Below are positions 1 to 43,219 of a stretch of 43,219 bases of DNA, in pieces. Source of the stretch: an uncultured Pelagibacteraceae bacterium (GTDB lineage Bacteria; Pseudomonadota; Alphaproteobacteria; Pelagibacterales; Pelagibacteraceae). The notes under the pieces were generated by a model, which was given only the letters and a program-made list of their open reading frames with translations, was not told the DNA's origin and did no database searches. Both the position numbers and the translations under genes were made by a program. The stretch spans positions 1 to 43,219 of the forward strand of contig CACDCI010000005.1 of the NCBI GenBank assembly GCA_902551215.1, read 5' to 3'. Numbering within the stretch: position 1 is the stretch's first letter; the number at the start of each line of letters is the position of its first letter.

Positions 1-117
1 AAATTTGTAAGGGTTATATTGATTTTCAACTACTAATTTAAAGTTTTTATTTTTCAAATAATTAAAAAACGAGCTAGTAACCATGAATTAATTGTAATAT
101 TAAATTAACATAAGTAA

Positions 118-1140
118 ATGAAAAAAATACTAAGCTTATTTTCTGGTGCAGGTGGTATTGATATTGGTTTCAAAAGCAATTCTTTTGAAACTTATGCTGC
201 GATAGATAATTGGCAAGTAGCTTGTGAAACTTTAAAAAAAAATAAAATTTCAAAAAATATAATCTGTTCAGATATTAAAGATGTGAAATTTTCTAAATTT
301 AAAGGTAAAGTAGACATAATTGTTGGTGGTCCACCTTGTCCTCCTTATTCTAAGTCACGTTTTTATATTAAAGAAAAAAAGAGAGCTTTAGAGGATGAAG
401 ATTCTTATACTTTAATTTATTTTTGCAAAGCATTAAAAATTATTAAACCCAAAGTGTTTTTTTTTGAAAATGTTCATGGATTTTTTTATAAACCTCATAA
501 ACCAGCACTAGATTATTTTGAAAATGAGTGTAACAAAGCTAGCTATAATTTAAGTTATAAAGTTATTAATTGCGCAGATTATGGAGTTCCGCAAATAAGA
601 CAAAGATTTATTTGTGTGGGTGTTTTAAAAGAACTTGGAAAATTTGATTTCCCTGAAACCACACACTCAAAAAAAGAAGAAGATAATTTACTTTATAAAA
701 AAGAAAAATGGATTAATTGTAAAAAAGCAATTGGAGATCTAGATATAGATTTACCTAAAGATAAAAAAAATATTGCAGGATCAAAACATAAAAACTTATT
801 AAAATTAATTCCTCCTGGAGATAATTATCTTTATTTTACAAAAGAAAGAGGTCACTCAAAGCCAAAGTTTAAATGGAGATCTAGATATTGGTCATTTTTA
901 TTAAAACTATCCCCAAAAGAACCCTCTTGGACAATTCAAGCAAGTTTTTCAAATAATATGGGCCCCTTCCATTGGAAAAATAGATTTTTAAGAATAAATG
1001 AAATTAAAAGAATTCAAACATTTCCTGACAATTATAAGTTAACTGGTGATTTTAGAGACCAGTGGAGATTAATAGGAAATGCTGTTCCACCTCTTCTAGC
1101 TAAAATAATTTCAAAAGAGATACTAAAACAATTTTTTTAA
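118..1140 (+). CDS. DNA (cytosine-5-)-methyltransferase
   Basis: C5-MTase motifs: LSLFSGAGGIDIGF (I), GGPPCPPYSKSR (IV, catalytic PPC), FFENVHGF (VI), QIRQRF (VIII), RLIGNAVPPLLA (X). Confidence 0.95.
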   Translation: MKKILSLFSGAGGIDIGFKSNSFETYAAIDNWQVACETLKKNKISKNIICSDIKDVKFSKFKGKVDIIVGGPPCPPYSKSRFYIKEKKRALEDEDSYTLIYFCKALKIIKPKVFFFENVHGFFYKPHKPALDYFENECNKASYNLSYKVINCADYGVPQIRQRFICVGVLKELGKFDFPETTHSKKEEDNLLYKKEKWINCKKAIGDLDIDLPKDKKNIAGSKHKNLLKLIPPGDNYLYFTKERGHSKPKFKWRSRYWSFLLKLSPKEPSWTIQASFSNNMGPFHWKNRFLRINEIKRIQTFPDNYKLTGDFRDQWRLIGNAVPPLLAKIISKEILKQFF

Positions 1141-2091
1141 TTACTGTAAAAATTCGTAGTTTGAAAAATCATTAATACTTTCTATGCCATTTAAATTTGA
1201 TTCAAATTTAATATTTCTTAATCCAGACATTGGAGTTTCTTTAATTCTAGGAACTTTGTTTGAGTCAAAAAATTTAACATGATCTTCTGCATATTCACAA
1301 CTATGCCTTACTTCATCTAGCTCTCTTTGAATCTTTGAGCCTGTATAAATATCATACATTTCTTGTAATTTTTCTTTCAAATCATTATTATTAATTTGTT
1401 TTAAAATATCATTTTTTAAATCCAGTAAAGAGGAACCAGATCTTGATTTTCTTATTAAAACTGAACCAATAATTATTTTTGTATTTTTTGAATTTAATTG
1501 TTCATATTTAAAGATATGCTTTCTGTCATTTTTTTCAGTCGTTTTAATTTCTAAAGCATGGTTTCTAATTAAAAAATCAAAAGTATCGTTCGTCTCAGGG
1601 TGCCAAGCTTCAATTAGTAACTCCTTGGCTTTTAAATGCTTAATTATAAATAACTCTCCCCAAAAACCCGTTAAATCTATATTTCTTTTATTTGAAATTT
1701 TTTCAAATAATTTAATTAGATTTCTTGTCAATTCATAAATTTCTTTTTCCGATATGTTGTTTGATAGATTAACAACAATATTGTCCATCGTTCTTAAAAA
1801 AATTTCCTTTAAATTTTCTTCATTGGTCTCTAATTTTAAAATACTTAACTTTTCTATTTTTTTTTTATTATTTGAATAAATAGTGCATGTTATCCCGTGT
1901 TCTAAATTTATATATCTAATGTTTTCTTTTTTTCCTTTTGGTTTTGAGGCATTAAATAAAATTGCGACATGATTCTTGCCATTGATCCCAAGCAAATGTT
2001 TGCTATTTCTACTTAATTTGACAGTGTTGTAGCTTCGTTCACTTTTATTTTTTAGTTTAGAAATATTTTTATATTTTCTAAATAAACTCAT
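1141..2091 (-). CDS. PD-(D/E)XK motif protein, DUF4420-like putative restriction endonuclease
   Basis: FWGELFIIKHL...HPETNDTFDFLIRNHALEIKTTEK carries a D-x(n)-ExK nuclease core; ATGA overlap with the Z1 gene. Confidence 0.8.
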   Translation of the reverse strand: MSLFRKYKNISKLKNKSERSYNTVKLSRNSKHLLGINGKNHVAILFNASKPKGKKENIRYINLEHGITCTIYSNNKKKIEKLSILKLETNEENLKEIFLRTMDNIVVNLSNNISEKEIYELTRNLIKLFEKISNKRNIDLTGFWGELFIIKHLKAKELLIEAWHPETNDTFDFLIRNHALEIKTTEKNDRKHIFKYEQLNSKNTKIIIGSVLIRKSRSGSSLLDLKNDILKQINNNDLKEKLQEMYDIYTGSKIQRELDEVRHSCEYAEDHVKFFDSNKVPRIKETPMSGLRNIKFESNLNGIESINDFSNYEFLQ

Positions 2092-4706
2092 CTACGTCTT
2101 CCAATAATACTTTCTTCAAATAAAGCTGTGGGCATAAAGAAACTTAGATATGGAACTTTCGGTGCTATTAACTCCCCTTCTCCATTTTGTTTTTCATAAA
2201 CATTAATTTCATGAATTTGAATTGATGGAATTTGATTACAATGTGTGCTATTAGATATTCCTTTTAAAAATTCCCAATGAATTCTAATATCACCAGGAAA
2301 TAATGTTTTATCATTATGGAAATTTTTTTCAAAATTACTTGATTGTCCCTGAGCTGATGTTACAGGATTTTCTTTAATTTCTTTTAACGATAAAGACTTA
2401 CTGTAAGGTTTACGTGGGTTATTTTCTCCTTCTCTAAAAATAAATAATGGACATGGAGTCTTTAATCTTTGTTCTTTCTTATAAAACCAATCTTCATCGC
2501 TTTCATCAGTCTCTTGTATTGGGTCTAAATAATTATCAATCATACTCATTAAAATACTAAATCTATTCAAATCTCTTGTTTCAAATTCGAAATTATTAAT
2601 TATTTGATCTAAAACTTCTTTTAAAGTGAGATTTTCCATAACTTTTATTTTTTGATTATTTGCCCAAGGATGATTGTTTTTTATATTGTCTATTTGTCTT
2701 AATTCTTTAAAATTATTATTAAATTGAGTATTTAATATTTCATAAGCTTTTCTATTTATTGTTAAATACTTTTCTTCAAGCATATGTGTATATCTACATC
2801 TTATTGATGCCTGGTAAGGCTCTGATCTTGAAACTAAAGACATATCGTTATTAATTCCAGCTCTAGTTAACTTATATTCAGTTCTATTTCTTCCAAACCA
2901 GTATCTTCTCCATGTTTTTAAGTTTTTATTTGATTTTAAAAATCTATCTAAAAACTTCATAAGTTTTTTATTTCTGTCATACTCTCCTTCAAAGAAATTG
3001 AGAACACCATCTGAAAAATATAATCTTAAAAAATCCTCATTTTTTCTTTGATAACCCATGAACCTTGCTCTTTGAAGAAGTGTGTCTTGTTGTTTTGTGC
3101 CTAAAGGTCTACACAAATAGGTTACGGTTAATCCCTCTACAGTATAACCACGATCCAAACCATGACCACCAACTAATATATTTGCGTAATTTCTTCTATA
3201 ATCTACCGTCGGAATTTTTTTTCTTCCCTCTTTTCGTGAAGCATTAAATGGAACGGGTGTAATACCTAAGCATTTTGTCCCTTGAAACAAGCGCCAAAAT
3301 TTTTCATCTGTTGCAGGAATGACAGATTTTGAATTTTTTTTGATTTCCTCTAAATTATCTTTTACTTTTTGCTCAAGTTCCCTAAATTGTTCACTATCTT
3401 TATTAGATAGTGCAAGTCTAAATTCATCTTGCAAACCTTTGATCCAATTTCTATAAATCGTATGTTTTTCAGTAAGACCATGTGGATGCACTATCATGGA
3501 CATATTTTGTCTATCAGAAGACCTGTGTCTGTCTTGATGCATGGCGCAAGTAACGCAAGTTAAAAAATATAAATAAGCATCAACAAAACTTTTTGGCCTT
3601 TCATCGCCAGATCTTTCATATTCATCAATATTAGTTTCTATTCCTTTAACAAATCTATCAATTTTACTTCTGTTTGAGAAAAAATACTCTAGGCCAGTAT
3701 ATGTTTCTCCTGGTGAAATTATTTTTCCAAATGATGGGGATAAATTATTAAATGTATTGATTACTAAAGTTGCATTTGGAGTCGCTGTATAGCCTAAAAA
3801 TGAATGAAACTTAAAAATTTTTCTCAAATTTGTAATTGCTAAATAGGTTGCGGTATCTTCAATCTCTATATTAATTTTTTCTCCTATATAATCTTCAAAA
3901 TTATCCTTTAAATGTATACCTGGATTAATTTCAAATAATTCTTCTAATTCTAGATTAGCCATTTCACATATTTTTTCCAACGTATCGTCTGATTTTATTT
4001 GGTATAATATTCTATCATCTTTCAAGTCAGGATCATTTTTTTTTGCTTTTGTGTTAAGTGAATGATTATCACATTCATCATCAACAATTAAAGTTGGTAT
4101 ATTTGAATATTTAGAAATATTTCCATCACAAGCTTCAAATAAAAGTTTGTATATGTCTCTAATTCTTTTGGGATTTTTCATGGAAAGTATTACGAGAGTT
4201 TTTTTATCTTCCTCAGGTACATCAGGGTTATTCCAATCAATTATATTATTTTTTAAAATTTCATAATATCTGCTATGATCCCATTCATCTTCTACATTTC
4301 TTAAAACTTCAAATTTTCTATCATCCAAAATATTATCGATTCTAGCAGTATTTTGAACCACTAAAGGTCCTACACTTCCTGTTAATAAAATTAAAATTTT
4401 ATATTTATTATCTGCGGCTAAACTAAAAACTGCTTCCATTGATGTTGTTTTTCCACTTTGAATTTGTCCAAAGCAAAGTCCTGTGGAATTTAATTTGACT
4501 TCTTCAATTTTTTCAGGATTTATACATTTTCCTAAAAGTTCTACACTATCTTCAATAAGAGTTTCTTTATCCTTTGACGAAATTTTTTCTTTTTTTTCTA
4601 AATAATTTTTAAAAATTTCTCCATTTCTTAAAGGTGTCCATGTTACATTTTGATTTGGAGATGAACTTGAATTAACTTGATTTATTTCAACTTTAATTTC
4701 TTCCAT
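2088..4706 (-). CDS. Z1 domain-containing helicase/ATPase of a restriction-modification-type system
   Basis: GQIQSGKTTSM (Walker A), LIVDDECDNHSLNT, LGYTATPNATLVIN, ILVGGHGLDRGYTVEGLTVTYLCRPLGTKQQDTLLQRARFMGY. Confidence 0.9.
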   Translation of the reverse strand: MEEIKVEINQVNSSSSPNQNVTWTPLRNGEIFKNYLEKKEKISSKDKETLIEDSVELLGKCINPEKIEEVKLNSTGLCFGQIQSGKTTSMEAVFSLAADNKYKILILLTGSVGPLVVQNTARIDNILDDRKFEVLRNVEDEWDHSRYYEILKNNIIDWNNPDVPEEDKKTLVILSMKNPKRIRDIYKLLFEACDGNISKYSNIPTLIVDDECDNHSLNTKAKKNDPDLKDDRILYQIKSDDTLEKICEMANLELEELFEINPGIHLKDNFEDYIGEKINIEIEDTATYLAITNLRKIFKFHSFLGYTATPNATLVINTFNNLSPSFGKIISPGETYTGLEYFFSNRSKIDRFVKGIETNIDEYERSGDERPKSFVDAYLYFLTCVTCAMHQDRHRSSDRQNMSMIVHPHGLTEKHTIYRNWIKGLQDEFRLALSNKDSEQFRELEQKVKDNLEEIKKNSKSVIPATDEKFWRLFQGTKCLGITPVPFNASRKEGRKKIPTVDYRRNYANILVGGHGLDRGYTVEGLTVTYLCRPLGTKQQDTLLQRARFMGYQRKNEDFLRLYFSDGVLNFFEGEYDRNKKLMKFLDRFLKSNKNLKTWRRYWFGRNRTEYKLTRAGINNDMSLVSRSEPYQASIRCRYTHMLEEKYLTINRKAYEILNTQFNNNFKELRQIDNIKNNHPWANNQKIKVMENLTLKEVLDQIINNFEFETRDLNRFSILMSMIDNYLDPIQETDESDEDWFYKKEQRLKTPCPLFIFREGENNPRKPYSKSLSLKEIKENPVTSAQGQSSNFEKNFHNDKTLFPGDIRIHWEFLKGISNSTHCNQIPSIQIHEINVYEKQNGEGELIAPKVPYLSFFMPTALFEESIIGRRR

Positions 4707-4710
4707 AATT

Positions 4711-6270
4711 TTAATTTATTGTAGGTGGAACAGAGTCGATTATTGCATTAATATATTCTCTTACCATGTGTGTATCTCTAAAACCCCTTTGTTTGCCAAT
4801 AATCTCAGCTAGCACAATATAACACAATAATGAAAGCATACCTTCTATTTCCTTTTCATCATTTCCAAAATATTGAGAACTAAAACCCTTATGCATCATT
4901 ATTTGAATTTCAACTTTTTTATTTTTGCGACCTTTTTTATCAAAACTATATTCTAGCCATTTTTTGTTTTCGACCTCTTTATCATTATTTAAAATTACAT
5001 CAACTTTCCAAGTTTCACCTTGAAAATTAATATTTCTAGATCTAATTTTTATTGGTTTTGATTTAGGTTTTGGTAGTTCTTTTAATATCTCTATAGGTTT
5101 ATTGGATTTAAATTCTTCGATCACTGACATGGCTTTGGACAGCTGCACCATCGAAGATGCACCTGCTTTTTCATGTGTGGTTCTTATTTCTGGTTTATTT
5201 AAATCTTGTTTTTTAAATCTTTCTGCTTGTCTGATTAGTGGCATATCATCCGAGTCCAATACCGATTTAAGTTTTGTAAGAAATGACTCTTGTTCATCCA
5301 ATGACCAATTTAAATTATCTTTAGTATGAGTTACTTCCATATCATCATCAAAATGCAACTCACCAAATAACCTCCTTGATATCTGTGATCCTTCTTGTCT
5401 AACTAGTTTTAATGGTCTCCAAGCTTTTTCATCACTTCCAAATATCATCCTCTCTCGTCTAAAAACGGAAAAACCAGCTTTTTTAGAGTCACTTGGGTCT
5501 GCAAGTGCAGCGTAACCCTCAACCTTATGTTTTTTATGATCGCAACTCAAAGGAAAATAAAAACTAAATTTTTTTTTCCAAGTTATTTTTTTTGGATTAA
5601 TTACCTCATCATCTAAATCCTTGTAGCTTGGCGCTTTTAAAATATTGAATCCTTTATGTCTTAATAAAGATCCATTGTACCTAATTTCTATTTCATCTTG
5701 ATCTATATATGCTCTATACATAGATGCTAAATGATTTTTTACACTTTCAACTTCTCTACCTCTAACTTTATGAATTAAATCTCTTAATATAACAACAGTA
5801 TAATGTGTATTAGTTGGCATCTTCGCTGTTCTATAGGCAAGCTTCTCATTAAGATCCTCAGTTATTTTTTCAATATCAAATTTTGCTTCTGTTGCGAAGG
5901 GTTCGCCCATTGCTTTTGATTTGACTACCCAAAGATTAGAAAACCAACAAGCAGCTGTTTTCATTCCCATTCCAAATTCAGATAATCCTGAAGTTTTTTT
6001 TGGTCTCATTGCAGCTTGAAAAGCTCTTTCGTAATTTTTTTGATCTATGCCTGCTGCATTATCTTTAACTTCTATTGTTGAACCACTTACTGAAATATCA
6101 ATTTTTAATTTATAATTGCTATGCAGTTTTCTTAATCTCAATTTATTATCTAAATAACTTTGAACTGAATTATCTACAAATTCAGCCATTGCATGCCAAG
6201 GAGTATAATTAATTCTTGACAAAACTCCAAGATAACCAACAGTTGGCCTAATATTGATGGTGTTGCTCAT
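4711..6270 (-). CDS. GHKL (HATPase_c_3, MORC/MutL-like) ATPase
   Basis: N-box MAEFVDNSVQSY, G1 VKDNAAGI, G2 GLSEFGMGMKTAACWFS. Confidence 0.88.
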   Translation of the reverse strand: MSNTINIRPTVGYLGVLSRINYTPWHAMAEFVDNSVQSYLDNKLRLRKLHSNYKLKIDISVSGSTIEVKDNAAGIDQKNYERAFQAAMRPKKTSGLSEFGMGMKTAACWFSNLWVVKSKAMGEPFATEAKFDIEKITEDLNEKLAYRTAKMPTNTHYTVVILRDLIHKVRGREVESVKNHLASMYRAYIDQDEIEIRYNGSLLRHKGFNILKAPSYKDLDDEVINPKKITWKKKFSFYFPLSCDHKKHKVEGYAALADPSDSKKAGFSVFRRERMIFGSDEKAWRPLKLVRQEGSQISRRLFGELHFDDDMEVTHTKDNLNWSLDEQESFLTKLKSVLDSDDMPLIRQAERFKKQDLNKPEIRTTHEKAGASSMVQLSKAMSVIEEFKSNKPIEILKELPKPKSKPIKIRSRNINFQGETWKVDVILNNDKEVENKKWLEYSFDKKGRKNKKVEIQIMMHKGFSSQYFGNDEKEIEGMLSLLCYIVLAEIIGKQRGFRDTHMVREYINAIIDSVPPTIN

Positions 6271-6281
6271 AACTTTTAACT

Positions 6282-6851
6282 TTAAATTATAACTTTAGAT
6301 AAATAATTTCTATAAAAATTTAAAGCATCGTCTTTTAATTCAACGGGGAAAATTTTTTTATCTATTTTTTTGTTGTAACTTTTATCTGAATTTCCTGCCT
6401 CTCTATAATCAATTTCTAAAAATGGATCATCTTTAGGTGTTTTTTGTTTGTAATGGAATCCGGTGTTATATCCTTGGTCATTTTTATAAGATATATACCA
6501 GCAAACATACTCTTTTCCACTTATCATGCTTCCACAAGGTTTAACTTTATTTTTAACTCGACTTTGGGACCAGTCAAACTCTTCTTTTAATATGCTATAT
6601 ATTTCTTCAAGCAATTCTTGTGCTTTTGCGCTTTTTCCTCCTAAAATTTTTTTAGCAGCATTAGGAAATTTAATTCTCATTTTTTTTTCTACTGTCTCAA
6701 CTATTGTCTCTCTTTCAAGATCATTTATATCTTTATGATTCATTGCATTATTAAAAAAATTTATAAGTTCATTCTTTGAATGTTCCTTTGTTTCAATAAT
6801 TTCAATAATTTTTTTAACTTTTTGAGATAATTCTTCTTTTTCCTGATCCAT
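6282..6851 (-). CDS. hypothetical protein, operon member (helical N-terminus, strand-rich C-terminus)
   Basis: ORF tightly packed (11 and 6 nt gaps) in the Z1/GHKL operon; no family recognised. Confidence 0.7.
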   Translation of the reverse strand: MDQEKEELSQKVKKIIEIIETKEHSKNELINFFNNAMNHKDINDLERETIVETVEKKMRIKFPNAAKKILGGKSAKAQELLEEIYSILKEEFDWSQSRVKNKVKPCGSMISGKEYVCWYISYKNDQGYNTGFHYKQKTPKDDPFLEIDYREAGNSDKSYNKKIDKKIFPVELKDDALNFYRNYLSKVII

Positions 6852-6857
6852 ATAAAT

Positions 6858-7373
6858 TTAATTTTTTTTATTTTTATCATTAAATTCAAATGTGAACGAG
6901 TCCTCTGTTATATGAAGTTTTCCTACTTTTTCAGGATGTTTTTTAACTTCTTCTCTCCATTCCTTGTATTGTTCTTCTTTCCAAAGATTATTAATTCCTT
7001 TTTGTTTTTTTAATGCATCTAGATCGTCTAGAAACTTATCTGGGTTAGTTGTCATATGTAGCATAAACATTTGTTGTCGAAGTTTGGTATACTTTAAGTA
7101 TTGAAGTTTTGCGTTTGCTTCTTCTTTCTTATTTAGATTTTCTCTTAAATCTCTTACGCACCAATCAATGGTGAAACGATCTGCTTTAGGGTTTTCAAGA
7201 TTCCATAGACAACTTTGAATGGTTGTATCAGCCCAAGAAATAGTATCCCTTTCTTTCTCAATTTCTAAAATTATTTTCTCAAATTCTTTAGTTTCTTTTG
7301 TGCTGTTTTGAAACATGCCCATAGGACCTCCTGTTGTTTGATTGTATGTGGGCATAATAAAATATGCCCACAT
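6858..7373 (-). CDS. hypothetical charged, mostly helical protein, operon member; the start may be the internal Met at 7355
   Basis: ORF continuous with the operon; in-frame second ATG (MPTYNQTTGG) 18 nt downstream of the first. Confidence 0.65.
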   Translation of the reverse strand: MWAYFIMPTYNQTTGGPMGMFQNSTKETKEFEKIILEIEKERDTISWADTTIQSCLWNLENPKADRFTIDWCVRDLRENLNKKEEANAKLQYLKYTKLRQQMFMLHMTTNPDKFLDDLDALKKQKGINNLWKEEQYKEWREEVKKHPEKVGKLHITEDSFTFEFNDKNKKN

Positions 7374-7374
7374 A
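7345..7374. repeat. perfect 12-bp inverted repeat with 6-nt loop (tatgtgggcata-ataaaa-tatgcccacata)
   Basis: Direct reading; covers both candidate start codons of the 6858-7373 CDS. Confidence 0.9.
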
Positions 7375-7380
7375 TTCTAT

Positions 7381-7551
7381 TTATTTTTTTATTTTAAAGC
7401 CGTGCTTCTCTAAAAGACGTTTGAGGTTTTCTAATCGTTCCTCTTTGCTTGTCTTAGAGTCGCCTATCTTTTCGAAAAATAAAAGTTTTTTTCCTTCTTT
7501 TTCTTTTGAAGCAAAATATTCTTTTATTGGCTTTATGGTGAATTTAACCAT
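7381..7551 (-). CDS. 56-aa small protein MVKFTIKPIKEYFASKEKEGKKLLFFEKIGDSKTSKEERLENLKRLLEKHGFKIKK
   Basis: Read on the minus strand with a strong Shine-Dalgarno (taaaggaggaatATG); first ORF of the minus operon; absent from the supplied track (below length cutoff). Confidence 0.65.
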   Translation of the reverse strand: MVKFTIKPIKEYFASKEKEGKKLLFFEKIGDSKTSKEERLENLKRLLEKHGFKIKK

Positions 7552-7725
7552 ATTCCTCCTTTAGCGTTGTTTTTAAAGTCCCAGCAAGTAGAGTTGATTT
7601 CTAAATCAGGACTAATTTCATTTTATCAGAAAAAAATAATTAATCAAATTTATGCCACTATTATTTATTATATTAATAATTGTTAAGGTTCTTTATTCTT
7701 AAGAATTCTTTTTCAACTAACATTT

Positions 7726-8121
7726 ATGAAACAATTAAAACTAGGTTTTAATGAGATAAATCTCTTAGGAGATTATGATGCCGCAGAGGTCATTGATGAA
7801 GGCAAGTTTAAGCATAAAACTATGCATCATAGTTGGTCAGATACTTTAAGTGATGATGGCAAAAAAATAATTTATCATGAATATACTTACGATACTGACT
7901 CTTATATGGATTTTGAAAACTGGATTCATATCGACAAAAAGGGATTAGATAAAGCAGCATTTAAATGGTTTTGTATGTATTTAAAAGCAGTTGAAAGAAA
8001 AGACAGATTGGAAAAATTCAAAAGACTTTTAAATGATGTAAAAATACCATTTGAAGAAGGAGACTGGCAAACAATAGATAGAGAAAGAGAGGACAATGGA
8101 AAAAAAACAACAAGAAACTAA
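7726..8121 (+). CDS. hypothetical protein, 131 aa
   Basis: ORF divergent from the minus operon; no family recognised. Confidence 0.55.
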   Translation: MKQLKLGFNEINLLGDYDAAEVIDEGKFKHKTMHHSWSDTLSDDGKKIIYHEYTYDTDSYMDFENWIHIDKKGLDKAAFKWFCMYLKAVERKDRLEKFKRLLNDVKIPFEEGDWQTIDREREDNGKKTTRN

Positions 8122-8154
8122 GAAGAAACCTTTTTCGAAAAATTTATTAATTAC

Positions 8155-8207
8155 CACTGACCTCGGGCTTATGAGTCCCGCGCTCTAACCAACTGAGCTA
8201 CCCCGCC
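8155..8207 (-). pseudogene. 3'-truncated tRNA-Met-like gene, anticodon CAU (attachment-site or junction remnant)
   Basis: Minus strand GGCGGGGTAGCTCAGTTGGTTAGAGCGCGGGACTCATAAGCCCGAGGTCAGTGG has the acceptor 5' strand, D arm, anticodon arm with CTCATAA loop and 5' T-stem. It then continues TAATTAATAAA with no T-loop, 3' T-stem or 3' acceptor strand. A31/G39 in the anticodon stem is mismatched. Confidence 0.8.
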
Positions 8208-8277
8208 TTTTAATTTCTAATGATATATAATAGTTATTATTTTTGATACAATCAATTATTTTAACATTAAAAAAATT

Positions 8278-8721
8278 TTATAAAACTTTAATTTCATCTC
8301 CCACTTTAATATTTGAAGAGGTTAAAATTGCGCATCTTAATCCACCCATTCTTAAAAATTCCTTAATTATGTTTTCTTGGTTTAAATTGTCTTGAAGAGA
8401 TTTACAAGGTCTACATAAATCAATCCCTTTTATTTCCGTTTTGCCAATTATTAATTTTTTGCCAACTAAATCATTTAATTTAATGTCTTTTGTGACAATA
8501 TTTCTTCTAAAATTTAGATAAGGAATTTTTAAATTAAATTTATCATTGTAATAATCAATGTTTTCACTTTCTATCAATGTTAATTGATTACGATCTGCAT
8601 TTTTTTCATTAAAATATCTATCCCCAATAATTCCTTTACCAGCAGAAACATTTATTTCATTAACTTCTTGAATCTCTTCACTTGATTTTTTTGCAATCCC
8701 AATTTTAATAACTTTAGACAT
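8278..8721 (-). CDS. MOSC domain-containing protein
   Basis: GKGIIGDRYF...NQLTLIESE...FRRNIVT...GIDLCRPCKSLQ. Confidence 0.75.
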   Translation of the reverse strand: MSKVIKIGIAKKSSEEIQEVNEINVSAGKGIIGDRYFNEKNADRNQLTLIESENIDYYNDKFNLKIPYLNFRRNIVTKDIKLNDLVGKKLIIGKTEIKGIDLCRPCKSLQDNLNQENIIKEFLRMGGLRCAILTSSNIKVGDEIKVL

Positions 8722-8800
8722 TTGAAATTTATTTATTGGTCTGAATATACCAATACAAAACGATTAATTGATTAAAAAATAATATTTAAAACTTATATTT

Positions 8801-8986
8801 TTACAAAGAGGCAATAATGCCAGTTATAACTATTACTGATGCAATTAAGCTAAAAAAAACTATATTTTCTTTTTTTTGCTTTTTTTCATCGTCTCTTACT
8901 CTAGACATCAAATCATTAATATCTACTCTATTAGTTCGCGTATTAATTTGATTAACCTTGCCGTAATTTACCTGATCCCCACTCAT
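8801..8986 (-). CDS. small hypothetical protein with one C-terminal transmembrane helix
   Basis: Hydrophobic tail IVFFSLIASVIVITGIIASL; in intergenic context. Confidence 0.5.
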   Translation of the reverse strand: MSGDQVNYGKVNQINTRTNRVDINDLMSRVRDDEKKQKKENIVFFSLIASVIVITGIIASL

Positions 8987-9098
8987 ATATTTTGTAATTT
9001 AACCATGCATTACAAAATTGAACAACATGAAAAAAGCCCATTGTGGGTTTTATCATATTTCATTGTGTCCATTTTAGGTTTGTTCTATATTGTTTTTT

Positions 9099-10088
9099 AT
9101 GAAGGCAAATCTTTCAAAAATTAAAGAAGCAACAGAAACTAAAGATATTAATTGGTGTTTAAAAAAAAATTACAATTCATTGTCAATAGATTGGCATCTA
9201 ATTTTAGAAAAATGGCTGTGCAACTCCTATTCTGTATTTAAAGATCATGAAAAGTATCTAATTCTTATATTGTTAGTAAAAAGAACTTTTGATTATTACA
9301 CTACAAACTTTGTCCAATTAAATTGGAATCAATTTTTTGCATTAAAAAAAATTGAAATTGTAAAATTTAGTATAATTGATATTTCAAAAGAATTACATCT
9401 TTCTAAAGAAACAACAAGAAGAAAGATAGAAGAGCTTGAAAAAATAAATATTATAAAAAAAACAAAAAATGGAATAATTGTTCAACCAGAATTTTATAAT
9501 AATACATTTATTAAAAAGCATGAAGATTTTAGGAAATCAATATGTATATTTATAAGTAAATTTTCTATGATATTAACTGAAGAAAAAATTATTAAAGAAA
9601 AAATAAAATCAGAGATGATAGAAAAAGTTACTTATCAAAATTTTTCTTATGTTTGGAAAGTATTTTTTGAAATGTTGATACCTATGATGGTAGATTTTAG
9701 ATATTCCTTTAAAGACTTAGAAACTTGGCATATATGGGAAACTTGCTTGGTAAATCGAAACTACGAAATTCAAAAATACTTAAAAATAAATAATTTAAAA
9801 GTTAACACTAACAAAGAATTTTTAAAAATTAATTCTAAAACTTTGAATACAGTTGGAATAAACGCGATGTCAATATCTAACATAACTGGAATACCAAGAG
9901 GAACTGTTTTTAGAAAATTACAAATTTTAGTAAAAAAAAATTTTTTGTATATTGATGAAAAAAAACTTTACAATCCGAATATAGAAATTGATCGAAAAAA
10001 TAATTTTTATAAACTAGACTCTGATAATGTTGTCAGACTTTCAGTTTTTATTAATAAACTATTAAACTTAGCAAATGTTTTTAAATAG
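9099..10088 (+). CDS. putative transcriptional regulator with two winged-helix-like segments
   Basis: [26 protein letters not shown] and [26 protein letters not shown] both read as HTH/wing segments. Confidence 0.6.
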
Positions 10089-12522
10089 AACGAATATTTT
10101 TATTATTTAAAGGCTTTAAAATTATTGAAGCGGCATATTTCTTTTTTTCTACTTCTATAAATAAATTTTCTTTTAGAATGTTTTCTTTTGAATATTCAGA
10201 ATTTATATATCCAAAAGCTAGAGTCTTATTAAAGTTAAAAGAAAAATTTCCAGAAGTAGTTCTACCGATAATTCTCTTGCCACTATATATTGGTTCATCA
10301 TGAAGTAATAATGGCTCTCCAGGCTTACTGTCATTTAAAGTTAGCATGACAAGTTTTTTATTATGTTTTTTATCTTTAATTTTCAGCAAAGATTTTTTAC
10401 CTATAAAATCAATATTTTTTTTATAACTAATTGCAAATTGTAAACCTGCTTGATATTGATTTTCTTCTGGCGACATATCGTGACCCCAGTGTAAATATCC
10501 AGTTTCCATTCTCATAGTATCCATAGCAAGCATACCACAGTTAGAAAGATTAAATTCTTTTCCTGCATTAATTGTTAAATTGTATATTTCTTTAGCCTCA
10601 TTCATTTTTATATAAAGTTCAAAACCTACTTCTCCTACATAAGATAATCTCTGTGCCCAAATATCTTTACCATTAATTGTAATTTTTTTTCCAGTAGCAA
10701 ATTTAAAATTTTCATTTGACAAATCATCTTCTGACAATTTAGACATTAAAATTCTACTTTTTGGACCAAACACTCCAAGACATGCTATTTCATCAGTTAC
10801 ATCTTTAAAATCAATTTCCTTAGACAAATATTTTAAAATGTGAAATTTATCATGTTCTCTATTTGCTGCAGAAGTAATTATTCTAAAATAATTTTTATCT
10901 AAACAAACAACAGTTAAATCTGTTTCTATACCTCCATCTTCGTTTAGCATTTGAGTGTAGGTAGTTTTTCCTATTTCGTCTTTTATATTTGCTGTACAAA
11001 TTTTTTGTAGTTCGTTATGAACATTTTTTCCTTTTAATTCATATTTTGAAAAAGCTGTCAGATCAAATAGTCCGACGTTTTTTCTTGCATTTTTTGTCTC
11101 AAATTCAACTGCTGGATACCAGTTTTGATAATTGTAACTATATTTAAATTCAGGCTTTTCATTATTTAAAGCAAACCACATTGGTCTTTCATATCCATTT
11201 GAAACTCCAAAACAAGCTCCTGCTTTTTTTAATTCTTCATGGTAAGGAAACAATTTTTGATTTCTAGATGTTTTGTGTTGTTTATATGGCCAATGCATTC
11301 CATATAAATCGCCTAATGTTTCTGTTATTCTTTCTTTAATAAAATTGATTTTCGAGTGAAATTTTTGAAATCTTTTTATGTCATATATGAATAAATCTTC
11401 ATTTATATGACCATTCATCATCCATTCTGCTGTTACTTTTCCTGCACCTCCGCCACTGCCAATTCCAATACTGTTAAAGCCACAACAAACAAAAAAGTTT
11501 TTAACTTCTGGAACTTCGCCTAATAAAGTATTTGTATCTGGAGTAAAAGATTCTGGTCCAGCAAAAAATTTTCTAATTCCAGCATTTTCTAATAAGGGCA
11601 CTCTTTTAAAGGATGCTTCTAAATATGGTTCAAAATGGTCAAAATTTTCAGGAAATTCTCCAAAAGAAAAATCATTAGGAACTTTATTGGTTTTGTTAAA
11701 TGCTGGTATTGATTTTCCTTCAAAAATCCCAACTAATAGTTTACCCGCATCTTCTTTTAAATATAAACTATTATTAAAGTCTCTTAGAACTGCCAAGTCT
11801 TTTGGTAAATCTTTTATTGGCTCTGTAATAATATAAAAATGTTCAGCAGGATATAAAGGAATGCTTACACCTAATTCTTCTCCTATTTGTCTTGACCACA
11901 TTCCGGTTGCTAAAACAATATATTCGCATTCAATTACTTGATTGTTAACTTTTACTCCTGCGATTCTTCCATTTTTAACTAAAATTTTTTCAACTGGGGT
12001 TTTTTCAAATATTTTAACACCTTCTTGCTTCGCTGCTTTTGCTAGCAAATTTGTTACCCCTATAGGATCGGCTTGACCATCACCTTTCATAAAAATACCT
12101 CCTAGAACATCGTTTTCATTAATTATCGGATATTTTTCTTTTACCTGTTTTGTATTTAAAACATCTACATGTACATCAAATAACTGGGCAGTAGTTGCTT
12201 GTCTTTGAAGTTCTTGCCATCGTCCTTTTGTGGTAGCAATGGATAATGCGCCGTTTAATTTCAATCCTGCAGAAAAATCAATTCTTTTTTCTAATTCTTT
12301 ATATAAATCAGTTGTATATTTTCTTATCTTGGTAATTGCTGCAGAAGGTCCTAACTGGCTTACTAATCCGGCTGCATGCCAAGTAGTTCCAGAAGTAAGC
12401 TGGTCTCTTTCAAGTAATATTGTATCCTTCCAACCAAATTTTGCTAAATGATAAGCTGTTGAGCATCCCGCTACACCGCCCCCAATTACAACTACTTTTG
12501 TGTTTTTAGGAATATCTTTCAT
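10081..12522 (-). CDS. FAD-dependent oxidoreductase with GcvT-like C-terminus (dimethylglycine/sarcosine dehydrogenase family)
   Basis: [50 protein letters not shown]-terminal GcvT-like region [12 protein letters not shown]...[28 protein letters not shown]. Confidence 0.88.
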
Positions 12523-12546
12523 AGATAATTAAAGAAAGTTTATTAA

Positions 12547-12987
12547 TTAAATCATTTGCAAACCCACTCCTGTTTTAGGATAGGTATAAAGATTGTAGTT
12601 AGCTGTTAATTCTTCACCTGCTTTGATATCTTTGACTGTTATCAAAAACATATATTTTGCATCGCTCTTCTCATCCAAGTTATAAAACATGTCATGTCTA
12701 TCATTTTTTCCATCTTTAAGCTGTTTTTTATTTACATTTGGATCCACAAGATCACCAAATTTTAGTTTTGGTAATACATCTGAGACCATCCTAATTATAT
12801 TTGGATCGTTAGAATGATTGTAAAAACCTCCTAAAGGAGTTCTAATATATTTATTTTCAAATTGTTCATCTCTTATGTGAGTTACGCCAATAAAAATATT
12901 TTTTTTAATATCTTCTTTAGCGTATAATCCTAATCCTTCTATGGGTGAATTTTTAATAGTTAATTCCTTTGGTAAAGGTCTATACAT
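12547..12987 (-). CDS. SET domain-containing protein (putative lysine methyltransferase)
   Basis: SPIEGLGLYAKEDIKKN, LGGFYNHSNDPNI, VKDIKAGEELTANYN. Confidence 0.8.
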   Translation of the reverse strand: MYRPLPKELTIKNSPIEGLGLYAKEDIKKNIFIGVTHIRDEQFENKYIRTPLGGFYNHSNDPNIIRMVSDVLPKLKFGDLVDPNVNKKQLKDGKNDRHDMFYNLDEKSDAKYMFLITVKDIKAGEELTANYNLYTYPKTGVGLQMI

Positions 12988-12988
12988 T

Positions 12989-14104
12989 TCAGTTTATCGC
13001 TTCTTTTGAAGAAATATATTTATGACCAAAAGCATCTGCAACTGCCTTATAGGTTACATTTCCTTGACAAACATTTAAACCTGCTAAAAAATTTTCATCA
13101 TCGTTTAAAGATTTTTTATAACCATCTTTTGCTAACTTTGTTAAAAAAGGAAGTGTTGCTTTATTTAAAGCAAGTGTAGAAGTTCTTGGAACTCCGCCAG
13201 GCATATTTGCCACGCAATAATGGACAACATCATCAACAATATACGTAGGATTTGCGTGAGTAGTTGGTTTGCTTGTTTCAACACAACCACCTTGGTCAAT
13301 TGCTACATCAACAATAACTGATCCACGTTTCATACTTTTTAACATATTTTTTGTAACGAGTTTTGGTGCTTCGGCTCCTGGTATTAAAACACCTCCAACT
13401 AATAAATCACATTCAGAAATTAATTTATTTAAATCAGTTTTTTCACTTAATTCAGGGATAATTTTATCACCAAACATTTTTGTTAATTGTTTTAATCTTT
13501 CTTCTGACTTGTCAATGATATGAACTTTTGCTCTCATACCCGTTGCAATTATCGCAGCATTTTCTCCAACAACACCACCGCCAAGTATAACAACATTTGC
13601 CGGGTCACCTCCAGGCGCACCCCCTAGCAATATACCTCTTCCTTTTTGATTTTTTTCTAAACAATGTGCTCCAGCTTGAACTGACATTCTACCTGCAACA
13701 GCGCTCATTGGAGCCAACAATGGCAATCTACCATTTTTGTCTGTAACAGTTTCATAGGCAATACAAATCGATTTTGAATTAATTAATCCTTGAGTTAATT
13801 CTTTTGCTGCTGCTAAATGTAAATAAGTAAAAATAATTTGATCTTCTCTTAGCATTTTTACTTCATTGGATAATGGTTCTTTTACTTTAACAATAATTTC
13901 TGAATCATTAAAAATATCTTCTGCTTTATCTATTATTTTAGCTCCAGCAGATTTGTATTGGTCGTTATCAAATCCTGCTTCAAATCCTCCATTGTTTTCA
14001 ACTAAAACATCATGCCCATCTAAAGTTAAAGATTTAACGCTATCAGGAGTTAAGCCTATTCTGTTTTCTTGGGGTTTAATTTCCTTAGGAACTCCAATTT
14101 TCAT
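12989..14104 (-). CDS. ald: alanine dehydrogenase
   Basis: MKIGVPKEIKPQENRIGLTPDSVKSL, VILGGGVVGENAAIIATGM, VDVAIDQGGCVETSKPTTHANPTY. Confidence 0.93.
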   Translation of the reverse strand: MKIGVPKEIKPQENRIGLTPDSVKSLTLDGHDVLVENNGGFEAGFDNDQYKSAGAKIIDKAEDIFNDSEIIVKVKEPLSNEVKMLREDQIIFTYLHLAAAKELTQGLINSKSICIAYETVTDKNGRLPLLAPMSAVAGRMSVQAGAHCLEKNQKGRGILLGGAPGGDPANVVILGGGVVGENAAIIATGMRAKVHIIDKSEERLKQLTKMFGDKIIPELSEKTDLNKLISECDLLVGGVLIPGAEAPKLVTKNMLKSMKRGSVIVDVAIDQGGCVETSKPTTHANPTYIVDDVVHYCVANMPGGVPRTSTLALNKATLPFLTKLAKDGYKKSLNDDENFLAGLNVCQGNVTYKAVADAFGHKYISSKEAIN

Positions 14105-14118
14105 ATTTTTTAAGAAAA

Positions 14119-15465
14119 CTAGTTTTTTTGATTTTTTTGATAATTTTGTATACCAGTTCTCACTTTATCAACAATTTCGTCGATATGTTTTTTCTCACAT
14201 ATAAATTGTGGTGCAATAATTAAACAATCACCTGTTGCTTTAAAATTAACTCCTGCTTCATAACAAGATTTAAACGTTTCAAAACCTGCTTTTCCAGGTT
14301 TAGTATTTAATTTCATATCTATTCCTGCCATTAAGCCTTGTCCTCTAATATTTGCTACGGGCTCTAGATCTTTAAGTGAAAATATACTTTTTTGAAAATA
14401 TGGAACTAGTTCTTTAACTCTATTAAATATATCCTCTTTTTCAAAAATATCTTGTACTGCTAAGGCTGCGGCTACTGAAACTGGTATTCCAGAATAAGTA
14501 TAACCATGAAACAACTCAACAGCTCCCATTGGCGATGCGTCCATAACCGCATCATACATTTCATCTTTACATGCAACTACACCCATTGGAACAACTCCAT
14601 TGGTAGTAGCTTTTGCCATTGTCATCATATCAGGAACAACACCAAATTCTTGTGAAGCAAATACTGAACCCATTCGTCCCCAACCACATATTACTTCATC
14701 AAAAATTAACAATATCCCATGTTTATCACATATTTCTCTAAGTTTTTCTAAATATCCTTTTGGCGGTACTAAGCAGCCTGTAGATCCTGCAACAGGTTCA
14801 ACAATGCAAGCTGCAATATTTTCTCCACCAAAATTTTCACATATTCTTTCTAAATCATTGGCAATCTCAGCTCCAGTCTCAGGTTGACCACTTACAAACT
14901 TATGTTCTGGTAAATGAGTGTGTCTCATATGAAGAACTCCAGGCATTAAAACGCTTGCAAAAGTCTTTACATTGTTAATCATTCCACCCACTGATGTAGC
15001 TCCAATATTCATTCCGTGGTAAGCTCTTTCTCTACCAACAAATCTAAATCTTTTGCTGTCACCTTTTGCTCTATGATATGCTATTGCAATTTTGATTGCA
15101 GTTTCCACTGCTGTCGATCCACAAATTGTGTAAAAAATTTTATTTAAATCACCTGGTGTATGTTTTGAAATTCTTGTTGCAAGTTCAAATGAACCACCAA
15201 AGCCTTGTTGAAATGGTTGTGCATAATCTAAAGTTTCTAATTGCTTAGTTACAGCTTCAGTAATCTCTCTTCGTCCATGACCCAAGGGATTACAAAACAA
15301 TCCTGAACTTCCATCTATTTGAGTTTTGCCGTGATGATTTTTTAAATAAACTCCCTTAGCTTCTGTAATTAATCTTGGATTTGCTTTAAAATCTTTATTG
15401 GATGTAAACGGCATCCAGTGTTCATTAAGTGAATTTGGTACTGATGTTCTTTTTTCAGAGCTCAT
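14119..15465 (-). CDS. tpa: class III aminotransferase, probable taurine-pyruvate aminotransferase
   Basis: PLP class III motifs (LLIFDEVICGWGRMG...MTMAKATTNGVVPMG); sits with ald and a taurine-type ABC transporter. Confidence 0.75.
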   Translation of the reverse strand: MSSEKRTSVPNSLNEHWMPFTSNKDFKANPRLITEAKGVYLKNHHGKTQIDGSSGLFCNPLGHGRREITEAVTKQLETLDYAQPFQQGFGGSFELATRISKHTPGDLNKIFYTICGSTAVETAIKIAIAYHRAKGDSKRFRFVGRERAYHGMNIGATSVGGMINNVKTFASVLMPGVLHMRHTHLPEHKFVSGQPETGAEIANDLERICENFGGENIAACIVEPVAGSTGCLVPPKGYLEKLREICDKHGILLIFDEVICGWGRMGSVFASQEFGVVPDMMTMAKATTNGVVPMGVVACKDEMYDAVMDASPMGAVELFHGYTYSGIPVSVAAALAVQDIFEKEDIFNRVKELVPYFQKSIFSLKDLEPVANIRGQGLMAGIDMKLNTKPGKAGFETFKSCYEAGVNFKATGDCLIIAPQFICEKKHIDEIVDKVRTGIQNYQKNQKN

Positions 15466-15618
15466 TATTTCCCTTGTTTAAAATAAAGTTTGTAGACTAA
15501 AAAAACCCAATAAAAAAGTAATATTTTGTCCATTCAATTAAAGGTTGCATGTATTTAGGTTACATAAGATTATTAAATCAGTCATTTACATCTGAGTAAA
15601 ATTCAAATTTAATGCCTT

Positions 15619-15638
15619 TTTAAATTAATTAATTTAAA
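15619..15638. repeat. 20-bp perfect palindrome upstream of the tauA-like gene (tttaaattaattaatttaaa)
   Basis: Direct reading; extends by wobble and CC/GG pairs into the aaagggg Shine-Dalgarno. Confidence 0.8.
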
Positions 15639-15647
15639 GGGGAATAA

Positions 15648-16589
15648 ATGAAAAAAATAATAAGTTTTATTCTAGGATGTGTTGTTGCTCTTAACTTAAG
15701 CATTTCAGTTGCTAATTCAGCTGCTAATGAAGTTAGAGTTGCATTCTTCTTAGAATGGCCAACTCCTAACCAAGAAGATAAAGTTAAAGGGTTGTACGAA
15801 AAAGCATTAGGAGTTCCAGTTAAATGGACAAACTTCACTAATGGTGGAGCAATGACTGATGCTATGTTAGCAGGAGATATTGATATCTCTTACTCACAAG
15901 GACTAGTACCATTTATTAATGCTGTAAAATCTAAAGCACCAATCAAACTTGTAGATATTGCTATGGAGTACGGTATGGGTGGAACAACTTGTGTTACATC
16001 TAACGCATCTGGAATTACAAAAGCTAACGCTTCTGAATTAGAAGGTAAAAAAGTTGCAGTTCCATTAGGAACTATGGCTGAGTATGTTTTTGATGAAAGT
16101 ATGAAAGTTGTTGGAGCTGATAGAAATAAAATGGACGTTATTCAAATGGATCCTGAAGAAGGTGCTGCTGCATTAGTTAGTGGTGATGTTGTAATGGCAT
16201 GTTTATTTGGTGGTAACTCTATCAAGGCTGCAACTGCAGTTGGATCTAGATTGCTTACAGTTCAAGAAGCTAGAGACGCAGGTATCTTGGGTATAGATAT
16301 TACTTCAGTAACTACAAAGTTTATGAAGGAAAACCCAGGAATGTTAAGAACTTTCATCGAAGTAACTCATGAAGCAAATGCTAGATATGCAGCAGGTAAA
16401 TCTGACTTAAATGTTATAGCTAAAGATGCTGAAATGAAGTTAGCAGATATGAAAGAAACTATTGGTGGATTTAAATTTCTAACTCCAGCAGAAACTAAAA
16501 AATCTATGGAGAGTGGTAATCTTAAGGCATTCTTAGATGGAATGGGAACACCAAAAGGAAATGTAGACACTAGTTTCTTACCTCTATAA
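15648..16589 (+). CDS. tauA: taurine-type ABC transporter substrate-binding protein
   Basis: Signal peptide MKKIISFILGCVVALNLSISVANSAA; VRVAFFLEWPTPNQ...GDIDISYSQGLVPFINAV; upstream of tauB/tauC-like genes. Confidence 0.75.
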   Translation: MKKIISFILGCVVALNLSISVANSAANEVRVAFFLEWPTPNQEDKVKGLYEKALGVPVKWTNFTNGGAMTDAMLAGDIDISYSQGLVPFINAVKSKAPIKLVDIAMEYGMGGTTCVTSNASGITKANASELEGKKVAVPLGTMAEYVFDESMKVVGADRNKMDVIQMDPEEGAAALVSGDVVMACLFGGNSIKAATAVGSRLLTVQEARDAGILGIDITSVTTKFMKENPGMLRTFIEVTHEANARYAAGKSDLNVIAKDAEMKLADMKETIGGFKFLTPAETKKSMESGNLKAFLDGMGTPKGNVDTSFLPL

Positions 16590-16612
16590 TTAAATAGAGA
16601 TAGAAAAATTTA

Positions 16613-16649
16613 ATAGGCGCCAATTTTTTGAATTGGTGCCTATTTTTTT
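16613..16649 (+). terminator. intra-operon Rho-independent terminator/attenuator between SBP and ATPase
   Basis: ataggcgccaatt-ttttg-aattggtgcctat (one G-U) followed by a T-run. Confidence 0.8.
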
Positions 16650-16676
16650 ATTAGAATTTTAATATAAAGTCATTTT

Positions 16677-17474
16677 ATGAGTGATTTAGTTTCTCAAAAT
16701 CTAAATATGATTTTTAAATCTCCAAAAGGAGAAACTGTTCATGCATTAAAAGATTTAAACTTCACAATTAAAAAAGGTGAACTTTTAACAGTATTGGGTC
16801 CTTCTGGCTGTGGAAAAACTACATTATTAAATATTGCAGCTGGTTTTATCAGGCCAACATCTGGAACTATAACTTTAGGTAATAATGAGATTAATGGACC
16901 AGGGGTTGATAGAGGTATGGTTTTTCAACAAGGGGCTCTATTCGAATGGTTAACAGTTTCTGAAAATGTAAACTTTGGGCTTAGAATGAAAAAAGAAGAT
17001 TCTGAAACTACGTCAAAAAAAGTTGAAGAGTGGTTAGAAATAGTTGGGTTAAAAGGATTTGGAAATACACCAACTTATCAATTGTCTGGTGGTATGCAGC
17101 AAAGAGTTGCTCTTGCAAGATGTTTAATAAATGACCCCGACTTAATTTTGATGGATGAGCCTCTAGGTGCACTTGATGCATTAACAAGAGAAAAGATGCA
17201 GTCTCTAGTTTTAAAAATTTGGAAGGAGACGGGAAAAACAATTATTTTAATTACTCACTCAGTAGAAGAAGCTTTGTTACTTGGTGAAAGACTATATGTT
17301 ATGGCACCAAGACCAGGCAGAATACATAAAGAATATAATCTTCCTTTTGCAGAAATGGGTTTAAAAGAAGATTTAAGAGAAATTAAAAAGAACAAAGAAT
17401 TTTCATCAAAAAGAGAAGAAATATTATCCATGATCTGGAATATGGAAGAAGAAATTATGGGGAAAGAAAATTAA
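16677..17474 (+). CDS. tauB: ABC transporter ATP-binding protein (nitrate/sulfonate/taurine type)
   Basis: GPSGCGKTTLLN Walker A, LSGGMQQRVALARCL signature, LILMDEPLGALD Walker B. Confidence 0.88.
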   Translation: MSDLVSQNLNMIFKSPKGETVHALKDLNFTIKKGELLTVLGPSGCGKTTLLNIAAGFIRPTSGTITLGNNEINGPGVDRGMVFQQGALFEWLTVSENVNFGLRMKKEDSETTSKKVEEWLEIVGLKGFGNTPTYQLSGGMQQRVALARCLINDPDLILMDEPLGALDALTREKMQSLVLKIWKETGKTIILITHSVEEALLLGERLYVMAPRPGRIHKEYNLPFAEMGLKEDLREIKKNKEFSSKREEILSMIWNMEEEIMGKEN

Positions 17475-19400
17475 ATGTTTACACAAATCATAACAATACT
17501 AATCCTTGTATCAATTGTTGGATGTATTCTTTACGGTAGAAGATTAATAAAAACAGAAAAAGTTGATGCAGTTTTTGGTAACCCAGAAAGAGCTAAGGGA
17601 GGTACGCACTGGGTAATTGTTGGAAGTAGTGCTCTCTTGCTAGTTTGGCTATATTACTCTTGGGATATTGCTAAAGGATTTTATCCTAAATCAGCTAATG
17701 AATTATGTCAGGTTGCTAAAGTAAATGACTCTTTATTGGGATTAAAATATCAATTTCCAATCGAAGAAAGAGAGTTTAAAAGCACCTCAATAATAAAAAT
17801 CGAAAATAAAAACCTTAATAAAATTACTGCCGAAATTCAAAATTCCCAAGATTTAAATATTCAACAAAAAACAACTTTAGTTGGATTTATCAATAAAACC
17901 ACTCAGTTAATTCCTTTGCTAACAAACGATAATTTAATGGAAATGGATACAAAAACTAAAATTAAAGAAATGACTAACGAGTTAAAATTATTAAGCTCAA
18001 ATTTTAAAAAGAAAGATTATCCATTTGAAACCAAATCAGAAAAAAATGAGCGACAAAAAGCTATATCGGAACAAGGTAAATGGGGTATTATAAAAGTACA
18101 AGCAGGAACCGGGTCCATAGAAAATACTTTAGAAGTTCCATTGGTACCTGCTACTGATAAAGGTTTAAAATTTCATGCAGCTGCAGAAGAACTTAAAGTA
18201 ATTAATGATAAGTTTTTTAAGTTAAGAAATCATAATTCACTATTCAAAAATTCAATTAAAGAATTAAAAGAAGAAATAAAAACATACAGGAAAAACTTAG
18301 ATGATACAGAAGAAATAGCGTCAACTTATGCAAAAGATATTGTTAAAATTGCAAGAAGAATTGAGTATGCTAGCATCTATCCACCAAATGCTCTTAATGA
18401 GATGCAAAGTGCAATTATTGAATTTGATAATCTTCAAAAATCTGAGCAAGGTGGCTTAAGATTAGTTGATATACTTTTATTTCCTGCAGGAACAATCGTT
18501 GCAAGCGGTCCTAGTTGCTCTGAGCAAGGTTCTGGAAGATGGTTACCAAAACCATCTGATACATTAAATAAATTTATTTTAATGTCAAAACCTAGCGTTG
18601 GTTACAAAAATATTCCTCTACTTTGGATTGATATGATGGATGTAAGTAAAATAATTGGATTTATTTTACCTGATTGGATAGCTGATATTATACCTGGAGA
18701 ATATCCTATGCATACTAATGAAGGTACTGTTAAACAAAATTTTAAAGGAAAAGTTCTTAAAGTTGTCACAGGAGATTTTAAATTATTTAAAATTCCAGTT
18801 CCTTACGGACATATTTGGGATTCATTTTTAAGAGTATTTTTAGGACTGGTTTTTGGAATTTTAATTGGAGTACCATTGGGACTATTTATGGGTTTAAATA
18901 GATTTGCCAAAGGTTTTTTTGATCCATTAATTGAACTTTATAGACCCGTGCCACCTTTAGCATGGGCTCCACTAATTATATCTGTATTAGGAATTGATAA
19001 CACCGGTAAAGTATTCTTGTTATTTATGGTATCCTTATCAATAATGATTATTTCAGCAAGAGCTGGAGCGTCAGGTACGCAACTATCAAAAATTCATGCA
19101 GCTCATTCTCTGGGAGCTTCAAAGAAACAAATTTTAAGATACGTAATTTTTCCCAATTCCTTACCTGAAATACTAACTGGAATAAGAGTTGCTGTTGGAA
19201 TGTGTTGGGGAACATTAGTTGCTGCAGAATTTTTAGCTGGTACAACTGGTATTGGTTTTGTTGAAAATGTTGCAAAAAAATATTTTCAATATGAAGTTAT
19301 TTGGATAACCATATTTATTATGGGTATGCTGGGACTTTTATTTGATGTTACTTTAAGAAAAATAATAGATAAAACTATTCCTTGGCGTGGCAAAGGTTAG
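17475..19400 (+). CDS. tauC: ABC transporter permease (taurine type) with long N-terminal extracytoplasmic region
   Basis: C-terminal permease core FLRVFLGLVFGILIGVPLGLFMG...EAA-like SLGASKKQILRYVIFPNSLPEILTGIR; ~375 extra residues before it. Confidence 0.85.
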   Translation: MFTQIITILILVSIVGCILYGRRLIKTEKVDAVFGNPERAKGGTHWVIVGSSALLLVWLYYSWDIAKGFYPKSANELCQVAKVNDSLLGLKYQFPIEEREFKSTSIIKIENKNLNKITAEIQNSQDLNIQQKTTLVGFINKTTQLIPLLTNDNLMEMDTKTKIKEMTNELKLLSSNFKKKDYPFETKSEKNERQKAISEQGKWGIIKVQAGTGSIENTLEVPLVPATDKGLKFHAAAEELKVINDKFFKLRNHNSLFKNSIKELKEEIKTYRKNLDDTEEIASTYAKDIVKIARRIEYASIYPPNALNEMQSAIIEFDNLQKSEQGGLRLVDILLFPAGTIVASGPSCSEQGSGRWLPKPSDTLNKFILMSKPSVGYKNIPLLWIDMMDVSKIIGFILPDWIADIIPGEYPMHTNEGTVKQNFKGKVLKVVTGDFKLFKIPVPYGHIWDSFLRVFLGLVFGILIGVPLGLFMGLNRFAKGFFDPLIELYRPVPPLAWAPLIISVLGIDNTGKVFLLFMVSLSIMIISARAGASGTQLSKIHAAHSLGASKKQILRYVIFPNSLPEILTGIRVAVGMCWGTLVAAEFLAGTTGIGFVENVAKKYFQYEVIWITIFIMGMLGLLFDVTLRKIIDKTIPWRGKG

Positions 19401-19402
19401 AA

Positions 19403-20407
19403 GTGAAACAAAGTATTTTAAAAAAAAAAATAATTAAAATATTCAAAAATCACAATTTAATTAGTTCGCATGCTTTAATTTGTGCTAACGCATTAATTAA
19501 TGCTGAACTAGTTGATGCCCCTTCTCATGGTCTTTCTAGATTGAAAATGTATTGTGATAGAATAAAGAAAAAAGTAATTAATCCAAAACCTAAGATAAAA
19601 ATAAAAAAAATTTCTCAATCAATTTCTCATGTAGATGCAAATAATTCCATTGGTTTTGTTGCAGCAGATATTGGAATAAAACAAGCAATAAAAAATGCAA
19701 AAAAAACTGGAATAGGTTTAGTTGGAATTAAAAATAGTGGACATTATGGCCTATCAGGTTATTACGCTGAACAAGCCGTTAAAAAAAACTTAATTGTCTT
19801 TTGTTTTACTAATGCGCCACCTGCTATAGCTCCTCATGGTGCTAGGAAAAGTTTATTTGGCACAAATCCAATTTGTTTTGGAACTCCTACTTCATCAAAA
19901 GTACCTTTCATATTAGATACATCAGTTTCAGTTATTAATAGAGGAAAAATTAGAGTAGCAGAAAAATTAGGCAATAAAATCCCAAAAGGTGTTGCATTAG
20001 ATAAATTTGGCAAACCAACTACGAACGCAAAAAAAGCTTTAGAAGGTGTTCAGTTGCCTATAAGTGGATTTAGAGGATCAGGGCTTGCATGGATGGTGGA
20101 TATTTTAAGTGGAGTTTTTACCGGAGGAAATCATGCTGGGAAAGTTAAAGATCCTTTTGATGATTTTAGTGGCCCTCAAAATATTGGACATTTATTTATT
20201 ACAATGAAACCAAATCTTTTTGTTGGAAGTTATAACCAAAGAATAAAAAAAAATATAAAAACTATAAAAAGATTACCAAAAATTAAAGGTGTTAAAGAAA
20301 TTCTATACCCAGGACAAAACAAATCTAAAAGATACAAAAAAAATCTTAAAAAAGAAATTAACATACCTAGAAATATATTAGAGGATTTAAAAAAATTAGA
20401 TGCTTAA
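19403..20407 (+). CDS. malate/L-lactate/sulfolactate dehydrogenase (Ldh2) family protein; GTG start likely (track ORF begins 19382)
   Basis: VDAPSHGLSRLKMYC, GLVGIKNSGHYGLSGYYAEQA, NAPPAIAPHGARKSLFGTNPI. Confidence 0.85.
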   Translation: MKQSILKKKIIKIFKNHNLISSHALICANALINAELVDAPSHGLSRLKMYCDRIKKKVINPKPKIKIKKISQSISHVDANNSIGFVAADIGIKQAIKNAKKTGIGLVGIKNSGHYGLSGYYAEQAVKKNLIVFCFTNAPPAIAPHGARKSLFGTNPICFGTPTSSKVPFILDTSVSVINRGKIRVAEKLGNKIPKGVALDKFGKPTTNAKKALEGVQLPISGFRGSGLAWMVDILSGVFTGGNHAGKVKDPFDDFSGPQNIGHLFITMKPNLFVGSYNQRIKKNIKTIKRLPKIKGVKEILYPGQNKSKRYKKNLKKEINIPRNILEDLKKLDA

Positions 20408-20987
20408 CAAAGAAATTTTAATAAGTATTTTTCAAAAATTACACGAAGAAGCTAAAAAATCACACGATGAATTTAATTCAGCTGATGGAAAAATTGGTGA
20501 TGGAGACCTGGGTATTACTATTTTAAATGGTTTTGAAGAAATTAATAAAAATATAAATAAATTTAGTGATGATATGGGTACAAATTTTATGATTTGTTCT
20601 CAGGCTTTTGTTAAAAAATCTGGCTCTAGTTTTGGAACATTAATCGCATTTTCTTTTATGAATATTTCTAAAAGTTCAAAAGGAAAAACTGAATGTAATC
20701 ACGAAGATATTATAAATATTTTTGAAACAGCTTTAAAAACAATCCTTGAAAGAGGTAAAACTAAATTAGGAGATAAAACTATTGCTGATAGTTTAGATTT
20801 AATCATAAAAAAACTCAAAGATAGTGCAAATTATACAGAAGCAATTAAGTCGGCTACAAAGCAAGCTTTAGAGGATTTTAAAGGAAAAAAAATACTTATT
20901 GGAAGAGCTAGAATGTTTGAAGATAAAACCAAGGATATGGATGATCCTGGTATGTTTGCTTTAAATAAATTAAGTGAAGCTTTTTGA
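20400..20987 (+). CDS. dhaL: dihydroxyacetone kinase subunit DhaL-like
   Basis: ADGKIGDGDLGITILNGFEEI, GSSFGT, GDKTIADSL, GRARMFEDKTKDMDDPGM. Confidence 0.82.
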   Translation: MLNKEILISIFQKLHEEAKKSHDEFNSADGKIGDGDLGITILNGFEEINKNINKFSDDMGTNFMICSQAFVKKSGSSFGTLIAFSFMNISKSSKGKTECNHEDIINIFETALKTILERGKTKLGDKTIADSLDLIIKKLKDSANYTEAIKSATKQALEDFKGKKILIGRARMFEDKTKDMDDPGMFALNKLSEAF

Positions 20988-22112
20988 AAATTCTCTTATA
21001 TCTTTAATTAATAAATCAGGTTGTTCTAAAGCTGCAAAATGTCCACCTTTTGGCATTTTAGTCCAACGTTGAATATTATAAATTCTTTCAACATAAGATC
21101 TTGGAGCCCACTCTAAATATTCTTTTGGAAACAAAGCAAGTGCTGTTGGAACTTTTAAAGGTAAGTCTTCTTTAGGAAGTGATCTTCCACCCTCTTCTCT
21201 TCTTCCGTAATAAATCCATGAAGCTGTGTTAAAAGTTTTAGTTACTAAATAAATCATAATATTAGATAGCAAAATATCTTTTGAGTAAACACTTTCAATA
21301 TCACCATTTTTAATGTCTGACCAACCACGCATTTTTTCAATTATCCATGCAGCAACACCTACTGGACTATCCATCATTGCATAACTTAATGTTTGAGGTT
21401 TTGTAGCTTGTTGTGTTCTATAGCCATCTTCTATTCTTTGTTCTTTTTTAAATCTTTCTTGCCATTCTTTTTCTTCTTCTGTTTGTGGTCCATCAGGATG
21501 ACGAGTAATTAAAATATTAATATGTATTCCTAATAAATTTTTTGGATAATCATACGCAAGCCATGTACATATTGTTCCGCCAAAATCTCCTCCTTGAGCA
21601 ATATATTTTTTATATCCAAGAACATTTGTCATTAAAGAATTAAATATTGAGGCCATTTTTCTTGGTCCTATTGGCCTTGAAGGTCTGCCTGAAAATCCAA
21701 ACCCAGGTAAAGATGGAACAATAACATTAAAAGCATCTTCTTCTTTTCCCCCAAATTTTTCAGGATGTGCGAGTTGATCTATTATATGTAAAAATTCCAC
21801 TATAGAACCTGGCCAGCCATGACTTAATAATAATGGTTTTGGGTTTGACCCACTTCCTCTCTCATGAATAAAATGAATATCAACGCCATCTATATTTGAT
21901 TTAAAATTTTGAAATTTATTTATTTTTTCTTCTATTTTTCTCCAGTTAAATTTTTCAACCCAATATTTTGAAAAATCCTTCATATAATCTAAATTTGTTC
22001 CGTAATTCCAACCGCCATCATCAGGCATCTCATGCCACTGATAATTTTTCACTTTAGAATATATATTTTGCAGATTTTCTTCAGATATTTCTACTTTAAA
22101 AGGTTTTATCAT
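20970..22112 (-). CDS. epoxide hydrolase family (EHN-type) alpha/beta hydrolase
   Basis: N-terminal FKVEISEENLQNIYSKV...W; PLLLSHGWPGSIVEF; GGDFGGTICTWLAYDYP. Confidence 0.85.
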   Translation of the reverse strand: MIKPFKVEISEENLQNIYSKVKNYQWHEMPDDGGWNYGTNLDYMKDFSKYWVEKFNWRKIEEKINKFQNFKSNIDGVDIHFIHERGSGSNPKPLLLSHGWPGSIVEFLHIIDQLAHPEKFGGKEEDAFNVIVPSLPGFGFSGRPSRPIGPRKMASIFNSLMTNVLGYKKYIAQGGDFGGTICTWLAYDYPKNLLGIHINILITRHPDGPQTEEEKEWQERFKKEQRIEDGYRTQQATKPQTLSYAMMDSPVGVAAWIIEKMRGWSDIKNGDIESVYSKDILLSNIMIYLVTKTFNTASWIYYGRREEGGRSLPKEDLPLKVPTALALFPKEYLEWAPRSYVERIYNIQRWTKMPKGGHFAALEQPDLLIKDIREFSKSFT

Positions 22113-22128
22113 TTTAAACTTTTAGTAG

Positions 22129-22350
22129 TTAGAACCACCTAATCATTCCAATAATTCCAGCGCTAGCATAAAAAAATTGTAACAATAATATTCCTTTGTG
22201 TTTTCCTCTATAAGCCCAAATTCCAATTAGCATTGCAGACAATAGCAATAAGGAAAAGCCTATGAACTCTATTCCAATATTTAATGCAACAAACAACGAG
22301 TATAATATTGCAGTGATTACTCCAGCCCACTCAAACATTTTATTATCCAT
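22129..22350 (-). CDS. small hypothetical multi-pass membrane protein
   Basis: 73 aa, largely hydrophobic segments. Confidence 0.5.
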   Translation of the reverse strand: MDNKMFEWAGVITAILYSLFVALNIGIEFIGFSLLLLSAMLIGIWAYRGKHKGILLLQFFYASAGIIGMIRWF

Positions 22351-22412
22351 ATGTATAAATACTGTATATTAATTGAATTGTAATAAAATATTAATGTATT
22401 GTAATATTAATA

Positions 22413-23408
22413 ATGAAAAAAATAATCAACAATCCAAGTAATTTTGTAGAAGAATCCATTGTTGGGCTAATAAAATCTCATCCTGATGTTTATGCTTTAG
22501 CCAAAGATAACAATAGAGTTATTACAAGAGCTAATAAATCATCTAAAAAAGTTGGAATTGTAACTGGAGGTGGCTCAGGTCATTTGCCAGTTTTTACTGG
22601 ATATGTTGGAAAAGGATTTTTAGATGCATGCGCAATTGGTTCTGTGTTTGCATCACCTTCAGTTGAGCAAATGGTTTCTGCAATTAAAAATGCAGATAAT
22701 GGTAATGGCGTTTTATGCATTATTGGAAATTATGGTGGAGATGTAATGAATTTTGAAATGGCATGTGAAATGGTTGAAGCCGAAGGTATTAAAACAAAAA
22801 AAGTAATTGTTGCAGATGACATAGCAAGCGCAAGTGAATCTGAAAAATCAAAACGTAGAGGAATTGCTGGTATGATTTTTGTTTTCAAAATTGCAGGAGC
22901 TTGTGCTGAAACTGGTGCATCTTTGGATGATGTTTTGAAGACTGCAACTGAAGCTAACGACAATATTAGAACGCTAGGAGTTGCCTTATCACCTTGTATA
23001 TTGCCAGAAGCTGGTAAACCTACCTTTGAAATTAATGATGATGAAATAGAAATTGGAATGGGTATACATGGCGAACCAGGTATTAAAAGGGAAAAATTGA
23101 GACCTGCAAATGATTTGGTTGATGATCTTTATAAAAGAATTATGGATGATTCAAAATTGAAAAATAATGACAATATTGCCATAATGATAAACAGTTTAGG
23201 AGCTACACCGTTAGAAGAATTATATATTATATCAAAAAGAGTAAACGAAAATTTATCTAATTCAAAAATAAATAATGTTAAAACATATGTTGGAAGATAT
23301 GCAACTTCGATGGAAATGGCTGGTATGTCAATTACTACATTAAAATTATCAGATAATCTGAAAAAAAATCTATTTGCTAAAAGCGAATGCCCATTTTGGA
23401 ATAATTAA
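22413..23408 (+). CDS. dhaK: dihydroxyacetone kinase subunit DhaK-like
   Basis: VTGGGSGHLPVFTGYVGKGFLDACAIGSVFASPS; IGMGIHGEPGI with candidate substrate-binding His. Confidence 0.9.
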   Translation: MKKIINNPSNFVEESIVGLIKSHPDVYALAKDNNRVITRANKSSKKVGIVTGGGSGHLPVFTGYVGKGFLDACAIGSVFASPSVEQMVSAIKNADNGNGVLCIIGNYGGDVMNFEMACEMVEAEGIKTKKVIVADDIASASESEKSKRRGIAGMIFVFKIAGACAETGASLDDVLKTATEANDNIRTLGVALSPCILPEAGKPTFEINDDEIEIGMGIHGEPGIKREKLRPANDLVDDLYKRIMDDSKLKNNDNIAIMINSLGATPLEELYIISKRVNENLSNSKINNVKTYVGRYATSMEMAGMSITTLKLSDNLKKNLFAKSECPFWNN

Positions 23409-24320
23409 ATGATTTCAGCTAAAGAAATAGTTTGTCCTAATAATCTCTTAGATGTTGCTCATAATAAAAAAGGTGTGACCGCTGGTATAGTTAATGCTGG
23501 AAAACCTTTGCCAATGCTATCTGTAATGGATGCAGTAAATGAAAACTTAATTGTTCCAACTTTTATTGGAAACAAAGAAGAAATACAAAAATGTGCTGAT
23601 AATCTTAAATTTGATATTTCAAAATATAAAATTGTTCATGAACCTGATGAAAATAGTACAGCAAAAGCTGCAGCTAAACTTGCATCAAAAGGAAAAATAA
23701 AAATAATTGTAAAAGGTCACATTCATACAGATGTCTTAATGAAAGAAGTTATAAAAAAAGAATACAACCTTATAGGCAAAACAAGATTGAGTCATATCTG
23801 GCATATGACGCTAGAAAAACAAGATAAACCATTAATTATTACAGATGGAGCTTTAAATGTTACACCAAGTGTAAAAACAAAAATGCATATCCTAAAAAAT
23901 GTAATTAATTTTTCTAATAGAATTGGAATTGAAAGACCAAAAGTTGCCGTATTGTCTGCTACTGAAGAAGTTTTAGATAGTATGCAAAGTTCATTAGATG
24001 CAAAAGAAATTACTGAATTATCAAAAAAAGAAAATCTAAATGCTGATGTATTTGGTCCTTTAGCATTTGATAATAGTATTTCTAAAAAATCTGCAGCAAT
24101 TAAAGGAATTAAGAATGTTGTTGCAGGACAAGCAGATATATTGTTGGTTCCTAATATTGAAGCAGGTAATGGTTTGGTTAAAATGATGATTTATTTTATG
24201 GGAGCGTGCGCAGCCGGTGTAGTTATTGGCGGAAAAGTTCCAGTTGTAATTACAAGCAGATCAGATGAAGCCGCGGCAAGATTAGCATCTATGGCAGCTG
24301 CTGTTGTTGCATTAGATTAA
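23409..24320 (+). CDS. phosphate acetyl/butyryltransferase family protein
   Basis: LADILLVPNIEAGNGLVKMMIYFMGACAAGVVIGGKVPVVITSRSDEAAARLASMA-type C-terminus. Confidence 0.82.
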   Translation: MISAKEIVCPNNLLDVAHNKKGVTAGIVNAGKPLPMLSVMDAVNENLIVPTFIGNKEEIQKCADNLKFDISKYKIVHEPDENSTAKAAAKLASKGKIKIIVKGHIHTDVLMKEVIKKEYNLIGKTRLSHIWHMTLEKQDKPLIITDGALNVTPSVKTKMHILKNVINFSNRIGIERPKVAVLSATEEVLDSMQSSLDAKEITELSKKENLNADVFGPLAFDNSISKKSAAIKGIKNVVAGQADILLVPNIEAGNGLVKMMIYFMGACAAGVVIGGKVPVVITSRSDEAAARLASMAAAVVALD

Positions 24321-24352
24321 ATAATTTAATAGAAGGATAAAAATTTAATAAA

Positions 24353-25639
24353 ATGTCTATTCAATACTTAAAAAAAGCTAAAAAAACATCATCAAGTGAT
24401 GAAACAAAAACAAAAGAAATTGTTCAGAATCTTTTAACTGAATTAGAAAAAACTAAAGAAGAAGGTTGTATAGAATTAACAAAAAAATTTGATAAATATG
24501 AAGGAGAAATAATTGTTTCAAAAGAAAAAATAGAAGAAGTAAAAAAAAACATTGACCAAAAAACAAAAGATGACATTCAATTTTCTTATGACAGAGTAAG
24601 AAAATTTGCTGAAGCACAATTAAAAAATTATGGACAAAATTTTGAGGTAGAGCTTTCAAAAGGTTTATTTGCTGGTCAAACATTAGTTCCAGTAAATACT
24701 GCTGGGTGTTATGTGCCAGCTGGAAGATATGCTCACATAGCTTCTGCTGTAATGAGCATAACAACAGCAAAAGTTGCAGGAGTAAAAAATATTATTTGTT
24801 GCAGCTCACCAAAACCAAAAGTAGGTGCGCATCCTAAAATTATTTATACAGCTGATCTTTGTGGAGCTGATGTCATATTGAATTTAGGTGGCGTACAAGC
24901 AATAGCTGCTATGGCATTTGGTTTTTTTAAAAATGCACCTGCTGATATTTTAGTTGGACCAGGCAATCAATTTGTAGCAGAAGCAAAAAGAATATTGTTT
25001 GGAAAAGTAGGTATTGATTTATTTGCTGGTCCTACTGAAATAGCAATAATAGCTGATAAAAATGCTGATCCAGAAATTGTTGCTTATGATTTGGTTGGTC
25101 AAGCTGAACATGGTTACAACTCGCCAGCATGGCTGTTTACAACTGACAAAAATTTAGCAGATACAGTGATGAAAAGAGTTCCTGAACTTATTCAAGATCT
25201 TCCAGAATTTCCAAGATCAAACGCCGAGGCTGCTTGGAGAGATTACGGTGAAGTTGTCTTATGTGACAATAATGAAGAAATGGTAAAAATCAGCGATCAA
25301 TATGCACCTGAACACTTAGAAGTACAAACACAAAATTTAGATTGGTGGTTAAAAAAATTAAAAAATTATGGATCTCTTTTTCTTGGTGAAGAAACAACTG
25401 TTGCATATGGAGATAAATGTTCGGGAACAAACCATATTCTTCCAACCAAAGGCGCTGGAAGATATACAGGTGGCCTTTTTGTAGGTAAATTCATTAAAAC
25501 ATTAAGCTTTCAAAGAATGACGAAAGAGTCTACTGAATTAGTTGGAGCAGCCGCTGCAAGACTTTCAAGATATGAAGGAATGGAAGCTCATGCAAGAACT
25601 GGGGATGTAAGATTAAAAAAATACGGCTATTCAAAATAA
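24353..25639 (+). CDS. hpsN: HisD-superfamily dehydrogenase, probable sulfopropanediol 3-dehydrogenase (HpsN-like)
   Basis: VPVNTAGCYVPAGRYAHIASAVM...DLFAGPTEIAIIAD...SGTNHILPTKGAGRYTGGLFVGKFIKTLSFQRMT; resembles HpsN-like rather than biosynthetic HisD; no histidine genes nearby. Confidence 0.65.
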   Translation: MSIQYLKKAKKTSSSDETKTKEIVQNLLTELEKTKEEGCIELTKKFDKYEGEIIVSKEKIEEVKKNIDQKTKDDIQFSYDRVRKFAEAQLKNYGQNFEVELSKGLFAGQTLVPVNTAGCYVPAGRYAHIASAVMSITTAKVAGVKNIICCSSPKPKVGAHPKIIYTADLCGADVILNLGGVQAIAAMAFGFFKNAPADILVGPGNQFVAEAKRILFGKVGIDLFAGPTEIAIIADKNADPEIVAYDLVGQAEHGYNSPAWLFTTDKNLADTVMKRVPELIQDLPEFPRSNAEAAWRDYGEVVLCDNNEEMVKISDQYAPEHLEVQTQNLDWWLKKLKNYGSLFLGEETTVAYGDKCSGTNHILPTKGAGRYTGGLFVGKFIKTLSFQRMTKESTELVGAAAARLSRYEGMEAHARTGDVRLKKYGYSK

Positions 25640-26244
25640 GTTAAAATTTCTAAAAAAACATAGAAACTTAATAGACTCATAAAAGTAATAATAAATAAAT
25701 TTATTATTCTCCAAATATTCTTTTTTAAAATATATTTTGAAAGAAACTTTGAAAGATATCCAATTGTGAAAAAAAATAGAAATGATGCAATTGATGCTCC
25801 AATTCCAAAATATATTTTATCTTTAAGTAAAAAAGATTTTGAAAAATTTCCAAGAAAAAAAACTGTATCTGAATAAACATGAGGATTTAAATAAGTAAAT
25901 CCTAGGGTTTTTATAAATATATTCAATATTGTGTCACTACTTTTGCTTTCATCAATATTTACTTTAGCGTTATGTTGTTTAATTTTAAAAAAAATAAATT
26001 GAGCTAAAAAAATTAATAATAAAATATTAAAAATTAATTCCACATTAGAGTTAAAATATTGATTAAAATAATAAAATAAAAATATTCCAAAAAAGATTAA
26101 GATGAGATCTGATAAAGAACAAACTAAACAAACAAGAAAAATATATTGTTTTTTTAGGCCTTGCTCAATCACAAATACATTTTGAGCTCCAAGAGCTAAT
26201 ATAAGACTTAAACTTGTAAAAAAACCAAGAGTTAAAAAATTCAT
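25627..26244 (-). CDS. LysE/ArgO family amino-acid exporter
   Basis: GFFTSLSLILALGAQNVFVIEQGLKKQYIFLVCLVCSLSDLILI. Confidence 0.85.
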   Translation of the reverse strand: MNFLTLGFFTSLSLILALGAQNVFVIEQGLKKQYIFLVCLVCSLSDLILIFFGIFLFYYFNQYFNSNVELIFNILLLIFLAQFIFFKIKQHNAKVNIDESKSSDTILNIFIKTLGFTYLNPHVYSDTVFFLGNFSKSFLLKDKIYFGIGASIASFLFFFTIGYLSKFLSKYILKKNIWRIINLFIITFMSLLSFYVFLEILTYFE

Positions 26245-26262
26245 ATTTTAAATATTAAAATT

Positions 26263-27015
26263 TTATTCTAAAAAAGTTTTTACAGTTTTATTAAACTTTT
26301 CAGGTTCTTCTAAATGAACATTGTGACAACAGTCTTTAAAAATCTCTAATTTGCTATTAGATATATTTTTATTTAACGTTTCAACCTGATCAAAATTATA
26401 TGAAACATCTTTATCTCCCCAAATAATTAATGTTTCATTTTTAATATTTTTTAAATTCTCTAAACCATTCCAATTTTTCATTGCATTAAGTGCATTTTCT
26501 GCTGTTTCTTCGGATGCTACTTTTGCTGCTTTTTCACACAAATAATAATTTTTAGCTTTATTTCCATTAACAAACCACTTTGGTGGTATTCTTTTGACTG
26601 TCTCTTTAATCCCTTCTTCTTTCAATCTTTTAATTGAAACATCTAAGCTCTCAAATCTATCTGGAATATTTCCTATAGAGCCTGTAGCAAAACAAATTAA
26701 TTTATTAACTTTGCCACCTGCAATTTTTGCAATTTCTTGTACAATCATGCCTCCCATTGAGTGACCTATTAAATTAAATTTGTTTATTTTTTTTTCTTGA
26801 ACGCATTCAATAATAATGTTTGCCATTGCATTTATACTATTTAAAGGTTTTACTTTATAGCTTTCTCCAAATCCTGGTAGAGCTGGTACAATTACTCTAA
26901 AATAATTTTTTAAATAATCTTTCTGAAATTTCCACATTTCTGAAGACCCAAGATATCCATGAACTAAAACTAGTGGATATCCTTCCCCAATATCATCTAC
27001 ATATATTTCTTGCAT
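26263..27015 (-). CDS. alpha/beta hydrolase
   Basis: VHGYLGSSEMW, NLIGHSMGGMIVQEIA, WGDKD, CCHNVHLEEPE. Confidence 0.85.
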   Translation of the reverse strand: MQEIYVDDIGEGYPLVLVHGYLGSSEMWKFQKDYLKNYFRVIVPALPGFGESYKVKPLNSINAMANIIIECVQEKKINKFNLIGHSMGGMIVQEIAKIAGGKVNKLICFATGSIGNIPDRFESLDVSIKRLKEEGIKETVKRIPPKWFVNGNKAKNYYLCEKAAKVASEETAENALNAMKNWNGLENLKNIKNETLIIWGDKDVSYNFDQVETLNKNISNSKLEIFKDCCHNVHLEEPEKFNKTVKTFLE

Positions 27016-27046
27016 AAATTAATTTAGTTTATAGTTTTATATCTTT

Positions 27047-27400
27047 ATGCCTAAAAGAAAAATAACTAAGTTTGATGATTTAAAATTTGAACCTTTTGAT
27101 AGATATGGAAAAACTATACCTGGAATGTCCTGGCATAAAATAAGTTATGATGACAAAACTAATTTTGGAACTTATGTTTCTAAGTTAGAGCCTGGAACTA
27201 AAACCATTCCTCATGTTCATACTGGCTTTGAAGAGTTTATGATCTTAGAAGGGGAATTAATAGATTCAGATGGTGTTATTTTTAAAAAAGGAGACTTTAT
27301 TACTTATGAGCCTAACTCTTCACATTCATCTTATACAAAAAAAGGTTGTTTAATTCTCACTTTTATGAGAGGACGCAATAATCAAATCAAAGAAAAATAA
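27047..27400 (+). CDS. cupin domain-containing protein
   Basis: TIPHVHTGFEEFMILEGELIDSDGVIFKKGDFITYEPNSSHSS. Confidence 0.75.
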   Translation: MPKRKITKFDDLKFEPFDRYGKTIPGMSWHKISYDDKTNFGTYVSKLEPGTKTIPHVHTGFEEFMILEGELIDSDGVIFKKGDFITYEPNSSHSSYTKKGCLILTFMRGRNNQIKEK

Positions 27401-27408
27401 TTATATTT

Positions 27409-28104
27409 ATGATTGGTATTTTAGGCGGAATGGGAACGCAGGCAGGTTTAGATTTTTGTAATAAATTAGCAAAATTAAACCGAGGTAAACTAGATCAGCA
27501 ATACCCTATGTTTATACTCTACAATAAATCAAATACACCAAGAAGACCTGAAAATTTAAAAAAATATTACAACGTTTTAAATGAACTCGTCAAAGGTTGC
27601 AAAATGCTGCAAAAAAATAAATGCAAATTTATTGTTATGCCATGTAATACGGCTCATTATTGGCAAGACGATATTCAAAGAAAAATTAAAATACCTTTAT
27701 TAAGTATGCCAAAAGAAGTTTATAAATACACCAAAAAGTCATGCAAAAAAAATTCTACAATTGGTATTTTATGTACAGAAGCTACATTAAAAACAAAAAT
27801 TTATAATAATTATTTCGATAAAAATTTTAGATTAATTAGTCCTGAAAAAAAAATACAAAAAAATTCTGTTAATAAATCGATTAAACTAGTTAAAATGGGA
27901 AAGGTTAAAGAAGCTGAAATAGCACTTAGAACAGCTGTAAAACATTTAATAAAAAAAAAATGCAAAAAAATTATTTTAGGATGCACTGAATTGCCAATAG
28001 CTATTTTTGCTTACAAGTCATTTAGAAAAGCCAAAGAATCGAAACTTTTCATTGATCCAAATTTATTATTGGCTGAAGTTTGTATGAAGAAATATAAAAG
28101 GTAA
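27409..28104 (+). CDS. aspartate/glutamate racemase family protein
   Basis: IGILGGMGTQAGLDF, FIVMPCNTAHYW, KIILGCTELPIAI (paired Cys motifs). Confidence 0.85.
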   Translation: MIGILGGMGTQAGLDFCNKLAKLNRGKLDQQYPMFILYNKSNTPRRPENLKKYYNVLNELVKGCKMLQKNKCKFIVMPCNTAHYWQDDIQRKIKIPLLSMPKEVYKYTKKSCKKNSTIGILCTEATLKTKIYNNYFDKNFRLISPEKKIQKNSVNKSIKLVKMGKVKEAEIALRTAVKHLIKKKCKKIILGCTELPIAIFAYKSFRKAKESKLFIDPNLLLAEVCMKKYKR

Positions 28105-28105
28105 A

Positions 28106-28210
28106 TTATTTTTTTCTTTTCCTTCGTATTCTTTTATCAATTTCTCTGGCTATAATAAACAATGCAACTACTTGAAGTATTGTCCAAATTAAATCCCAGT
28201 CTAGACTCAT
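28106..28210 (-). CDS. 34-aa putative membrane microprotein MSLDWDLIWTILQVVALFIIAREIDKRIRRKRKK
   Basis: Read on the minus strand; ATGA overlap with the stop of the upstream methyltransferase; hydrophobic helix plus basic tail; not in the track. Confidence 0.45.
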   Translation of the reverse strand: MSLDWDLIWTILQVVALFIIAREIDKRIRRKRKK

Positions 28211-28866
28211 AAATTATTTTTTTCATTCACAACAAAAAATAGTTTCCTTGGAAATGTGCCTTCTTCAAATTTTTCTAAAGAAATATTTCTAAATCCATTT
28301 AGCAAAGAATTAATTTTTTTTTCTGAAAAATAATGAACAATAAATCCATCGTTTTCATAAAGATCTTCTCCTCTATGGATTCCTTTTTGAAAATCTCCAT
28401 CATTTATATGACGTACAGTATAAATATTAATACCCTCAGGCTTTAAAATTCTTAAAATTTCATTATTTAATTTTTCCAAATCATTTGTCGTTAATGCCAT
28501 ACAATAAAGCATATGAGAATAACAAGCTTCTATAGAATTATCTTCGAATGGAAGTTTTTCTCTTACATCGAACAGTTTTGTTGTAACATAATTAGATAAA
28601 TTTTCTTTATTAGTTTTCTGATTAATTACTTTAATCCCTGATGCGCTATAATCTAATGCAGTTGTGTGAATTGAATTTTTTGCAAAGAATATAGTATCTC
28701 TTCCTAATCCTGCTCCAATCTCAACTATTTTATTAATCTTTTTTTCCTGAAATAATTTTAGAGCTTTTTTTGCTGATAAACTTGGTGTTAAACCAAACAT
28801 CTCAGGCTTATTTGAGAAGTTTTTTTCCCAATGCTGAGATTGTTGGTTTAATATTTTTTGGTCCAA
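28207..28866 (-). CDS. class I SAM-dependent methyltransferase
   Basis: KIVEIGAGLGRDTIFFAKNSIHTTALDYS motif I; YSHMLYCMAL. Confidence 0.8.
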   Translation of the reverse strand: MDQKILNQQSQHWEKNFSNKPEMFGLTPSLSAKKALKLFQEKKINKIVEIGAGLGRDTIFFAKNSIHTTALDYSASGIKVINQKTNKENLSNYVTTKLFDVREKLPFEDNSIEACYSHMLYCMALTTNDLEKLNNEILRILKPEGINIYTVRHINDGDFQKGIHRGEDLYENDGFIVHYFSEKKINSLLNGFRNISLEKFEEGTFPRKLFFVVNEKNNL

Positions 28867-28867
28867 T

Positions 28868-29530
28868 CTATTTAGATGGATCTGGAACCTTACGCAAATA
28901 AGGTTTTAAAGTTTTCCAACCATCTGGATATATTTTTTTTGCTTCCTCGTTTGTAACTTTAGGAACAATGATTACATCCTCACCTGGTTTCCAGTCAGCT
29001 GGTGTAGCAATTTTATGTTTTGCTGTTCGCTGCATTGAATCAATTGTTCTTAATATCTCGTGAAAGTTTCGCCCAGTTGTCATTGGGTAAGTTAAAAATA
29101 ATCCAATTCTTTTATCTGGTCTAATAACATAAACAGTTCTAACTGTTTCATTATCTACAGCGGTACGTCCCATGGACGTAGTTCCTGCATCTCCTTCCAA
29201 CATATTATAAAGTTTTGCAACTTCTAGCTTTTCATCTGCTACAATCGGATAATTTGGTTTTAAACCGCAAACATCCTTAATATCATCAAGCCATTTAATG
29301 TGATCAGATACTGGATCCACACTAAGACCCATAACTTTTACATTTCTTTTTTCAAACTCAGGTTTCATTTTCGCTAATGCACCTAGTTCTGTTGTACAAA
29401 CTGGCGTAAAATCTTTTGGATGTGAAAATAATATTCCCCAACTATCACCAAGCCAATTGTGAAAAGATAATTTTCCTTCAGAAGTTTCTGCCGTAAAATC
29501 CGGTGCTACACTATTAATTTTTAAAGTCAT
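28868..29530 (-). CDS. peroxiredoxin (1-Cys Prx6-like); start at internal Met preferred
   Basis: LFSHPKDFTPVCTTELGALAK; gagaggaaaaATG ribosome-binding site at 29530. Confidence 0.9.
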   Translation of the reverse strand: MTLKINSVAPDFTAETSEGKLSFHNWLGDSWGILFSHPKDFTPVCTTELGALAKMKPEFEKRNVKVMGLSVDPVSDHIKWLDDIKDVCGLKPNYPIVADEKLEVAKLYNMLEGDAGTTSMGRTAVDNETVRTVYVIRPDKRIGLFLTYPMTTGRNFHEILRTIDSMQRTAKHKIATPADWKPGEDVIIVPKVTNEEAKKIYPDGWKTLKPYLRKVPDPSK

Positions 29531-29614
29531 TTTTTCCTCTCTCTTAATGTTTTTTAGAATTATTATAATCAAGATTTATTTGCTATGCAATTTCTTATAG
29601 TTTAAATTCCATCA

Positions 29615-30316
29615 ATGATATTTGAACAATTATTCGACTCTAAATCTTCAACCTACACTTACATTTTATCGAGTGGCAAAGGTAGAGAGGCTTTGATTAT
29701 TGACCCAGTAATTGAAAATACTAATGAATATATAAAATTTTTAAAAAACTTAGATTTAAAATTAGTTAAAGTAATAGATACACATATTCATGCGGATCAC
29801 ATCTCAGGTTTAAATGAACTTGGCAAAAGAACGAAATGTTCAAAAATTATGGGCGAACATTCTTCCTCCGAGATTATTGATATTCGAGTAAAAGATAATG
29901 AAAAAATTAAAATTGAAAATATAGAACTAATTTCGCTTTACACTCCTGGTCACACTGATTGTTCTTATAGTTTTTTAATGAATGACAGAGTTTTTACTGG
30001 TGATACTTTGTTGATTAATGGAACAGGTAGAACAGACTTTCAAAATGGGAATTCGTATGATGCATATGACTCTCTTTTCAATAAATTATTAAAATTACCT
30101 GAAAAAACTTTAGTTTATCCTGCTCATGATTATAATGGTAAAAAATATTCAACTATTGAAAATGAAAAAAACAATAACCCAAGACTTCAAGTCAGTTCTC
30201 CTGAGGAATATGCTAAAATAATGGATAATCTAAATTTAAAAAACCCTGAAATGATTGATATAGCGGTACCAGCTAATAAAAAGGGGTTTACTTTAGACCA
30301 ACTTGGTTCAAACTAG
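29615..30316 (+). CDS. MBL-fold metallo-hydrolase, ETHE1-like persulfide dioxygenase family
   Basis: DTHIHADHISGLNEL, YTPGHTDCSYSFLMNDRVFTGDTLLINGTGRTDFQNG, VYPAHDYNG. Confidence 0.82.
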   Translation: MIFEQLFDSKSSTYTYILSSGKGREALIIDPVIENTNEYIKFLKNLDLKLVKVIDTHIHADHISGLNELGKRTKCSKIMGEHSSSEIIDIRVKDNEKIKIENIELISLYTPGHTDCSYSFLMNDRVFTGDTLLINGTGRTDFQNGNSYDAYDSLFNKLLKLPEKTLVYPAHDYNGKKYSTIENEKNNNPRLQVSSPEEYAKIMDNLNLKNPEMIDIAVPANKKGFTLDQLGSN

Positions 30317-30355
30317 CTTTTAATTTTTAAAATAATACTTATATAAGATTTTATT

Positions 30356-30925
30356 ATGAATGATTTTTTACAGTCAATTATTGATCGTGATCCTGCTGCA
30401 AAATCAAAATTAAGTGTAATTTTGACTTACCCTGGTGTTAAAGCAGTTTTTTTTCATCAAATTGCAAATTTTTTTTGTGTTGCAAAGTTTGATCTTATTG
30501 CAAGAATGATATCTCAATTTTCAAGATTCTTAACTGGGATAGAAATTCATCCTAAAGCAAAAATTGGAAAAAATTTATTTATTGATCATGGTATGGGAGT
30601 TGTTATTGGCGAAACTTCTGAAATAGGTGACAATGTAACTATTTATCATATGGTCACATTAGGAGGTATTTCTCCAAGCATTGACTCTGACAATCAAAGA
30701 GATGTTAAAAGACATCCAACATTAAAAGACAATGTTGTGGTTGGTTCTGGTGCTCAAGTACTAGGTCCAGTTGTGGTTGGTAAGAACGCTAAGATTGGAG
30801 CAAATGCAGTTGTTACTAAAGATGTTCCAGAAAATGCAGTAATGGTTGGCATTCCTGCTAAAAATGTTGGAACTACCACAGAAGAATTTAAACCCTACGG
30901 TATCACTCCTAGTAGTGGTGAATAA
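30356..30925 (+). CDS. cysE: serine O-acetyltransferase
   Basis: Hexapeptide repeats: [30 protein letters not shown]...[22 protein letters not shown]. Confidence 0.92.
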
Positions 30926-30927
30926 AA

Positions 30928-31929
30928 ATGAAAAATTTACAAAATAGTTTTATTCAAGGAATTGGAAACACTCCTTTGATAAAACTTAAAGCAGCTTCAG
31001 AAATAACTGGTTGTAATGTTTACGGTAAGGCTGAATATTTAAATCCAGGTGGATCAGTAAAAGATCGAGCAGCTTTGGCATTAATTAAAGATGCAGAAGA
31101 AAAAAAACTTATTTTAAAAGGCGGAACTATTGTTGAAGGAACAGCTGGAAACACTGGAATAGGACTCTGTTTATTAGGAAATTCTCTAGGTTATAAAACA
31201 ATAATTGTAATGAATGATAACCAGACTCAAGAAAAAAAAGATACTTTAAGAAATATTGGCGCAGAACTTAGATTGGTGCCGGCAAAACCCTATAAAGATG
31301 ATGGTAATTTTGTCAAAGTTGCTGGTAGACTTGCGGAAGAATTAAAACCAAAGAATAATAATGGAGTTGTTTGGGCTAATCAATTTGACAATGTTGCAAA
31401 TTCCAAAGGTCATTATGAAAATACAGGACCTGAAATTTGGAGTCAAACAGATGGCAAAGTTGATGGATTTGTTTGCTCATCTGGTACTGGAGGAACAATA
31501 GCTGGTGTCAGCAATGCGTTGAAAGAAAAAAATAAAGATATTAAAATTTATTTATCCGATCCTAAGGGATCAGCTTTATACAATTATATTGTTAATGGTG
31601 AATTAAAAAGTGAAGGTGGATCTATCACTGAAGGAATTGGATCTAGCAGAATTACTAAAAATTTTGCAACTGCAAAGATCGATGGTGCTTTTTCAATAGA
31701 TGACAAAGAATCTTTGCCAATTATATATGATTTAATTCAAAATGAAGGTTTAAGCCTAGGTACAAGCTGTGGAGTTAATATAGCAGGTGCCATAAGATTA
31801 GGAAAAGAACTTGGACCTGGTCATACAATCGTTACAATTCTTTGTGACAAATCTGATAGATACAATAGTAAGTTGTTTAATAAATCGTTTCTTCAGGAAA
31901 AAGGATTGCCTTTTCCAAATTGGATTTGA
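30928..31929 (+). CDS. cysK: cysteine synthase
   Basis: IGNTPLIKL, NPGGSVKDRAAL (PLP Lys), EGTAGNTGIGL, SSGTGGTIAG. Confidence 0.9.
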   Translation: MKNLQNSFIQGIGNTPLIKLKAASEITGCNVYGKAEYLNPGGSVKDRAALALIKDAEEKKLILKGGTIVEGTAGNTGIGLCLLGNSLGYKTIIVMNDNQTQEKKDTLRNIGAELRLVPAKPYKDDGNFVKVAGRLAEELKPKNNNGVVWANQFDNVANSKGHYENTGPEIWSQTDGKVDGFVCSSGTGGTIAGVSNALKEKNKDIKIYLSDPKGSALYNYIVNGELKSEGGSITEGIGSSRITKNFATAKIDGAFSIDDKESLPIIYDLIQNEGLSLGTSCGVNIAGAIRLGKELGPGHTIVTILCDKSDRYNSKLFNKSFLQEKGLPFPNWI

Positions 31930-31946
31930 TAAAAGCAAATAATAAT

Positions 31947-32813
31947 ATGTACATTGTTATAACTGGAGGCGCTGGTTTTGTTGGTTCAAATTTAATAAAA
32001 TTATTATTAAAAAAAACAAACAAAAAAATTATATCAATCGACAATTACAGTTCTGGTAATAAAAAAAATCATATCAAAAGCAATAGAGTTAAATACATAA
32101 AATCTGATACAAAAAATATATCTTCAGTTTTAAAAAATCCAAAAAAAATTCATTCATTGTTTCATTTTGGTGAATTTGCAAGAATTTATCAAAGTTTTTT
32201 AAAAATGAATGAGTGTATTAATTCAAATACTATAGGAACTAACGCTGTATTTAGTTATTGTTTAAAGAATAAAATAAAACTTATTTATTCAGCAACTTCA
32301 GCTTCATTAGGAAATAAAGGAAATGATAAAAACCTTTCACCCTATGCATTTACTAAAGCAAAAAATTTAGAGTTATTAGAAAATTTAAAAAAATGGTTTA
32401 ACTTTAAATACGAAGTGATCTACTTTTACAATGTATATGGACCTAACCAAATATTAAAAGGTTCAATGGCAACTGTGATTGGAATTTTTGAAAGATGTTA
32501 CAAAAACAAAAAACCAATGCCAGTTGTAAAACCAGGAAATCAAACTAGAAGATTTACACATATAAATGACACGGTTAAAATTTGCTATCTTGCTTGGAAA
32601 AAAAATAAGTGCAGACATTACAGTATTTCTCATAAAAAAAGTTATTCTATACTCCAAGTTGCAAAAATGTTCAGTAACAAAATTAAATTATTACGAAAAA
32701 GACCCGGTGAAAGATATGCTTCTGCTTTAACTAATATGAATTTATCAAAAAAAATACATAAATATTTTGGAAAAGAAAATTTAAAAGACTATATTAATAC
32801 AATTAAAAAATAG
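31947..32813 (+). CDS. NAD-dependent epimerase/dehydratase (UDP-glucose 4-epimerase-like)
   Basis: VITGGAGFVGSNLIKLL; SPYAFTK; YFYNVYGPNQ. Confidence 0.82.
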   Translation: MYIVITGGAGFVGSNLIKLLLKKTNKKIISIDNYSSGNKKNHIKSNRVKYIKSDTKNISSVLKNPKKIHSLFHFGEFARIYQSFLKMNECINSNTIGTNAVFSYCLKNKIKLIYSATSASLGNKGNDKNLSPYAFTKAKNLELLENLKKWFNFKYEVIYFYNVYGPNQILKGSMATVIGIFERCYKNKKPMPVVKPGNQTRRFTHINDTVKICYLAWKKNKCRHYSISHKKSYSILQVAKMFSNKIKLLRKRPGERYASALTNMNLSKKIHKYFGKENLKDYINTIKK

Positions 32814-32822
32814 GGAGAAAAT

Positions 32823-33119
32823 ATGGAAAAAGAAATGCTAGCAATAGCAAAATTGAAAAGTGGTGAAGGAAAATTTGAAAAATTCATGGGATTTATGCAA
32901 TCAGATGAAGGAATGGCAGTAAGGAAAACTATTGCGCATGTTGAAAAAACAGTTCCAGCAATAGCACCAGATAAAAGTTATGTTATGTTTAAAGTCTCAG
33001 TTCATAATGAAGAAGAAATGAAGAAGTTCGCTTCTGGTAATAATCCGATAGCAAAACCTATTTTCGATGAATGTATCGAAGTTGTTCAAATGTTTGAATT
33101 GAGCAAAGTTAATCTATAA
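32823..33119 (+). CDS. hypothetical protein, 98 aa
   Basis: Gene-like ORF with ggagaaaatATG RBS. Confidence 0.6.
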   Translation: MEKEMLAIAKLKSGEGKFEKFMGFMQSDEGMAVRKTIAHVEKTVPAIAPDKSYVMFKVSVHNEEEMKKFASGNNPIAKPIFDECIEVVQMFELSKVNL

Positions 33120-33145
33120 GGGTCAATAAAAAAGAAAGGAACAAT

Positions 33146-33466
33146 ATGTCAATAATAGAAAAAATGACAAAAATTGTTAATGAGGGAGATGTAGCCGCAG
33201 GTGAACAAATGATACATGATGATTATCAATTTTTAATGCATTCATCTGGAAACATACTAGGCAAACAAGATATTTTAAAATGGTTAAGCATGAAAGATGT
33301 TAAAAAAGATAAAGTTAGAGTTCTTTTTGAAAATAATGAAGTTGGATTTGAACATGCTTATGTAAGTTATAACGATGGCAATAAGGAAGCTGTTATGACA
33401 TATTACAAATATAAAGATGGAAAAGTTGCTTATATGGAGACTGGTGCAACTAAATTACCAAAATAA
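33146..33466 (+). CDS. SnoaL/NTF2-like protein
   Basis: Short cone-fold-like sequence IEKMTKIVNEGDVAAGEQMIHDDYQFLMHSSGNILGKQDILKWL; ATG overlap with next CDS. Confidence 0.55.
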   Translation: MSIIEKMTKIVNEGDVAAGEQMIHDDYQFLMHSSGNILGKQDILKWLSMKDVKKDKVRVLFENNEVGFEHAYVSYNDGNKEAVMTYYKYKDGKVAYMETGATKLPK

Positions 33467-33855
33467 TGAATAAAGTAATTGGTTTTGTTATGGTAGGAAC
33501 TAATGAGCTTGAAAAATCAAGCAAGTTTTATGATCCTGTCTTAGCTCATCTTGGAATGAAAAGAGTTACTATTACAGAAAGATATATCGGTTACGGTCAT
33601 TCAAGTGAAGATGACGGAGTTAAATTTTATATTACAAAACCTCATAATAAAGAAAAAGCAACTGTAGGCAACGGCACAATGGTTGCTTTGTCAGCTGAAA
33701 CAAAAGAGGCTGTAGATAAATTTCATGCAACTGCATTAGAAAATGGAGCTGTTAATGAAGGAGATCCAGGGCCAAGATCTGATGGAAATTATTATGCGTA
33801 TTTTCGTGATTTAGATGGAAATAAAATCACAGCGAGATGTTTAGTAGGTAAATGA
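33466..33855 (+). CDS. VOC (glyoxalase-like) family protein
   Basis: GFVMVGTNELEKSSKFYDPVLAHLG...DPGPRSDGNYYAYFRDLDGNKI. Confidence 0.8.
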   Translation: MNKVIGFVMVGTNELEKSSKFYDPVLAHLGMKRVTITERYIGYGHSSEDDGVKFYITKPHNKEKATVGNGTMVALSAETKEAVDKFHATALENGAVNEGDPGPRSDGNYYAYFRDLDGNKITARCLVGK

Positions 33856-33861
33856 AAAATA

Positions 33862-34200
33862 ATGAGTAATATCACAGCTTACATAATTTTAATAGTTGCA
33901 GTTGTTTTAGGAACTGCATCAAATGGTTTTGCTAAAGGTGCTCAAGGTTTTACATTATTAATACCAAGTATTATCACAGCAGTAACTATTGTTGGATGTA
34001 TGTATACCTTGTCACTTGTTATGAAAACAATTCCTGTTGGTGTTACTTATGCTTCATTTGCAGGATTATGTATTATAGCAACTACAATTGTAGGTATTTA
34101 CAAATTCAAACAAATGCCAGACCTTTATACAATTTTAGGACTTGCTTTAATTATAACTGGGGTGTTAATTGTTAATTTGTTAGGTAAATCAAGTTCTTAA
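33862..34200 (+). CDS. SMR-family small membrane transporter, copy 1
   Basis: Four hydrophobic helices; TIPVGVTYASFAGLCII, ...LIITGVLIVNLLGKSSS. Confidence 0.8.
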   Translation: MSNITAYIILIVAVVLGTASNGFAKGAQGFTLLIPSIITAVTIVGCMYTLSLVMKTIPVGVTYASFAGLCIIATTIVGIYKFKQMPDLYTILGLALIITGVLIVNLLGKSSS

Positions 34201-34205
34201 AATTT

Positions 34206-34544
34206 ATGAATATAGCGTCTGGATATATTTTTTTAATTTTATCAGTAGTATTTGGAATTGGTGCAAACGGTTTTTTAAAAACAACTGAAGGATTTACAAA
34301 CTTAGTTCCAACTATTTTATGTGTTGCATCAATTGTTACTTGTCTTTTTTGTCTTTCAAAAGCTATGACAACAATACCTGTTGGTTTTACCTATGCTACA
34401 TATGGAGGCCTTACAATTACTGCTGTAACAATTTTTGGAATATTAAAATACAAACAAATGCCGAATATATATGGAATTATAGGTATAGGATTAATAGTTA
34501 TTGGAGTAGTACTCGTAAATTATCTAGGTAAAACAAATTCTTAA
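34206..34544 (+). CDS. SMR-family small membrane transporter, copy 2
   Basis: Homologous to the upstream neighbour; TIPVGFTYATYGGLTI, LIVIGVVLVNYLGKTNS. Confidence 0.8.
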   Translation: MNIASGYIFLILSVVFGIGANGFLKTTEGFTNLVPTILCVASIVTCLFCLSKAMTTIPVGFTYATYGGLTITAVTIFGILKYKQMPNIYGIIGIGLIVIGVVLVNYLGKTNS

Positions 34545-34559
34545 TACAAAGGAGCAATC

Positions 34560-35474
34560 ATGTCTGAGTTAATCGCGTTTATTGGCGTTGGCAATATGGG
34601 AAATCCAATGGCCGAAAATTTAATGAAAGCAGGAAAAAAAGTTAAAGTTTTTGATCTGTCAAAAAAAATGATCGAAAAGGCAAAAGAAAAAAAGCTTGAT
34701 GTTGTAGAAAACTTAGATGATTTAATTACAAATGAAGTGACCGCTGTAATAACAATGTTGCCTGAAGGAAAAAACTCAAAAGAAGTTTATTTAGGAGACA
34801 AAGGGATAATTAATAAAGTATCAAAAAATTGTCTTCTTATTGATTGTTCTACAATTGATATTAAAACATCAATCGAAATAGGAAAAAAGGCTACAGAAAA
34901 AAGAATTAAAATGATTGATGCTCCAGTAAGTGGTGGTGTAATGGGTGCACAAAAAGCAACTTTAAATATTATGGCAGGTGGAACGAAAGAAGCTTTTGAT
35001 CTTGCGCTACCTTTATTAAAAATTATGGGAAAAAATATTTTCCACGCTGGAGATCTTGGAAGTGGTAACGGAGCAAAAATTTGCAACAACATGTCCTTGG
35101 GAATTACAATGATTGCAGCATCTGAATCATTGATGCTAGCAAAGAGATTGAATATCGATATTAAAAAAGTTCATGAAATAATGAAAAATGCATCAGGTAA
35201 TAGTTGGCCCATATCTGTTTATCCGCCTTTACCTGGTTTAATTGAAGGAACTCCATCAAATAATAATTATCGTCCAGGATTTTCTGCGGGAATGATGAAT
35301 AAAGATTTAAAATTAGCTTACGAATGTGCAAAACAAGTTAAAGCTTCTACTCCTCTTGGAACTATAGCTTTAGAAATTTATAACAAATTTTGTGAGGAAG
35401 GTAATGGTGCCAAAGATTTTTCTGCTATTTCGAAAGTTGTTGGGGGTGATGCCTGGAATTATCCAATAGATTGA
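34560..35474 (+). CDS. NAD(P)-dependent beta-hydroxyacid dehydrogenase (3-hydroxyisobutyrate dehydrogenase-like)
   Basis: FIGVGNMGNPMAENLMKAG; IDAPVSGGVMGAQKATLNIMAGG; GNGAKICNNM. Confidence 0.88.
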   Translation: MSELIAFIGVGNMGNPMAENLMKAGKKVKVFDLSKKMIEKAKEKKLDVVENLDDLITNEVTAVITMLPEGKNSKEVYLGDKGIINKVSKNCLLIDCSTIDIKTSIEIGKKATEKRIKMIDAPVSGGVMGAQKATLNIMAGGTKEAFDLALPLLKIMGKNIFHAGDLGSGNGAKICNNMSLGITMIAASESLMLAKRLNIDIKKVHEIMKNASGNSWPISVYPPLPGLIEGTPSNNNYRPGFSAGMMNKDLKLAYECAKQVKASTPLGTIALEIYNKFCEEGNGAKDFSAISKVVGGDAWNYPID

Positions 35475-35867
35475 TTATTTAAAATTATCATCTACTTCCA
35501 CTTGATAACCTTCAACTAATCTATTTGTTTCATTAGCCATACCCACAACTGCAATCATTTCATTCAGCATCTCATCAGTAGCTCCTTTTTTTTTCGCAGC
35601 TAAACTATGAGATTTTATACAATACTCACAGCCATTAGTTATAGATACCGCTACATATATTAACTCTTTAACTATTGGATCAAGTGCACCCTTTTTCATT
35701 ACTTGTTTTAACGAAGTCCAAGTTCTTTCTAAAGTTTCTGGACTATTTGCAAGATTTTTCCAAAAATTTGGTACTTCCGTAATTTGTCTTACACTCTTTA
35801 TTTCATCATATATTTCTTTAACTTTTCCCTTAGCTTCATTTTCAGGAATTGGTTTAAATACTGGCAT
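35475..35867 (-). CDS. carboxymuconolactone decarboxylase/AhpD-like protein
   Basis: KELIYVAVSITNGCEYCIKSHSLAAKKKG (CxxC...H). Confidence 0.85.
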   Translation of the reverse strand: MPVFKPIPENEAKGKVKEIYDEIKSVRQITEVPNFWKNLANSPETLERTWTSLKQVMKKGALDPIVKELIYVAVSITNGCEYCIKSHSLAAKKKGATDEMLNEMIAVVGMANETNRLVEGYQVEVDDNFK

Positions 35868-35878
35868 GTTACCTCCTA

Positions 35879-36607
35879 TTATATTTTAAGAATATCACTC
35901 TTAAACTTTGAATACAAAATTTTAGAATAATTATTCATATTTTCCATGTTTGCTTTTGCTTCATTGTCAAATTTTTGAAGTGCATCTGGGCCTAATTCTT
36001 TTTCCAAAGCTGACTTATATTCTGGTACACACCCCCATTCACTTACAGTCGTATCTTTAACTTCTATATGAAATTGAATTCCATATGCATAATTTTGGTA
36101 TTTAAAAATCTGATATTTGGTTTCTGGAGAAGATGCTAAAAGAGTTACATCATTATTATCTTCTAAACCTTGAACTTCGTATGAATGCCACTGCAAAGAA
36201 GTAATTTTTTCAGGAAATTTTGAAAATAATGGATCATTATTTTTGTTTTTTGAAAAATTAATATTTAACATTCCTATTTCTGGGTTTCTTGATTTAACAA
36301 CTTTTCCACCTACAACTTCGCCCAAAAGCTGACAGCCAAGACAAAATCCTAAATAAGGTTTTTTTAAATCAACAACAAATTTTTTTATTGCTTTTTTTTC
36401 ATCAACTAGCCATGGATGTTCTTTTTCCATCCAAGTATCCATAGGACCCCCCATGCAAAACATGGCATCAAATTTTGAAAGATCAGTTGGAATTTTTTCA
36501 CCTTGATCTAATTCTATTGTTGTTAGCTCAGCTCCATCCTTAATCATTAAATCTTTTATAAAACCAGGATCTTCTATTTTGATATGCTGTAAAATTAAAA
36601 CTCTCAT
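35879..36607 (-). CDS. class I glutamine amidotransferase-like protein
   Basis: MGGPMDTWMEKEHPWL, PYLGFCLGCQLLGEVVGG, GIQFHIEV. Confidence 0.88.
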   Translation of the reverse strand: MRVLILQHIKIEDPGFIKDLMIKDGAELTTIELDQGEKIPTDLSKFDAMFCMGGPMDTWMEKEHPWLVDEKKAIKKFVVDLKKPYLGFCLGCQLLGEVVGGKVVKSRNPEIGMLNINFSKNKNNDPLFSKFPEKITSLQWHSYEVQGLEDNNDVTLLASSPETKYQIFKYQNYAYGIQFHIEVKDTTVSEWGCVPEYKSALEKELGPDALQKFDNEAKANMENMNNYSKILYSKFKSDILKI

Positions 36608-36661
36608 TTTTTAATGAAAGTATACTAGAATCTACTAGAAAGTTCTATGTTTGCTCCATAA

Positions 36662-37471
36662 TCAGGTATTAAGTGCAGGCTTTAAAAGTTTTAGCATTTT
36701 TTTGTGTATACTTTTATTTGCAGAAAACAAAACATTTCCAGCATATTTTGCATTTTTATTATTCCAAGTAGAAGCAACACCGCCTGCAGCAGAAACAATA
36801 GGAATTATTGCATGTAAATCCCAAATTTTATTTTGACATTGCAGAACTGCATCAATTTTTCCTTCACAAAAATGAGCATAACTTAAAGCATCAAAACAAG
36901 GAAATTGCATAAGTTTTAAAACTCTAGGAATTCTACTTTGCTTCTTTAAAGATAACCAGCCATGAAATGCTCCTGCAACTTTAATATTTTTAAAAGTGGC
37001 TTTTTTATTTACTGATAGTTTTCTTTTTTTACCATTCTCAACTACATAAGAATTATTTTTTGAAGTATTAAAATAATATTTATTTAATTTTGGAAAATTT
37101 GCCAAACCAACAACTGGATTTCCTTTATAATTTAAACCTATTAAATTGCTCCAAGTTGGATTGCCGACTACAAAAGATCTAGTTCCATCTATCGGATCAA
37201 TGACCCAAGTAAAATCACTTTTAGTTTTTTTTTGACCCAGTTCTTCTCCAATAATATCATGGGTTGGAAATTTTTTTTTAATTTTAGATCTTATAAACTT
37301 TTCAAAAGCTCTGTCGGCTTTAGTCACAGGGTCAAAATTCTTACCTCTGCTTTTGTTTATTACTTTGAAAGGTTTATTTAATTTTTTGTAATAATATCTC
37401 GTTAGATCTTTAGCTAATGAATTAAGAAAGTTGTAATAAACTCTATAGTTTTTGAATTTCTTGTCTGCCAT
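36662..37471 (-). CDS. inositol monophosphatase family protein
   Basis: DPVTKADRAFEKFIRSKI, GEELG, TWVIDPIDGTRSFVVGNPTWSNLIG, KIWDLHAIIPIVSAAGG. Confidence 0.88.
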   Translation of the reverse strand: MADKKFKNYRVYYNFLNSLAKDLTRYYYKKLNKPFKVINKSRGKNFDPVTKADRAFEKFIRSKIKKKFPTHDIIGEELGQKKTKSDFTWVIDPIDGTRSFVVGNPTWSNLIGLNYKGNPVVGLANFPKLNKYYFNTSKNNSYVVENGKKRKLSVNKKATFKNIKVAGAFHGWLSLKKQSRIPRVLKLMQFPCFDALSYAHFCEGKIDAVLQCQNKIWDLHAIIPIVSAAGGVASTWNNKNAKYAGNVLFSANKSIHKKMLKLLKPALNT

Positions 37472-37563
37472 GATCAGTTCTCTTACTATTTAATTTAACT
37501 TGATTAAAGCTTAAAATTAAATAATTCTTTCAAAAAATAATTAAAATTGAACTAATAAAGTCC

Positions 37564-39993
37564 ATGGAAAAAATTCAGTCACATGCCAAATTAGTAATAG
37601 TTGGTGGAGGAATTTTGGGGGTAAGTTTATTGTATCACCTTACTAAAGAAGGCTGGAAAGATCTTGTTTTAATCGAAAAAGGTGAACTTACTTCAGGTTC
37701 TACTTGGCATGCAGCAGGTCAATGTCCTCACATGGTTGGAAGTTATAATTTAGCTAAAGTTCATCTACATTCTACAAAACTTTACAAAGAATTAGAAAAA
37801 GAAACAGGACAACCAACAGGTTTCCATGAATGTGGAAGTTTAAGATTAGCTTATAAAAAAGAAGATATCGATTGGTTCCATTATGTAAAAGGAATTATGG
37901 ATAATGTAGGATCTCCTGCTGAAATACTTTCTCCAAATGAAATAAGAAAAGTTCATCCTTTTATCAGACTAGATGGATTGCTCGCAGCATTTCACACTCC
38001 TGAAGATGGACACACAGATCCAACAAGCACTACAAATGCAATGGCGAAAGGAGCAAGAAATGGTGGTGCCAAAATATACAGAAAAAATAGAGTAATAGAT
38101 ATAAAACAACTCCCGTCTGGTGAGTGGAAAATTTTTACAGAAAATGGAAATATAATTTGTGAGCATGTTGTTAATGCTGCAGGAAGCTTTTGTCCTGAAG
38201 TTGGTGCAATGGTTGGGTTAAAAGAAGTTCCAAGTATTAATATGATACATCATTATTTAGTAACTGAATCGCATCCTGAAATAGAAAAGTTAAATAAAGA
38301 ATTACCTGTAACAAGAGATCCTGAAGCGTCAGCTTATTTAAGACAAGAAGGTAAAGGTTTATTAATCGGTCCATATGAAAAAGATGCGAAAGCTTGGGCA
38401 TTAAATGGAATGGATTGGAAATTTGATATGGAATTATTAGAACCCGAACTTGATAGAATTGAAAAACATCTTGAAATAGGCATGAACAGAATTCCTCAGT
38501 TTAAAGATGTAGGGATTAAAAAAATTATTTGTGGACCAATTACTCATACTCCTGATGATAATTTTTTTGCTGGTCCGGCACCTGGATTAAAAAATTTCTG
38601 GATGGCATGTGCTGCAAGTGTAGGAATTGCACAAGGTGGAGGAGTTGGAAAATATTTAGCACAATGGATTGTTCATGGTGACTCAGAAATAAATATGCTT
38701 GAGTTTGAACCAAGAAGATACATGAGTTGGGTAAATAAAAAGTATGCGGTTGATAAATCTATCGATCAATACACAAGAATGTATGTAACACCAATGCCAA
38801 ATGAAAGTATAGATGTTAGTAGACCAATGAAAACTACTCCAATTTATAAAAAATTAAAAGATATGGGAGCTGTATATTTAGATTCTTATGGCTGGGAAAA
38901 ACCAGCTTGGTTTGGAAAACCTGGAATGAAAGAAGAATATAGTTTTAAAAGATCAAATGCTTTTCCTTATGTTCAAAAAGAATGTGAAAATGTTCAAAAT
39001 AATGTTGGTATCTTAGATTTAAGCACTTTTGCAAAATATGAAGTTGAAGGAAACGATAGTGAATCATACTTAAACCGTTTATGTGCAAATTCAATTTCAA
39101 AAAAAGAAGGTAATATTGTACTTGCCCACACACTTAACAAGATAGGTAGAATTCAAAGTGAACTAACAATAACAAGACTAGCCAATAATAAATTTTACGT
39201 TTTATCTGCTACTGCCTCAGAAATAAGAGATTTAGACTGGTTTAATCACAACATTAATAAAGATGAAAAAGTTGAAGTTAAAAATATAACAAAAGATTAC
39301 GGAGTACTTGTCTTGGTTGGGCCAAAATCTAGAAAAGTTTTATCTCAATTAACCTCAGAAAGTTTAGACAATAAAAATTTTCCTTGGTTAAAAGGAAAAG
39401 AAATAGAAATCAATAAAGTACCAGTACGAGCTCTTAGAATTAATTATATGGGAGAATTGGGCTGGGAACTGCACCATCCTATGAAACAAATGGAACCATT
39501 GTATGATGTTATTTATGAAGTTGGAAAAAAAGAAAAAATAAATAATTTTGGAACATATGCTGTTAATTCGCTAAGAATGGAAAAAGCTTATCGTGGCTGG
39601 GGTGCAGAGTTAACAGGTGAAATTAGTTTGGTAGAAGCTGGTATGGACCGTTTTTTTAATTTAAATAAAAAGAGCAATTTCATTGGATCAGAGGTGCTTA
39701 GAGACAAAGTTCAATCTGGAGTTGGTATTAAAATAGTCTATCTTGAGGTGGATATTGATGACGCAGATCCAAGAGGTAATGAACCTGTTTACCATGAAAA
39801 TAAAATAGTTGGGGTTGTTACTTCTGGAGCCTATGGTTTTAGGGTAAAGAAAAGTCTAGCTTTTGCTTATGTTAAATCAAACTTGGCAAAGAACGGAACC
39901 GAATTCTTAATTGAAATTCAGGGTAAAAAAAGAAAAGCAAAAATTTTAAACTCACCGGCTTATGACCCTGAAAACAAGATGTTGAAATCATAG
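37564..39993 (+). CDS. FAD-dependent oxidoreductase with GcvT-like C-terminus (dimethylglycine/sarcosine dehydrogenase family), second copy
   Basis: LVIVGGGILGVSLLYHLTKEGWKDLVLIEKGELTSGSTWHAAGQCPHMVG; NYMGELGWELHHPM...RMEKAYRGWGAELTGE. Confidence 0.88.
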   Translation: MEKIQSHAKLVIVGGGILGVSLLYHLTKEGWKDLVLIEKGELTSGSTWHAAGQCPHMVGSYNLAKVHLHSTKLYKELEKETGQPTGFHECGSLRLAYKKEDIDWFHYVKGIMDNVGSPAEILSPNEIRKVHPFIRLDGLLAAFHTPEDGHTDPTSTTNAMAKGARNGGAKIYRKNRVIDIKQLPSGEWKIFTENGNIICEHVVNAAGSFCPEVGAMVGLKEVPSINMIHHYLVTESHPEIEKLNKELPVTRDPEASAYLRQEGKGLLIGPYEKDAKAWALNGMDWKFDMELLEPELDRIEKHLEIGMNRIPQFKDVGIKKIICGPITHTPDDNFFAGPAPGLKNFWMACAASVGIAQGGGVGKYLAQWIVHGDSEINMLEFEPRRYMSWVNKKYAVDKSIDQYTRMYVTPMPNESIDVSRPMKTTPIYKKLKDMGAVYLDSYGWEKPAWFGKPGMKEEYSFKRSNAFPYVQKECENVQNNVGILDLSTFAKYEVEGNDSESYLNRLCANSISKKEGNIVLAHTLNKIGRIQSELTITRLANNKFYVLSATASEIRDLDWFNHNINKDEKVEVKNITKDYGVLVLVGPKSRKVLSQLTSESLDNKNFPWLKGKEIEINKVPVRALRINYMGELGWELHHPMKQMEPLYDVIYEVGKKEKINNFGTYAVNSLRMEKAYRGWGAELTGEISLVEAGMDRFFNLNKKSNFIGSEVLRDKVQSGVGIKIVYLEVDIDDADPRGNEPVYHENKIVGVVTSGAYGFRVKKSLAFAYVKSNLAKNGTEFLIEIQGKKRKAKILNSPAYDPENKMLKS

Positions 39994-40051
39994 TTATTTT
40001 TATTGACAGTTAAAAAAAAATAAAGCAACGTCCGATTTTTAGGGAAAATCT

Positions 40052-41242
40052 ATGGCAACAAGAAGTAACACTCCACCAAAGCCTTATCTTGGATTTGGAA
40101 CTAGAATTAGAAAATCACCTTTCTTCGAATCAACTTTAAAATGGGGCTGCAAGGAATATACGACATACAATCATATGTATTTTCCAGTTTATTATAATAC
40201 GCCTGAAGAAGATTTTTGGAGTTTAGTTAATGATGTAACTTTATGGGATGTTTCAGTTGAAAGACAAGTTGAAATTACAGGTCCGGATGCAACAAAATTT
40301 ACCCAACTATTAACACCAAGAAATTTATCTGATTGTCAAGTTGATCAATGTAAGTATGTTTTAAATACAAATTATGAAGGTGGAATTCTTAGCGATCCTA
40401 TTTTGTTAAGAATTGGTAAAGATCATTGGTGGTACTCCATATCTGATAGTGACCTTTTACTTTGGGCAATGGGAGTAGCTGGTAAAGGCAAATATGATAT
40501 CGAACTAAAAGAACCAGATGTTTCTCCTTTACAAGTACAAGGACCAAAATCAAGAGCATTAATGACAGAGTTGTTTGGTTCATGGATTAATGATTTAAAA
40601 TATTACTGGTGCAAACAAACAGAAATCAAAGGTATTCCTGTAGTAATTTCTAGAACTGGTTGGAGCGGAGAAATTGGTTATGAAGTTTATTTACGTGATG
40701 GAAAAAAAGGTGCTGAGCTTTATGAAATGATAATGTCTGCTGGTGAAAAGCATAAAATTGCACCAACTGGCCCTTCACAAATAAGAAGAGTTGAAGCTGG
40801 AATTTTTTCATATTTTCAAGACATGCGTGTGACTGATAACCCTTTTGAGATCGGAATGGAAAGACTTGTTGATCTTGAAATGGAAGCTGATTTTGTAGGT
40901 AAAGAAGCATTAAAAAAAATTAAGAAAGAAGGAATAAAAAGAAAATTGGTTGGTATAGAAATTCTTGGTGATCCTATAAGCAAAGTTGTACCCCCTGAAT
41001 ATACACCTGGTTACTTTGTGCCTGATCACTGGCCTGTTTTTGATGATAAAAAAGAAATTGGTTATGTAACTTCTAAGTGTTACTCGCCAAGACTAGAAAA
41101 AAACATTGGTTATGCTTTTATACCAATAGAATATGCAAAAGAAGGAACTCAATTCACAATTAGATCTCCATATGCTGATCTTAAAGCAAAAGTAGTTCCA
41201 ATGCCTTTTTACGATCCAAAGAAAAAAATTCCAATAAAATAA
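40052..41242 (+). CDS. GcvT/DmdA-like aminomethyltransferase-fold protein
   Basis: TLWDVSVERQVEITGPDATKFTQLLTPRNLSDC; SRTGWSGEIGYEVYL; IRRVEAGIFSYFQDM. Confidence 0.82.
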   Translation: MATRSNTPPKPYLGFGTRIRKSPFFESTLKWGCKEYTTYNHMYFPVYYNTPEEDFWSLVNDVTLWDVSVERQVEITGPDATKFTQLLTPRNLSDCQVDQCKYVLNTNYEGGILSDPILLRIGKDHWWYSISDSDLLLWAMGVAGKGKYDIELKEPDVSPLQVQGPKSRALMTELFGSWINDLKYYWCKQTEIKGIPVVISRTGWSGEIGYEVYLRDGKKGAELYEMIMSAGEKHKIAPTGPSQIRRVEAGIFSYFQDMRVTDNPFEIGMERLVDLEMEADFVGKEALKKIKKEGIKRKLVGIEILGDPISKVVPPEYTPGYFVPDHWPVFDDKKEIGYVTSKCYSPRLEKNIGYAFIPIEYAKEGTQFTIRSPYADLKAKVVPMPFYDPKKKIPIK

Positions 41243-41281
41243 AATATTTATGCTCTCACAATATATTAACGAGAGTAAAAT

Positions 41282-42139
41282 TTGAATTTTAAAGATACAT
41301 TTTTAGCTAGCTTAGTTCCAATTCTTTTAGGTTTCGGTTTTGTAATTGCTAAACCAGCAATGGAATATTTTCCTCCTATGCTTTTGACGGGTTTAAGATT
41401 TATGTTTGCAGCATCAATTTTAATTTGGTGGTTTCCAATACCAAGAAGTTTGCTTAAAAAAATATTTTTAGTCTCTTTAATAGCCAATACATTACAATAT
41501 TCCATTACATACACGGGTTTAAGCATGATAGATGCTTCTGCAGCAGTATTGCTTGTTCAATTGGAAGTGCCATTTGGAGTAATATTTGCATATCTTTTAC
41601 TTAAAGAAAAACCAACTATTAGAAGTTTAATAGGAATAAGTGTTGCGTTTATTGGTATTTATATTTTAACTGGTACACCTAATTTAGATGGTAAATTCAT
41701 TGGAGCTGCCTTAGTGTGTACAGGAGCGAGCATTTGGGCTTTAGGACAAGTTTTGGTCAAACCATTGAGTAAAGAAATGAATCCAATAGCTCTTGTTGCT
41801 TGGTTAGCTTTATTTTCTGGCCCAATATTAATAACTTTTTCTGCTATTTTTGATGGAAATACAATTAACTACTTTAAAACAGCAAATCTTAATAGTTGGA
41901 TAATTGTGATTTTTTTAGGATTTATTATGCAACCAATATCTTATGGTTGTTTCTATTATGTTTTGAAAAATAATCCTTTATACAAAGTTCTGCCTATAGT
42001 TACTATGGGTATACCTCCTACTGGATTATTGGCGGCTATTTTTATTCTTGGAGAAGAACCAACTAAAGAATTATTTATTGGTGGTACTATTATTCTTATT
42101 GGAGTGATTATGATAGTGTTTAAGAAAAAAAAAAATTAA
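41282..42139 (+). CDS. EamA/DMT-family transporter
   Basis: Multi-helix membrane protein with two DMT repeats; TTG start. Confidence 0.82.
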   Translation: MNFKDTFLASLVPILLGFGFVIAKPAMEYFPPMLLTGLRFMFAASILIWWFPIPRSLLKKIFLVSLIANTLQYSITYTGLSMIDASAAVLLVQLEVPFGVIFAYLLLKEKPTIRSLIGISVAFIGIYILTGTPNLDGKFIGAALVCTGASIWALGQVLVKPLSKEMNPIALVAWLALFSGPILITFSAIFDGNTINYFKTANLNSWIIVIFLGFIMQPISYGCFYYVLKNNPLYKVLPIVTMGIPPTGLLAAIFILGEEPTKELFIGGTIILIGVIMIVFKKKKN

Positions 42140-42161
42140 TAATTACTTACTAACTAATAAG

Positions 42162-43219
42162 ATGAGTTTAATTACATCGGTTAAAGTTATAAATTCCGGA
42201 AAAGCTATTCTTTTATATCGAAAATATGGTACACCTCTGAGATATCACTCTACTTGGTTACGAGATAATGCTTTAGATTCTAAAACGAGAGATAAAAGTA
42301 ATGGGCAACGTCTAATTACAATTTCTGACATACCGGCTAACAATTATATTGAATCAGCTTTACTTGATAAAAAAGGTAGAAATATAACATTAAAATTTTT
42401 ACCTGATAAAAAAAAAGTTAAGTTTTCATCAAAATGGCTTGAACTGTATGCTTACGACAAAAAAACAAATAATTCAAAAATTTGGATAAATCCGAATTTG
42501 AAAGTTTGGTCAAATACTACAATAAAAAAAATTCCAATTATTAATTACAAAACTGCAAAATCAAATAAAAAACTACTTCTAAGATGGCTTAAATCTCTTC
42601 ATTGTTTTGGTTTTGCAAAAATGTCTGGTTGTGGAAAAAAATCTGGAACTGTAACAAAAATAACAAAACTTTTTGGATATGTTCGTGAAACTAATTATGG
42701 TAAATGGTTTGATGTAAAGTCAAAAATAAATGCGGTTAATTTAGCTTTTACAAATCTTGGTTTACAAGCTCATACTGATAATCCATATAGAGATCCTGTT
42801 CCAACAATACAAATTCTTCATTGTCTTAAAAACTCTACGGACGGTGGAGATTCCAAAGTTGTAGACGGTTTTAATGCGGCTATCAAATTAAAAAAAATGA
42901 ATAAAAAATATTTTAATTTACTTTCTAAATATTGTTCACGTTTTGAATTCAAAGGGAAAAAAAATGTTCATTTAAAATCTCGTTTTCCAATGATTGGATT
43001 AACTCCAGATAATGAACTAATATCTATTCATTTTAATAATCGTTCTGTAGCACCAATTGTTGATGTTCCCTACAAAGATATGTTAAATTATTACAAAGCT
43101 TACCGTAAATTTTCCGATATCATTAATGATCCAAAAATGGCAATTAATTTTAAATTAAAACCAGGTGACTGCTTTATCGTTGATAATACCAGAGTTCTTC
43201 ATGCAAGAACTGCTTATGT
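42162..43219 (+). CDS. gamma-butyrobetaine hydroxylase/trimethyllysine dioxygenase-like 2OG-Fe(II) oxygenase, truncated by the window edge
   Basis: Open frame from ATG 42162 to the edge (MSLITSVKVINSGKAILLYRKYGTPLRYHSTWLRDNALD...LQAHTDNPYRDPVPTIQILHC...GDCFIVDNTRVLHARTAY); not in the track. Confidence 0.75.
   Translation, partial: MSLITSVKVINSGKAILLYRKYGTPLRYHSTWLRDNALDSKTRDKSNGQRLITISDIPANNYIESALLDKKGRNITLKFLPDKKKVKFSSKWLELYAYDKKTNNSKIWINPNLKVWSNTTIKKIPIINYKTAKSNKKLLLRWLKSLHCFGFAKMSGCGKKSGTVTKITKLFGYVRETNYGKWFDVKSKINAVNLAFTNLGLQAHTDNPYRDPVPTIQILHCLKNSTDGGDSKVVDGFNAAIKLKKMNKKYFNLLSKYCSRFEFKGKKNVHLKSRFPMIGLTPDNELISIHFNNRSVAPIVDVPYKDMLNYYKAYRKFSDIINDPKMAINFKLKPGDCFIVDNTRVLHARTAY

Follow-up and report, generated by a model that had tools for sequence, protein, structure and literature searches.

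A SAR11 island with a putative MORC-Z1-DUF4420-Dcm restriction-modification system, a LysM-like insert in its motor and a candidate SAM-II-type leader

The window, i.e., the whole stretch of DNA analyzed here, is an entire Pelagibacteraceae contig of 43,219 nt (G000:C5; parent assembly of 806 kb, 58.6% complete). It most probably harbors a SAR11-specific MORC-Z1-DUF4420-Dcm restriction-modification system of the kind described by Iyer et al. (2008), located in a variable island next to a copy of tRNA-Met and joined by island passengers. Two features that had not been anticipated can be recognized from sequence comparison, namely a probable LysM domain in the SAR11 MORC-Z1 motor and what looks like a SAM-II-type leader in front of a 56-aa ORF. 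The MORC ATPases of animals and plants are chromatin proteins; very little work has, to our knowledge, been done on their relatives in bacteria, and SAR11 offers several compact MORC loci with a distinctive motor. In the mechanism proposed here, the C5 methyltransferase would mark self DNA, probably together with MTaX1 (methylase-associated X1) and a second methyltransferase encoded off the contig. DNA lacking the mark would be clamped or looped by the MORC ATPase, the Z1 SF2 motor would translocate and the DUF4420 nuclease would cut; the LysM insert adjacent to motif III would offer a docking surface on the motor. In this scheme, the 56-, 171-, and 189-aa genes would be separate island modules, the first being translated only when S-adenosylmethionine (SAM) is scarce.

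The gene content is as originally predicted: a C5 methyltransferase is accompanied by minus-strand genes for DUF4420, Z1, and GHKL proteins and for ORFs of 189, 171, and 56 aa, all separated by 11 nt or less or overlapping (0, -4, 4, 11, 6, and 7 nt between positions 118 and 7551). The identification of the four core proteins also proved right, each matching its Pfam family (DNA_methylase, DUF4420, Z1, and HATPase_c_3; Table 1) and retaining intact catalytic motifs (4/4). The paper cited for the linkage of these genes is the correct one (Iyer, Abhiman and Aravind, 2008; PMC2292703). It describes MORC operons in which a distinct SF2 helicase (DThhQXuRhFG) is associated with an RE-fold E-D-ExK protein, with cytosine methyltransferases and, in many cases, with Vsr nucleases; Candidatus Pelagibacter is already among the species named in the legend of its gene-neighborhood figure (figure 2). 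The same signatures can be found in the window. The MORC-specific S5 motif GhXhhpXXRhl reads GFSVFRRERMI at aa 266-276 of the GHKL protein and is kept in every homologue checked; the helicase motif reads DTLLQRARFMG, with one substitution (F to M) where SAR11 relatives have RFFG; the adjacent DUF4420 protein displays the E-D-ExK residues in WGELF, FDF, and EIK; and the C5 methyltransferase lies 0 nt from DUF4420. Judged from these motifs, the core is a known, little studied MORC/SF2-helicase/RE-fold/Dcm operon type.

Table 1. Positions of the genes and other elements of the island in the window
Feature	Position	Strand	Remarks
MTaX1 gene, 5' end, 28 codons	1..84	-	gene leaves contig at base 1
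C5 cytosine DNA methyltransferase, intact	118..1140	+	PF00145 1.4e-63; PPC, ENV, QIRQR, GNAVPP motifs
DUF4420 PD-(D/E)XK nuclease	1141..2091	-	PF14390 4.7e-26; E-D-EIK motif
Z1 SF2 helicase/translocase	2088..4706	-	PF10593 2.8e-27; GQIQSGKT (Walker A), DDE, GYTATP, DTLLQRARFMG
LysM domain inside Z1, between helicase motifs II and III	3864..4004	-	family-level PF01476 matches
MORC-family GHKL ATPase	4711..6270	-	PF13589 3.8e-15; N-box ExxDN, DNAAGI, GMGMK; S5 motif GFSVFRRERMI
189-aa orphan gene	6282..6851	-	absent from other MORC loci examined
171-aa ORF, likely start 7322 (~154 aa)	6858..7322	-	predicted helical-hairpin protein
13-bp stem-loop, 6-nt loop	7344..7375	-	separates 56-aa and 171-aa genes
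56-aa ORF, widespread SAR11 island family	7381..7551	-	
SAM-II-type riboswitch candidate	7555..7612	-	overlaps Shine-Dalgarno of 56-aa ORF
Promoter-like TTGATT-16-TAAAAT	7620..7647	-	end 8 nt ahead of leader
131-aa island ORF	7726..8121	+	in relatives often divergent from 56-aa ORF
tRNA-Met(CAT), 5' 55 nt, 3' end missing	8153..8207	-	island boundary

With regard to the extent of the island, the genes predicted between 118 and 7551 are present but neither limit held, as the island is already running at positions 84-1 (minus strand) and continues beyond 7551 through the 131-aa ORF up to the truncated tRNA-Met copy. At the left end, the start of the MTaX1 gene of the window (MVTSSFFNYLKNKNFKLVVENQYNPYKF) can be aligned with that of locus L022 (MLASSIFDYLKNKKSILKVEKNSNPFKF), the protein of which matches PF20296 at 7.4e-11, and the DNA homology of the window to L022 and L023 reaches base 1. 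Since this start occupies bases 84-1, the system extends off the contig. In L022 and L023, an MTaX1 gene and a second C5 methyltransferase adjoin the methyltransferase, and by comparison these missing parts probably lie off the left end of the window contig. At the other end, the tRNA-Met fragment is 100% identical to bases 1-55 of the intact tRNA-Met of L066. In that locus, which has chromosomal genes in common with the window, a similar tRNA fragment and the intact tRNA-Met bracket a 1.6-kb island carrying 56- and 171-aa genes. The tRNA-Met site marks a tRNA-associated insertion hotspot. ARAGORN found no complete tRNA in the window, and no intact tRNA-Met was found elsewhere in its own assembly, which is only 58.6% complete. 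Beside the island, a 332-aa protein (9090-10085, plus strand) with two weak winged-helix matches is related to a C-terminal piece in L034 and is possibly a regulator.

Defense had been considered unusual in a streamlined marine bacterium; restriction is indeed uncommon in SAR11, but not exceptional, Z1 proteins being found in 19/397 genomes of the order and C5 methyltransferases in 36/151 genomes of the genus. These searches use an even sample of genomes, and absence elsewhere is a statement on that sample. Besides the window, MORC-type Z1 loci comprise eight from the Z1 search and L120, recovered via the leader search; the synteny of the core is found in these nine further SAR11 loci, some of which are cut by contig ends. 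The remaining SAR11 Z1 loci have either another GHKL protein together with AIPR (L029 type) or no recognized GHKL protein. L029, L030, L033, L035, and L037 represent a second class of SAR11 Z1 loci, in which an AIPR-family protein and a C5 methyltransferase are present; L029 has a 395-aa GHKL protein and an MZA-like content. Compared with L022 and L023 over positions 118-4706, modification and restriction genes have diverged strongly unequally, with a methyltransferase identity of 88% versus about 40% for Z1 and 42-43% for DUF4420; MORC is 64% identical to that of L022, L023 retaining a MORC fragment only. Upstream of MORC, L024 (4529-7111), L025 (5097-7697), and L120 (3799-6270) encode a large protein of 823-866 aa, the L024 copy of which matches RNA polymerase alpha-CTD and sigma-70 region 4; this protein is possibly a real accessory of MORC loci.

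The alignment of Z1 proteins reveals an insert with a LysM pattern between DDExDHHSLN (motif II) and GYTATP (motif III). PF01476 is matched by 7/9 of the aligned proteins (best E-value 3.9e-7), and a profile of the insert matches the LysM domain of LytE (8i2e) at 5e-9; the Z1 protein of the window itself matches PF01476 weakly (E 0.016, 15.6 bits, under the gathering score of 20.9). An HMM built on the insert detects it in 10/10 SAR11 MORC-Z1 proteins (L009, L022-L028, and L120 being listed as carriers) and has no match in 21 other Z1 proteins, namely 9 from SAR11, 10 from other Pseudomonadota and 2 plasmid homologues. In the non-SAR11 Z1 proteins tested, the flanking helicase parts are mostly joined directly. 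No report of LysM in these helicases was found in the literature searched. It is proposed that the insert, beside motif III, may serve as a docking surface on the motor. LysM is normally a cell-wall-binding fold; the insert provides a sharp marker and a site that can be mutated to study how MORC and Z1 cooperate.

Regarding the small genes, no convincing family was found for the 189-, 171-, and 56-aa ORFs in Pfam, NCBIfam, PADLOC, or PHROGs. Neither a sequence search of solved structures nor Foldseek yielded anything significant for the 171- and 189-aa proteins. PURA, the best fold match of the 189-aa protein, was not used (E 0.1, TM 0.27). For the 171-aa ORF, 7322 (M18) is a more probable start than 7373, because a GGAGG Shine-Dalgarno is present there, most homologues align only from about M18 and a 13-bp inverted repeat (7344-7375) covers the supposed start at 7373; its product is predicted to form a helical hairpin. 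The family of the 189-aa protein can be found in 6 other genomes of 397, one by a weak interrupted match; L032 carries it on the same island as a Z1 gene of a different type. In IMG/VR, it is limited to a single contig (L282, IMGVR_UViG_3300025425_002733), together with an integrase and a helicase; this contig is classed as viral and may be a mobile island instead of a phage. A phage origin of both genes was considered and rejected, with no matches to annotated phages, the 171-aa family absent from IMG/VR and the 189-aa family on that one contig. From its distribution, the 189-aa gene appears as an island passenger, not a conserved part of the system.

The 171-aa family occurs in 10 other genomes, two of them with marginal matches, and its gene often comes first in front of varying partners. 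It precedes PvuRts1I_N+SRA in L060 (2178-3484) and McrB_N+NucS_C/YhcG_C in L062 (9503-10884) and L063 (6889-8270), and it is followed by a weak DUF4365 match in L067 and by proteins without a recognized family in L061 and L123. These associations suggest that the family is an unrecognized companion of modification-dependent-type nucleases, and a restriction-related role is plausible for it. The L123 sequence matches window positions 6858-7632 at 91.6% DNA identity and then diverges, with no MORC beside it, so that the leader and the 56- and 171-aa genes form a unit that moves in the absence of MORC. It can be asked whether SAR11 restriction nucleases have in the 171-aa protein a generic controller or immunity factor, recruited in the window to the vicinity of MORC, with the 189-aa protein as a variable partner effector, which would be compatible with the restriction-modification system favored here. 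The leading position of the gene, the changing identity of the second gene (189 aa in the window) and the predicted helical hairpin speak for this reading. However, it draws on about ten loci only, L064, L065, and L066 display no recognizable nuclease directly after the 171-aa gene, no fold match was found, and the 189-aa family also occurs without the 171-aa gene; it is regarded as possible but doubtful.

The 56-aa gene is of a kind widespread in SAR11 islands and is present in most Z1 islands of this MORC-Z1 family, but its orientation towards MORC is not conserved. It is divergent from MORC in L022, L024, L025, and L120, and since it faces away there, the leader cannot be a general switch of the MORC operon. 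In the window, the small gap to its neighbor was borne out, but its co-transcription with the other genes can only be presumed, the hairpin at 7344-7375 intervening. This stem-loop is terminator-like on the plus strand only. Promoter-like sites in the region number 5 for 2.2 expected by chance. The 60 nt in front of the ORF are more conserved between islands than the 56-aa protein, and the core of the leader is nearly invariant. In L034 (4940-5044, minus strand), leader and 56-aa gene are degraded at the same place, a joint decay that is expected if they work as a pair.

Against Rfam RF00521 (SAM-II), the leader scores 23.6 bits (E 0.0068), below the gathering score of 36; two SAR11 metX leaders, a known SAM-II site, likewise reach only 30 bits. 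It has in common with SAM-II the P1 stem and the GAUUUA loop, UUGC, UUUAAA, and CGCUAAA segments, and differs in having a CUCU loop segment that could pair with the Shine-Dalgarno and in preceding small island ORFs instead of methionine genes. A model built from nine leaders (R1), with which the window leader scores 86.8 bits, gives 36 strong matches (61-89 bits) in 33/151 genomes of the genus (22%), and small ORFs, mostly of the 56-aa family, lie downstream of the strong matches inspected. In a second group at 25-36 bits, 7/11 inspected matches are metX or bhmT leaders and 4/11 are chance-like; SAM-II riboswitches of both genes have been reported in Pelagibacter (PMC2704228; PMC5069961). Several unrelated small ORFs can also follow the leader (e.g., in L141, L154, L182, L191, and L193), and the loci L068-L097 and L141-L220 place it before a family of 55-58-aa ORFs and unrelated small ORFs in SAR11 islands. 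Among the listed matches of the leader pattern on genome contigs, 79/80 lie in records titled Pelagibacteraceae, and IMG/VR contains no match.

Across 57 unique leaders, 285/285 P1 pairs can form, with GU, GC, and AU replacements, compared with at most 275 for shuffled arms. Folding of the single sequence is no better than that of shuffles (z = 0.91), and support for the leader structure comes from covariation. The loop CUCU is able to pair with the GGAG of the Shine-Dalgarno (predicted P2a), an arrangement proposed for translational OFF switches of the SAM-II class (PMC6061858). From its conserved elements, the leader looks like a riboswitch sensing SAM and is a candidate for this function.

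In the same sample of 151 genomes, C5 methyltransferases are found in 20/33 genomes with the leader versus 16/118 without it (Fisher p = 1.9e-7), and the two lie within 10 kb of each other in 12 genomes. This co-occurrence is an association, not a function, because the genomes share ancestry and islands are home to both types of gene. The leader could be a SAM-responsive safety element, in which low SAM, due to sulfur starvation or to SAM-degrading phage enzymes, would induce the 56-aa protein and thereby limit self-restriction or provide a second line of defense. The SAM-II-type core, the covarying P1, the location of the Shine-Dalgarno inside the predicted P2a and the association with methyltransferases are all consistent with it. 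On the other hand, most leader loci have no nearby C5 methyltransferase (17/80 have one in the 8 kb examined), island hotspots could gather the two independently and the genomes are not phylogenetically independent, which leaves such a role rather unlikely. A broader conjecture, which we regard as quite unlikely to hold in full, is that SAR11 restriction islands are coupled to the supply of the methyl donor: an island-borne SAM-II-type riboswitch would induce a small protein when SAM falls below the level needed to keep DNA methylated, either to shield the cell from its own restriction system or to counter SAM-degrading enzymes of phages, and the MORC-Z1 motor would in addition have taken up LysM as a docking part. 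The leader represents a concrete candidate link between methyl-donor supply and restriction-modification islands among the most abundant bacteria of the ocean.

The original prediction suggested that the three additional genes may mark an extended subtype, in which the 56-, 171-, and 189-aa products would be dedicated subunits of the MORC system. Their common strand, the tight spacing, the place of the 171-aa family at the head of other nuclease operons and the proximity of the 56-aa gene to most Z1 loci are in agreement with it. However, the proposal failed in the neighborhood comparison: tblastn and clustering found the 189- and 171-aa genes in no other SAR11 MORC-Z1 locus examined, and neither is present in the homologous operon of a Rathayibacter plasmid. 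The movement of leader, 56-aa gene and 171-aa gene as a unit without MORC, and the divergent 56-aa genes of the four loci named above, argue further against dedicated subunits, and an extended subtype is considered distinctly improbable. As a counter-point to the restriction-modification system with separate island modules that is preferred here, the 171- and 189-aa genes abut MORC in a tight head-to-tail arrangement, and a local functional link with it may exist.

Several known systems share parts of this architecture. MZA (MutL-Z1-DUF-AIPR; MzaA-E) likewise combines a GHKL ATPase, a Z1 helicase and a PD-(D/E)XK protein, but it has an AIPR protein where the window island has a Dcm methyltransferase. 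That the locus is an MZA-type phage-defense system is hardly credible and membership was rejected, since the weak similarity to the MzaB, MzaC, and MzaD models (18/850, 80/1500, and 23/420 bits) falls far under the NCBIfam cut-offs, the window island revealed no AIPR gene (the contig ending on one side), and L029, another SAR11 locus, has AIPR together with a different GHKL protein. CglI and NgoAVII have in common with the window a methyltransferase and an SF2-Z1 motor, the latter being required for cleavage, and their nuclease is a PLD-B3 R-protein (PMC4267653); they harbor neither MORC nor DUF4420, and no PLD-B3 R-protein was found among the island ORFs searched, the nuclease here being DUF4420. 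The same four core genes can be found in the dcm-ATPase-Z1-PD-(D/E)XK operon of the Rathayibacter festucae plasmid NZ_CP047182, with identities of 33% for MORC, 31-33% for Z1, and 23% for DUF4420; this operon has no LysM insert and no extra small genes, and its methyltransferase is in the same direction. Compared with the third type of MORC operon (Iyer et al., 2008; PMC2292703), no Vsr gene is seen on this contig. Both have the MORC GHKL protein with S5 motif, the SF2 helicase, the RE-fold protein and the cytosine methyltransferase; the SAR11 version additionally has a helicase bearing the LysM insert, an MTaX1 gene and, probably, a second methyltransferase.
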